This document shows, piece after piece, positions 1 to 48,342 of a stretch of 48,342 nt of DNA. The notes below the pieces were generated by a model. That model had not been told where the DNA came from. It ran no database searches and saw only the letters and a program-made list of their open reading frames with translations. A program made the position numbers and the translations under genes. How positions within the stretch are numbered: the stretch's first letter is position 1; each line of letters starts with the position of its first letter. The stretch is taken from positions 1-48,342 of the forward strand of contig DAIDDL010000016.1 in NCBI GenBank assembly GCA_027309085.1, in the 5' to 3' direction. Origin of the DNA: Sulfobacillus sp. (GTDB lineage Bacteria; Bacillota; Sulfobacillia; Sulfobacillales; Sulfobacillaceae).

Positions 1-610
1 TAGACTGCAATATCCATTCCTGAACGAAGGCAAAGCGGAAGAAACTCCGTAACGCCACGACCACATTATGGAATGAACCAGGCCGCAATGATGTCATCTG
101 CACCTGAAGAAATTGATGGACTTGTTCAGTACGAACGATCAGGGCCAATGAGGACTTCTTACCCTGAATTTCGATGTCAACGAGAAATTTTTTCACTACG
201 GCTTGATACCGGATAATGGTCGCATCCGCGAGCCCGCGTTGCTGGGATAAATACATGGTGAATGCCTGAACCACGTAATCCTGAAGGGTATAAGGGATGA
301 TCGGTTCCTCGGATGGAATGACACCAATTGCCCGCAGGTAAGCCACCAATACGCCAACCATTCCCTGAGTCGAGCGGCCCTTGGCATACCCCAGGCCTCG
401 CCGTTCGGCGACGAAATCCTCAATACGAGGTGACGTTAAATCACACAGACGCCACTCATGTTGCACTAACCAACGGCTCAAATGGGCCATCAACCCTTGA
501 TACGATGTAGCAGACCAATCGGCGAACCCTTGATCCTTTAAGGCCGCCATGAACCCTGCTGTGTAGTTTGCGAGTGGTCCATCAACATGTGTTCCTAGTA
601 ATTTACCCAT
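1..610 (-). CDS. Tyrosine recombinase/integrase, N-terminal part (runs off window)
   Basis: The minus strand is open from an ATG at 610 to the window edge, about 203 codons with no stop; the C-terminus lies outside. The start has a strong ribosome site (AAGGAGGG, about 10 nt upstream). The protein begins MGKLLGTHVDG and carries two helical core-binding-like segments. The second contains YTLQDYVVQAFTMYLSQQ followed by TIIRYQAVVKKFL, the usual pattern of the SAM-like N-terminal DNA-binding domain of phage integrase/XerC-type recombinases. The catalytic R-H-R-Y domain would be beyond position 1, so activity cannot be judged. Just upstream of the gene lies a cluster of palindromic motifs (639-786) that could be its binding sites; that link is inference. 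It could belong to a transposon-type or an integrative-element recombinase. Confidence 0.65.
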   Translation of the reverse strand, partial: MGKLLGTHVDGPLANYTAGFMAALKDQGFADWSATSYQGLMAHLSRWLVQHEWRLCDLTSPRIEDFVAERRGLGYAKGRSTQGMVGVLVAYLRAIGVIPSEEPIIPYTLQDYVVQAFTMYLSQQRGLADATIIRYQAVVKKFLVDIEIQGKKSSLALIVRTEQVHQFLQVQMTSLRPGSFHNVVVALRSFFRFAFVQEWILQS

Positions 611-638
611 AGATACCAACACCCTCCTTAACCTTCAG

Positions 639-786
639 AGATTGCGATCAACAAAGACCGCAATCTATAAAGTTATGCCGAAGGGTTTCGCTAAGTAATG
701 GCGCTATCCCTTCCTTGCGCCGGGAAACTCGGCATAACTGTGGACGCGGCATAAGAGGACTTATGCCGCATGCGGCATAAGTCCTC
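639..786. repeat. Cluster of inverted repeats with a 32-bp perfect palindrome
   Basis: Between the recombinase start and the 59-residue gene lie nested inverted repeats. An 8-bp stem pairs 639-646 with 659-666. A 10-bp stem pairs AGTTATGCCG at 671-680 with CGGCATAACT at 730-739. A direct copy GCGGCATAAG is at 746-755. A perfect 32-bp palindrome at 755-786 is centred on CCGCATGCGG. The core GGCATAA, or its complement, appears five times in about 115 bp. The arrangement fits recombinase binding/crossover sites or a folded transposon end; function is inferred from position only. Confidence 0.6.
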
Positions 787-927
787 ACTATAGGGATGGA
801 TGCGCATATGGAGGGTTTGGCCGTGCATTGCGGCGCCCAAGACAACATCCCGAACTTTCTCTGCAAGCAAGAGAGTTCGGGATGGGCAATTTTACGTGAT
901 TATGGGATAACCGCATGGGACACCGCT

Positions 928-1107
928 TTAAGCGGACGGCTGCATGGCAGCGTGGTCGCGGGCAGGATTGTCTAAACGGCTGACGTACGAGCACTCCGGG
1001 TAGTTATCGCAGATCGCGTACACATCGCCAGTAAGTTTTAACGTCTGGTAGCGAACCGGATAGCGGCGGCAGACTGGGCAAAGCACTTCACTTGATGTAT
1101 TCTTCAT
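928..1107 (-). CDS. Small zinc-finger-like protein, 59 aa
   Basis: A 59-codon reading frame starts at ATG 1107 and stops at TAA 928. It has an excellent ribosome site (AAGGAGG, 9 nt upstream), an extended -10 promoter and a palindromic operator, so it is very likely expressed. The protein has CPVCRRYP near residues 10-17 and CDNYPEC near residues 33-39. This C-x2-C...C-x5-C arrangement resembles the small C4 zinc ribbons at topoisomerase I C-termini or in small phage/plasmid proteins. I do not recognise a specific family. Its place next to the recombinase suggests it belongs to the same mobile element, perhaps as an accessory or regulatory protein; that is inference. Confidence 0.7.
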   Translation of the reverse strand: MKNTSSEVLCPVCRRYPVRYQTLKLTGDVYAICDNYPECSYVSRLDNPARDHAAMQPSA

Positions 1108-1122
1108 GAAAAACAGCCTCCT

Positions 1123-1157
1123 TGTGAACTAGTTCACATTTCTTTAAATACATTATA
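1123..1157 (-). promoter_or_regulatory. Promoter with 16-bp palindromic operator
   Basis: Reading the minus strand, an extended -10 box TGCTATAAT (TATAAT at 1152-1157) is preceded by a TTGCTT-like -35. It is followed at 1123-1138 by the perfect palindrome TGTGAACTAGTTCACA, lying over the expected transcription start and just before the AAGGAGG of the 59-residue gene. This geometry suits repression by a dimeric TetR/GntR/HTH-type regulator. The regulator is not identified in the window. Confidence 0.6.
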
Positions 1158-1251
1158 GCATGGATCACAGAAAAGCAACGCAAGATACAGGCCTTTTAGT
1201 AAATTATTTTGCTGATATTTTCTGAATTAGGCTGAACAAGGCAGGATTGCT

Positions 1252-2436
1252 TTACAGCCAGGAGATGAGGTGCTTTAACCGGTCGACCGTTTCCCGATTT
1301 TGCTGGGCTATAGCAAAGGACTGGGCAACGGGTGGAAACGCTGCAGGGTTGTCGACAAATTCCAGGGGCAGGGGAGGTGCAGAATAGGACTGCCACTGCG
1401 CGATCCACGACGGGGGGACCGCTGCGTCCTGTGCCAGCGGACGGTGGGCCATTTCCGCCCACAGCAAGGTCCAGGCGCGGGGAACCACGCGCCAAATCTC
1501 GTAGCCTCCGCCGCCCACGGCCAGCCAGCGGTCATGGGCGTAGGCATGGGCCCACTGGTGGATCAGGGAGGGCACCTTCCAGTAAAAATAGGTCGTCGCA
1601 AACAAGTCGGTGAGGGGGTCCCAGTAATGTCCGTCGCAGCCATGCTGGCTAATCAGGATGTCCGGCTGAAAACGCTGCAGGGCAGAGGGGACGATGCGCT
1701 CAATGCATTCGAGCCATGAGTGGTCGTCAGTGTACGGGCGCAGGGGAACATTGATGGCGTAGCCCTTGCCCAGTCCGGTTCCGGTCTCCTCAGCGCTGCC
1801 GGTGCCGGGGAACAGGTACTGCCCGGTTTCGTGAAACGAAATCGTCAGTACGTCAGGGTCATCATAGAAGGCCTGCTGCACCCCGTCCCCATGGTGGGCG
1901 TCGGTATCCACATAGGCGATGCGCCAGTCTGTATGGGCCCGCAGCCACTTGATGGCTACGGTGAGGTCGTTGTAAATGCAAAATCCTGAGGCCTGGGCCG
2001 CTTTGGCATGATGCAACCCGCCGGCCAGGTTGAGCGCGTGGGAAGCAGAACCTGAGGCGATTTCTTTCGCGGCCGCAAGGGTTCCCCCTACAGCGAGGCG
2101 GGCTGCGTCGTGCATGCCGGGAAATACCGGGTCATCCTCGGTTCCCAGACCGTAAAGCGCGGCCCTGCTGAGAAGGGTTGCATTGGTGATGTCGGCGGCG
2201 GTGAGAAACTGCTGGACCATAGCGATATAGGACGCTTGGTGCGCCCACCCAAGCTCTTCGGCACTGGCGGGACCAGGCGCCACCAGCTGGTCCGAATGGA
2301 CAAGATCCAGACTGTCAATCAGGCTCTTGGTCGACCTCAGGCGGACAGGATTAAAAGGGTGCGTCGCCCCAAAATCATACTGGCTGTATTCTTCCGTGTA
2401 AATAAACTTTGCGAGCTCCGTCGTCACCGCATCCAT
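1252..2436 (-). CDS. acuC: Class I histone-deacetylase-like protein AcuC
   Basis: This 394-residue protein matches the length and motifs of the AcuC/arginase-HDAC superfamily. AGGLHHAKAAQASGFC and IAYVDTDAHHGDGVQQAF supply the tandem histidines and the zinc-binding D-x-H. Further metal-site sequence is ISQHGCDGHYWDPLT, and the late glycine-rich loop is VGGGGYE. In Bacillus, AcuC removes acetyl groups from acetyl-CoA synthetase lysine, reactivating it. The gene is divergent from a GNAT/acyl-CoA-synthetase-like fusion starting 86 bp away, which suggests an acetylation/deacetylation pair. The start ATG at 2436 has an AGAGGA ribosome site. A few codons upstream of the stop the product ends in KHLISWL. 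No T-rich terminator is obvious after it. Confidence 0.88.
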   Translation of the reverse strand: MDAVTTELAKFIYTEEYSQYDFGATHPFNPVRLRSTKSLIDSLDLVHSDQLVAPGPASAEELGWAHQASYIAMVQQFLTAADITNATLLSRAALYGLGTEDDPVFPGMHDAARLAVGGTLAAAKEIASGSASHALNLAGGLHHAKAAQASGFCIYNDLTVAIKWLRAHTDWRIAYVDTDAHHGDGVQQAFYDDPDVLTISFHETGQYLFPGTGSAEETGTGLGKGYAINVPLRPYTDDHSWLECIERIVPSALQRFQPDILISQHGCDGHYWDPLTDLFATTYFYWKVPSLIHQWAHAYAHDRWLAVGGGGYEIWRVVPRAWTLLWAEMAHRPLAQDAAVPPSWIAQWQSYSAPPLPLEFVDNPAAFPPVAQSFAIAQQNRETVDRLKHLISWL

Positions 2437-2522
2437 TCATTTTTCCTCTTATTATAGGGTAGCACGGTCCCTGTTGAGAACCCCGGCGTAATATAATCAT
2501 AAGCAACGGGGACGGGAAGGGG

Positions 2523-4883
2523 ATGGGAGCTCTGGCCAGGATAATTCTTCGCGACGGCCGGGTGGCCGATCTGCGTGAAGCGGAGGACACCGCGCAGGAC
2601 AGAGCTATGCTTCACGAGCTCTTTCGGCACGCGTCGGCAGATGATTTGTATTTCCGGTTTTTTCACATGATCAAGGAAGTCGGGGAACAGGACATTGACC
2701 GGATGATCCTCAGTGAGGGGAAGGGAAAATCTCTCATCTGTGTCAGTCAGGACCAGGTTTTGGGAATCGGGCACTACATTATGATTGGGGACGCGACGGC
2801 GGAAGTGGCTTTTTTTGTTGACGACCGGATCCAAGGGCGGGGCCTTGGGACCCTGCTTTTGGAGCATCTGGCGCAGATCGCGTGGCGGCGGGGGCTGAAG
2901 CAGTTTGAGGCCTACGTGTTAAGTGATAACCGGCGGATGCTGCGTGTTTTCCAGGACAGCGGGTATGAAGTCCACGAAAAGCAGGAGTCCGGGGTGATTC
3001 ACCTCGTGTTGCCGCTTCAGCAGACGGAGAGAACCCATGCCCTGCAGGAGACCCGGGAAAAATTGGCGACCGCCGCCTCCCTGCGGCCCTTTTTTGAACC
3101 CGCGGTAGTTGCAGTGGTGGGGGCATCGCGCGACTCCCACCGCCTGGGCCACCTGCTGCTGAGCCATGTCCTCGCCGGCCCTTTCAACGGCGTCGTCTAT
3201 CCCGTTAATTCCAGTGCCAAAGCTGTCCTGGGGGTGAGGGCGTACCCTTCAGTACAAGATGTGCCCGATGCCGTGGACCTGGCGGTTATTGTGGTGGCCC
3301 GGGACCAAGTTCAAAGCGTGGTGGATGACTGCATCGAAGCTGGGGTGAAGGCGGTTCTGATCACGTCGGCTGGTTTTTCCGACAAAGATGAGGAAGGCGC
3401 CACCCTGGAGCAGGAGATTACGGCCAAGCTGCGGCGGCACGGAATCCGGCTCGTGGGTCCGAATTCTCTGGGTTTGCTCAACACCCATCCAGAAAAACAG
3501 CTGAACGCCAGTTTTGCGCCAGCGCTGCCGCCATCCGGGAAGGTGGCCATTGCCAGCCAGTCAGGAGCGCTGGGCATCGCGATCCTGGATTATGCCTCCC
3601 GGATGGGAGTCGGCGTTTCCAGCTTTGCCAGCACGGGCAACAAAGCGGATGTATCTTCCAATGACCTGCTGCAATATTGGGAGGATGACCCAGCGACCGC
3701 GATGATTCTGCTCTACCTGGAATCCTTTGGCAACCCCCGCAAATTTTCCCGCATTGCCCGCCGCCTATCTCAACGCAAGCCGATCCTGGCAGTCAAGAGT
3801 GCGCGGACCATGGATTCCGCTTTTGGGGCGGAGTCCCGCCAGCAGAGCCTTGGCGATGAAATCGCGGTGCAGGCCCTATTTCACCAGACGGGGATCATCC
3901 GTGCCGACACTCTGCAGGAGTTGTTCGATATTGCCGCCCTGCTGGGCGCGGTGCCGCTCCCCCATGGCAACCGCGTCCGGGTCATTACCAATGCCGCGGG
4001 AGCTGCTGTGATTACGGTCGACGCCATCGAAGCGGTGGGCCTGCAACTGGCGGGGCCGCCTGTGGATCTTGGCTTTGATGCACTGGGCCAGCGCTATTAT
4101 GATGACTTGAGCGCGGCACTGGTTGACCCGTCAGTGGATGCGGTCATTGTCCTGTTCATCCCCGTCGGAATTTCGGAAGCGCAAGGAGTCTCCGATGCGA
4201 TCCGCCAGGCTGTGGAGAAGTGCGGGCTCCCAAAGCCGGTGCTGGCCAATTTCCTGATGATGGGGCACGGGCCGATCGACTACATCGCCGGCAGCAGTTT
4301 CCGCATCCCCGTCTACCCTTTCCCTGAACTGGCGGTACGGGCGCTTGGACAGCTGACGCGGTACGCTGAATACCAAAGACAGCCGCTGGGCAGGCTGCCG
4401 GATCTGGCTGATACCCATCTCGAAGAGGCGAGGGCCCTGGCGCAGAGCTGGCAGAGCGCCCGGGAATCCTCATGGATTGGGCCGGTCAGGGCCAGCCAGC
4501 TGCTGGACCTTGTGGGCCTGAGAAGCCAACTGGCCCTGACCGAGCAGGACCAGGGATTTTGCCGCCTGGGTGTGCGTTCCCATATGGACCCGCTGTTTGG
4601 CCCCATTTTAACCGCCACGGCGGCTTCTAAGGAGGCGTCCAGCCACAGCCGCCTTATTCCCCTGACCGACCGTGACGCGGCGGCTTTTGCCCAGTCTTTA
4701 TTGAAAGGCCGGCAGACAGCGCCGTTTTGTGCGGAGGTTTTAACGGAGTTCTTCTTGCGGGTATCCCGCCTGGTGGATGAGGTGCCGGAAATCATGGAGC
4801 TGGAAATTGATGAGGCCTGGATCTGCCATGCCGATAGCAAGGTGGTCAGCGCCAATATTTTGCTGGAAGTGCGGCCCTCGTAG
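2523..4883 (+). CDS. GNAT-fused acyl-CoA synthetase-like protein (Pat-type lysine acetyltransferase)
   Basis: The 786-residue product has an N-terminal GNAT acetyltransferase domain (about 1-165, acetyl-CoA loop QGRGLGTLLLEHL). A CoA-binding Rossmann domain follows (about 185-290, VVAVVGASRDSHRLG), then succinyl-CoA-ligase-like domains (about 310-600, VAIASQSGALGIAILDYASR). The C-terminal tail resembles only the last part of an ATP-grasp domain (SHMDPLFGPIL, RLIPLTDRDAAAFAQSL). The phosphohistidine loop, normally S-H-T-G-A in ADP-forming synthetases, reads ESRQQSLGDE near residue 436, so the His is missing. The ATP-binding lobe also appears lost. This fits Pat-type enzymes, in which the dead synthetase part senses CoA ligands and the GNAT part acetylates acyl-CoA synthetases. 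Its divergence from acuC supports a regulatory pair. Confidence 0.82.
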   Translation: MGALARIILRDGRVADLREAEDTAQDRAMLHELFRHASADDLYFRFFHMIKEVGEQDIDRMILSEGKGKSLICVSQDQVLGIGHYIMIGDATAEVAFFVDDRIQGRGLGTLLLEHLAQIAWRRGLKQFEAYVLSDNRRMLRVFQDSGYEVHEKQESGVIHLVLPLQQTERTHALQETREKLATAASLRPFFEPAVVAVVGASRDSHRLGHLLLSHVLAGPFNGVVYPVNSSAKAVLGVRAYPSVQDVPDAVDLAVIVVARDQVQSVVDDCIEAGVKAVLITSAGFSDKDEEGATLEQEITAKLRRHGIRLVGPNSLGLLNTHPEKQLNASFAPALPPSGKVAIASQSGALGIAILDYASRMGVGVSSFASTGNKADVSSNDLLQYWEDDPATAMILLYLESFGNPRKFSRIARRLSQRKPILAVKSARTMDSAFGAESRQQSLGDEIAVQALFHQTGIIRADTLQELFDIAALLGAVPLPHGNRVRVITNAAGAAVITVDAIEAVGLQLAGPPVDLGFDALGQRYYDDLSAALVDPSVDAVIVLFIPVGISEAQGVSDAIRQAVEKCGLPKPVLANFLMMGHGPIDYIAGSSFRIPVYPFPELAVRALGQLTRYAEYQRQPLGRLPDLADTHLEEARALAQSWQSARESSWIGPVRASQLLDLVGLRSQLALTEQDQGFCRLGVRSHMDPLFGPILTATAASKEASSHSRLIPLTDRDAAAFAQSLLKGRQTAPFCAEVLTEFFLRVSRLVDEVPEIMELEIDEAWICHADSKVVSANILLEVRPS

Positions 4884-4992
4884 CACCGTGTGCGACGCGA
4901 TTCAAAAAAATTCTGACCACGCAGCTGATAAGCAGGAATATTCTTCTTGAATGTCGAAAATTTGTATTCATTGAGTGGGGAGGTGTCGGCCT

Positions 4993-5328
4993 ATGCTGGC
5001 AGCATGTGCGCAGGAGCCTTTACGGGTGGAGCGGGGTTATGTCTATTGGGATATGAGCGTGAAGACGTGCGAAGGCGCGGAGGTGATTGCGGTGGGCATT
5101 ATTGGCCGCATGCCAGCGGGGTTGTTTATGCGGATGAAAAACCGCGGACAGTGTCCTAAAACGTACGCCGAGGTTTTTGTAGCCCACGCGCTGCAGTATG
5201 ATGCAGATTCGACTGAATACCGCGTCTGGCGGGATGCGGGGACGTATCTCGTCACACTTCCTGACAGTCTGCGTACACTGGAGCGCGTGTTCGAGAGCGC
5301 CAAGATGTTTTCAGCGACCCGGGCATAA
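4993..5328 (+). CDS. Hypothetical protein, 111 aa
   Basis: I favour ATG 4993, which sits about 9 nt after GGGGAGGTG; an in-frame ATG at 4975 has no such site. The product starts MLAACAQEPLRVERGYVYWD and is a small soluble alpha/beta-type protein without recognised motif or membrane segment. It ends 12 bp before the first possible start of the Nudix gene, so the two are probably cotranscribed. No function is assigned. Confidence 0.6.
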   Translation: MLAACAQEPLRVERGYVYWDMSVKTCEGAEVIAVGIIGRMPAGLFMRMKNRGQCPKTYAEVFVAHALQYDADSTEYRVWRDAGTYLVTLPDSLRTLERVFESAKMFSATRA

Positions 5329-5415
5329 GAGAGGGGGAGCATGACCGCTTGGACTTGGGTGCGTGAAGCACTAGATCCATGGTGCCTCTGCAATGTGAGA
5401 AGGGAGGGCGGCTGT

Positions 5416-6015
5416 GTGAATCGACCAGAAAAGCCATTGACGCCGGCACGGATTGCGGAGATTCTCGAGGCGCTGTCACTGGATGGACAGCATTATGCGA
5501 ACAATACATATGATAAGAAGCGGTACGCGCGTATTGAGGAAATGGCCAGAACTTTACGGGTTCTCCCGGCGGATGTTCCGCCGTTGAGCCGTATTACTCC
5601 GGTGACACCGAAGGTGGGGGTGGATGGCGCGGTATTTCGGGACTCCGATATTTTGCTGATCCGGCGCGGCGACACGGGACAATGGGCTCTGCCGGGTGGG
5701 GCGGTGGAGCTCGGAGAGGCTCCTAGTGAGGCGGTGCGGCGCGAGGTTTCGGAGGAAACTGGAATTGTGATGAGTGTCGACAATTTGGTGGGGGTTTTTG
5801 ACAACTGGATGGACCGGCGCGTCACTGCGCACCACCTTTACCATGTGGTCGTCCGGGGACAATTCGCCGGAGGGACGCTGAACCCGCAGCCGGAGGAAGT
5901 GCTTGAAGTTGTCTGGTGCAAGCCTGGCGAGCTGCCACGGCCTGAGGAATTCCACCCCGGGCACTATGAACGAATTCTCAAAGCGCTGCAGGGCACCGTC
6001 GGCTATGTCGATTAA
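5416..6015 (+). CDS. Nudix hydrolase (YjhB-like, ADP-ribose pyrophosphatase type)
   Basis: The Nudix box GGAVELGEAPSEAVRREVSE followed by ETGI fits G-x5-E-x7-REUxEExGU exactly. It is preceded by an N-terminal helical segment (PARIAEILEALSLDGQHYAN) typical of proteins with the hydrolase N-terminal extension. Such enzymes split nucleoside diphosphates linked to another moiety using Mg2+ held by the box glutamates; the substrate cannot be read from sequence. GTG 5416 is preferred because AGGGAGGG lies about 8 nt before it and the product (199 aa) then begins like relatives. An upstream ATG at 5341 (224 aa) is possible but its GGGGGAG is very close. Confidence 0.85.
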   Translation: MNRPEKPLTPARIAEILEALSLDGQHYANNTYDKKRYARIEEMARTLRVLPADVPPLSRITPVTPKVGVDGAVFRDSDILLIRRGDTGQWALPGGAVELGEAPSEAVRREVSEETGIVMSVDNLVGVFDNWMDRRVTAHHLYHVVVRGQFAGGTLNPQPEEVLEVVWCKPGELPRPEEFHPGHYERILKALQGTVGYVD

Positions 6016-6054
6016 TAATGGCCCTGCTGACCTGCGCAGCCTTCATTCTCCGGT

Positions 6055-6273
6055 TTATGGTTCCATTTCCTCGCTCAGGCGGTGAATATTTCCCTGCCCA
6101 TCCATGACGATATGATAGTAGACGCGGTCTTCGCCTCGGGAGACCGTATAGACGACGTGCCATGCGTTCTCTTGCGGGTCCATGACGGCATGATGCAGGA
6201 GCAAATTTTCGTCCGGTTTCATCCAAGGAGTCAGTACCCCCTGGCCGATCAGGACGACCTGATTGAATTGCAT
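6055..6273 (-). CDS. Hypothetical protein, 72 aa
   Basis: The product starting at ATG 6273 (MQFNQVVLIGQGVLTPW) has an AAGGGGG ribosome site about 11 nt upstream. A longer in-frame start at 6336 lies against the terminator hairpin and is less likely. The sequence is a compact beta-rich small protein with repeated HVVYTV and YYHIVMDGQGN patterns, without a recognised family. It is convergent with the Nudix gene and downstream of the wall hydrolase on the same strand. Confidence 0.55.
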   Translation of the reverse strand: MQFNQVVLIGQGVLTPWMKPDENLLLHHAVMDPQENAWHVVYTVSRGEDRVYYHIVMDGQGNIHRLSEEMEP

Positions 6274-6336
6274 AGATTGAGGTTCCCCCTTCTGGAGAAA
6301 TAACGCCACGGCGGCCCCATGGGTGACAGCTTGCAC

Positions 6337-6371
6337 AATAAAAGAGAGGACCTGTGTCCTCTCTTTTATTA
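6337..6371. terminator. Bidirectional hairpin terminator
   Basis: A perfect 15-bp stem (6337-6351 with 6356-6370) around a 4-nt loop is flanked by A- and T-rich arms (AATAAAAGAGAGG / CCTCTCTTTTATT). It lies immediately after the wall hydrolase stop on the minus strand, with the T-rich arm usable in either direction. Confidence 0.85.
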
Positions 6372-6382
6372 TGCCGGCCGTA

Positions 6383-7525
6383 TTACTGACTGACTACTCC
6401 TGCTCCGTAATAGTGGCTCACATAAAAAGGATCGTCAAGATTGGCAATCATGACGGTCTGACCGGGTTCGGGGGCTTGAATAAAAGCTTGCGAGTAACCG
6501 AGCGATGGATCGGAGCCAATGTAAATTCCAACATGGGAAGCGCCTGCCCCGGCCGTGCTGAAAAAGACAAGATCTCCGGGCTGCAACTGTGACTCCGGAA
6601 TTTTTGTTACATATGAATATTGTGCCCAGCTAGTGCGGGGCATGGGAATTCCGTTTTGCCGGAAGACATACTGCACCAGACCTGAACAATCAAACCCTGT
6701 AGCCGGGGACGTTCCGCCCCAGACGTAAGGGACGCCCAGGTTGTGTTCAGCGGTCTGGACAATAGCTTGTCCAAAACTCACGGAAGGGTTTTGCACGGGC
6801 AGGTCTGCCGTGGCGGTCGTTGACGCCTGCGAGCCGGAAGGAATAGCTAGCACCTGCCCGACCTCCAGCGCATTGGGGTTGCCTATGTGATTAAAAGAGG
6901 CAAGGGTTTGCCATGAAAGTCCGAATTGTTGCGCAATACCCGCCAATGTATTGCCGGGTTCTACGACATAGCGGCTGCCTGCTGCGGGAGCCGTGCTGAC
7001 TGCCGCCGGCGCTGACTGCGAGCTTCCGCCGCCGATTACCAGCACCTGTCCGACGCTGATGAGGTTGGGGTTGGACAAGTGGTTCCATGACATCAGCTGA
7101 GAGACAGAAACATGGAACTGAGAGGCGATGCCGCCGAGTGTGTTGCCTGCCTGTACGGTGTAGGCGGAACGGGATGCGGTGAACGGCAGACCAACACTCG
7201 CTACCGCGGAGCCGCCGCTTGATCCGGCCGCTAAGGCCAGCACTTGGCCCACCCGTATTTGGTTGGGATTGGCGATGTGGTTTAAGCTGGCCAGGGCGGA
7301 CACGGTAGTGTGAAATTGCGAGGCGATGCTGCTCAGCGTGTCACCGGGCTGGACCGTGATGGTGCGGGCGGACAGAAACCGGGGACTGGCGCTAGATTTA
7401 GCCGAAGCGAAGCCTAAGTGCGCGGATGATGAATGAGACGATGCGGACAGTCCAAAGACTATGGGCAAACTCAATAAGCCGGCAGCAATACCTGCAGCAA
7501 TCTTCTTTGACGGTGATAGATTCAA
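6383..7525 (-). CDS. Secreted peptidoglycan hydrolase: three LysM domains + NlpC/P60
   Basis: The 380-residue protein has a signal peptide (MNLSPSKKIAAGIAAGLLSL...). Three LysM peptidoglycan-binding repeats follow at about 55-97, 121-163 and 185-228 (VQPGDTLSSIASQF, VQAGNTLGGIASQF, VEPGNTLAGIAQQF). The C-terminal NlpC/P60 peptidase spans about 255-375. The catalytic Cys is in GFDCSGLVQYVFRQNG (near residue 280) and the His in ASHVGIYIG. It should cut the peptide stems of peptidoglycan outside the membrane during wall growth or cell separation. Expression is probably controlled by the c-di-AMP riboswitch in its leader. A GAAGGAAGGG stretch about 15 nt before the ATG is the likely ribosome site. 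Confidence 0.93.
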   Translation of the reverse strand: MNLSPSKKIAAGIAAGLLSLPIVFGLSASSHSSSAHLGFASAKSSASPRFLSARTITVQPGDTLSSIASQFHTTVSALASLNHIANPNQIRVGQVLALAAGSSGGSAVASVGLPFTASRSAYTVQAGNTLGGIASQFHVSVSQLMSWNHLSNPNLISVGQVLVIGGGSSQSAPAAVSTAPAAGSRYVVEPGNTLAGIAQQFGLSWQTLASFNHIGNPNALEVGQVLAIPSGSQASTTATADLPVQNPSVSFGQAIVQTAEHNLGVPYVWGGTSPATGFDCSGLVQYVFRQNGIPMPRTSWAQYSYVTKIPESQLQPGDLVFFSTAGAGASHVGIYIGSDPSLGYSQAFIQAPEPGQTVMIANLDDPFYVSHYYGAGVVSQ

Positions 7526-7552
7526 GAAATAGGCTCCCTTCCTTCGGGTATT

Positions 7553-7690
7553 GCCTTCGAGGTTAGTTCGCTGGTTCGGGCTGAAGGAGCCCTACTGCCG
7601 ATGTCACGGCAGATTCACCCTGGATTACATCCCAGTAATCCCCCGTACGTAATTGAATAATTACGATTCGGCGTCGTGGAGTCGCCGAAA
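7553..7690 (-). ncRNA. c-di-AMP riboswitch (ydaO/yuaA class)
   Basis: The minus-strand leader of the wall hydrolase shows conserved ydaO-class blocks in the right order. GACGCCGAATC and ACGGGGGATTAC come first, then a GGGTGAATCT segment. The signature 3' part is TAGGGCT-loop-AGCCCGAACC...CTAACCTCGAAGGC. In Firmicutes this riboswitch commonly controls wall hydrolase and potassium genes, and binding of c-di-AMP lowers expression. The class is recognised from the consensus blocks; exact ends are approximate. Confidence 0.88.
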
Positions 7691-7699
7691 CTATACGAA

Positions 7700-8239
7700 A
7701 AACCGTTGATTTTGTCATTCGATGCCAGAGTGAATAATATGCCAATATTGGCAATGACAGGCAGTGGAACACAAATATGTCGCTTATGCTTAGAATTAGG
7801 CACATGTGGGAATAAAAGCCATTTTTAGGAGGGGATAGGATATGGCAGCGAGCGTATGATAACAGATCATAGCACTTGGTGCCAATAGCCTTATGGACAC
7901 CGCCGGCAGTAACCGCAGACGCCGGCCGTGAGGTTTAGCGCCGGGTATGCCAAAAGCTGTGCCCCCACGGAATGGCGGAACGGGGGGTATCAAGGACTTT
8001 GTGCGGGGCGACAGTAAATTCAGCTCAGACCGAAATAAAATCAAGAGCTGAGCTTCTTGCGCCTGCCGCTATCTTTCCGGTGCTCTCCTGCCTTGCGTCA
8101 CAGCGGAACCAGGTTTGGGGTAGCCAATAAAGGGGAGTATTGCCTGGAGCGCAATATGTTTAGCCACAAGACGCAGATTTTTTGGGTTGCGTTTCAAGTT
8201 GTTGAATGATCCGCATTGACACGGGAAAGGGGTCAGAAC
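7700..8239. other. Intergenic region without recognised gene
   Basis: About 540 bases separate the riboswitch from codA. I see no convincing coding frame. A five-codon frame (ATG at 7842) follows GGAGGGGATAGG but is too short to judge. A GC-rich stretch near 7900-7960 has several self-complementary blocks (GCCGGC..GCCGGC) that could fold, without matching a class I know. Confidence 0.4.
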
Positions 8240-9547
8240 ATGGGAAACGCCAGCGGTGCACTGAGAATCAAGAATGTCCGGGTGGGGTCTGACAGCGGCC
8301 TGGTGCAGGTCACGATCGAACAGGGGAAAATTATGCAGGTGGGGAGGGCGCAAGAGAGCTTTGTGGCGGACATTGATGCCGAGGGGGGGTTGATGGTTCC
8401 CGCTCTGGTTGACGCTCATGTACACTTGGATGCGGCGCTGACAGAAGGCTTCCCGTCTCCCAATCACAGCGGGACCCTCATCGAAGGCATTGAGCGGTGG
8501 GGGCAGCGCAAGCCCTATTTGACTGAGGAAGACGTCATAGCGCGTGCTGAGGAGGCGATCCGGTGGCATGTAGGACATGGCGTATTGAAAATCCGCTCTC
8601 ATGTCGATATTTGTGATCCAGATCTTACGGCGTTGCGGGCACTGATCAAAGTGCGGGAGAAAGTACGCCCCTGGGTGACCCTGCAACTGGTGGCCTTCCC
8701 CCAGGACGGCATCTTCTGTTTTCCCGACGGTCCCCTCCTGATAGAGGAAGCCATGCGCCTCGGAGCGGACGCCGTCGGCGGCATTCCCCACTATGAATGG
8801 ACCAGAGAGGATGGCATCCGTGACGTGGAGTATGCGTTTCAACTGGCCGCTCGGTATCATAAGCCTGTGGATATTCACTGCGATGAGACCGATGATGACC
8901 AGTCCCGATTTGTGGAGACTATGGCTAAACTGACGAGCCAGTACGGCATGGCCGGGCAGGTGACCGCCAGCCACACGACGGCCATGGGCTCTTATAATGA
9001 CGCCTATGCGTTCAAGCTGATTCGCATTTTGGCACAGGCGGGCATGCTCGTAGTGGCCAACCCGCTCGACAATGTGGTGCTGCAGGGAAGATTCGACACC
9101 TATCCCAAACGGCGCGGAATGACTCGCGTGAAAGAGCTGATGGCAGCGGGAGTGCCTGTAGCGGCAGGTCATGACTCGATCATGGACCCCTGGTACCCTC
9201 TGGGATCGGGCAGTCAGCTGTTTGTGGCGTCGATGCTCGCTCACGTCGGGCAGTTGACTGGCACCGAGGAGCTGAAAGCCTGTTTCGACAGCATTACCTA
9301 CGCCGGAGCGAAAGCCATGCAGCTGCGGGATTATGGAATAGAGGAAGGCATGCGTGCGGATCTTGCCATTTTCGATGTGCCGACCACCACTGATGCTCTC
9401 CGCCTTCTGCCGCGTCCGCGGTGGGTGGTCGCAGGCGGAAGCATCGTGGCTTCCACGCCCCCCTCTGCCACCAAGGTGCTGTGGGACGGCGAATACCGAT
9501 CCGTTTCTTATCTGCGGGCGCCGCAGGGACCTCCGAATCTGCAGTAG
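8240..9547 (+). CDS. codA: Cytosine deaminase / related amidohydrolase
   Basis: The 435-residue product (ATG 8240, ribosome site GAAAGGGG) is a TIM-barrel amidohydrolase closely resembling CodA. Metal ligands are seen in ALVDAHVHLDAALTEG, DIHCDETDDDQSRFVETMA and GHDSIMDPWYPLG. The segments VTASHTTAMGSYNDAY and LQGRFDTYPKRRGMTRVKE are near-diagnostic for the cytosine deaminase subfamily. It should hydrolyse cytosine, or a related heterocycle, to uracil and ammonia in the cytoplasm. No permease gene (codB) is adjacent, and the gene stands alone between a long leader and a strong terminator. A longer in-frame start at 8216 lacks a better ribosome site. Confidence 0.88.
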   Translation: MGNASGALRIKNVRVGSDSGLVQVTIEQGKIMQVGRAQESFVADIDAEGGLMVPALVDAHVHLDAALTEGFPSPNHSGTLIEGIERWGQRKPYLTEEDVIARAEEAIRWHVGHGVLKIRSHVDICDPDLTALRALIKVREKVRPWVTLQLVAFPQDGIFCFPDGPLLIEEAMRLGADAVGGIPHYEWTREDGIRDVEYAFQLAARYHKPVDIHCDETDDDQSRFVETMAKLTSQYGMAGQVTASHTTAMGSYNDAYAFKLIRILAQAGMLVVANPLDNVVLQGRFDTYPKRRGMTRVKELMAAGVPVAAGHDSIMDPWYPLGSGSQLFVASMLAHVGQLTGTEELKACFDSITYAGAKAMQLRDYGIEEGMRADLAIFDVPTTTDALRLLPRPRWVVAGGSIVASTPPSATKVLWDGEYRSVSYLRAPQGPPNLQ

Positions 9548-9584
9548 CCCCGCGCCTGAAGACAGCCTGTCCGCCAAACATTGG

Positions 9585-9634
9585 CAGTCCGCAAACTCCT
9601 ACCCAAAGTTTGCGGACTGTCGTGCAGTTTTTAT
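9585..9634 (+). terminator. Rho-independent terminator after codA
   Basis: A 13-bp perfect stem (CAGTCCGCAAACT at 9585-9597 with AGTTTGCGGACTG at 9607-9619) is followed by a short T-run (GCAGTTTTTA). Confidence 0.85.
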
Positions 9635-9795
9635 AGGGACTTTGAGCAAGAGCTTGAGGATGGTGCAGCGGCGGGAAAGCACCGGCTGTGAGCGCATTTT
9701 TTGTCAAATAGGCGCGGGCGCGTAACCCAGAGACGGTTCTGGGCGTTTTTTCTTTGAGCGTTGTTATCGAGAGTGGTTAGAAAGGGGCTTGCGGT

Positions 9796-10974
9796 GTGGC
9801 GCGATGGGGTTATCTTGCAGGAATAGGGGCAGTGGTGGTGGTAGCGGCTGGGGTGCAGGTGGCGCGGCCGGTGGGGGCTGTCAGCGTCAAGACGGTGCTG
9901 AAGCCGCCGGCTGCGGCATCAGCACTCCACATGGCTTGGCCAAATGGGGCGGAATCATATCTGGCAGTCAGCCCGGGCGGAACGGTCGGGGAAGCGGGGC
10001 CGGACCAGGCGATTCCCGTCGGCAGTGTTACCAAAATGATGACAGCCTATCTCTTGCTGAAGAAGTATCCTCTGAGCGTTTACGGGTCTGGTCCGTCCGT
10101 GACGATTACGGCTAAGGATGTCCAGGAGTACCAGCAGGATGTTAAGAGCCAGCAGTCTGTGGCGATGGTGACTGAGGGCGAAAAGATCTCGGAGCGAAAG
10201 CTCCTGGAAGGTCTGCTGGTGGCGTCGGGAAACAATATTGCCCATATCGTGGCCCGGTGGGTTTCAGGATCATCGGCCTCCTTTACGCAGCAAATGAACC
10301 AGCAGGCGCAGGCCTTTGGGCTGACGAAGACGCACTTTGTCGGCCCCAGCGGGCTGAACCCGGGGAACGTAAGCACTCCGCGGGATGAAACCATCTTAGC
10401 TGAAAAAGCGATGGCCATTCCGGTATTTCGGGAAATTGTCGCCATGCCGCAAATTTCGTGGCCGGGCGGCAAGACCGCCATCGAAAACTTCAATTATCTG
10501 GTGGGCCATGACGGGATTACCGGGGTGAAAACCGGATCCACTCTGTATGCTGGCGGCTGTTTTGTATTCTCAGCGCCGCGTACGGTCGGTGGGCAACCGG
10601 TGACCATCTATGGAGCTGTGCTGGGGCAGCAAGGCACGCAAACGTTGTCGCAGCTCCTTATCTCGCTGCACGACGGGGAAAGCTTGATCAACCAGCTTTC
10701 CGCACAGCTGCACACTGTGCCTGTGGTCCAAAAGGGCGAGACAGTGGCGGACATTGAGGTGCCGTGGGGACAGTCTGTATCACTTGTGGCAGGCAAGTCT
10801 CTGGCGCCAATTCTATGGCCAGGGGTTAAAATTCATGAGACGCTCCACTGGGCGGGAGCCCAGACGGGCACCCTCGAGGTGACAGCCGGACCGCGGAGTT
10901 GGGAAATCCCCGTCTCGCTGTCCGCACCGGTGCCCAAGCCTAGTCTGACATGGCGCATTAAAAGGGGTCTCTAG
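9796..10974 (+). CDS. D-alanyl-D-alanine carboxypeptidase (S11 family)
   Basis: The 392-residue exported protein begins at GTG 9796 with a signal peptide (GYLAGIGAVVVVAAGVQ). It carries the three penicillin-binding motifs in order: SVTK near residue 77, SGN near residue 144 and KTG near residue 245 (GVKTGSTLYAGGCFVF). Length and order match DacA/DacF-type low-molecular-weight penicillin-binding proteins, which remove the terminal D-Ala from peptidoglycan stems. The C-terminal part after about residue 290 looks like the usual beta-rich PBP5 C-terminal domain. No amphipathic membrane anchor is obvious at the very end (LTWRIKRGL). Confidence 0.9.
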   Translation: MARWGYLAGIGAVVVVAAGVQVARPVGAVSVKTVLKPPAAASALHMAWPNGAESYLAVSPGGTVGEAGPDQAIPVGSVTKMMTAYLLLKKYPLSVYGSGPSVTITAKDVQEYQQDVKSQQSVAMVTEGEKISERKLLEGLLVASGNNIAHIVARWVSGSSASFTQQMNQQAQAFGLTKTHFVGPSGLNPGNVSTPRDETILAEKAMAIPVFREIVAMPQISWPGGKTAIENFNYLVGHDGITGVKTGSTLYAGGCFVFSAPRTVGGQPVTIYGAVLGQQGTQTLSQLLISLHDGESLINQLSAQLHTVPVVQKGETVADIEVPWGQSVSLVAGKSLAPILWPGVKIHETLHWAGAQTGTLEVTAGPRSWEIPVSLSAPVPKPSLTWRIKRGL

Positions 10975-10994
10975 AGGCTGGAAGTGGTGGAAGA

Positions 10995-11032
10995 CAAGGC
11001 GGGGGAGGGAGGCTGGACCTGCCCCCGCCTTG
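10995..11032. terminator. GC-rich hairpin after D,D-carboxypeptidase gene
   Basis: CAAGGCGGGGG at 10995-11005 pairs with CCCCCGCCTTG at 11022-11032, an 11-bp stem with a 16-nt loop. There is no strong T-run, so termination strength is uncertain. Confidence 0.6.
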
Positions 11033-11082
11033 CGCTATTCCGTGCTTGCCGCCGCAGTAGGGAACATCTAGACTGAGAATGG

Positions 11083-11721
11083 GTGATTGGGGTGGCATAT
11101 CACGATGATATGATTCAGGTCCGGCGCAAACTGCTCGATCGCTACTGGCCTCAGGTCAAGCCGGCCGTGCAGCGGATCCTCAAAGAACAGAAGGCTCCCC
11201 TGACAGCAAACCAGTACGAAGCGGTGCTGTTGTGGCTGCAGCAGGACTTTCACATAGGACAGGTGGACCGCGTCTATCTCGATTTGCTGATAAAAAATAC
11301 GGAGGCGTCGGTGCTGTACGGAAAGGCGCCGCATACGCCCGAAACCCGGTATATTACTGTCGCCGACTGTGAAGACATGACGGCTGCGCAGTTTTCCCGT
11401 GTTCTGGACCATTTGTTTGCCCATTTTGGATACCAGGTGACGCGGGCCGACGACAGGTGGCTGATGCTTAAAAGCGCGCGGCGTCCTCCTGTGCTGGTTT
11501 TTCTGGAAGTCCGCAATGTCATGGTTCACCAGACGGTTATTGATCAGGTGTTGGCTCGGCAGCGCCGGGAAAATTTTAAAAAGGCGATTATCGTCACGGT
11601 GGGGAGATTTGGCGACGAGTTGGCCCTTCCGCCCGGCAGTGAAGTCGAACTGTGGGACGGGGACAGAGTTGGCGCGCTGCTGGACCGGATCCAGCTGGAT
11701 CCTGTGAACATCCTGGGATGA
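11083..11721 (+). CDS. Hypothetical protein with Mrr-like nuclease-fold domain
   Basis: This 212-residue protein has an N-terminal helical part. Its C-terminal half resembles the Mrr_cat/restriction-endonuclease-like fold: AAQFSRVLDHLFAHFGYQVTR, then VLVFLEVRNVMVHQTVIDQV, then KKAIIVTVGRFGDELALPPG and VELWDGDRVGALLDRI. The expected catalytic (Q/E)-x-K on the second strand reads E-V-R (LEVRN), so nuclease activity is doubtful. It starts at GTG 11083 or GTG 11092; neither has a strong ribosome site. It sits between a carboxypeptidase and a deacylase gene in core chromosome, with no methyltransferase nearby. The fold call is pattern-based. Confidence 0.6.
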   Translation: MIGVAYHDDMIQVRRKLLDRYWPQVKPAVQRILKEQKAPLTANQYEAVLLWLQQDFHIGQVDRVYLDLLIKNTEASVLYGKAPHTPETRYITVADCEDMTAAQFSRVLDHLFAHFGYQVTRADDRWLMLKSARRPPVLVFLEVRNVMVHQTVIDQVLARQRRENFKKAIIVTVGRFGDELALPPGSEVELWDGDRVGALLDRIQLDPVNILG

Positions 11722-11815
11722 CGGATGCGCGATCAGCGCTCAAGGCTTCTGGTGGGATGCTGGTGAAAAATATCGGGGACTGGCGCCGGCAAAAGGGGCG
11801 AGTGAAGGAAATCTC

Positions 11816-12313
11816 ATGACCAAAAAGACTTTGGCTTGCAGGATTCTGGACAAGACGGGAACTCCGTACAGCCTTCATCCTTATGAATGGTCGGAAGAGG
11901 CCTTGGATGCGGTCTCGGTTGCCGACAAATTGCATCTGGACCCTTCGCAGGTATTCAAAACCCTGGTTCTGCGCGGGGATAAAACGGGGGTGCTGGTGGC
12001 GGTGATCCCAGGCTCTTCCCACATTGACCTGAAGCGCCTCGCCAAAGCCACCGGCAATAAAAGCGTTGACATGGTGCCTGTGAAGGATCTGCAGGCTTTA
12101 ACCGGTTATGTCAGGGGTGGGGTGTCGCCTCTCGGAATGAAGAAATCCTATCCCTGCTATATCGACAGCGCGGTGCGCGGCCGGCCCACCATCAGTATCA
12201 GCGCCGGGCAGCGGGGTCTGCAGATCTTTCTGGCCGGGGATGATCTCATCATGGCTGTGCAGGGCTCTGTGGCAGACATCAGCTCGACCCCGGACAGTAA
12301 TCAGGGCGGGTAA
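11816..12313 (+). CDS. ybaK: Cys-tRNA(Pro)/Cys-tRNA(Cys) deacylase, YbaK/EbsC family
   Basis: The 165-residue protein matches YbaK in length and motifs: PYSLHPYEW near the N-terminus, SQVFKTLVLRGDKTGVLVAVIP, KKSYPCYIDSAV, and SAGQRGLQIFL with a terminal GSVADIS. The family hydrolyses mischarged Cys-tRNA(Pro) in trans with prolyl-tRNA synthetase; the conserved Lys of VFKTL is present. ATG 11816 follows GTGAAGGAAATCTC. The gene is followed by a strong terminator. Confidence 0.9.
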   Translation: MTKKTLACRILDKTGTPYSLHPYEWSEEALDAVSVADKLHLDPSQVFKTLVLRGDKTGVLVAVIPGSSHIDLKRLAKATGNKSVDMVPVKDLQALTGYVRGGVSPLGMKKSYPCYIDSAVRGRPTISISAGQRGLQIFLAGDDLIMAVQGSVADISSTPDSNQGG

Positions 12314-12400
12314 ACTCCGGGCCATGGAGGATTAGCGCCAAGCTGGCTGTTGTTCTAAAACAGTTCTTAATGCAAGATGAAGCCCCTTTCCGGTGAAGGA

Positions 12401-12446
12401 CGGCGGGGCAGAGACAATTGTCTCTGCCCCGCCGCCATTCTTTTTG
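12401..12446 (+). terminator. Strong hairpin terminator
   Basis: A perfect 34-bp palindrome at 12401-12434 (17-bp arms beginning CGGCGGGGCAGAGACAA) is followed by ATTCTTTTTG. It ends the ybaK unit and insulates the ammonium transporter. Confidence 0.88.
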
Positions 12447-12542
12447 TGACTTGGCAGATAAAAAACGAAGAGATGTCACGATGTTTTGGATTGGCGTGTA
12501 AGGATGTTGGTGAATATATTACGCATGGAGAGAAATATTTTT

Positions 12543-12628
12543 GATTTCTATGTCAGAAATCTTGATTTACTGTGAGAATCTATGTTACATTACTGTAAAT
12601 CGTTTCTAAATATAAATGCGTAGAAACG
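12543..12628. promoter_or_regulatory. AT-rich upstream region of the ammonium transporter with inverted repeats
   Basis: This stretch is far richer in A/T than its neighbours. It contains GATTTCT-5nt-AGAAATC (12543-12561), GATTTAC...GTAAATC around 12563-12602, and CGTTTCTA-12nt-TAGAAACG (12601-12628). These could be sites for a nitrogen regulator, but none matches the GlnR/TnrA spacing exactly. A clear -35/-10 pair could not be fixed. Confidence 0.4.
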
Positions 12629-12688
12629 CATAAGCTTCCAAAACTGAAATGGCGTCATATTCTGGTTATTAGTGAAAGGAGCAAGGCG

Positions 12689-14065
12689 ATGTACATCCCC
12701 AACCCTGCTTATTTAAATACCGGTGACAATTCATGGCAATTAACAGCAGCCACTTTCGTGGGACTCCAAAGTGTTCCCGGACTCGCAATTTTATATGGCG
12801 GCATTGTCAAGAAGAAGTGGGCTATCAATTCCGCATTTATGGTGTTATACGCCTTTTCAGTCGTATTGATCACCTGGGTGCTGTTTGGGTACAGCATGGG
12901 GTTTGGGGAGCCTTTAAAACTGGGGCCGGGAATCTTGGGGGCCATCGTCGGGGTGCCCCATCCGGTGCTGAATAGCCTGTACCAGCAAGGGCAGGCTTCC
13001 ATTCCGCTGGTGAATGGCTCGATGCCCACCTTCCGGTTCCCGGGTTCCACGCTGATATACTTCCAGTTCGTTTTTGCCGCCATCACGCCTGCCATTCTGG
13101 CAGGGGGTGTGCTGGGGCGCATGAACTTCAAAGCCTGGATGCTTTTCGTGCCGGTGTGGTCCACTCTGGTTTACAGTGTGAATGCTTTCATGCTCTGGGG
13201 AGGCGGCTGGCTGACGCAGCTAGGGGCGGTCGACTACAGTGGAGGATATGTGATTCATGTGGCGGCGGGCATTTCGGGATTTGTGGCGGCAGCTGTAGTG
13301 GGGCCGCGGGTTGTCAAAGACCGCAAGAATTTTAGTCCCAACAACCTCCTGATTGCCTTGGCTGGGGCGGGAATTCTGTGGCTGGGGTGGAACGGCTTCA
13401 ATGGCGGCGACCCGTATTTCGCCAATGCCGATGCGGCGGCCGCTGTCCTCAATACCAATCTGGCTACGGCCCTGGCCCTTATCACGTGGACAGCGATGGA
13501 TATGTGGTCGTCTGGCAAACCGTCGCTGGTCGGAGCTATCAACGGCATGATTTGCGGGCTGGTGGCCATTACCCCGGCAGCCGGGTACGTGAACGGCTAT
13601 GGAGCGCTCGCCATTGGAGTCGCCGCTGGGGTTGTGCCCTGGCTGAGCATGAACAAGCTGGGCCGCACTAAACTGTTTCAGAAAGTGGATGACACGCTGG
13701 GCGTCTTCCACACCCACGCGGTGGCTGGGGCCTTGGGAGGGGTATTGACCGGAGTATTTGCGGACCCGCACATGTTTGAATACCTGGGGTCGAAGATTGG
13801 CCAGGGCGCGTCTGTGACCGGATGGATTTACGGCAACTTCCACCAGGTGGTTGTGCAGGTGGAGGCCCTCCTGGTGATTGTGGCCTATGACGCGGTGGCC
13901 ACCTGGGCTATCTTGAAAGTGATAGGGCTGGTGGTGCCGCTGCGGGCGACAGACAAGGAACTGAAAGAGGGCGACATCGCCGTGCATGGCGAAGTGGCCC
14001 AGGAAGATGATGATGACGATTACGAATCGGATGGACACGGGAAGATACTCGCCGAAACATTTTAA
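12689..14065 (+). CDS. amt: Ammonium transporter, Amt family
   Basis: The 458-residue protein has the Amt signature order. An N-terminal region without obvious long signal is followed by WQLTAATFVGLQSVPGLAILYGG, FQFVFAAITPAILAGG, DYSGGYVIHVAAGISGFVAA and WLGWNGFNGGDPYFANADAAAAVLNTNLA. The late His-containing FHTHAVAGALGGVLTG supplies one of the two pore histidines. About 11 membrane helices are expected. It conducts ammonium/ammonia inward. The ATG has GAAAGGAG upstream. No glnK/PII gene is adjacent. The cytoplasmic tail is unusually acidic (EDDDDDYESDGHG), a feature I do not know from typical family members. Confidence 0.93.
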   Translation: MYIPNPAYLNTGDNSWQLTAATFVGLQSVPGLAILYGGIVKKKWAINSAFMVLYAFSVVLITWVLFGYSMGFGEPLKLGPGILGAIVGVPHPVLNSLYQQGQASIPLVNGSMPTFRFPGSTLIYFQFVFAAITPAILAGGVLGRMNFKAWMLFVPVWSTLVYSVNAFMLWGGGWLTQLGAVDYSGGYVIHVAAGISGFVAAAVVGPRVVKDRKNFSPNNLLIALAGAGILWLGWNGFNGGDPYFANADAAAAVLNTNLATALALITWTAMDMWSSGKPSLVGAINGMICGLVAITPAAGYVNGYGALAIGVAAGVVPWLSMNKLGRTKLFQKVDDTLGVFHTHAVAGALGGVLTGVFADPHMFEYLGSKIGQGASVTGWIYGNFHQVVVQVEALLVIVAYDAVATWAILKVIGLVVPLRATDKELKEGDIAVHGEVAQEDDDDDYESDGHGKILAETF

Positions 14066-14114
14066 GGGATTTGTGAAATGCCGTGCGTCCTTTGCCGAAA
14101 GACAAGGGGCGCGC

Positions 14115-14130
14115 GGCTTTGTGCTATAAT
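14115..14130 (+). promoter_or_regulatory. Extended -10 promoter of the hem operon
   Basis: TGCTATAAT (TATAAT at 14125-14130) lies 30 nt before the GTG start of hemE. No good -35 is seen at the usual distance, so this is probably an extended -10 promoter. Confidence 0.55.
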
Positions 14131-14159
14131 GGGGCGATCATGCTGAGGGGGGACCGACA

Positions 14160-15194
14160 GTGGCGAGCACAAGCCGCTTTATTGAGGCGTGCTGGGGAAG
14201 ACCCCACGACAGGGTGCCTGTCTGGTTTATGCGCCAGGCCGGACGGTACCAGGAAGGGTACCGCAATCTCCGGGAGCGCTATTCGTTTCTGGAAATGGCG
14301 CATAACCCGGAGATCTGTACGGAAGTCAGCTGCCGGCCCGTGGAAGAGCTTGGGGTCGATGCGGCTATTCTTTTTTCGGACATTATGATTCCTCTGGGGC
14401 CTATGGGAGTGGATTTCGATATCCGGGAACACTACGGGCCCGTGATTGCTCATCCTATCCGGGAAGCCGGAGACTTGGCGCGTCTTCACATGCTGCAGCC
14501 CGAAGATGATTTGCCGGAAGTGTTTCTAACCGTTGAACAGATTTGCCGCCGCCTGGGCTCAGTCCCGGTGATCGGGTTTGCCGGGGCGCCTTTTACCCTG
14601 GCCAGCTATCTTATTGAAGGGGGACCTTCCCGAACCTACCAGAACACCAAGCGGCTGATGTGGGAGCAGCCCTCTGTTTGGCAGGGTCTCTTGGACATGC
14701 TGGCGGAGGCGACGGTGCGCCACCTAACGGCTCAAGTCAGGCACGGCGCGCAGGCCATCCAGGTGTTTGACAGCTGGGTGGGCGCTTTGTCGGTGGAGGA
14801 TTACCGGCAATTCGTGCTGCCCGTGATGAAGGGTGTGTTTAACAGATTGAACGCCTTGGGAGTGCCCACCATATACTTCGGGACGGCCACTGGGTCCCTG
14901 CTCCCGTTGATGAGGCAGGCTGGGCCCACGGTTTTGGGTGTGGACTGGAGAACTCCGATGTCCGAGGCGAGGTCCCGGGTGGGGACGCAAGTGGCCCTGC
15001 AGGGGAATCTCGACCCGGTGACCCTGGCGGGCAGCTGGCCCGCCGTGGAGGATCACAGCACACACATCCTCCGGGAAATGTCAGGGGATCCCGCTTTTGT
15101 GTTCAACTTGGGACATGGGGTCCCCCCCGAAGCCAAGCCGGATAACTTAAAGAGACTGGTTGAGTGGGTACACCAGTTTCCGGGACCGGCTTAG
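14160..15194 (+). CDS. hemE: Uroporphyrinogen decarboxylase
   Basis: The 344-residue protein starts at GTG 14160 behind TGAGGGGGGACC. Family motifs are RVPVWFMRQAGRYQEGYR near residue 19, the FSDIMIPLGPMG segment with the catalytic Asp, GFAGAPFTLASYLIEGG, and a C-terminal GNLDP (LQGNLDPVTLAG). It converts uroporphyrinogen III to coproporphyrinogen III by four decarboxylations. It is first in a hemE-hemH-hemY operon, the same order as in Bacillus. Confidence 0.96.
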   Translation: MASTSRFIEACWGRPHDRVPVWFMRQAGRYQEGYRNLRERYSFLEMAHNPEICTEVSCRPVEELGVDAAILFSDIMIPLGPMGVDFDIREHYGPVIAHPIREAGDLARLHMLQPEDDLPEVFLTVEQICRRLGSVPVIGFAGAPFTLASYLIEGGPSRTYQNTKRLMWEQPSVWQGLLDMLAEATVRHLTAQVRHGAQAIQVFDSWVGALSVEDYRQFVLPVMKGVFNRLNALGVPTIYFGTATGSLLPLMRQAGPTVLGVDWRTPMSEARSRVGTQVALQGNLDPVTLAGSWPAVEDHSTHILREMSGDPAFVFNLGHGVPPEAKPDNLKRLVEWVHQFPGPA

Positions 15195-15268
15195 GAAATA
15201 GAGGTCGGGACAGGTCGCCGGGCTGGGGAGGCGCTGCCGACGCTCAGAGAAGGGCCAGGTGGGATTAG

Positions 15269-16201
15269 TTGACGGGAATTTTGCTCATGTCCTACGGCGC
15301 TGCGCAAAACCGGGATGATTTGCTGCGCTACTACACGCATATCCGCCACGGCAATCCTCCCACGGCCGAGCAGCTCCGTGACCTCACAAACCGCTACGAC
15401 GCAATTGGCGGGCAGTCGCCCCTTACGGCGATTACGGAGAGGCAGGCGCAAGGCCTGCAGGCCTTGCTGGATGCCCAAGAACCGGGGAAGTTCCGGGTCT
15501 TTTTAGGGCTGAAACACTCCCCGCCCTTCATCGCCGATGGGGTGGCGGCCATGGCGCAGGAGCATATTGACCATTTTGTCGCCCTGGTGCTGGCGCCGCA
15601 TTACTCTTCGATGAGTGTCGGCGACTATTTTGGCGACGTGGCCACCGCACTCCAGTCGCAGAACTCTTCAATGCGCTGGACGGGAATCAAGTCATGGCAC
15701 TTGGAGCCGGGGCTGATAAAGCTTTTGGCCACCCGGGTGGCCAGTGCGCAGGCGCGGTTCAGCGGACTGGAAGCGCAAGATCTGGTGGTGGTGTTCACGG
15801 CCCACAGTCTGCCTCAGAGAATCCTCCGCGAAGGGGAGCCCTACCCGTCCCAGCTCCGTGAGACCGGGGAGATGGTGGCGGAGCAGGCGGGCATCACCCG
15901 CTACATCTATTCGTGGCAAAGTGCGGGGCGCACCCGCGAGCCTTGGATGGGCCCCGACATTCTGGAGACGGTGGCAGCCCTGCACGAAGAGGGGTTGAAC
16001 CATGTCCTGATTTGCCCGGTGGGATTTGTCTCAGACCATCTCGAGGTGCTGTATGACTTGGATGTTCAATGCCAGAATCTCGCTGGGCGCCTACGCATGC
16101 ACATGGAGCGGACCGCTTCGTTTAATGACGATCCGGCATTTTTGCAGGTCCTGTCTGCGCTGGTGCGCAGACCCCTTCAGCAGACGGGGTGGAAAATATG
16201 A
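15269..16201 (+). CDS. hemH: Ferrochelatase (coproporphyrin-type by context)
   Basis: The 310-residue protein starts at TTG 15269 after AAGGGCCAGGTGGG. It shows GILLMSYGAAQNRDDLLRYY, the catalytic His in VVFTAHSLPQRIL, and the metal-site Glu in CPVGFVSDHLEVLYDLD. It inserts Fe2+ into a porphyrin. In monoderm Firmicutes the substrate is usually coproporphyrin III (CpfC); that is family knowledge and the substrate is not visible directly. Its stop overlaps the next gene's start by 4 bp (ATGA), implying translational coupling. Confidence 0.94.
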   Translation: MTGILLMSYGAAQNRDDLLRYYTHIRHGNPPTAEQLRDLTNRYDAIGGQSPLTAITERQAQGLQALLDAQEPGKFRVFLGLKHSPPFIADGVAAMAQEHIDHFVALVLAPHYSSMSVGDYFGDVATALQSQNSSMRWTGIKSWHLEPGLIKLLATRVASAQARFSGLEAQDLVVVFTAHSLPQRILREGEPYPSQLRETGEMVAEQAGITRYIYSWQSAGRTREPWMGPDILETVAALHEEGLNHVLICPVGFVSDHLEVLYDLDVQCQNLAGRLRMHMERTASFNDDPAFLQVLSALVRRPLQQTGWKI

Positions 16202-17610
16202 CACAGGTGGCAGTGGTAGGCGCAGGGCTGACTGGGTTGGCTGCGGCCTATTATCTCGAACAGCAGCACGCGGATGTGCACATCGATCTCTATGACGCGC
16301 AAGATCGCGCAGGCGGGTGGATCCGCACGGACACCACACACAACCTGGTCATCGAAGGCGGCCCCGACTCGTTTTTGGCAACCAAACCAGATTTAGTCGA
16401 GCTATGCGAGGCCGTGGGGCTGGGGACGCAGCTGATGGGGACGAACTCCCGCGTCAGGGGGGCTTATATTTACTGGCATAATCATTTCTACCCAATTCCC
16501 GATGGCATTCAGACGGGCGTCCCCACCAAGGCTAAGCCGGTCCTGGCCAGTCCTTTGCTGTCCGTGGCAGGCAAAGTGGCCCTCACCAAGGATTTTCTCC
16601 TGGCCCGGGGTCCGGCTGCTGACCAGTCGGTCGGGCACTTTCTCCGGCGCCGGTTTGGCAATGAGATTGTGGACCGGCTGGCAGCCCCCATGCTCTCCGG
16701 GATATTTGCCGGGGACATCGACCAGATGAGCCTTCAGGCGACTTTCCCGCACCTGCTGGCCGCGGAGCAGCAATCCCGTTCCGTCTACCTAGGGTCAAAA
16801 CACCGGAAGGCCCCGCCTCCCAGCCCCTATGTGCAGCGGTACCACAGTATTTTTCTCACATTGAACCGGGGGCTTGAAGGCGTCACCAAAGCGGTGGCGG
16901 GCAGCTTGCGCCAGACCGCGCTCCACCTGGGAGTTCCGGTCAAGGCGGTTGATCCTGCCCCCGGCCACCGCTGGACCGTGCAGTCCGCTGAAGGTTCGCG
17001 TGTGTATGATGCGGTGGTGATGACGACCCCGGCCGGGGTGACCGCATCGGTCCTGCCGTTCATCCCGCCGCAGGCCACAGAGATCCTGACGGGGATACCC
17101 TACGCCAACCTCGCGGTGATCGGGGCTGCCTACCGGTCAGAAGATGTGCCCATAAAGACGGACAAGACGGGGTTTTTGGTGCCCCAGCAGGCGGGGCTGC
17201 GCATGACGGCGGTGACGTGGGTGTCATCCAAGTGGCACTATCCGCATGTGGACCCGCTGTTTGTGCTACGGGCATTCTACGGCCGGGCGACGGAAGATAT
17301 CTTAACGCTGGACGATGCAGAGATTCTGAGCCTCTACGACACAGAAATCCGCCGCACTATGGGAATCTCCAAACCTGCAGAGTACCGGACGGTGTTCCGC
17401 ATTCCTCAGGGCATGCCGCAATATCTTGTGGGCCACCTTGAGCGGATGGAGCGGCTGCACCGCGAACTGGAGCCCTGGCCGAGTCTGTTTGTGTTGGGGG
17501 CCTTTGAGGGCGGAGTCGGAATGCCTGACCGCGTGCGCCAGGCAAAAGTGATGGCTGAGCAGTTTGGACAGCGTATGGGTCTTGCGTCGAGGGCAGCTGG
17601 GCCTTCCTGA
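16198..17610 (+). CDS. hemY: Coproporphyrinogen/protoporphyrinogen oxidase (FAD)
   Basis: From ATG 16198 the protein is about 470 residues. It begins with the FAD-binding motif VAVVGAGLTGLAAAYYLEQ and an E/D-ending second strand. GGWIRTDTTHNLVIEGGPDSFLATKPDLVELCEAVGLG follows (quoted by its blocks GGWIRT, IEGGPDSF and ELCEAVGLG). The C-terminal FAD segment is FVLGAFEGGVGMPDRVRQ. In Firmicutes this enzyme (CgoX) oxidises coproporphyrinogen III to coproporphyrin III using oxygen. The start overlapping the hemH stop is chosen over GTG 16189 because GGGGTGG lies at a proper distance. Confidence 0.93.
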   Translation: MTQVAVVGAGLTGLAAAYYLEQQHADVHIDLYDAQDRAGGWIRTDTTHNLVIEGGPDSFLATKPDLVELCEAVGLGTQLMGTNSRVRGAYIYWHNHFYPIPDGIQTGVPTKAKPVLASPLLSVAGKVALTKDFLLARGPAADQSVGHFLRRRFGNEIVDRLAAPMLSGIFAGDIDQMSLQATFPHLLAAEQQSRSVYLGSKHRKAPPPSPYVQRYHSIFLTLNRGLEGVTKAVAGSLRQTALHLGVPVKAVDPAPGHRWTVQSAEGSRVYDAVVMTTPAGVTASVLPFIPPQATEILTGIPYANLAVIGAAYRSEDVPIKTDKTGFLVPQQAGLRMTAVTWVSSKWHYPHVDPLFVLRAFYGRATEDILTLDDAEILSLYDTEIRRTMGISKPAEYRTVFRIPQGMPQYLVGHLERMERLHRELEPWPSLFVLGAFEGGVGMPDRVRQAKVMAEQFGQRMGLASRAAGPS

Positions 17611-17658
17611 GCCGCCCCGGTTTCTTTGTGGAATCTCCCGGAGAAAGGGTGTGCAGAG

Positions 17659-17868
17659 ATGAGGGTTGTCCTGAATGGGCAGCGGTTGGCCACCAGCGCG
17701 CCGACGGTCAGAAGCCTGCTGCAGGCCGTGGGATTTGACCCCCGGACTGTGCTGGTCTTAGTGCAAGGAGAGATTCTGCCTCAAGCCGAGGTGGCCGGCA
17801 CGGTTTTGGCAGACGGCGATGCGGTGGAAGTGGTGGGGTTTGACGGCCAGTGCCTGGCTCTCCCTTGA
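17659..17868 (+). CDS. ThiS/MoaD-like small sulfur-carrier-fold protein lacking the diglycine tail
   Basis: The 69-residue product (ATG 17659, AAAGGGTG upstream) has the ThiS-like beta-grasp pattern: MRVVLNGQRL, then TVRSLLQAVGFDP, LVLVQGEILPQAEV, and VLADGDAVEVVGFDG. True carriers end in GG for adenylation; this one ends GFDGQCLALP, so the terminal diglycine is absent. It follows hemY after a short gap and precedes a strong hairpin. It may be a non-carrier ubiquitin-like protein, or a member processed after GFDG. Function is unknown. Confidence 0.68.
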   Translation: MRVVLNGQRLATSAPTVRSLLQAVGFDPRTVLVLVQGEILPQAEVAGTVLADGDAVEVVGFDGQCLALP

Positions 17869-17893
17869 CCGAAAAGCCCTGGGCGGCTAAGGC

Positions 17894-17933
17894 GAAGATC
17901 TGGGAGCATAAAAGAGAGTGCTCCCAGATCTTC
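17894..17933. terminator. Hairpin between convergent genes
   Basis: A 15-bp perfect stem (17894-17908 with 17919-17933; arm GAAGATCTGGGAGCA) has a 10-nt A-rich loop. The T-run is weak, but its place between convergent genes supports a two-way terminator. Confidence 0.75.
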
Positions 17934-17945
17934 CTGCCGCATCCG

Positions 17946-19530
17946 TCAGGGTGCAGGAGTCCAGGATTGGCGCAGGTCGCGCTTGAGAATTTTCCCGCTG
18001 GGATTTTTGGGCAATTCATCCCGGATCAAAATGTCTTTGGGGATTTTGTAAGGCGCCAGATGCTGCCGGCATAATGCGAGCCACTCGCCGGTATCGGGGA
18101 CGGCACCCGCTTTGGGAACCACGACAGCGACCACACGCTCCACCCAGTAGGGGTCAGGCACCCCAAAGACTGCGACTTCGGCAATGTCTGGGGCGAGATA
18201 GAGCACTTCCTCGACTTCCCGGCTCGACACATTTTCCCCGCCCGTCTTGATCATGTCCTTTTTGCGGTCAATGACGGTCAAATACCCGTCCTCATCCAGC
18301 ACCCCTAAATCTCCGCTATGGAACCAGCCGCCTGCAAAGGCTGCTGCAGTCTTCTCCGGGTCCCGGTAATATCCCTGCATGGCGTGAGGGGTTCTGTGGC
18401 AGATTTCCCCGATCTGACCGGGTCCCAGGCGTTCGTTGGCTTCATTCAGCACAACAGTTTCGACGTTCAGCCCGGCCTTGCCGCAAGACCCCAGTTTGGA
18501 CAACTGCTCGGATGGGCCCAGCACCGTGGCTAGGGGAGCTACTTCAGTTTGCCCGTAAAAGTTCCAAAAACGCGTGTGCGGCAGCCGCCTCTGCAGTTCC
18601 TGCAAGACTTCCCGGGGCATAATGGCCGCGCCGTAGTGGCCCTTGGTCAGGGATGACAGGTCCGCAGCCTCAAATTGTGCGGAGCGCAGCAAGCTAATCC
18701 AGACCGTAGGCGGGGCAAAGAATTCTGTCACGCGCTCCGTCTCGATGAGATCCAGAATGCTGTTTGCCTTAGGCGCAGACAAGATGACATGGGTGGCGCC
18801 CAGGTACACGTATGGCCCCAGAAACACGTGCTGCTGGGCACTGTGGTAAAAAGGGAGGGCAATGCAGTACGGTGTCGTCGGGAGAAAACCCGCCATCTAC
18901 GATGGCGCTGACATATTCGCTGATGAGACTTTCATGGGTCAGCAGAACCCCTTTAGGGCGCGACTCTGTGCCAGACGTATAGAGAATCTGGGCGACATCC
19001 TGTGAGCCGGCGTATTCCTCCTCTTCCTTTTCTGCGGGCATGGAAGTGTCTGGGGCACGATGGATGCTGCGCCACTCCCCCATATCTGAGGCACAATCCA
19101 TGAGCAGCGTCAGGCGCGGCGCCTGTTCCGCTTGAGGGTCCGCGAGTAAGTGCAGAGCCTCGCTAACTGTCCCGAGAAATTCCGGGGTGCAGACAACGGC
19201 GCGGACGGTGGCGTGATCGAGAATATAGGCGGTTTCACCTGCTGACAGCATGAAGTTGATGGGGACCAGCACAAGGCCAAGACGGGCGGCTGCGAAAATG
19301 AGGGTGGCGTAGTCCTGGGAATTGCGCCCGTAAACTCCCACGTGGTCCCCGCGGCGCAAGCCGAGAGAATGCAGGCGGCGTGCCACTGCGAGCACTTCCG
19401 CTTCCCATTCTTGGTAGGTCAGGCGAGATTCTTGGTAAATGACGGCCAGTTTGTCAGGGAAGCGGGCGGCGGAGCGGTGCAGCAAATCGTACAGGGTTTG
19501 GCGGTGAATCGCGTCGGTCAATGAATCCAC
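17946..19530 (-). pseudogene. Acyl-CoA synthetase (AMP-forming), single-base frameshift
   Basis: Two overlapping minus-strand frames (18769-19530 and 17946-18896) together make one ANL-family ligase of about 525 residues. The first part carries ILYTSGTESRPKGVLLTHES (ATP/AMP loop). The second carries NFYGQTEVAPL, HSGDLGVLDEDGYL, DRKKDMIKTGGENVSSREVE and the catalytic-Lys segment NPSGKILKRDL. The frames meet at about 18855-18863, where reading HC-LPFYHSAQQH requires removing one C from a C-rich stretch. The enzyme would activate a fatty or aromatic acid to its CoA thioester. The rest of the protein is intact, so this is either a very recent mutation or a sequencing error. GTG 19530 follows AAAGGA closely. 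Confidence 0.82.
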
Positions 19531-19664
19531 TTCCTTTCAACTGTTCGGGGCTGTCTTGAAACTTGGCCGGAGAAGAGGCTGAAGCCAGGTGGCCGCGGGA
19601 CTCATCAAAATGTTGCGTCAACTTCGCGAATCGTGTGTCTTTCACTGCAGCAACCGGTGGGGGC

Positions 19665-19693
19665 GCAGGGAGCATCTATGCATTGCTCCCTGC
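19665..19693. terminator. Short hairpin after the S9 peptidase gene
   Basis: GCAGGGAGCA at 19665-19674 pairs with TGCTCCCTGC at 19684-19693, a perfect 10-bp stem with a 9-nt loop just beyond the peptidase stop on the minus strand. No long T-run is present. Confidence 0.6.
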
Positions 19694-19705
19694 TGCCATC
19701 AGAAT

Positions 19706-21628
19706 TTAACTCTCGATCTCGACCGGCTCGACAGGGCTGGCCAGTTCGAATCCCAGAATGCGGCTATAGAAATACAGCTCGGCTTCTGTGGATCTCTGGA
19801 TGTTCTTGGCCTGCCGAAACCCGTGCCCCTCCCCTTCGAAAGCGATATAAGCCACGGGGATATGGTTGTCTTTCATCTTTGCGACCATCATTTCCGCTTG
19901 ATTGGGCAAGACAATTTTGTCCTCCAGTCCCTGAAAGAAGATGACGGGCGCCGTAATCTGTTCAGCATGAAATAAAGGGGAGCGCGCTTCGTAGACCGCT
20001 TGGGCCTCTGGCCAGGGACCCACCAGATTATCCATGTAGCGCGACTCGAACTTGTGGGTCTCGCGCGCCAGCGCCCCGATGTCACTGACTCCGAAATAGC
20101 TGGCGCCGGCCCGGAAGACATCGCGGAAGGTCAGGCACGCCAAGGTGGTGAATCCTCCTGCGCTGCCTCCCCGGATGACCATGCGCTCCGGGTCGACTAA
20201 CCCGCGGTTGGCCAAAAATAGGGCGGCGTTGGTGCAGTCCTCCACATCCACTATGCCCCAGTGGTCTATCAGCCGCCGGCGGTAGTCGCGGCCGTAGCCA
20301 GTGCTGCCCCCATAGTCCACATCGGCGACGGCGATGCCCCGCGTTGTCCAGTACTGAATGCCCAATTTAAACAGCGGGGCGCTGGAACTGGTAGGACCCC
20401 CGTGGCTGATGACCATCAGGGGAGGCTTTTCGTCGGGCGGGCCGGTGACGGAATGGTTTTTAGGAGGATAGAAGGCGGCGTAGGCGGTCTGGCCGCCAGC
20501 GGTGGGGAACTCAACGAGCTCCGGCACGCTGATGTCGTCAGGATCCATGGCGGATATTCCCTGTGAGGATTTGATGATGGACGGCGCTCCCGCCGGCAGG
20601 GGGATTTCCACGAGGGCCTCCGGCTCTGTCCAGGAGCCAGCGATGGCGAACACGGAGTGAGAGGTCGCCACAGGGTTGGCAAGGTAGGTGTAGGGTTCGG
20701 GCAGCTCCTGGAGGGTTCGGGAGGACAGGGTGATGAGTCCCAAGCGCCAAGTGCCATGGAGAAAGTAGGTGGCCGCAATGGTGTCGCGGTCGGCATAGCT
20801 GTATGTGGAGAGTCCGAAAACCCATGCGGGCACGGCGAACTCTGCGGCCATGGGGTAAATGGGCTCGATGCGCCCGCCACTCAGGCGGTAGAGGTTCCAG
20901 TAGCCATCCCGGTCTGATACCCATGTCAAAATTCCGTCAGGGGACCACACGGGTTGGAGCACCGATTCTTCCACAGAACCGCAGATCTTTTGAGGATGTT
21001 CGAAGTGCCCGCGGTGGCCCACTGCCGCTGCCCATAATTCGGTGCCGTCCCACGGCATTTGGGGGTGGTTCCAGGTCAGCCAGGCGACTGAGGAGCCGTC
21101 GGCGCTCACCCGGGGATCGCTGTAAAAGTCATTGCCGCCAACCATCACCACGCCATAGTCGTCACCGTCGGGATTGATGCTGACAATGCTAGTTTCTGCT
21201 TGAATGTCAGAGAGGCGGTGATCTTCCCTTACAGCCAGCAGACGGTTGTGGTGGGAATCAAAAACCATGTCGGCGTACCGTACCGGACCTTCAGCGGTCA
21301 CAGGCACGGGATCTTTCCCGGGATCCTGGCGGTACAGGCGCTGGTCGGAGAAGTTGGTGAAAAAGACTGTGCCGTTGTGGACCAGGTAGCAGCGGCCGCC
21401 ATATTCATGAGCCCGCGTGCGGGCATTGAAGGGCGCGGGGGTTATGTCTTGGAAGCTGCCGTCCGGATTGCGGCGGACAATGATGTTGCGGCCCGCGTCA
21501 GAGGGGCGCGCTTCAATCCAGTACAGAGTGTCTTGGTCGAGCAGCGCCTGGTCGAAATGGATGCTGTCTTTGGTCAGCATAGGCGTGGATACTGGGGACG
21601 GCCAGGATCCGTAAGGCTTCTGTGTCAC
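19706..21628 (-). CDS. S9-family peptidase (prolyl oligopeptidase/acylaminoacyl peptidase-like)
   Basis: From GTG 21628 (ribosome site AAAGGAG, 6 nt upstream) the protein is 640 residues. An upstream in-frame start at 21754 lacks such a site. An N-terminal beta-propeller region with repeated WSPDG/SADG-like blades (VSADGSSVAWLTWN, VWSPDGILTWVSDRDG) precedes a C-terminal alpha/beta hydrolase. That domain has an oxyanion region PLMVISHGGPTSS, nucleophile elbow IRGGSAGGFTTLA, Asp in FQGLEDKIVLP and His in EGEGHGFRQ. It should hydrolyse short peptides or acylated amino-terminal residues in the cytoplasm; no signal peptide is seen. Confidence 0.9.
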   Translation of the reverse strand: MTQKPYGSWPSPVSTPMLTKDSIHFDQALLDQDTLYWIEARPSDAGRNIIVRRNPDGSFQDITPAPFNARTRAHEYGGRCYLVHNGTVFFTNFSDQRLYRQDPGKDPVPVTAEGPVRYADMVFDSHHNRLLAVREDHRLSDIQAETSIVSINPDGDDYGVVMVGGNDFYSDPRVSADGSSVAWLTWNHPQMPWDGTELWAAAVGHRGHFEHPQKICGSVEESVLQPVWSPDGILTWVSDRDGYWNLYRLSGGRIEPIYPMAAEFAVPAWVFGLSTYSYADRDTIAATYFLHGTWRLGLITLSSRTLQELPEPYTYLANPVATSHSVFAIAGSWTEPEALVEIPLPAGAPSIIKSSQGISAMDPDDISVPELVEFPTAGGQTAYAAFYPPKNHSVTGPPDEKPPLMVISHGGPTSSSAPLFKLGIQYWTTRGIAVADVDYGGSTGYGRDYRRRLIDHWGIVDVEDCTNAALFLANRGLVDPERMVIRGGSAGGFTTLACLTFRDVFRAGASYFGVSDIGALARETHKFESRYMDNLVGPWPEAQAVYEARSPLFHAEQITAPVIFFQGLEDKIVLPNQAEMMVAKMKDNHIPVAYIAFEGEGHGFRQAKNIQRSTEAELYFYSRILGFELASPVEPVEIES

Positions 21629-22021
21629 GCGAAATGCTCCTTTCAGGAAAGCGGGTCCCTGTCTTACAGGGCCGCGGGATACCACGTCCAATCTCCGTCT
21701 ATCATAACCGAGTTTGATTGTCTGTGAGGAGGACGCTTCGGGGCGTGGCGTCAAAATTTCTCACTTGCGGTGTGAGAGGGGAAGGCCTCATCCTCATCTC
21801 TTTCACGCGGCTAGTTGCAATCGAGGTGCACCGCCCCGCGTCCGTCGTGAACAAAATTATTGCCGCGATTTGAGGGCCGACGCACCCGGGCCTCCGGCAC
21901 TATGAGAAGGGGCAGAAGATTTGAGGAGCATATCCGTGCGCTTTCACGCATATAGATCAATTCCCGGTGGATTTCGTGGTATATTTCATTTTAAATTGAG
22001 CCAACGTTAGGAACAGGATCT
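21629..22021. other. Intergenic region between divergent genes
   Basis: About 390 bases lie between the peptidase and the MFS gene, both reading outward. The part next to the MFS gene (21940-22010) is more A/T-rich (ATATTTCATTTTAAATTG) and probably carries its promoter. No RNA class or coding frame is recognised. Confidence 0.4.
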
Positions 22022-23242
22022 GTGATGCCCTCATTGAAATGGACTAATGCCCAAGTGTTTCTGGTGACGGAATTTCCTTGGTCTGTCACCGTAGCCTGGA
22101 TGGGATCGTATCTGTCGCTGTTCTTGTTGGACCAGGGGCTTTCCGCCAGGAATCTTGGATGGACTATTGGGGCGGGGGCTTTGATCCAGTTGCTGGGGCT
22201 GGGAATGTCCGGATCCATCACCCGCCGCCTGGGGCGCAAGGGAACCATTATGTCTGGGGACTTTGGCGGGTGGGTCGTGGTGCTCGGGATATGGGCTCTG
22301 TCCCATAATCCGTGGATTCTGGCGCTGGGCATGGTGATGAACCAGGCGTCAGGATACGTGGGCCCCGCATGGAACAGCTTGTTCAGCGAAGATGAGCATT
22401 CCGCCCGCCTGCCGCGTTATTTTCTCACCCTCCAGATTCTGACCATTATGGGAGGGCTCATTCTGCCCCTGACCCGGGGGTTCGTGGTGCAAGACGGCGT
22501 GGCGGCCTCAGGGCACAGCCTGCTGCTGGTGTTCTGGCCCTGTGTTTCGGCAGTGTGGGTCATAAGATGGCTGGCTCTGAGGGAATCTGCGGCGGGACGC
22601 ATGTCGATGGGCCGGACAGAGCGTCTGGCCTGGCGGGAGAGGGCCGCGCATATCCACCAAGGTCTGTCTGGTCCCGGATTTTACCTGGCGGCATTGCGGG
22701 TGCTGAGTACGGTGCCCTTCCTCATTGTCGCGGCTTTTGTGCCCTTGGCGCTTGTCTCGCCGCACGGGCCTCATGTGGCTCCAGGAGACTTGGCGCTGCT
22801 CCCGTTAGGTGCAGTGTCCGGGGTTATTCTGCTGGGAGTAGGGCGGCGCATAGCCAGGCGCTGGACGGCCCTGCACTTTATGGGCATGGGCCTGGCGCTT
22901 GTGGCTGCGGGATTCGCGGTTCTGGCTTGGGCGCCTCAAGGACATGTGATATGGGTCCTGGCGGGCTGGGGATTGATGGTTGCGGGGCAGTCGCAGTTTG
23001 CGAGCAGCCACACGAGCATCTGGATGACATGGCTGCCGGACGTCATCCGTGTGGATGTGCAAGGCTGGATAGGGATGGTCACCGCCGCGGGAGTGGCGGT
23101 ACTGTCGCCCTTGCTGGCAGACCAATTTGTGCGCAACCCGCGGGTGGTCTTCGTGATAATGGCGGTGGTGTTCACCGCAGCCCTTGGACTATGGCGTCCG
23201 CTGCGCAAACTTATGGCGCAAAATGCGCATAACGAACCGTGA
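22022..23242 (+). CDS. Major facilitator superfamily transporter
   Basis: The 406-residue product is highly hydrophobic with about 12 predicted membrane segments. MFS-type loops include SGSITRRLGRKGTIMSGDFGG between helices 2 and 3 (blocks RRLGRKG and GDFGG) and a second related GRRIARRW in the C-terminal half. No substrate can be inferred. The ATG follows AGGATCTGTG, a modest ribosome site. It is followed by a 264-bp gap and an unrelated small membrane gene. Confidence 0.8.
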   Translation: MMPSLKWTNAQVFLVTEFPWSVTVAWMGSYLSLFLLDQGLSARNLGWTIGAGALIQLLGLGMSGSITRRLGRKGTIMSGDFGGWVVVLGIWALSHNPWILALGMVMNQASGYVGPAWNSLFSEDEHSARLPRYFLTLQILTIMGGLILPLTRGFVVQDGVAASGHSLLLVFWPCVSAVWVIRWLALRESAAGRMSMGRTERLAWRERAAHIHQGLSGPGFYLAALRVLSTVPFLIVAAFVPLALVSPHGPHVAPGDLALLPLGAVSGVILLGVGRRIARRWTALHFMGMGLALVAAGFAVLAWAPQGHVIWVLAGWGLMVAGQSQFASSHTSIWMTWLPDVIRVDVQGWIGMVTAAGVAVLSPLLADQFVRNPRVVFVIMAVVFTAALGLWRPLRKLMAQNAHNEP

Positions 23243-23506
23243 CCGGGAAGCCAAGAATCCGGACACAGCCGTTAGTGGTCTGGAGACGGTCCACAGAGAC
23301 TCTGAGTGCCTGTCTAGGCAACCCTCGCTCCCATCCCCACACCGCTGTGGCGTGCAGTGCAAGACGTGGACCTTCCTCCCCCTCCTGCGGTTCAGAAACA
23401 TCACAGGGCCGGGCCCGATAGGGCGTGAAACAAATCGACATGAATGATGAATTACGGTCATAGGTATACCCGAGGACAAAGCACAAGCCTTGAGGGAGGG
23501 GTCCCG

Positions 23507-23779
23507 GTGGACTGGAAAGTGTTGTTTTCAACTTTTGGCTTGATCTTCTTTGCCGAACTCGGGGACAAAACGCAGCTAAGTGTGATGACACTGTCGGCAC
23601 AGTCGGATTCGGCAATGTCCGTATTCATCGGTGCGGCGCTGGCGCTGTCAGTCAGTGCTTTGCTGGGCGTCATCTTTGGCGAAGCCATCACCAAATTGAT
23701 CCCTGTGCAGTATATCCATTTGGGCGCTGGGGCGGCTTTTGTAATTTTGGGGCTGTTGCTGATGACCGGAAAATTGTGA
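23507..23779 (+). CDS. UPF0016/Gdt1-family membrane protein (single domain)
   Basis: GTG 23507, preceded by GAGGGAGGGG, gives a 90-residue protein with about three membrane helices. It carries the family signature FFAELGDKTQLSVMTLSAQ (E-x-G-D-K-T) in the first helix. The family exports Mn2+ or exchanges Ca2+/Mn2+ for protons. Eukaryotic members have two such domains, while short bacterial forms like this one probably act as dimers. I looked for a manganese riboswitch in the 264-bp leader and did not find its conserved blocks. Confidence 0.82.
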   Translation: MDWKVLFSTFGLIFFAELGDKTQLSVMTLSAQSDSAMSVFIGAALALSVSALLGVIFGEAITKLIPVQYIHLGAGAAFVILGLLLMTGKL

Positions 23780-23814
23780 TGGGACTTGAGTGGCACGCAG
23801 CGCCGTAAAGCAAA

Positions 23815-23844
23815 CGCGGCCTCCCTGAGTAGGGGGAGGCCGCG
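23815..23844. terminator. Hairpin terminator between convergent genes
   Basis: CGCGGCCTCCC at 23815-23825 pairs with GGGAGGCCGCG at 23834-23844, an 11-bp stem with an 8-nt loop, between the UPF0016 gene and the convergent membrane protein gene. Confidence 0.75.
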
Positions 23845-23849
23845 GGAGT

Positions 23850-24836
23850 CTATGCCGACAAGGCGGGGGTATCCGCTTGCCGGGTCTGCCGGTGGCGGGT
23901 TGTGGCACTGGAGGAGGACCAGATCATTAAAAAGAGCAGGGGAGCGGCATTGAGGCTGGCTCCGTACGCGGGCCGCAACCCCAATCCCTGACCCAGCCAC
24001 CAGAACGCGAGCAGGTTGATACCCACTACGGCCCAGAAAAGCCCCCCGGAGGGACGACGGATCAGCAGGACCTCGCCCACAGCCATCAAGAGGGAGAGCA
24101 CGAGGTTCACCAGCAAAGTGTGGCCATGGAAGAGTGCTTGCTCCCCGTGTAGGAGAAGGAGCGTCAGGCCCGGCTGAGCTGGGTCAATATAGGGGACCCA
24201 GACCGGTGCCCACGCCGCATAAGCATTGAAATGGACGAATTGCCATACAGTGCCGATGCCCCAGAGGATGGCAAGCCCTCTGAACATGAATTGCGGAACC
24301 TTGCCGTTTTCCCATGATGTTACCGGCATCAACAGAGCTACCGAAGCTGCGAGAGCAAGAAATCCGGCCCCCGGGCTGCCTAGGTCCAAAGACGCGGACG
24401 CGTGGGTCAGGCCTCCCCAGTCTTCTCCTGCCGTCCACAAAAAGAGAGACCACGCCGCGGAAATTCCCAGCGCAATGCGGCCGGTTAAGTTTTCACGTTC
24501 GGTCAACAGCAGTATGCCTAAGATGAGCTGGATTACCACACTCCAAATCGTGTTGGCCATGGCGTGGGCAGACCAGTAGGAGGCTAAGCTCCATAACAGG
24601 GGATGCGGCCGTAACGATTGAGCGGAGACCACAGCCATGGTCGGCCATAACTGCAGAATGGCGCTGAGAGTCCAGAATATCCCCAAGCCATACCACAGCC
24701 GTGTGCGTCCCCGGGGCACCTGAGGCCTTTTAGACCGGCGGACAAAGAGAATAATGACTTTTGCTCCGATGCCAAAGAACAGGAATATGAGTACATCCTC
24801 TAGGCTTTGCTGGTATGTTGTGATGGCACTGAGCAT
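23850..24836 (-). CDS. Hypothetical multi-pass membrane protein, 328 aa
   Basis: ATG 24836 has a strong AAGGAGG 9 nt upstream. The protein has about nine hydrophobic segments (for example VLIFLFFGIGAKVIILFV, VVIQLILGILLL, LVNLVLSLLMAVGEVLLI) and a hydrophilic, Arg/His-rich end (SSSSATTRHRQTRQ). I do not recognise the family. It is the last clearly intact core gene before the accessory island. Confidence 0.75.
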   Translation of the reverse strand: MLSAITTYQQSLEDVLIFLFFGIGAKVIILFVRRSKRPQVPRGRTRLWYGLGIFWTLSAILQLWPTMAVVSAQSLRPHPLLWSLASYWSAHAMANTIWSVVIQLILGILLLTERENLTGRIALGISAAWSLFLWTAGEDWGGLTHASASLDLGSPGAGFLALAASVALLMPVTSWENGKVPQFMFRGLAILWGIGTVWQFVHFNAYAAWAPVWVPYIDPAQPGLTLLLLHGEQALFHGHTLLVNLVLSLLMAVGEVLLIRRPSGGLFWAVVGINLLAFWWLGQGLGLRPAYGASLNAAPLLFLMIWSSSSATTRHRQTRQADTPALSA

Positions 24837-24839
24837 GAA

Positions 24840-25932
24840 AGGCTTTCCCTCCTTATCTTGAGATGTCTGACGGGTCGGTGCAGTGCCTCCGGCCTTAAAT
24901 TAAATCTTAAAAGGCCCGATGGAACATGAACGAATGAGCCTGAAAGCTTGGGTCGAGATCTGAATCCCCTCACGCACGGGGCGTTAGGCTGAGCACTTGG
25001 GTTCAGTGGAGTCCAGCGAAGAAGCGCAAAACCACGGCCAGCAAATGAAAAATTCCATGACATCCAGTCAAACTAGGCAATCATCACTATATCTTCGCAC
25101 TCCTCCAGTATATTCTGGCAGCTGACAAATGCCAAGACCGCGGCCGCGGGTACTACGCGGGCTTTCCTTTCAAACGGCTGTGGCAGGTGCGAAGCGTGTC
25201 CGAACAAGGAGGTAAAAATTATATAGACAAAAACGATCGTTGGAGCGAAGATAAACGTGTGACAGGTTGTCACATGCCTTACTGGAGGTACTCAAGATAA
25301 ACGTATCCCCGCAAGAACGCGGTGGATGACATAAAGCCTCTGACGGCACGCGCCGTATAACAACAGAGGTCTCAGGTTGAGCTAACCCCTTGAGGAGATG
25401 CTGGACTTGAGTGCCCGCGTGGTACGGGATGTTCTGAGCTTCGCCTCCTGAGATACGGGCGACCGCAGTGGGAGCGATGCACACGCCGAGAAGAGTCCCC
25501 GTTCTCAAGGACTCTCCCCTCTCCAGAGGGAGACAAAGGTCAGACGCACGGCGGATGTCCATATTTGATTAGGAAATGTGGCAACTGCTGATACCACCTG
25601 TAGAGTGGCTGGAATCGAGGGACTGTCGGATGTTCAGACGATGCTGATCGAAATTGTCCGCAGTAACCTGATGCCAAAAGCACGGATGCATCACAGATGA
25701 ACGGGCTGAGCACAATATCGTCAGGCTGGAAAGGGTTTTACCTGATGTGGGACGCATATGACTATTTCTTGAGTTCATGTTTTCGACGTTTGAATGTCCC
25801 GATATCTGTCGGGTCGTTCTGCTGCAACTTTTGCGGAACAAAACGAGATTACGGTATAGCAGAGACACCGCGTGTCTGTGCGGCATTGGCCTTGCGAATA
25901 TTCTATGAAGATGTTATCATAATAAAGCTGTT
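24840..25932. other. Non-coding or decayed stretch before tRNA-Arg
   Basis: Nearly 1.1 kb has no convincing gene. 25300-25560 is dense in self-complementary blocks: CCTCTG/CAGAGG enclosing ACGGC-ACGC-GCCGT near 25336-25370, and AGAGTCC/GGACTCT near 25493-25515. It looks like a folded RNA or a transposon end. On the minus strand near 25750-25830 a broken frame reads GHSNVENMNSRNSHMRP, faintly like the C-terminal box of a tyrosine recombinase. Confidence 0.4.
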
Positions 25933-26007
25933 GCGCCCGTAGTGAAGAGGATATCACGCAGGCCTCCGAAGCCTGAAGCAGGGGTTCAAGTCCCTTCGGG
26001 CGCACCA
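25933..26007 (+). tRNA. tRNA-Arg (anticodon CCG)
   Basis: The acceptor stem GCGCCCG (25933-25939) pairs with CGGGCGC ending at 26003. The discriminator A is at 26004 and the encoded CCA is at 26005-26007. The anticodon arm CAGGC-CTCCGAA-GCCTG places CCG at positions 34-36, giving Arg. The T-arm contains GGTTCAAGTC. It is followed at once by a terminator. It marks the border between core genes and the accessory island, and tRNA 3' ends are common integration sites. Confidence 0.95.
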
Positions 26008-26014
26008 AACCTTT

Positions 26015-26054
26015 AAAACCCGCCTCCCCCAAGGAATTGCGGGTTTTGTTTTTT
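26015..26054 (+). terminator. Rho-independent terminator after tRNA-Arg
   Basis: AAAACCCGC (26015-26023) pairs with GCGGGTTTT (26039-26047), followed by GTTTTTT. Confidence 0.9.
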
Positions 26055-26934
26055 GAAAAATACGCCCGCCATCCCCACTTTCATCCCCACCAACCAGCGA
26101 ACAGGAAAATATCGCCTGTGCGAGAGGCGCTTGGTGGAGAGGTGGAGGAGCCTTTCGGGAGGACCGATGGACATAAAATCCGATGATTATGGAGGCTTTG
26201 TCATAGTCGTTTTCTCCGATATTCGGTGAGGAGGGTCTCCAATTTGATTACGGCAGAACCGATAGTCTATGGATGGATTTGGCGCACTGACTCTTAATCG
26301 GCGGGTGCGCGGTTTGAGTGAATGTGCGCTCACCACATTTAAACTCACAGCCCGCAATGGATTGCGGATTTTTTGTTTTGCTCGGATCGTCCCCAAAAAT
26401 CGCTCCATCCACAAGAGCGTATGAACACAATGATGCGACATTCATTTTAGGGATATGGGCGATACGATCCAAAGGCAGCTCTGGGGCATAGAAAGATGCC
26501 ATGATGGCGAGAGCAATATCCACGGATGGCTTTTTAGTCTTCGAAGATCCATTTTGGTTTTGCCGATGTCGAACGAACCGAAAAGCCATTCCTTCGTTCA
26601 CACCTATCCACACGAATGGCTTAGCCAGGCACCCTTGTTAGCATCTCTCGATCCTGACGAAGAAGATGAGATCGGTTGCTGCCCCATGTGCCATGTATAA
26701 TATATGGAGAAGACCTTCCACAAGCTCAGCCCGTGCATTGAAGAGCTGGTTTTAGAAGTTCCTGAAGAATACCGACGTCTTGTCACGGTAACAAACCAAC
26801 AGGGACATGGAGACGATGCCCATAGCCTGCCGATGGATAATTGTGTCCTTGCACTAGAGCCAAAGTCCTTAAGTGGGGACAACCGAGTGGTATGTGAAGG
26901 CATTGGCAGCAAGTCAAAAAAACGCAGGGAGACT
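26055..26934. other. Decayed region between tRNA-Arg and the GNAT gene
   Basis: No recognisable gene is seen. A small hairpin CCGCAAT-GG-ATTGCGG (26351-26366) followed by a T-run is a likely terminator on the plus strand. The frame of the following GNAT gene stays open upstream to 26704 but that part (KLSPCIEELVLEVPEEY...) does not look like acetyltransferase. The same frame continues above a stop at 26698-26700 to 26455, suggesting fragments of an older gene. Confidence 0.35.
26351..26373 (+). terminator. Small hairpin with T-run
   Basis: CCGCAAT and ATTGCGG are separated by two bases and followed by ATTTTTTG, consistent with a weak intrinsic terminator. Confidence 0.5.
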
Positions 26935-27804
26935 TTGACGAAGCGCACGCCTGTGGTTATTGAATCTTACCGTAATGAAGATGAGGCACGGTGCTTGGGT
27001 TTCCTGAAACAAGTCTTTGGTGATGATAGCGTCTCGCAAACCTATTTTCGCTTTGGGGAGAGCCACACGTTTCTCGTCATCTTGGATGGTGTCTTAGTCG
27101 GCCTGGTGAGCGCGTGGCAGAACTCCATACACCCGTTTAGCCTGCGGAGTGGTATTGCCGTATTGCCATTGTACCGGCACCGGGGCATTGGAGAGATGTT
27201 GTGGGAACGCTTATGGCAGAATAGTGGTGCGGCGCTACCATTAATTACCTCACTGTGGGAGACTCAAAGCGAGGGCTATCATTTCGCACTCCAACACGGC
27301 TTTGCCGAAATTCGCCGAACATATACAACCGAGCTTCAGGTTGAAACGGTTGACGTGTCGGTGTTGGATTCTGTGTATGGCGGGATGTTCAAGAATGGAT
27401 ACCGCATCGTGTCATATGCCGACGCAGACGACGGTGAACGCACTAAGATGGCCGTCGTATTGCAACAAGTCTACAGAGCCACGCATACTGTCAATCCTCC
27501 AGCCGCTTTTTCACCCCTTGACTGGCGGGCGTTAGCATTTCCGGCCGATTTGCTTCACTGGGGGAGCTTTGCGGTCATGCATGGCGACGAATGCGTCGCC
27601 ATGGCTCTGTTGCACCACGGTACCCGAAACGGGTATGTTGAACGCGGTTGGCGTGGTGTGGCTGAGTCCCATCAGCATCTGGCCCGCGCCTTAATGGTTG
27701 TGACGGCCACACGACAAATCGCCGAGGCCGCTTCCCGGGGCATCCCGCACATCTCTTTGGAATGCGACTCGACAGATCCGTGGAGCGGTTATGTTCGGGA
27801 GACA

Positions 27805-27812
27805 TTTCCGTT
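27805..27812. repeat. Target-site duplication, left copy
   Basis: TTTCCGTT lies immediately outside the left inverted repeat and is repeated exactly at 29014-29021. Confidence 0.9.
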
Positions 27813-29013
27813 CATGCATCCTAAGATAAGTCAGGTTGGGGGTCCGAAGTAGAGGAAACCTGCTATAATTTAGATACAGTTGGATGCTTGGGGGCGTGGT
27901 GATGACCATTCTGGAGTGGGCCGATAAGTTTTCCACCGACGAAAAGTGCCGGGATTATCTTTTCCAACAGAGGTGGCCCGAGGGGTTTTTGTGCCCCAAA
28001 TGTCAGGGACAACACTACTGGACAGTTCAGCGGTCCGAACGGACCGCTCCCGTCTATGAATGTACCCAGTGTCACCATCAAACCTCGGTGACCGCCGGGA
28101 CGCTCTTTCATCGCACCAAAGTAGCTTTGCGGCTCTGGTTTATGGCGATCTTCATGGTGGGCGTCGATAAAGGGGGCAAGTTCGCTCTCGCCCTAAGCCG
28201 TGAATTAGGACTGCCCTATGTGACGGCCTGGCTGTTGCATCATAAAATTCAGCACGCCATGGCCGATCGCAACCGCCGCTATCAACTTGGAGGTTTATTG
28301 GAACTCGATGATGCGTAATTTGGCGGCATTAGCCACGGACTCGGGAAGCAAGGCCGGGGCACGGACCAAGATCCGGTCATCGTGGGCGTGAGTCTGAATG
28401 CGAAGAGCCATCCACGATATGTCTTTTTGGAAGCGGTTCCCGACCTCAAGAATGAGACCCGTCGTGCTCAACCGGCGTGTCGAGCCTTTGGGCGTCTGGC
28501 GCACGGATGGGGCGGCCGCCTATGCCGCCGCAGCCAAAACCCATCACGCCGATCATGAAGTGACCCTCAGTAACGATCCCGAGGCCGCACACGTATTCCG
28601 GTGGATCATTACCACCATCCGGAATGCTAAAGCCATGATTGATGGCACATTTCACGGGCGCGGACGCGCCCGTCGCCAACTCTATCTCGACGAGTTTGCG
28701 TACCGGTTCAATCGTCGCGGGTATGGCACCCTCATCGCCGACCGTCTCCTAATGGCGTGCCTCACGACCACTCCGCACCCCTACGGCACTTAACCCAGGC
28801 GAGGAGAGAGTCGATTTTAGCCGACAAATCTTCGGGATAAACTCAGGATGACACCGAGTGTCATCCCTTTAAGAAAAGTGGGCCAAAAAATCGCAGAATT
28901 GCCCACGGGGTTGATCGACCTGACAACTCAGCGAAAATCCCCACGATATTTTCGTGTGCCATTTTTATCCAGATAATGCTATCCCTACAACCTGACTTAT
29001 CTTGGGATGCATG
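27813..29013 (+). mobile_element. IS1595-family insertion sequence, complete ends, dead transposase
   Basis: A 26-bp terminal inverted repeat with one mismatch is present at 27813-27838 and 28988-29013, both reading inward from CATGCATCC. The element is flanked on both sides by the 8-bp direct repeat TTTCCGTT (27805-27812 and 29014-29021), the expected target duplication for this family. The total length is 1201 bp. The only gene inside is a transposase with a nonsense codon and a frameshift, so the copy cannot move without help. It sits inside the 3' part of a GNAT gene. Confidence 0.92.
27902..28793 (+). pseudogene. IS1595-family transposase, nonsense + frameshift
   Basis: The N-terminal part (27902-28318) has the family zinc ribbon (CPKC...CTQC) followed by TSVTAGTLFHRTKVALRLWF and ends in LLELDDA. 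The next codon, TAA at 28316-28318, should be TAT: FGGISHGLGKQGRGTDQDPVIV continues in frame, matching the usual LDDAYFGG of the DDE domain. That frame holds to about 28455 (HPRYVFLEAVPDLKNE). Homology then jumps to another frame (VVLNRRVEPLGVWRTDGAAAYA ... MIDGTFHGRGRARRQLYLDEFAYRFN) ending at 28793. One nonsense and one frameshift therefore separate the catalytic residues. A TATAAT at 27864-27869 lies upstream. Confidence 0.88.
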
Positions 29014-29021
29014 TTTCCGTT
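29014..29021. repeat. Target-site duplication, right copy
   Basis: This is an exact copy of TTTCCGTT immediately outside the right inverted repeat. Confidence 0.9.
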
Positions 29022-29381
29022 TCTTCCATCCCCAGCGTGGATTACGATGCGGCACGACAAGAGATGTCAGCTGTTTATATAACGCTTGAGGCCTGCTTGC
29101 GCTCGCACAAAAACCTCATGTCGTCCCCATTGGATCAAGTTCATAGTGTCTGCTTGGCTGACGAAATTGATACGCGTCCTGAACGGAATGTCCACGTAAT
29201 GATGGGGGGGCGTTCTGTCGAAGCTTGCCAAAGCAGACGTAGAGATTTTGCGCTATCAGTGGGCGTTAGTACATTAGCACATGCTTCCCGATCAGCCAAT
29301 TTTGAGCGATCATTTGTGCTTTGGGGAATGGCTTCGCTTCATACACAACGTGCTGCCTTTGCTCAGAATCAGTAGCTGTAG

Positions 29382-29657
29382 ACCATCATAAAATTCGCAT
29401 ACCCGCTTTATCCTCAAATAGGCCAATACCGACACGAACTCATAGAAGAAGTCGTAGGCACCTTCCCATTCAGCGGAGGGGCCCCTATTTCATTTGTGGG
29501 AAAGTCCGACCCTTTACGAATAACAATTGGGGATAGGTTATATTCCCGGTACACCAGATCACTTAAGACCACGATTACGTTCCACGAATGCAGGGTAGGT
29601 TGTGATACGATCGCTATCCGGGGCCTCCTTTCGGGCAATTTGTTAAGGTTATTTTAA
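29382..29657 (+). pseudogene. Open fragment of unknown protein
   Basis: Between a TAG and a TAA this frame is open for about 91 codons and reads like real protein (KFAYPLYPQIGQYRHELIEE, then GKSDPLRITIGDRLYSRY, then CDTIAIRGLLSGNL). It has no ATG/GTG/TTG start in a useful position, so it is probably the C-terminal remnant of a gene whose front was lost. I do not recognise the family. Confidence 0.35.
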
Positions 29658-30053
29658 TTCGACAAAACCTCGCGAGTTTTTTTGCGATCGACGTTCGCGT
29701 GGCGTCAATTTGTCCGAATCAACGGTTTCTCCATCCCCTGCGCCGCATGTGGATGATGTAGGAGTGATTCCTTTTTTGAGGTTCTCAAGACTGTGTCTCG
29801 CAATACTTAAACGACAACGGGAAATGTTATCAACCTTTTAGCCATGCAGTTTCTAGACACTTTGCCGAAGCCACGGCGATATAACTAAAGCTGTTTGGAA
29901 GGTCGAGGCGCTTTGCTGCAGTTTTTGCAAGGTTGTCGCGTCAAGTTGTCCAAACAGGTAAAACCAAAGAGACTTAGTATTTCTATGATTTATTCTGTAT
30001 CGCTGAAGGAAATCCTTAATAAATGTAGAATGTCAAGGTATGAGGATGGCGTA
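29658..30053 (+). promoter_or_regulatory. Upstream region of the BREX operon
   Basis: About 395 bases precede brxF. TTGAG-GTT-CTCAA near 29785 is a small inverted repeat, and the final 60 bases are A/T-rich (AGTATTTCTATGATTTATTC), as expected for a promoter. The frame of brxF remains open upstream to 29895, but that part lacks family similarity. No regulator gene is present next to the operon. Confidence 0.4.
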
Positions 30054-30539
30054 ATGTCGAAAGGCGGATTTATGGCGAAATCGGCGGATTTGGGTAGGGC
30101 AATGGACTTGATAGGCCAGATAAGATTACTGCCTCAAGCCATGGTGGTCATTGCGGGACCACATGGTAGTGGTAAAACGCGATTAGCCAAAGCTGTGGCA
30201 GAGAAGGACCTCGGTAGATATTTCAATTTGAGTCTGACAATGGCCAGTTACATGATGGCGGGTAACCTGGCTAACTGGACGGTCGATTTCGTAGTCAATC
30301 GCCTATCCCCTGTGGGGACTGAGAAACCATTGATTTTAGATAACATTGAGGCAGTTTTTCAACCGGAGCTCCAATTGAATCCATTAAGCTGGTTCTTGCA
30401 GATAGCTCGCACTGTGCCCTTGGTGGTGGTTTGGCCTGGGGGCGTGTTCCATGGAGAGTTCGTCTATTCGACGCCTAACCGACCGGATTATTATCATCAG
30501 CGAGACCTGTTGGTCGTTGTGCTCAACCTCGACGTATAA
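30054..30539 (+). CDS. brxF: BREX type 3 P-loop protein BrxF
   Basis: From ATG 30054 the product has 161 residues, the usual BrxF size of about 150; in-frame starts at 30030 and 29895 are alternatives. It has a Walker A GPHGSGKTRLAKAVAEKDLG near residue 35 and a Walker-B-like PLILDNIEAVF. The end is VVLNLDV. It is a small ATPase-like component unique to type 3 BREX, of unproven biochemical role. It is the first gene of the six-gene operon, 30 bp before brxC. A GAGGAT lies just before the start. Confidence 0.8.
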   Translation: MSKGGFMAKSADLGRAMDLIGQIRLLPQAMVVIAGPHGSGKTRLAKAVAEKDLGRYFNLSLTMASYMMAGNLANWTVDFVVNRLSPVGTEKPLILDNIEAVFQPELQLNPLSWFLQIARTVPLVVVWPGGVFHGEFVYSTPNRPDYYHQRDLLVVVLNLDV

Positions 30540-30569
30540 TAAGCATGACAAGCGAAGGAGTCATAAATC

Positions 30570-33500
30570 GTGAAATATGGAGACCTGATTCAATTTAAGC
30601 CAATTGCTTCAGTCATTAAAGTACAAGAAGCGGACCAACAGCAAAAGGCCATGGAATTAATTGATACCTATGTGATGTCTGACCGCATGGCGCGAGAAAT
30701 TCAAAACTACATCGTGCCGCATCTGCAGTTTGACAATATGCATGATAACCGCGGCCTACTCATTGTTGGGAACTATGGGACGGGCAAATCCCATTTAATG
30801 GCAGTGCTATCGGCTGTGGCTGAAAATGCTACGATGCGCGAGCGGTTGAACCATGCCGGTGCGGCCGATGCATTGACGCCGATTGCCGGCAAGTTTCATG
30901 TGGTGCGTATGGAGCTTGGCGGCACCCAAATTACCGTGCGGGATGCGGTATGTCGGGAAATTGAACATGGGCTAAAGGCATGGGGCATCGACTATCACTT
31001 CCCGGCGATTACGGAGATCACCAACAACAAAGAGAGCTTTCTCGAGATGATGGGGAGGTTCCATGATCTGTTTCCCGAACAAGGTCTCTTGGTGGTTATT
31101 GATGAGTTGTTGGACTTTCTTCGTACACGACACCAACAAGAACTCACCCTCGATTTGAATTTTTTGAGGGAACTGGGTGAATTGGCTACGGAAAGTCGGT
31201 TTCGTATTATGGCCGGTAGCCAGGAAGTGCTTTTCGGCAATGCCCAGTTTCAATTCGTGGCGGATTCGATGCAGAGGGTGGCTTCACGGTTTCAAGAAGT
31301 CCACATTATCAATGACGATGTCTCGTACGTTGTCGCGCACCGCATTCTGCACAAAACACCAGAACAAAAATCATGGATTCGGGGCTATTTAGAGCCTTTC
31401 AGCCCGCTGTTCGAGCCGATGGCCTTGCGCATGGACCAATACGTTGACCTGTTTCCAGTCAATCCAGACTTTTTCCGTACGTTTGAGAAAATTAACCTCG
31501 GCGAGAAACGGGAAATCTTAAGGACCGTTACCGACGAAATGCAGGACTTGCTCGGCCAGAACATCGCGAAAGATCGTTTGGAGCTCTTGTCCGTGGATCG
31601 GTATTGGGACTATCTTGCTCGAAATTCCGCGTTTAATTCCAATCCCAACTTTCAACAGTTGCGGCAGCGTGTGGAAACTGCCATAGACAAGATTCGGGCT
31701 GGTATGGCTCAATCCACCTATATTCCTATGGCCGTGCGCATCATAAAAGGGCTGGCAATTCACCGCTTAACAGTGGGCTTCGACGTACGTATTGGTCTTA
31801 CCCCCAAAGAATTGAAAGAATCCTTGGCGCTCTATGTTCCGGTTGCCATGCCGGACCCCGAATTTTTGGAAAAGACCATCGAATCCATTCTTCGGGACAT
31901 GACTCGCGTTTTGGGCCATCAACTGGTGATGGTGAATCTCGAGAATGGTCAATACTTTATCGATATGGGGGACTATGTAGACCTCGATGCCGTACTGCAG
32001 GAAAAGGCGGGAACGCTCGACGATGATAATCTGAACCAATACTACTTTGATGTGCTGGCCACCCTGCTGGAAAGAAAAGATCCCTACGTGCCAGGGAGCC
32101 GGATTTGGCGCTTGGACACGGCTTGGCTGTCTCATCATATCGAACGTCCTGGGTACCTGTTCTTCGGTACCCCGGCGGAACGTACGACAGCTCAGCCTCC
32201 CCGCGAATTCTATTGTTACGTGCTTCAGGCATTTTCGTCGCCTAAATATCAAGATGACTGTCGCGACGATGAGGTTTTCTTTCGCATGCATAAGATGGAT
32301 GAAGAATTCGCCGACATGATTCGTTACTACGCAGCGGCGCGGGAATTAATGGCCAGTTATGCGAAGTCCAGTGCTGCGCGAAGTCACTTCGAGGACATCG
32401 CAGCACGTACCCTCAAAGGGCTCTCGCAGTGGCTCCAAGAAAACTTTCGCACTAAGTTTCAGGTCATTTATCAAGGACAGCCCGCTTCCATCCGGACAGG
32501 TCATCTGCCGAATGACGCGACCTTGTTGGAGGTGATTTCCGCGGTGCTCGCACAATGTCTTGAAGAATCATTTGAACGGCAGCTTCCGGAATATCCCGTC
32601 TTTCAAGGGTTTCAGAATCCCGTGACTCGTACCAATATGCGGGAGTATGTGCAGCATGCCTTGAACCGGATTGCTGGCACGTCTTCATCTAGTAGTGGAA
32701 CCCGGGTGCTTGATGCTCTGGAACTGATGGAAAATGATAAGATGCGACCGCGCCGGTCGCCCTATGCACAGTGGCTACTCGGGTTAATGGAGGAGGCTCC
32801 AGCTCCTCATCATGTGGTCAATCGAAAAGACATTCTGGAAATACAGCAGACACGAGGCGGGGTCGAAGATATCGCCTATACCCGCGAGTTTCATCTGGAG
32901 CCCGCACTACTCATGGTGATTTTCTCCGCCCTCATTTGGAGTGGCGATGTGGTAGTGACGGTAGGCAAAGAAAAGTATGGCCCCGAACGCCTGGGAGACT
33001 TCAGTAAACTTACGGGCGGACAGTTGATGCACTTTAGTCATGTGGAGAAGCCCAAGGGGGTAGCGAGAAGCAGCATTCGAGCGCTCTTTGAGTTCTTTGA
33101 TATGCCGGCTGCTTATGTAAATGATGAGAGCAAATGGGAGGACGTGCTTCCCACACTGCAAGGCAAAGTCGGTGATGCGATCAATGCGACCATTGCCCTG
33201 CAGCAATTCTGCAGGCAAGACATGGGATTTTTTGGTCAACCATTGCTGACTGAGGAGAGCCGGAAGGAATGGCTGAAACGCATTGAAGACGTCAAAGCGT
33301 TTCTCGAGCAGGTCCAAAATTACAACACTGTGGGCAAGCTCCGAGCTTTTAACCAGGATGCGGATGAGGTGAATGCGCGCTCAGACGACTACCGCGTGAT
33401 CGCGCGCGAACTCGGTACGTTGAAGTCTGCTTATGAAACGTTGAGTCCGTTAGTCAGCTATCTGGAGACGGCAGCGCAAGTTATTCCGGCCGAGAGCCCG

Positions 33501-34247
33501 TGGCTTCAACAGTTGTCCCAGATACAGAAAGGGTTTATTGATCGAGTGGCCACTGAGGCGCCAACTGTCATAAAGGCCCAGTTGGAAGCACTGCGCACGT
33601 CCTATGGCCAAACATACCGCGCTTTGCACCAACGCTACCGATTGAACAAAGCCGAGGACGACCGGCGTGGAAAGCTCACGCAAAGTGCGGAATGGCAGGC
33701 GCTAGATACCCTGAGTACCGTGGGGATATGGCTTGACGGAAAAGGGTTCCATGAACTCCGTAGTGCGCTCGTGGACTTGAAGGTGTGTACACGCCTGACG
33801 GAGGCAGATCTCAAAAGTCAGCCAGAGTGTCCTCATTGTCATTTTAAGCCGTTGATAGAAGGACATGTAAATAAGGATCTGGACTGGTTCGAATCTCAAG
33901 TGGCCACGATCTCCAGCACATGGGCGCAGCGCTTGGAAGACGCGTTGTCAGACCCGGGCGTGACCGAGACCTTGCGCTTGTTTGATGGGGAAAACTGCGA
34001 GGCGATTCAGTCTTTAGCCGCCACCGGGAAGCTGCCGTTGCCGCTGCCACGAGGGTTTGCCGATGATTTGAAGATTGTGCTCCAGGGGATTCAGGCGACG
34101 GAAATTAGTGTTATGCATCTGCTCAAGCGATTGGGCGACGGAATTCCATTGAAGCCCGATGAGGCAAGGGCCCGTCTTGAGGAGATTCTTGAGGAATATC
34201 TGGTGGGCCATGATCCCAATCGCGTACGCATTATTTTTAGGAGCTAA
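30570..34247 (+). CDS. brxC: BREX ATPase BrxC/PglY
   Basis: The 1225-residue protein starts at GTG 30570 with AAGGAG upstream. An N-terminal AAA+ ATPase has Walker A GNYGTGKSHLM near residues 67-77 and Walker B LLVVIDELLDFL near residues 172-183, followed by an LRELGELATESRFRIMAGSQ sensor region. A long helical middle and a zinc-knuckle-like CPHCHFKP near residue 1087 complete the BrxC/PglY (DUF6079-type) layout. In BREX systems it is the largest subunit, an ATPase required for blocking phage DNA replication and for host methylation. It is followed 17 bp later by pglX. Confidence 0.88.
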   Translation: MKYGDLIQFKPIASVIKVQEADQQQKAMELIDTYVMSDRMAREIQNYIVPHLQFDNMHDNRGLLIVGNYGTGKSHLMAVLSAVAENATMRERLNHAGAADALTPIAGKFHVVRMELGGTQITVRDAVCREIEHGLKAWGIDYHFPAITEITNNKESFLEMMGRFHDLFPEQGLLVVIDELLDFLRTRHQQELTLDLNFLRELGELATESRFRIMAGSQEVLFGNAQFQFVADSMQRVASRFQEVHIINDDVSYVVAHRILHKTPEQKSWIRGYLEPFSPLFEPMALRMDQYVDLFPVNPDFFRTFEKINLGEKREILRTVTDEMQDLLGQNIAKDRLELLSVDRYWDYLARNSAFNSNPNFQQLRQRVETAIDKIRAGMAQSTYIPMAVRIIKGLAIHRLTVGFDVRIGLTPKELKESLALYVPVAMPDPEFLEKTIESILRDMTRVLGHQLVMVNLENGQYFIDMGDYVDLDAVLQEKAGTLDDDNLNQYYFDVLATLLERKDPYVPGSRIWRLDTAWLSHHIERPGYLFFGTPAERTTAQPPREFYCYVLQAFSSPKYQDDCRDDEVFFRMHKMDEEFADMIRYYAAARELMASYAKSSAARSHFEDIAARTLKGLSQWLQENFRTKFQVIYQGQPASIRTGHLPNDATLLEVISAVLAQCLEESFERQLPEYPVFQGFQNPVTRTNMREYVQHALNRIAGTSSSSSGTRVLDALELMENDKMRPRRSPYAQWLLGLMEEAPAPHHVVNRKDILEIQQTRGGVEDIAYTREFHLEPALLMVIFSALIWSGDVVVTVGKEKYGPERLGDFSKLTGGQLMHFSHVEKPKGVARSSIRALFEFFDMPAAYVNDESKWEDVLPTLQGKVGDAINATIALQQFCRQDMGFFGQPLLTEESRKEWLKRIEDVKAFLEQVQNYNTVGKLRAFNQDADEVNARSDDYRVIARELGTLKSAYETLSPLVSYLETAAQVIPAESPWLQQLSQIQKGFIDRVATEAPTVIKAQLEALRTSYGQTYRALHQRYRLNKAEDDRRGKLTQSAEWQALDTLSTVGIWLDGKGFHELRSALVDLKVCTRLTEADLKSQPECPHCHFKPLIEGHVNKDLDWFESQVATISSTWAQRLEDALSDPGVTETLRLFDGENCEAIQSLAATGKLPLPLPRGFADDLKIVLQGIQATEISVMHLLKRLGDGIPLKPDEARARLEEILEEYLVGHDPNRVRIIFRS

Positions 34248-34263
34248 ATAAGAGGAGGTTCCC

Positions 34264-37116
34264 ATGGACGAGTTAGACTTACGATACGTCGATAACAAGA
34301 AGACGGGTCCTGTGACCTGCTTGGATCGTGTGTTTGAGAGTGATGAGGAACGGCGTGAGTTCTTCCGTGAACGCCTACGGGAGCAACTGCCGGAGCTCAG
34401 GACCATGCCCGGCTTCTCGATTGGCGCGGATGAGGATATCTTGGCGCTCTCGGACCCACCATACTATACTGCATGTCCCAACCCGTTTATTCCAGAAATT
34501 GTGGCGGAATGGGAAAGGCAGCGTCCGGAGGTTGACGAGCCGTATCATCGCGAGCCCTATGCCGCCGACGTCTCCGAGGGAAAAAATGATCCAATTTATA
34601 ATGCCCATTCGTATCACACCAAGGTGCCCCACAAGGCTATCATGCGCTATATTCTGCACTACACCAATCCCGGGGATATTGTCTTCGATGGGTTTGCCGG
34701 AACGGGCATGACGGGGGTGGCGGCTCAGTTTTGCGGAGATAAATCTGTAGTGGAATCGCTGGGCTATAAAGTCGAAGCGGATGGGACGATACTCCAAAAC
34801 GAAGAGGGGCACTGGGTCCCCTTTTCCAAACTTGGTGCGCGTCGCGCTATTTTGAATGACCTGAGCCCCGCTGCCTCATTTATTGCATATAACTACAACA
34901 CACCTGTCGACCCTGCCCAATTTAAGCGGGAAGCGGAACGGATTCTCAATGAGATCGAACAGGAATGCGGATGGATGTACCTTACGCTCCATAGCCCCAC
35001 AGCTGGACAAATATCCCAAGCAGTCGAGCTATCCAAGACTGATCCCCACCATATTGCACAGCATAAGGAGCTGCATTGGGGCCGCATCAACTATACCGTG
35101 TGGTCTGATGTCTTTGTGTGCCCGCATTGTGCCGAAGAACTGGTCTTTTGGGAGGCCGCCGTGGACAAGGAAGCGGGTAAAGTCCGCGATGCTTTTCCCT
35201 GTCCGCATTGTGAAGTAGAAGTGACCAAACGGGTTCTAGAAAGAGCATGGACCACGTTTTACGATGATGCGATCCAAGAAACGGTGAAACAAGCCAAGCA
35301 GGTTCCGGTCCTCATCAATTACTCCGTGGGGAAAACCCGCAAGGAAAAGAGCCCGGATACGTTCGATTTGGCGTTGTTGCAAGCCATTAGTGAAGAACCC
35401 ATTCCGTACTGGTTTCCGACGGATAGGATGCCGAATGGAGACGAAAGCCGGCGAAACGATGCGATCGGGATAACGCATGTGCATCAGTTTTATTCTCGCC
35501 GCAATCTAAGAGGTCTTGCCGCCTTCGGCGAAACCTCCCGGCAGGAGCCACAGGTATTTTCATTGGTAGGAGATCTCCTTCCCCGAGCAAGCAAGATGCA
35601 TAAGATTGCAGTGAGCAGACTAAACACCAACCTATCAAAAACAGCAGGTGTATTAGCGGGAACGCTTTATATCCCTTCGAATCAAATAGAATATTCAGCA
35701 TTATCCATGCTTGAGTTTCGTATTCGAGACGTTTCTGGATATCAAGCATTGACGTTCAAAAGTGATGTCCACAAAAATTCCTCGGTCGAAGCTGGGAGTT
35801 TTCATCACTGGGCTGGGAAAAGCAATTCAATTAATTACGTTTTCGTTGATCCCCCCTTTGGGGCCAACATCATGTATTCCGAGCTAAACTTTCTCTGGGA
35901 AGCGTGGCTTAAAGTTTTTACTAACAATGAACAGGAAGCCATTGTCAATAGAGTTCAAGGCAAGGGGCTACCCCAGTACCAGGCGTTGATGGCAGATAAC
36001 TTCCGGGAAGCCTTTCGCGTCTTGAAACCGGGCCGGTGGATGACGGTCGAGTTCAGTAACACACAAACCAGCATTTGGAGCGCGATCCAACAGGCGATAC
36101 AGCAGGCAGGATTTGTCATAGCCAACGTGGCCGCATTAGATAAACGGCAGGGAAGTTTTAAAGCGGTGACGACAACGACAGCTGTGAAAAAGGACCTCGT
36201 CATTTCGGCGTATAAGCCGTCGGAATCCATGGTTCATCGCGTGGAGGAGGGGCAACGCAAGGATGCCGGGGTTTTGGCTTTCGTCGATGAGCACCTGCGT
36301 CAATTGCCCGTGTTCTTGGGCCGGAAGGGGCAGGCTGAACCGATTGAGGAGCGGACGCCACGCAGCATCTATGACCGGTTTGTCGGATACTATGTGGCGC
36401 ACGGATGGCCTTTGCCGATTACCAATTCGGCAGACTTCCAACGCTTGTTAACGGAACGATATCCCGTTAGGGATGGCATGGTGTTTCTGGATGATCAGGT
36501 TTTAGAGTATGATCAGAAGCGGATTTTGGTCAAGGAATTTGTGCAGGCGGATTTGTTTGTCTCCAATGAGTCTTCGGCGATTGAATGGATCCGTCAGCGG
36601 CTTATGACGAAGCCACAAACGTACCAAGACTTGCAGCCAGCGTTCATGCAGACGATTCAGCACATTGACAAATATGAGCAGTTGCCCGAGCTTCGGAACG
36701 TATTGGAGGACAACTTTCTTCAATACGATGGGGGATCGGTGATGCCGGAGCGCCTTCTGAGTTATCTCCGCGCGAACTATCCCAAGTACCGGGGTGATAC
36801 CATCACGGATGAGATGCGGCAGAAAATGAAGGAATGCTGGTATGTGCCGGATCCAAATCGGATGGCCGACATTGAGAAGATTCGTCAAAGGAAGCTTTGG
36901 AAGGAATTCGAAGGCTATATCGAAGAATCGCGGAAGAGCAGCAAACGGTTGAAAATGTTTCGATCCGAGGTGGTGAAGGCGGGATTCCAGAAGCTCTGGA
37001 CGGATAAGGATTACGCCACCATTTTGCTGGTTGGTGATCATCTGCCACCAACGGCTGTCAACGAAGACATCTTCCTGACGCAATTTACTAGCAACGCTCG
37101 GGTGATGTTGGAGTGA
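34264..37116 (+). CDS. pglX: BREX DNA methyltransferase PglX (type 3, DUF1156-like)
   Basis: The 950-residue protein (ATG 34264, AGAGGAGG upstream) begins with a DUF1156-like segment SDPPYYTACPNPFIPEIVAE near residue 63. The SAM-binding motif FDGFAGTGMTGVAAQ is near residue 141. Two CPHC zinc knuckles follow at about 286 and 313, and the catalytic DPPFGANIMYSELNFLWEAW is near residue 529. It should add a methyl group to adenine at a non-palindromic host site, marking self DNA. Its stop overlaps the next start by 4 bp (GTGA), so the genes are translationally coupled. Confidence 0.88.
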   Translation: MDELDLRYVDNKKTGPVTCLDRVFESDEERREFFRERLREQLPELRTMPGFSIGADEDILALSDPPYYTACPNPFIPEIVAEWERQRPEVDEPYHREPYAADVSEGKNDPIYNAHSYHTKVPHKAIMRYILHYTNPGDIVFDGFAGTGMTGVAAQFCGDKSVVESLGYKVEADGTILQNEEGHWVPFSKLGARRAILNDLSPAASFIAYNYNTPVDPAQFKREAERILNEIEQECGWMYLTLHSPTAGQISQAVELSKTDPHHIAQHKELHWGRINYTVWSDVFVCPHCAEELVFWEAAVDKEAGKVRDAFPCPHCEVEVTKRVLERAWTTFYDDAIQETVKQAKQVPVLINYSVGKTRKEKSPDTFDLALLQAISEEPIPYWFPTDRMPNGDESRRNDAIGITHVHQFYSRRNLRGLAAFGETSRQEPQVFSLVGDLLPRASKMHKIAVSRLNTNLSKTAGVLAGTLYIPSNQIEYSALSMLEFRIRDVSGYQALTFKSDVHKNSSVEAGSFHHWAGKSNSINYVFVDPPFGANIMYSELNFLWEAWLKVFTNNEQEAIVNRVQGKGLPQYQALMADNFREAFRVLKPGRWMTVEFSNTQTSIWSAIQQAIQQAGFVIANVAALDKRQGSFKAVTTTTAVKKDLVISAYKPSESMVHRVEEGQRKDAGVLAFVDEHLRQLPVFLGRKGQAEPIEERTPRSIYDRFVGYYVAHGWPLPITNSADFQRLLTERYPVRDGMVFLDDQVLEYDQKRILVKEFVQADLFVSNESSAIEWIRQRLMTKPQTYQDLQPAFMQTIQHIDKYEQLPELRNVLEDNFLQYDGGSVMPERLLSYLRANYPKYRGDTITDEMRQKMKECWYVPDPNRMADIEKIRQRKLWKEFEGYIEESRKSSKRLKMFRSEVVKAGFQKLWTDKDYATILLVGDHLPPTAVNEDIFLTQFTSNARVMLE

Positions 37117-39818
37117 GCCATTGGGTGTATCTCCGCGAATCGCGTCAGCGAGGGCGGGTGATCCAGCGCGAAAGGGTTTTTGGCGAAGAATTCGCCCACG
37201 TCTGGATACCTGAGACGGGGAATGTTCTTCGTGTGCCCATTGAGGCCATCGAGGACATTACCTCACCCAGTCTAGAGGAGATTCTGTACCGCGCTTATGC
37301 TTCGCGCATTATCCAAGCCCTCCCGGGAGATGTGCTGCTTGCGCCCTTAGACAGCCGGGTAGTGCCACTGCCCCATCAGATTGAGGTCTTAGACAGGGTG
37401 GTCCGGGAACACCACATGCGGCTGTTGTTAGCAGACGAAGTCGGGCTCGGAAAGACCATTGAGGCGGGATTGGTCATCCGGGAGCTTAAGTTACGTCGAA
37501 AGGTGAAGAGAATTCTCATCGTGGCCCCGAAGGGACTCCTTCATCAATGGGCGAATGAGTTGGCACTACACTTTGGAGAATCGTTTCGCGTGGTGGGTGG
37601 TGAGGATCTGCGGGGCGGCCATGATGTATGGTCTCAACATGACCAACTCATTGTGTCCCAAGACGGCATTAAACCGTTGGCGCGGCGCCGAGGATGGGAG
37701 ACGGAGTGTATTGCTCAGTATAACCAGCAGCGATATGAAGCAGTGATGGCCGCGGGTTGGGACCTCATTGTGATCGATGAGGCGCACCGCTTGGGGGGGA
37801 ACACCGAGACCGTGGCCCGCTATCGACTGGGCCAGGGACTAGCGGCAGCCGCACCCTATTTGCTCCTCCTCACGGCGACTCCACATCAAGGGAAATCCGA
37901 TCAGTTTCGCCGGCTCCTCGGGTTGTTGGATGCGGAGCGATTTGCCGAGCAAGAAAACCTGAGTCCAGAGTTGGTGCGGCCCTACGTGGTGCGCACGGCA
38001 AAGCGTGCAGCCGTAAACGCTGATGGAGCCTCGTTGTTCCAACCGCGGCAGGTTGAGATGGTTGTGGTGGATTGGGAAAGCCCTCGATATGCCATTCAAC
38101 GAGAACTCTACGAAGCGGTCACCTTATACGTTCAACAAGGATACAGGCGAGCGGTGGCAGCCAAGGCTTTCACGGAAACATTTCTGTTGATTCTTATGCA
38201 GCGTATGGTCACATCCAGTCCTGCTGCGGTTGAACGCGCGTTGCGGAGACGGATTAGCACCATGGAGACATCCGCTGAGGAAGAAGATTGGACCATCAGC
38301 GAGGAGGAAGAGGTGGAAGCGGCGCTCGATGATGCGGGGTCTTTGCGTGATCGAACCTCCATTGAGGCGCTCGTGCAACTGGCGAGTCAAGCGGTTCAAA
38401 GTCCGGATGCTCGGGTTGACCGGTTGATTGCCTTGATTGATGACATTCGTCATGGAGAATCGAGTGAGACCAAGTTTTTGATTTTTACCGAGTTTTTGCC
38501 GACGCAAGAGCTCTTGGCCCATGTCCTAATAAACTATGGCTATCAGGTTAGCATTTTGAACGGGCAGATGTCGATCGCTGAGCGTCTGCGCATGCAAGAT
38601 GAATTCCGCCAGGCTAGTCAATTTCTCATTTCCACAGATGCTGGCGGTGAAGGATTGAACCTACAATTTGCACATGTTGTGGTGAACTACGATTTGCCAT
38701 GGAACCCTATGCGAATTGAACAGCGGATCGGTCGCGTAGACCGCATCGGGCAGCGCCATTTGGTGCGCGCCTTTAACTTCTCCATTAAGGACACGGTGGA
38801 GTTTCGTGTGCAGGAAGTGCTGCTAGATAAGCTGCAGCGGATTTTAGCGGAACTTGGCATCGATAAATTGGGGGACGTGTTGGACTCGTCGGGACTCGAC
38901 GTCGACTATCAAGGGCTCTTTGTCAATGCCATTATGAATCCAGACCAGACGGATACAGAACTTACATGCTTGGTTGATAGTGTGCGGGACACGGCGGAAC
39001 AATCCCGCCAACTGAATCAATCGATTGAAGCAGGACCACCTGACCTCGACCGATTAAAGGCGATTTTACATCATCCACTCCCCGGTTGGATGGCGTCGAT
39101 GGTACAGCATTATGTCATGGCGCGCGGGGGCGAAGTCCAGCGGACTACGTTGGGGTGGACGATTACCTTCCCTAACGGAACGGTATTGCCCCATGTGGTC
39201 TTTAGGCCCGATAGCGACGATGTAGAGCAAACCTATTTCGCCTTGGATCATCCCGAAATCCAGCGAATGCTGGAAGAGTTGCCGCATGAAGCACTGGGGG
39301 CACCGTTGGCGCGACTGGCCTCGACACAATTTACGAAAGGACTGCGCGGAATATGGAGTCTATGGGAACTCCGACTGTGGTACGGTCAAGAGAACGACCG
39401 ACGTATTCTCCCGATGTTTTTATCTGATGATGGCCGCCTCTTTCAGGCGTCGGCTCTTCAGATCTGGGAGCGGATCACGCATCTGAGTTTTCAAGGCGAG
39501 GTGGACCTATCGAGTCACATGCTTGACGAGGAATCTTGGCACAAGCTCTTTCATCTCGCGGAGCAGCAAACAGAACCTCTCTATCGCGAGCTTCAGGGCA
39601 TACATATCGTGCGCCTACAAGAGGAGCACGTGGCGATGGAGCAGGCGTTTCGTGTTCGGCGTGACATGATTGGGCGAGTGGGGTTGGCTAACGTGCGAGC
39701 GGTGCGTTTGCGACGCTTAGAGGACGAGTACGCGGTCCGATTGAGGAATCTTGAGGACGCGGCTACGGTTCATCCCGAACTCCGACCTATTCTGATACTC
39801 GAGGTGGATGCCTCGTGA
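37113..39818 (+). CDS. brxHII: BREX type 3 helicase BrxH (SNF2/DEAD-like)
   Basis: The 901-residue superfamily 2 helicase has Walker A LLLADEVGLGKTIEAGLVI near residue 105, a DEAH box VIVIDEAHRLGG near 221, LLLLTATPHQGKSDQF, and the C-terminal helicase motifs TDAGGEGLNLQ and EQRIGRVDRIGQ near 535. This is the RapA/SNF2-type arrangement found in BrxHII. It probably translocates on DNA within the BREX complex. It begins at a GTG overlapping pglX and ends overlapping pglZ by 4 bp. Confidence 0.85.
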   Translation: MSHWVYLRESRQRGRVIQRERVFGEEFAHVWIPETGNVLRVPIEAIEDITSPSLEEILYRAYASRIIQALPGDVLLAPLDSRVVPLPHQIEVLDRVVREHHMRLLLADEVGLGKTIEAGLVIRELKLRRKVKRILIVAPKGLLHQWANELALHFGESFRVVGGEDLRGGHDVWSQHDQLIVSQDGIKPLARRRGWETECIAQYNQQRYEAVMAAGWDLIVIDEAHRLGGNTETVARYRLGQGLAAAAPYLLLLTATPHQGKSDQFRRLLGLLDAERFAEQENLSPELVRPYVVRTAKRAAVNADGASLFQPRQVEMVVVDWESPRYAIQRELYEAVTLYVQQGYRRAVAAKAFTETFLLILMQRMVTSSPAAVERALRRRISTMETSAEEEDWTISEEEEVEAALDDAGSLRDRTSIEALVQLASQAVQSPDARVDRLIALIDDIRHGESSETKFLIFTEFLPTQELLAHVLINYGYQVSILNGQMSIAERLRMQDEFRQASQFLISTDAGGEGLNLQFAHVVVNYDLPWNPMRIEQRIGRVDRIGQRHLVRAFNFSIKDTVEFRVQEVLLDKLQRILAELGIDKLGDVLDSSGLDVDYQGLFVNAIMNPDQTDTELTCLVDSVRDTAEQSRQLNQSIEAGPPDLDRLKAILHHPLPGWMASMVQHYVMARGGEVQRTTLGWTITFPNGTVLPHVVFRPDSDDVEQTYFALDHPEIQRMLEELPHEALGAPLARLASTQFTKGLRGIWSLWELRLWYGQENDRRILPMFLSDDGRLFQASALQIWERITHLSFQGEVDLSSHMLDEESWHKLFHLAEQQTEPLYRELQGIHIVRLQEEHVAMEQAFRVRRDMIGRVGLANVRAVRLRRLEDEYAVRLRNLEDAATVHPELRPILILEVDAS

Positions 39819-41617
39819 ACGCGAATTGGCGGAGCACGGTATTGAAGCACCTGACTTCGGGAGGGGTGAGGGTACGCGTTATCTCCGACCCCGATGGCTT
39901 GCTCTTGGATGAAGATTTGCTGCAGCAGTTGGAACGACTGAGATTTTCGGTAATGCTTTATGATGACCCGTGGGTTTTTCGGGTGCGCTATGAAGAGGAC
40001 TTTCGTGAGTTGCGTGACTCCGGCCAAGCGACGCCGCGTTTATTGGTGCGCTCTGCCAGCACGAATCTTGATAGCGTACCGTTTGATGTGTTGGATCAAG
40101 CAGAGCCGATTTACCTCTCAGTCGGTCATCTTTTCTCCCATCTGGATCGCCATATCATGGCGGATTTGGATCGACGGTTATACGACCGTGCCTTTCGGGT
40201 AAACAGCTCAGTCGGTTCGGGGCGACTGAATCGCCTAGACACTGCGCTCCGTCTATTACGTGATATCTATTTCGTGGATCCTGAATTGGTCACTAGCCGT
40301 GAGGATGTCTGGGCGCTTATTTCACAAATTCACCGGTGGAGCTACCCGCTCCCCGGGGAGCTCGTAGAGATGCTAGCCGAAATGTTGCGTCGGTGGCAAT
40401 CGGTAGTGCCTGTACCCATGCGCAGTGCCCTCACGTCCCGGCATACATGGGAAGCGGTTTTGCGCCAATCTCTCACAGGTGGCGAGATGATTTGGGGAGC
40501 TCGCTATTGGCTCGGGCTTCTCGGCTGGGATTCAGAAATCGGAGATCAAATCACCCACGTCTCTTCCGTGTTAACTCGGAAACTGCACGAATTTGCCGAC
40601 CAGGAGCACTTCGTCGGACGAGATTGGCTTCAACGAGCGGAGGATATTGCGACCCTGCGACTGGCCGCCTATATGGGGCTCGAGGGCGGCGATGTGCCAT
40701 TACTTCAGGCCTTGGATGAACGATTTGAAGAATGGGTTCATCGAGATTATGGGTTGTTGCAGAGTCTTCCGCCTTATCCCACTCCCGTGATGGTGCATCA
40801 AGTGGTGCACTACATGGAGCATCAGAACGATGTCGCAAAATGGGCCCTCCTGGTTGTTGATGGCATGAGCTATGCGGATTGGCTGTATATCAGGTCGTTG
40901 ATAGACCTCACCGCATATCAGGTCACTGAACGGGCGGTGTTTGCCTGGGTACCTACCATTACGTCGGTGTCGCGGAAAGCCATTTTTTCCGGACGAGTTC
41001 CGCGTGATTTTGGCCAGTCCTTGGGGACGACCAGCGGGGAAGAGAACTTGTGGAGGCAATTTTGGAGTCAAAAGCACCGAGATCCGGCAACGATACGGTT
41101 TCAAAAGACGGCCGACCAGATGAATTTTGACGAGTTACTAGATTCTTTGGACGATGGGGCGTGTGACATCGTTGGATTGGTAGCAAATACCGTGGACGTG
41201 TCCGCGCATTCAACTACAATGGGTACAAAGCAACTTCTTCAAACCCTCAGATTTTGGATCGAAGAACGTCAATGGTTGCCGAAAATGATTGCTGGCATGG
41301 TTGACCAGGGTTTCCAAGTGGTGATTACCAGCGACCATGGGCATGTGCCTGTGGAAGGCATTGGTCGACCGCCGACGGGCGATATTCCCGAGTCCAAGGG
41401 TCAGCGTGTGCAGGTGTTCGGGTCCCAGACACTTCGCGAGCAGGTAGCCGCCGAGTGGGGCACGCCGTGGACGCACTTATCTGGGTTGCCGGCCGACTAT
41501 GTTCCGTTGTTGGCGCCGTCGCGTCAGGCGTATGCGAGCCGAGGTCAGCGGCTTTTGTCTCATGGAGGGGTATCGATGGAGGAACTTATGGTACCGATGA
41601 TAAGGATAGCGCCATGA
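39815..41617 (+). CDS. pglZ: BREX phosphatase-like protein PglZ
   Basis: The 600-residue protein carries the PglZ alkaline-phosphatase-fold core in its C-terminal half: LLVVDGMSYADWLYIRSLI near residue 346, FAWVPTITSVSRKAIFSG, VGLVANTVDVSAHSTTMG, and the metal-binding SDHGHVPVEG near residue 506. PglZ is the hallmark subunit of all BREX systems. The N-terminal half is helical without a known motif. Its GTG start overlaps brxH by 4 bp, and its TGA overlaps the next ATG. Confidence 0.9.
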   Translation: MNANWRSTVLKHLTSGGVRVRVISDPDGLLLDEDLLQQLERLRFSVMLYDDPWVFRVRYEEDFRELRDSGQATPRLLVRSASTNLDSVPFDVLDQAEPIYLSVGHLFSHLDRHIMADLDRRLYDRAFRVNSSVGSGRLNRLDTALRLLRDIYFVDPELVTSREDVWALISQIHRWSYPLPGELVEMLAEMLRRWQSVVPVPMRSALTSRHTWEAVLRQSLTGGEMIWGARYWLGLLGWDSEIGDQITHVSSVLTRKLHEFADQEHFVGRDWLQRAEDIATLRLAAYMGLEGGDVPLLQALDERFEEWVHRDYGLLQSLPPYPTPVMVHQVVHYMEHQNDVAKWALLVVDGMSYADWLYIRSLIDLTAYQVTERAVFAWVPTITSVSRKAIFSGRVPRDFGQSLGTTSGEENLWRQFWSQKHRDPATIRFQKTADQMNFDELLDSLDDGACDIVGLVANTVDVSAHSTTMGTKQLLQTLRFWIEERQWLPKMIAGMVDQGFQVVITSDHGHVPVEGIGRPPTGDIPESKGQRVQVFGSQTLREQVAAEWGTPWTHLSGLPADYVPLLAPSRQAYASRGQRLLSHGGVSMEELMVPMIRIAP

Positions 41618-42312
41618 CGGGACCCAAGATTGGATTCGATTACCGCATTCATCACGGGGATATGGACATGGCAGCGGCCATTTGGCTTAAAGAAGGGAGC
41701 CTTAGTCCGGCGCGGTTGAAACCGGAAATGGGGCACATTTTAGGAAATGGATCTCGTAAGAAGGCGATTACGGTGCTCACTCGTTTATGGGCACGGCCTC
41801 AATGGCGGGACGGCCTCGGCCAAGAATTACTGCTTGAAGTGTTAAGACACGAGCGGGAAGTTGCATATTGGGGACTTCTCATGGTGGCTTATCCCTTCGC
41901 GGCGCAAGGTGCTTCAGATATCGGCAGGCTTCTAACGATTCGAGACGAATTGACCACGCGTCACGTTAACCAAGCGATCATTCGGAGGCTGGGAGAATCG
42001 GAGAAGGTTCGTGTCGCCACTCGGAAGCTTTTGAGTACGTTAACTGATTGGAATGCATTGATACATTCAGACCGGGGCGCCTACAGGGCCGCACCGCGCC
42101 TTGTAGTGAGAACTTCAGCGGCGATTGCATTTCTCACATATTGTGCGTTAATGGTAGAAGAAGCCGCGCGTCTGACGCTGAAAGATATTGAGCATCTCTC
42201 ATGGCTCTTCCCTTTTAAGTTACACATCTCACCGCGGGACTTTGACCAGATCCGCGCGTTTTCCGTAGAACAAAATGGACCACATGATTTAAAAGTAGGC
42301 ATTATTGGATGA
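41614..42312 (+). CDS. brxA: BREX protein BrxA-like, last gene of operon
   Basis: The ATG at 41614 overlaps the pglZ stop (ATGA), and the 232-residue size fits BrxA. The sequence is mainly helical (ELTTRHVNQAIIRRLGESEK, RKLLSTLTDWNALIHSD). The name rests mostly on position and size, because BrxA closes type 3 operons. Residue similarity to the DUF1819 family is only suggestive. It may be a structural, NusB-like helical protein that binds DNA. Confidence 0.6.
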   Translation: MTGPKIGFDYRIHHGDMDMAAAIWLKEGSLSPARLKPEMGHILGNGSRKKAITVLTRLWARPQWRDGLGQELLLEVLRHEREVAYWGLLMVAYPFAAQGASDIGRLLTIRDELTTRHVNQAIIRRLGESEKVRVATRKLLSTLTDWNALIHSDRGAYRAAPRLVVRTSAAIAFLTYCALMVEEAARLTLKDIEHLSWLFPFKLHISPRDFDQIRAFSVEQNGPHDLKVGIIG

Positions 42313-42329
42313 CGCAATTATGGGCTTAA

Positions 42330-42442
42330 ATGGCTGGCTAAAAGGGAAACAGGTAAGGCGGAATGGCCGAGCAGAAGGAAGCCAGGGCCGTATGGCCCTA
42401 GCCTGACAAAAGGGGACCATTCTTAGCCCATTTCCGCTATAC
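42330..42442. mobile_element. IS21-type left-end remnant
   Basis: Just 20 bp after the BREX operon this segment aligns along its length with the left end of the IS21-type element at 46866-46982. Shared blocks are AAATGGC, CTAAAAGGG, GAAGCCAGGGCCGTA, AAAGGGGACCATT and GCCCATTTCCGCTA. No istA follows, so only the end remains. Confidence 0.65.
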
Positions 42443-42589
42443 TCCTCGCGGAGACCGGAATGTTACCGGCTCGAAATGGCCAGCTTTTTGTTGGTGCACC
42501 TAAATACGAGGGGGACGCTCAAGGGAAACTCGCCAGCACGGCCAAGCCCCGAGGCTCCCCTTTACCTACCCCTCGGGGTGAAAATCCCC

Positions 42590-43147
42590 GGGGTTACTCG
42601 CTTCCTCGTCTTGTTCGCACGCAAAGAGGACGCACAGCGGTTCGCCGCGGCACTGCCGGCACGCTTGGCCAAGTTCGGTCTCGAACTGGCGGAAGAGAAA
42701 ACCCGGCTCATGGCCTTTGGGTGGCGAGCGTGGCGTGACGCGGAAGACCGCGGCGTCCCCTCCGAGCGGTTCGACTTTCTCGGGTTCCGGTACTTCGGCG
42801 CCCGCACTCGCTCGGGATTGTGGCGCCTCCAACGACACCCGACCTCCAAGAGCCGTCACAAATTTCTCCTGCAGGTCAAATCCACCTTGCATCGGCTGAT
42901 GCATGCGAGCGTGCTGACTCAGCAGCAATATCTGAGTCGCGCTCTGCGTGGCTACTACGGATATGTTGGGCTGTCGGGCTGCTCTGCGGGACTGGAAACG
43001 ATTCGCCTTCAGGTGCAGTATGCGTGGATTCAGGTGTTGCGGCGACGTAGTCAACGCGGGCATCGGGGGAAAGGCTGGTATTTCAGCCAACGCTGGTTTT
43101 GGGTGCCCCCCGCCAAGCTGCGACCGCGCCGCATGATGGCAAGATAA
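42590..43147 (+). pseudogene. Group II intron reverse transcriptase/maturase, C-terminal fragment
   Basis: The frame enters homology at FLVLFARKEDAQRFAAALPA, immediately after where the catalytic YADD should stand; that motif and everything before it is absent. It continues with the thumb/maturase pattern (LAEEKTRLMAFG, ERFDFLGFRYFG, RALRGYYGYVGLSGC). The protein is therefore cut at the reverse-transcriptase active site by the junction near 42590-42600. It ends 6 bp before domain V. Confidence 0.75.
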
Positions 43148-43152
43148 TCGGG

Positions 43153-43185
43153 GAGCCGGATGCGGTAATTTCGCACGTCCGGTTC
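43153..43185 (+). ncRNA. Group II intron domain V
   Basis: The 33-nt hairpin GAGCCGGATGCGG-TAATTT-CGCACGTCCGGTTC (split here by its loop) matches the bacterial domain V pattern GAGCCGTATGCGG...CGCACGTACGGTTC, with the conserved catalytic AGC start and two-base bulge. It directly follows the reverse transcriptase fragment. Confidence 0.85.
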
Positions 43186-43248
43186 TACAGGGAAGGGGAC
43201 GCTCAAGGGAAACTCGCCATGACGGCCAAGCCCCGAGGCTCTCCTTTA

Positions 43249-43285
43249 CCTACCCACCCTCGGCGATTGGACGTGGGTGGGTAGG
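43249..43285. terminator. Perfect 11-bp hairpin at the intron 3' boundary
   Basis: CCTACCCACCC (43249-43259) pairs with GGGTGGGTAGG (43275-43285). Its first arm overlaps the last bases of the intron. Class C bacterial introns are known to insert next to terminator hairpins, so this may be the target. Confidence 0.5.
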
Positions 43286-43310
43286 ACCTGTCTTCTATCC
43301 GGAGGGAATT

Positions 43311-44154
43311 TGCGTAAAGCGACGAGAATTCATCCCCAGCAGCAGCAACGCTTGGCGTTGCTTGAGGCTCAGCTCACTGCATTGGCGGTGAACCGCTCCC
43401 GCTGCGGATGATCTATATCGGTTGGATAATCTTGTTTAAGGCGGCGCAAGTGATGGCTGTAAGGCGCCATTCGGATAGGGTAAAGTGATGCCGAGCTTCT
43501 CGTGATTCTGGCCACCACGACCTGCATGCACATCCACAGCAGCAGGGCCATATAGGCACAGTATACATATGCTTCAATTTCTGTCTTTGAGAAAGGTTTA
43601 TACGCTTCCAAGCGGATTTTCGCGGCGTACGCCGCGAGTTTGCCCGTCAAGGTTGTTGGGTGAGCTGAGCTACAGAAGCTTGTAAGACCACACGTTGTTG
43701 AGCACATTCCGCATACGCGGAATCAGCGAAATCAAAGGAGAGAACGATCTGCCTCCATAACAGCCACGTCATCAGATTCATAACCATAGATGATTACACG
43801 ATCAATTGGGTGCTGTCGAGCCCTCTCAGAAAAATATTTTTAGGCCACATAGCGCACGAAACCTTCCTGATGAACAACGGGTTTACCGAATATATACTGC
43901 GGAAGTCTATCGACGGCCTCGCCGTCCGCGTCCAAGAAGCGTTTCACTGGGATCCATTTGCGCCGGCGTTGTTTGTTTTTGGCAACCGTCATCGCGATAT
44001 TGGCAACCGTCATCGCGATAAGCTTAAAATCCTGGGGGTAGATAGAACTTGGCCTCGAGGCTGGGTTGTTCTTGGCGAGTTTCTCTTCGGTCGCGAGGTA
44101 GGTAAAGGAGAGCCGTGTCTTTGAGCACCCTTCCAGAAAGTTGTTTCTTAGCAC
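43311..44154. pseudogene. Decayed gene fragments, unrecognised
   Basis: A short plus-strand frame beginning TTGCGTAAAGCG (ribosome-site-like GGAGGG before it) reads HPQQQQRLALLEAQLTALAV and stops at 43410, like the front of a lost gene. On the minus strand, pieces in alternating frames (EAVDRLPQYIFGKPVVHQEG; RVIIYGYESDDVAVMEAD; YAAKIRLEAYKPFSKTEIEA) between 44154 and 43369 look like one gene broken by several stops and shifts. They are perhaps a transposase, but I could not place it in a family. Confidence 0.35.
43979..44020. repeat. Perfect 21-bp tandem duplication
   Basis: The unit TTGGCAACCGTCATCGCGAT-A occurs twice head to tail (43979-43999 and 44000-44020). Being a multiple of three, it keeps reading frame and suggests a recent slippage event in the decayed locus. 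Confidence 0.9.
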
Positions 44155-44286
44155 ATATCCAGATTATAATTGACATGAGGGAAGATTATATATGGCAAAT
44201 GGTTGGGGCAATAAGACCTCGACTAAGTAAAGGTCGAAGTGGATGAATTCGGTGCTCTACCAACTGTAGTCTGGGGGGGTTCCCTA

Positions 44287-46596
44287 ATGAAAACGATTTT
44301 CTTTGCCTATCCAGGGCAGCCAACAGATTTAATCGAAACAATTCGGAAGGCAGCAGATCTATTAAACAAAAATCCGGAATACTCGGTGTTTCGTTGGGAG
44401 CAATTGGACAGCGCCGGTGTAGTAATTTGGAATGACGTGAGAAAGCGCATCTTAGAATCTGACGTATTTGCTTGTGACCTCACATACCTAAACGACAACG
44501 TTCTATTCGAACTCGGGTACGCAATTGCTAGGAGGAAAGAAATCTGGATTAGCATGGATCCAGACGCGAACCCTAGATCACCACGTATCTACAAATCCTT
44601 AGGATTAGGCACGATCCACTACATAACACAAACAAATTTCCAAGACCTTGCGCGCGGCATAGAACGGGCCGCGAAGAACACCCACTACCTGTTGGATGAC
44701 TTTCTTACTACTGAAACGGCAGGGCGACCTTCGATTCTGTACTTGACAGTGCAACCAGGCACTACGGCGAGTATTAACCTTGCGGAGTATCTTAGTGGGA
44801 ATGCTCCACCAGTTCCTCTTGTTTTAGACGATCCTGCAGAAATGAAGCAACCGCTGGCATGGTATGTAAATAACCTGCGAAAAGGTCTAGGGACAGTCAT
44901 TCACCTGAAGCGCAATGATATCGACGCTAATGCGGAATTCAATGCTAAGTATGCTCTAATTGCGGGTATGGCCGTTGGACTGGACGTTGCCACACTAATG
45001 CTAGCGCATAGCCCTTACCATACGCGCGTGGACTTCGACGAATTGCTGAAGGTACACGGTACAGCCGATGAGGCGATATTTCATGTTGCCCCTTGGTTGG
45101 ACGAGATTAAAGGTCGCTACCATCAGCGCAGTGTACCAACACTCAAGTCCCGTACGGCCAACTTCCTGAGAACCATCGACATGGGAGAATACGTCGCCGA
45201 GTACGAAGAGGATCGGTTGGAGAACTACTTCGTTGAGACCGCTGAGTATCTGCAGGCGCTCATGGGAAACCAAACGTTGTTTGTGGGTCGAAAGGGCACC
45301 GGTAAGACGGCAAACCTCATTAGAATTGAAACTGAGTTGCTCAAGGATCGGCGAAACGAGGTAATTCCAATTCGGCCCGTAGCGTATGAGGTAGACGGCG
45401 TCTTGAAGGTGCTTTCGATGTTTTCTGCTCGGTCAGAACGCGGATTTTTTGTTGAGAGTATATGGAAGTTGCTGTTGATGACTGAAATGGCTCGAGTTCT
45501 GGATGACAGTATTGGTAAAAAATCTCCAGCCATCTGGACCGATGCTGAGATGCAACTGGTTCGGTTTGTTGAAGAAAATCAATCTTGGGTTACTCCGGAC
45601 TTTGCAGTGCGTATTGGCACCGCGCTTCAAACAATTGCAAGGTCTCGCGCACAAGATGATTCACGGTTGCTGGTGTCAGAAGCGCTACACACCAACCTGT
45701 TCCCGAAACTGAGGGCTGTGCTGGGTCAATTGCTTACAGACAAGGCTCGCGTTGTAATCCTAATGGATAACTTGGACAAAAGCTGGGGCAGATCAGCGGA
45801 TTTGCCCGCACTCAGCGAGTTTTTTATGGGCCTCTTAGAAGTGTCACAAAATCTTTCACGAGACCTAAGTCGTACAACCCCCCGGTACAATCGAATTAAT
45901 ATTTCGCTGGTCGTTTTCGTGCGAAACGATATATTCAAGTATATTCATGTGCACGCGCCCGAACGAGATAAATTAAGTTATGCACAAATTTCGTGGACCC
46001 CAAACCTCTTGTGGGATGTGGTCGAATCCCGTATCCAGAGCAGTTCCTCGTCCGATGTTTTGATAGATGGAATATTTCCAGCAACGGTCCGAGGACGGAA
46101 TTTTCGAGATTATATCATTCAGCGCATTATACCGCGCCCCCGGGATATCCTTTACTTCTGCATATATTGTGTACGCGTAGCGGTAAATCAGCGACATGGA
46201 ACGGTTAGCGAAGACGATGTGTTGGAAGCAGAGCGTCAGTATTCGTTGCATGTCCTCGACTCAGTTCTTGTAGACAACGGAATTCCGCGTACAGAGTTGG
46301 AAGCGCTCCTCTACGAATTCGCCGGTTCAAGACGTGTATGCACGTACGATGAGCTTCTTCCTCTTGTCGAAAGGACCAATCCTTCCGCGGATCCCGAAAC
46401 GATAATAAATCATCTCATCGAAATCACGTTTCTTGGAATAGAGGTTTCGGAAGGGGATTTCCGATTTGGGCAGGTTGATGCTCCAGACGAAGTGACCATG
46501 AGATTAGCGGGCCGCTACGCTCGCGAAGCAGGCGTGCGCAGGTTCAAAATTAATGCCCCGTTTTGCGCATATTTGGAAATACGCGATGACGAATAG
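44287..46596 (+). CDS. TIR/deoxyribosyltransferase-like domain fused to STAND-type P-loop NTPase (candidate defence protein)
   Basis: ATG 44287 (GGGGGG upstream) gives 769 residues; ATG 44239 is possible. Residues 1-130 resemble TIR-like/nucleoside-deoxyribosyltransferase folds: KTIFFAYPGQPTDLIETIRK, then ILESDVFACDLTYLNDNVLF and ELGYAIARRKEIW. A second alpha/beta region follows at about 145-290 (FNAKYALIAGMAVGLDVATL). The NTPase has Walker A FVGRKGTGKTANLIRIE near residue 335, Walker B ARVVILMDNLDKSWG near residue 495, and a sensor-like ISLVVFVRNDIFKYI. The C-terminus is winged-helix-like. The layout recalls Sll1717-type and STAND immune ATPases with an N-terminal effector. It lies alone downstream of BREX. 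An antiphage role is inference. Confidence 0.7.
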   Translation: MKTIFFAYPGQPTDLIETIRKAADLLNKNPEYSVFRWEQLDSAGVVIWNDVRKRILESDVFACDLTYLNDNVLFELGYAIARRKEIWISMDPDANPRSPRIYKSLGLGTIHYITQTNFQDLARGIERAAKNTHYLLDDFLTTETAGRPSILYLTVQPGTTASINLAEYLSGNAPPVPLVLDDPAEMKQPLAWYVNNLRKGLGTVIHLKRNDIDANAEFNAKYALIAGMAVGLDVATLMLAHSPYHTRVDFDELLKVHGTADEAIFHVAPWLDEIKGRYHQRSVPTLKSRTANFLRTIDMGEYVAEYEEDRLENYFVETAEYLQALMGNQTLFVGRKGTGKTANLIRIETELLKDRRNEVIPIRPVAYEVDGVLKVLSMFSARSERGFFVESIWKLLLMTEMARVLDDSIGKKSPAIWTDAEMQLVRFVEENQSWVTPDFAVRIGTALQTIARSRAQDDSRLLVSEALHTNLFPKLRAVLGQLLTDKARVVILMDNLDKSWGRSADLPALSEFFMGLLEVSQNLSRDLSRTTPRYNRINISLVVFVRNDIFKYIHVHAPERDKLSYAQISWTPNLLWDVVESRIQSSSSSDVLIDGIFPATVRGRNFRDYIIQRIIPRPRDILYFCIYCVRVAVNQRHGTVSEDDVLEAERQYSLHVLDSVLVDNGIPRTELEALLYEFAGSRRVCTYDELLPLVERTNPSADPETIINHLIEITFLGIEVSEGDFRFGQVDAPDEVTMRLAGRYAREAGVRRFKINAPFCAYLEIRDDE

Positions 46597-46865
46597 CTCC
46601 ATTTTTTGGGCTCTCGAACACCTTCTCAGGAGGTTGGTTACGCTTTTCTGTGCAGCATGACTCTTTTTGGGGTACACCAAGACCACTCTCGTCGAGAGTT
46701 GGGAATAGGGGAGGATGGGACCAGCGAGGAGCTCGCCAGCGCCTAGGCGCTGCGGGACTATACACCCCCATTCGCTCGGGGTGTTGCTGACGGATGCGTC
46801 CGACCGCCATGGCGACCATCAAGATGAGTGCTAATCCGCAGCGCTTTTGTATCTTCTTGAGCCCG
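46597..46865. other. Gap with possible transposase tail remnant
   Basis: No intact gene is seen. On the minus strand 46750-46865 reads LKKIQKRCGLALILMVAMAV then GRIRQQHPERMG, similar in feel to the C-terminal end of IS1634/IS4-like transposases. It abuts exactly the left end of the IS21-type element. Confidence 0.35.
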
Positions 46866-47895
46866 TGTAAATGGCCGACTAAAAGGGGACCAGAAAAGGC
46901 CGAGTGGCCGAGTAAAAGGGAGCCAGGGCCGTACGGTCGTGGCTTAGAGAAAGGGGACCATTTTTCGCCCATTTCCGCTACCATGGAGGTTGGCTTGCTG
47001 AGCCAATCTATCAGGGGCGGAGGTTAGAGGAGTGGTCACAGTGCCCGATATCTACTCGATTCGTCAACTTCATGAACGGCAGGGGTGGTCCGTGCGGCGG
47101 ATTGCCCGAGAGCTGCATTATTCCCGCAAAACCGTGAAGAAATATTTGAATCGGACGGAGGAGGCCCCGGAGGCGCCCGCCTATGTGCGGACCCAGCCCG
47201 CCCCGGCGCCCCAACTCGGTCCCTACCACCCAGTGATTCGGCAGTGGTTAGAAGCGGATCAGACGGCGCCGCGGAAGCAGCGGCATACCAGCCGCCGAAT
47301 CTGGCAGCGGCTCCGGGATGAATACGGCGCCACCGTGAGCGAATCGACGGTGCGTCATTATGTGGCGCGTTTGCGCCGGGAACTGCAGCCCGAGACCGTG
47401 CCGGTCTTTTTCGATTTGGTGTTTGATCCAGGCGAAGCGGCGCAAGTCGATTGGGGCGAGGCCCGCATCGTGCTGGACGGCCAGGAATATACCGCCCAGA
47501 TCTTCTGCATGCGGCTAGCCTATAGTGGGGCGGCGTTCGTGCAGGTGTTTCCCCATCAGCGGCTGGAGGCGTTTCTGGCGGCGCATGTCGCCGCCTTTGA
47601 CTTCTTTGGCGGCATTCCCCACCACATCATTTACGATAATCTGACGACCGCCGTCCACCGGATTTTGCATGGACGGGGTCGGGAATTGACGGCCCGCTTC
47701 GCCGAATTTGCCGCCCACTATGTGTATGAGCCGATCTTTGCGACCCCGGCGTCGGGGTGGGAAAAAGGCCTGGTGGAAGGGCTGGTGGGGTATGCGCGTC
47801 GCACCTTCTTGGTTCCTGTGCCGGAGGCGCTCGACTGGCCGGCCCTCAATGCGCGACTGCGCCACCAGTGCGAGCAAGATGTGTTTGGTCAATAG
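46866..47895 (+). mobile_element. IS21-family element, left end plus truncated istA
   Basis: The element starts TGTAAATGGCCGACTAAAAG, with the typical TGT terminus and multiple internal repeats of the GGCCGA-s-TAAAAGGG motif (46872 and 46904) before istA. The gene is cut short, and istB and the right end are not found in the window. Confidence 0.75.
47032..47895 (+). pseudogene. istA: IS21 transposase IstA, C-terminally truncated
   Basis: The 287 residues start at GTG 47032, or better GTG 47041 behind AGGAG. They include an N-terminal helix-turn-helix (SIRQLHERQGWSVRRIAREL, then HYSRKTVKKYL) and an intact DDE core: VDWGEARIVLDG, HIIYDNLTTAV and the Glu in GWEKGLVEGLVGYARR. Normal IstA is about 400-500 residues. 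Here homology stops at LRHQCEQD, with a stop codon at 47893-47895, so the C-terminal beta domain is lost. Confidence 0.85.
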
Positions 47896-48342
47896 GAAAT
47901 GGCTCTTCCGCATTTTTGGTGAAAGACTTTCAAGCGTTTGTCAAACCATGGCGCACTTTGTCACGAGGTGCCCGCCGCGTTACGGTGCTTGTCTGTTGTC
48001 ACCCCGATGCCGCCGTATTCGGCGGCGGGCCCGAGGGGGACCGTAAAAAGGCCAGGCCATACCAGCCCTCCGACATTTGATCCGACGGAGGAGGGGGTGA
48101 TACGCTATGACGCCGCGTTCGTGTGGAGGATGCGTTTTCGCAAGAGTTCCCCATGCCGCGCTACACCCGGCAACCTGCGCGCATGAAAATGGGCCTTTTC
48201 TGCCCGTTCACCGTGGCGTAAGCTGGGATTAGCACCCTGTCCCCCCACGGAATTCTCTCTGCCATTACGCATGCGCGCAAGAGTTTGTGGTGGGTGCCTC
48301 GGGGACCTGAGATTGTCGCCGCCTTCGGGTGAGCACGCGGGG
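47896..48342. other. Sequence after the istA break, unrecognised
   Basis: The break is followed at 47902 by GGCTCTTCCGCATTTTTGGT, which resembles terminal repeats of ISL3-type elements, so another insertion may have cut istA. CCTCCG/CGGAGG near 48066-48090 forms a small hairpin. No coding frame to the window end is convincing. Confidence 0.35.

Follow-up and report, generated by a model that had tools for sequence, protein, structure and literature searches.

The palindromic GGCATAA array on a Sulfobacillus sp. contig is the RitA-side end of a recombinase-in-trio element and suggests a composite recombination site

We have identified a palindromic GGCATAA array in Sulfobacillus sp. DNA as the RitA-side end of a RIT (recombinase-in-trio) element that is cut by the contig edge. 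Comparison with related elements indicates that a RIT end is probably a composite site of two modules, the element proper (E) and a 20-bp palindrome (P20), which would form a circle with two inverted, equivalent attP cores. The analysed stretch of 48,342 nucleotides (the window) is C77:1-48342; its first base is also that of contig C77, where the recombinase ORF is cut.

Five copies of GGCATAA are found in the window, at 673-679 and 761-767 on the minus strand and at 731-737, 748-754 and 774-780 on the plus strand, and positions 755-786, GAGGACTTATGCCGCATGCGGCATAAGTCCTC, form a 32-bp palindrome without mismatch. The initial annotation had reported five copies and a perfect palindrome, and both are confirmed at these positions. 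None of 20,000 random placements elsewhere in the window sequence gave five copies within 148 bp, and only one other 32-bp palindrome with at most one mismatch is present in the 48 kb, a terminator-like hairpin at 12402. The array and the palindrome are not due to chance. The hairpin itself (12402-12433) is a GC-rich near-perfect palindrome followed by a T-rich run, and is probably a bidirectional terminator. As had been described, the array has the start of a tyrosine recombinase gene (ATG at about 610, minus strand) on one side and a 59-aa Zn-ribbon ORF (928-1107, minus strand) on the other. The palindrome at 755-786 is composite, consisting of P20 with one hexamer on each side; E stops at 754, and the palindrome is located outside E. 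Arms begin at 747, 730 and 673, which is the layout of the ends of relatives, and the outer end of the RIT structure in the window is 673-786. The features are as follows.

2-610, minus strand: N-terminal part of RitA, with the ATG at about 610 and the C-terminus beyond the contig edge (the longest RitA ORF in the window has a GTG start at 622)
673-680, minus strand: subterminal inverted arm TTATGCCG, 74 bp inside the element end
728-754, plus strand: 27-bp terminal inverted repeat CTCGGCATAACTGTGGACGCGGCATAA, with the same 27 bp at 3568-3594 of contig C12
730-737, plus strand: second (direct) arm, 17 bp inward of the core arm
747-754, plus strand: core arm, within the terminal repeat
755-760, plus strand: inner hexamer GAGGAC, the E/P20 overlap (coupling sequence), a slot assigned by comparison with 79 relatives
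761-780, no strand: P20, TTATGCCGCATGCGGCATAA, a 20-bp palindrome of two back-to-back putative recombinase half-sites, defined from relatives
781-786, plus strand: outer hexamer GTCCTC, the P20/host overlap (attR), assigned by comparison with the 79 relatives
787-927, plus strand: HostR flank, host DNA on the P20 side, little conserved in congeners

The inner hexamer of the window, GAGGAC, is a perfect inverted match of the outer hexamer GTCCTC. An empty site for this insertion could be read in none of eight congeners, in which the longest-reaching match starts at about 927. Between P20 and the Zn-ribbon ORF there is a 15-bp inverted repeat with a 9-bp loop (846-884; CATCCCGAACTTTCT/AGAGAGTTCGGGATG). 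The ORF is of the topoisomerase type with a Pfam score under the cut-off, it lies upstream of a histone-deacetylase-family (AcuC-like) gene, and the DNA around it is similar in several congeners.

The RitA fragment of the window (207 aa) is 85% identical to RitA of a nearly complete RIT element (L063, genome G032), in which ritA, ritB and ritC follow in order and overlap, with RitC cut by a later insertion; further relatives also carry recombinase trios. A SAM-like core-binding domain was detected at residues 118-199 (PF02899, E=1.9e-8), preceded by an N-terminal extension of about 117 aa. A full-length relative RitA has 409 aa with the catalytic domain at 226-391, and Pfam Phage_integrase is present in RitA, RitB and RitC of relatives and in the RitC fragment on C12. 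RIT elements have been described as three adjacent, overlapping tyrosine recombinase genes of about 3.4-3.5 kb with a 28-29 bp inverted repeat at the ends and an overlapping palindromic sequence (Van Houdt 2012, PMC3414803), and RitA is known to have two core-binding domains and a long N-terminus (PMC8138268). The perfect 27-bp repeat and the palindrome at 755-786 correspond to this end structure, and E is 3.3-3.5 kb long in most relatives, with the window copy being truncated. The initial annotation knew no named site with this layout. On the one hand, the site does have a name, since it is a RIT end whose inverted repeat and palindrome were already published (PMC3414803). On the other hand, no account of its detailed layout and logic was found in the accessible papers, Ricker 2013 aside.

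The window contains the RitA N-terminus alone. On contig C12, the RitC C-terminus adjoins the terminal repeat that is identical over 27 bp to window 728-754, and no copy of RitB of the window element was found in the assembly. The congeners do not allow C12 and C77 to be joined into a single insertion: in congener G003 the matches to the two flanks are about 2.2 Mb apart, so the C12 and window ends may be two copies. The far hexamer on C12 is CGTTTT, which would break the rule for overlap positions 5-6 described below if C12 and the window were one insertion. We rejected contig C10 as a candidate for the absent central part of the element, since the RitB-like protein it encodes shares only about 28% identity with RitB of the relative and the C10 trio leads into another transposon. 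This C10 locus (L038, 132-2712 of C10 in the same assembly, G000) represents a second trio of recombinase genes, related only distantly, with TniA/TniB-like genes after it. The assembly also holds a MITE-like, internally deleted RIT of about 390 bp (L006, C44 3882-4290), which still has P20 and both terminal repeats, together with the beginning of RitA and the end of RitC, and is inserted in a TniB-like ATPase gene; the reading frame of this gene, ELRFVL|NTAMDAV, is restored only by the joint removal of E, one hexamer and the 20-bp palindrome. In L063, a different tyrosine recombinase gene interrupts RitC at 1-1300, beside a short palindromic sequence, and this insert is possibly another trio-type element.

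To describe the ends, a main set of 80 RitC loci from genome contigs was combined with viral copies (the eight best full-length of 27 loci on viral contigs) and plasmid copies, and about 95 loci were screened. Ends were called by the inverted repeat and by how palindromic the adjoining 20 bp were, and hexamers were not used in the calls. P20, with a consensus of about YTATGCCGANNTCGGCATAR, was present at 52 of the approximately 95 loci, evenly divided between the RitA side (26) and the RitC side (26). An independent Bacillota set, mostly with other arm letters (TTATGNAAAG), showed P20 and the same grammar in 27 of 40 loci (RitA side 15, RitC side 12), which were accepted by eye, with L237, a badly registered locus that would break the hexamer rule, excluded. 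Together, 79 relatives carry P20, 41 on the RitA side and 38 on the RitC side. The idea that P20 never occurs at both ends was rejected, with three exceptions (L086, L099 and L148), and P20 is absent from at least five complete-looking elements (L074, L077, L087, L110 and L129). 32-bp palindromes in the loci of relatives are found at the element ends and are almost absent elsewhere in those loci.

The arms stand at fixed spacings. Counted from the core arm, the direct arm is located at +17 in 101 of 104 relative ends, and the inverted arm, with at most one mismatch, gave 91 matches over the 104 ends compared with 2 in a shuffled control. The offsets of the inverted arm are mainly 73-75, 84-86 and 94-97 bp from the end, and these steps of about one helical turn suggest a looped nucleoprotein complex. 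The earlier proposal that the array represents recombinase arm and core sites is well supported by these spacings and by cores that read as arm, 6 bp, arm.

When the loci are drawn with P20 rightmost, every insertion takes the form HostL-far-E-inner-P20-outer-HostR. All junctions consist of a left arm (HostL or P20), 6 bp and a right arm (E or HostR), and this grammar holds for the far and outer hexamers and for the inner hexamer read as its reverse complement. In 45 loci, the three hexamers had on average about 5.0-5.2 matches out of 6, compared with 2.0 under permutation. Across 62 non-redundant loci, the far and outer hexamers agree at positions 1 to 6 in 49, 53, 52, 47, 62 and 61 loci, respectively. 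When only the 22 loci with differing far and outer hexamers are considered, the corresponding numbers are 9, 13, 12, 7, 22 and 21; accordingly, positions 5-6 agree in 43 of 44 comparisons, compared with 41 of 88 at positions 1-4 (Fisher p=4.5e-10, a value that is indicative as the loci share ancestry). Across lineages, 14 different dinucleotides occupy positions 5-6, indicating that the agreement exists within each insertion and does not reflect a single fixed sequence. One rhizobial locus, L179, has a far hexamer that violates the rule. The inner hexamer is the exact reverse complement of the outer one in 34 of the 62 non-redundant loci and differs in 28.

The comparison also shows that hexamers are shuffled among the three slots. 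Two copies in genome G265, with E 99.9% identical, carry the same hexamers in permuted order: far, inner and outer are TCCACC, ACCCCC and GCCGCC in L226, and GCCGCC, TCCACC and ACCCCC in L227. Similarly, CAAGGG occupies the far slot in L245 and the inner slot in L246, in which E is 100% identical, and L178 and L179 have a common inner hexamer, with TGCCGT as the far hexamer in one and the outer hexamer in the other. We had considered that the inner hexamer is copied from the target by hairpin copying, an idea that came from L066, L068 and the C44 copy. It was rejected on the basis of the 28 of 62 loci in which inner and outer hexamers differ and of the near-identical L178 and L179, which share the inner hexamer at different targets.

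An empty counterpart and the rejoined flanks show what is gained at insertion. The ISRle3 of R. indigoferae (L181) is the empty counterpart of the R. leguminosarum insertion L178, and reads CATTCATCTT-TGCCGT-TTGCAGGAGC, with a single hexamer and without P20. Joining the flanks of other insertions through a single hexamer, with P20 left out, gave intact reading frames for a transposase, IstB, a reverse transcriptase or a recombinase. Pfam domains were found in 19 of 20 rejoined flanks tested, most of them spanning the junction (E-values down to 4e-92, for IstB). The L133 query included ten extraneous residues close to its start that were not part of the match. The domains were IS110, IstB, DDE, rve, Mutator, IS66, RVT_1, AAA_22, Phage_integrase, C5 methylase and histidine kinase. 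Since the frames are restored without P20, P20 moves together with E, and the alignments demonstrate that it is gained along with E. The insertions frequently interrupt codons belonging to conserved catalytic motifs, such as the DDE Asp/Glu, IstB Walker A/B, RT YADD, recombinase LRHS and methylase PCQ motifs (targets including L066, L068, L083, L089, L115, L133, L216, L223, L236 and L250), and these target genes mostly belong to other mobile elements.

E can be found either way round in front of a fixed P20. Four copies have E 100% identical over 3,398 bp, with P20 on the RitC side in L178 and L184 and on the RitA side in L182 and L183; the HostL motif is unchanged among them, and P20 is always toward HostR. 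The pairs L220/L221 and L244/L245, with 100% identical E within single genomes, have P20 at opposite ends, and L216/L217 (E 99.0% identical) have opposite orientations with the same 20-bp host sequences alongside. From these alignments, E reverses while P20 stays beside HostR. P20 is missing from a RIT on an R. rhododendri plasmid (L192), whose two ends adjoin inverted copies of HostL (98% identical over 100 bp); this layout would be expected after recombination of an inner core with another target.

From these patterns we infer a circle, together with its enzymology, the order of strand exchange and a division of labour among RitA, RitB, RitC and their arms. Module E would comprise ritA-ritB-ritC flanked by inverted repeats of about 27 bp, and module P20 would provide two recombinase half-sites back to back. 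The inserted form would be HostL-6-E-6-P20-6-HostR, and recombination of HostL-6-E with P20-6-HostR would yield a circle joined as E-6'-P20-6-E. As a palindrome, P20 would give this junction two equivalent attP cores in opposite directions and would be their common half-site. In attP, the left arm would be P20 and the right arm the E end, and the arms of the target would come from host sequence. Integration could then proceed via either core, so that E would be placed either way round with P20 always next to HostR, and the target would be directional. Strand exchange would need identity at overlap positions 5-6, beside the right arm, and would tolerate mismatch at positions 1-4; coupling hexamers of earlier sites would therefore persist in the three slots, and those in the unused slot would be 6-bp traces of previous insertion sites. 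The three arm classes (E, P20 and host) may be the reason for three recombinases. A circle or tandem junction of the E-P20-E type was found in neither plasmids nor viral contigs, where the plasmid search rests on the E-hexamer-P20-hexamer-E part of the query.

Several other explanations bear on the same observations. E could invert in place if the far (HostL-6-E) and inner (P20-6-E) cores recombined, with P20 serving mainly as the inversion partner. The two cores are inverted repeats in a suitable orientation, L216/L217 show opposite E beside the same host sequences in one genome, and L245/L246 have one hexamer in the far or the inner slot of an identical E. However, inversion alone leaves the spread to new sites and the outer hexamers unexplained, and we regard it as a serious but clearly less probable account. 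It is compatible with the circle model, and both processes may occur. The agreement of hexamers could also have arisen by repair or gene conversion after insertion, or from a target hexamer fixed in each lineage, rather than from a need for homology at positions 5-6. Related copies do share hexamer families (rhizobial NNNNGT), and the three slots are frequently all identical, but repair would not single out positions 5-6 as the counts in the 22 differing loci and the 14 dinucleotides do, and we consider this explanation unlikely.

Slightly less likely still is a folded single-stranded copy, an idea already raised by the initial annotation, in which pairing of the E ends, the hexamers and P20 would produce one double-stranded core with a hairpin cap, like integron attC. 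The inverted repeats at the E ends match perfectly or nearly so, and the exact inner-outer complementarity in 34 of 62 loci would fit such a fold; the 28 loci with differing hexamers do not, and the far and outer hexamers agree to a similar degree although they would be unpaired in it. It is very improbable that the target already contained P20, or that P20 is a terminator, an operator or a REP-like repeat without connection to the element. Short perfect palindromes are common as terminators, but in 79 loci the distance between E and P20 is exactly 6 bp, and the P20 arms are similar to those of E in the respective lineage (TTATGCCG or TTATGNAAAG). A palindrome already present in the target was rejected on the basis of the empty site and of the coding frames that rejoin without P20. 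REP/BIME palindromes, which have many dispersed intergenic copies, were rejected as well: a search for further copies, as the initial annotation had proposed, found the 32-bp palindrome only once in the 4.5-Mb assembly, with two other matches at places of RIT ends.

The composite site with its circle, which we prefer, can be compared with known systems. The CTnDOT and Tn916 families have one integrase and an attP of one core and two arms, and these families are not known to have a palindromic double half-site or an internal third overlap slot. Xer/dif core sites have inverted arms around a 6-bp overlap, as RIT cores do. However, dif is a single core acting on its own copy, whereas in a RIT the E and P20 arms are common to three cores, which transfer DNA to new sites. 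Heterologous overlaps with minimal fixed homology are present in the RIT relatives, where positions 5-6 are conserved and positions 1-4 are free, and their E contains three recombinase genes only, in place of the single Int, Xis and conjugation genes of CTnDOT/Tn916. The agreement at positions 5-6 resembles the 2-nt homology that is reported for CTnDOT (cited in PMC5871717). RIT elements resemble CTnDOT (IntDOT) and Tn916/Tn1549 (PMC5871717) in the short overlap, the minimal homology and the non-homologous coupling sequence at junctions, and would also share a circular intermediate. With SE (PMC10214605), GInts and Tn554, they share more than one tyrosine recombinase and imperfect terminal inverted repeats, and a 6-bp footprint copied from the donor flank is a further likeness. 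SE are strand-biased circularizing integrative elements with intA-tfp-intB-srap and 13-19 bp repeats (PMC10214605). No P20 is described for SE, and the gene sets differ, with the RIT relatives carrying three recombinases only.

The 2012 account of RIT elements reported insertions in transposase genes, stated that the features of the ends cannot be matched to usual core and arm binding sites and that the mode of action of the three recombinases is not apparent, and gave no junction logic (PMC3414803); a 2023 survey listed target specificity, excision and movement as untested (PMC10214605). As far as the literature was accessible, and Ricker 2013 aside, the P20 module, the three hexamer slots, the rule at positions 5-6 and the reversal of E are new, and the site design is a new account of a published kind of element. 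We lean towards the view that a double attP built on P20, with three hexamers recording old sites, is unlike any known system.

RIT elements are widespread. The arm-6-arm grammar yields exact attP, attB, attL and attR sites, which makes the mechanism testable with short synthetic sites, and it predicts that P20 and positions 5-6 are required and that E reverses with P20 fixed. RIT sites could provide a new class of DNA-integration tool. Junctions in codons of conserved catalytic motifs would explain how the elements find sites in distant hosts. If the proposed mechanism is true, one circle integrates both ways round while a directional target is retained.

Follow-up and report, generated by a model that had tools for sequence, protein, structure and literature searches.

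Genomic context and the interrupted gene

The window, that is the whole analysed stretch of 48,342 nucleotides from a Sulfobacillus genome, contains a putative tandem-GNAT gene that is interrupted by an IS1595-family element of 1201 bp (27813..29013, plus strand). The 5' part of the host gene (26704..27852, plus strand) continues into the left inverted repeat, from which the interrupted ORF gains MHPKISQVGGPK and a TAG stop codon (27850-27852). Beyond the element lies the 3' end of the gene (29022..29082, plus strand), displaced from the rest and closed by the stop codon TAA (29080-29082). Upstream of the element the GNAT frame comprises 369 codons without stop or frameshift, the fusion ORF is open as well, and no frame lesion was detected in the part of the GNAT gene before the element or in the part behind it. 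Since the homology begins near 26959, translation may start at a codon other than the ATG at 26704.

A profile search assigned the first domain of the ORF starting at 26704 to the GNAT family (PF00583, 3.1e-8). For the second GNAT domain the only indication is the predicted fold of the homologue L034, which most closely resembles tandem GNATs such as 7q3a, together with MshD (1ozp).

A gene for tRNA-Arg (ccg) was identified at 25933-26007, upstream of the GNAT gene and of an operon resembling BREX type 3 that lies directly downstream (29895-41617). The ORFs of this operon, all of them open, are predicted to encode BrxF (NF033453, 2.3e-21), BrxC/DUF6079, an N6/N4 DNA methylase, an SNF2 helicase and PglZ. 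The tRNA gene possibly represents the integration site of an island.

Ends of the element and restoration of the host frame

The element is bordered by terminal inverted repeats of 26 nt (CATGCATCCTAAGATAAGTCAGGTTG at 27813..27838, plus strand, and its counterpart at 28988..29013, minus strand) that pair at 25 of 26 positions with a single mismatch. Both are flanked by the same octamer, TTTCCGTT, at 27805..27812 and 29014..29021. A scan of 47,125 start positions in the window for identical 8-mers at a spacing of 1209 detected this site and no other. The ends proposed in the earlier note were thus confirmed to the base.

Removal of the element together with one flank yields an open frame ending in YVRETFPFLPSPAWITMRHDKRCQLFI and the stop codon TAA at 29080-29082, as that note had predicted. 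At its C-terminus the joined frame (PF-LPSPAWITMRHDK) agrees with homologues from other genera that carry no insertion and end in the same motif: PFRPAPTWITLRR (L034), PFSPSPAWVTLKR (L035), PFGPAPTWITLRR (L036), PFAPATAWITMKR (L075) and PFRPAPCWVTFRR (L076). In the alignment DPWSGYVRETFPF-LPSPAWITMRHDK corresponds to DPWSRDVLDRFPFRPAPTWITLRR in L034, DPWSVCLIDMLPFSPSPAWVTLKR in L035, DPWSERIRQWFPFAPATAWITMKR in L075 and DPWAMIQMEAFPFRPAPCWVTFRR in L076. More distant but related end motifs were detected in L078, L080 and L081 (AAPCWLTFQR, EPAWVHLVR and RPAWLHLVR, respectively). Beyond L034, L035 and L036 the comparison of C-termini covered eight loci, of which L079 (broken frame), L082 (similar, but continuing past the end) and L085 (a distant sequence) lack a comparable clean end. 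L072 and L074 lie on contigs equal in length to those of L034 and L035, were taken to be identical with these two genes and were counted once. The aligned C-termini of L034, L035, L075 and L076 provide independent support for the GNAT junction. As a point against the proposed insertion, the joined frame carries the additional residues RCQLFI beyond the end of most homologues.

The homologues without insertion are located on contigs of metagenome-assembled genomes and share 51% (L034), 42% (L035) and 35% (L036, middle part missing) identity with the window protein. In L036 (4980-5450; G413:C155), which represents a GNAT homologue without its middle, the first domain joins the conserved LECDSTDPWS tail in frame. 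A class-wide search with L034 matched 12 of 154 genomes including the genome of the window itself, and a protein search against 299 genomes of the phylum (E 1e-8) returned that genome only. On the DNA level the host gene was detected in one of the eight genomes of the genus, again its own, and a protein search gave no match in any of the seven others. The gene is therefore accessory in the genus. A further point against the proposed insertion is that no orthologous empty allele was found in these genomes.

The transposase

The 5' part of the transposase gene (27902..28318, plus strand) encodes the zinc ribbon (PF12760, Zn_ribbon_IS1595; 5.4e-13, 49.1 bits against a cut-off of 25.4) and ends at a premature TAA. 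The 3' part (28398..28793, plus strand), located in a different frame, encodes the DDE domain (PF12762, DDE_Tnp_IS1595, ISXO2-like; 4.3e-11, 43.5 bits against a cut-off of 27). The NCBIfam model IS1595 (NF033547) matches both halves (1.1e-13 and 3.6e-15), each of them below the whole-protein cut-off, as would be expected of a split gene. The assignment to IS1595 made in the earlier note is upheld by these two domains, by the 8-bp duplications and by a 1167-bp relative in another genome of the genus, which is intact, resembles the window element in its ends and is flanked by a perfect duplication.

Three lesions were identified in the transposase gene. The premature TAA (28316-28318) takes the place of the tyrosine codon of the motif DDAYFGG in relatives, a 5-bp deletion near 28458 shifts the frame, and an N-to-I change occurs at 28608-28610, seven residues before the conserved K. 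A single intact transposase gene is present in relatives, but the window copy has lost it through stop and frameshift. As judged from its sequence the transposase of the window element is predicted to be dead, a point that the earlier note had missed. The broken transposase marks a decayed copy and bears on the activity of the element, not on its descent.

Some IS1595 subgroups use the motif DDNK, for which a search of IS1595 papers gave no hit. Intact relatives of the window element have the DD of VELDDAYFGG or LELDDAYFGG, the D of WRTDG or WRSDG and an N seven residues before K. In the IS1016-type motif (PMC12561309) an E stands seven residues before K. The N was therefore read as the third catalytic residue, so that by analogy the N-to-I change presumably affects the third catalytic position.

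Related elements in the genome and the genus

With up to three mismatches allowed, the end motif was located at 24 sites of the own genome; a control with the reversed pattern gave none. These sites include degraded copies and MITE-like pieces. One degraded copy on contig C162 shares 79% identity with the element; partial ones are located on C102, C92, C118, C11 and others. An intact transposase was not detected in the own genome, where PF12762 gave three partial or broken matches and none of full length.

The MITE-like elements of 153-156 bp carry the same ends as the window element. Three of the five copies of 153-154 bp are surrounded by exact 8-bp duplications (C44:12310-12463 of the own genome, G000; C92:31094-31246; C100:14896-15049), and the flanks of the two others agree at six (C99:32914-33066) and five (C99:45610-45763) of eight positions. 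A further copy of 156 bp on the window's own contig (C77:75201-75356) has the flanks TACCGTAA/TACGGTAA, which agree at seven of eight positions, and its ends pair at 19 of 26.

Three contigs, C11, C82 and C118, break off within a sister element whose ends carry GATGAG, and C11 and C82 agree in 72 of 72 bases. This suggests that the assembly breaks at a collapsed repeat, and an intact copy may therefore be absent from the assembly.

In the genus, end-motif matches were detected in six of eight genomes, the own genome included, and DNA matches to the element likewise in six of eight. Genome G003 contains 33 end-motif matches (17 forward, 16 reverse), most of them of the form CATACATCCCCAGATAAGTCAGG. 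A search of the plasmid collection with the element gave no match. Among the papers listed for Sulfobacillus and IS1595 and for MITEs and IS1595, no title or abstract opening mentions the window element.

Age of the insertion

The perfect target duplication had been taken as a sign that the element is young compared with the decay that surrounds it. The duplication is indeed perfect and the claim is not shown wrong, but it is weakly founded, as two 8-bp copies hold little information on age. Moreover, it is the transposase itself that is broken in at least three ways, and the GNAT frame shows no lesion on either side. At 5% divergence two 8-bp copies, together 16 bases, remain identical with a probability of about 0.44; this falls to 0.19 at 10% divergence and reaches 0.05 only at about 17%. 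The perfect duplication thus excludes only an old insertion and appears to leave the age unfixed.

The closest copy, on C102 (91% identity over 550 bases), has TAC at the position of the premature stop, which is thus private to the window element. When the reading-frame differences between both copies were polarised by the copy in G001, 15 changes fell on the window branch, nine of them at third codon positions and ten synonymous. Small as these numbers are, they suggest that part of the divergence may have arisen while the transposase gene was still under selection.

Origin and consequences of the insertion

The analysis bears out the earlier note on the element, on its family and exact ends, on the host gene and on the restored frame. 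We consider it very probable that an IS1595-family insertion sequence transposed into the tandem-GNAT gene, duplicating 8 bp and cutting off the last part of the protein. DDE transposition would have targeted codon 370, counted from the ATG at 26704, and the usual staggered cut of 8 bp would account for the duplication of TTTCCGTT. The window copy would have decayed through private mutations and presumably lost its ability to move by itself.

Alternatively, the element may already have been dead on landing and, like a MITE, have depended on an intact sister copy that moved it in trans. The same ends are found on the non-autonomous elements of 153-156 bp, three of which have exact 8-bp duplications; this suggests that in the history of this genome the ends alone sufficed, and the sister element with GATGAG ends at the three contig ends is what would be expected for a collapsed repeat. 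However, C102, C92 and C162, the nearest copies, do not share the premature stop, and a multiplied dead lineage is therefore not indicated; the C11 transposase has a frame lesion of its own, and none of the three PF12762 matches in the own genome is full length. We regard mobilisation in trans as rather unlikely. A wider reading, to which we give a similarly low probability, is that the zinc-ribbon IS1595 lineage of the genus keeps non-autonomous passengers, namely the 153-156-bp MITEs and full-length copies with dead transposases, the window element included, and that a small number of intact copies mobilises them in trans.

It seems still less likely that the insertion is neutral or useful, with MHPKISQVGGPK from the element serving as a new C-terminus, its stop codon ending the frame and the fusion protein still working. 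The 369 open codons and the open fusion ORF agree with such a fusion, but a young insertion would show an intact frame too, and the lost part is conserved in the homologues from other genera. In the model of L034 (mean pLDDT 74.5, pTM 0.57, built from four sequences) a strand of the second domain is predicted, with low confidence, at residues 295-301, past the insertion point at about 290, with a pLDDT near or below 52. On the preferred reading, an IS1595 insertion that truncates the gene, the GNAT protein would be without this final strand, as far as the model can be relied on, and the loss probably harms its second domain.

Chance resemblance of the repeats or a mis-assembly, for which no favouring points were found, is next to negligible given the 26-bp inverted pair, the lack of any second pair of identical 8-mers this far apart in the window, the homologue C-termini matching the junction and the ends shared by independent copies.

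The locus adds base-exact ends, the length of the target duplication and a validated target junction to what is recorded of the IS1595 lineage of this genus, and the set of short MITE-like repeats is now tied to that lineage; there is no wider consequence. A small lesson is that the age of an insertion cannot be read from a perfect duplication of 8 bp.

Comparison with known elements

The locus represents an ordinary interruption by an insertion sequence whose family is well known; the transposase is dead, and MITE-like elements are related to it. With the IS1595 family the window element shares both domains, the single transposase gene, the 8-bp duplication and the inverted ends; it differs in its broken transposase and in its ends, which begin with CATGCATCC (CATACATCC in relatives). 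The 8-bp duplication of IS1595 is present, and so is the N-terminal zinc ribbon, which occurs in all IS1595 subgroups but IS1016 (PMC8101967).

The relative of 1167 bp in the same genus (G004:C12) has the same domain order, a comparable length, similar ends (CATACATCCCCGGATA...) and, like the window element, exact 8-bp duplications (CTTGGAAA) on both sides. It is 71% identical over positions 1-905 of the query and, unlike the window element, has an intact frame of 306 residues. ISApl4, which belongs to the IS1016 subgroup of IS1595, resembles the window element in its DDE transposase and its 8-bp duplications, for which A/T-rich sites are preferred, but differs in its length of 712 bp and its perfect ends of 14 bp (PMC12561309).
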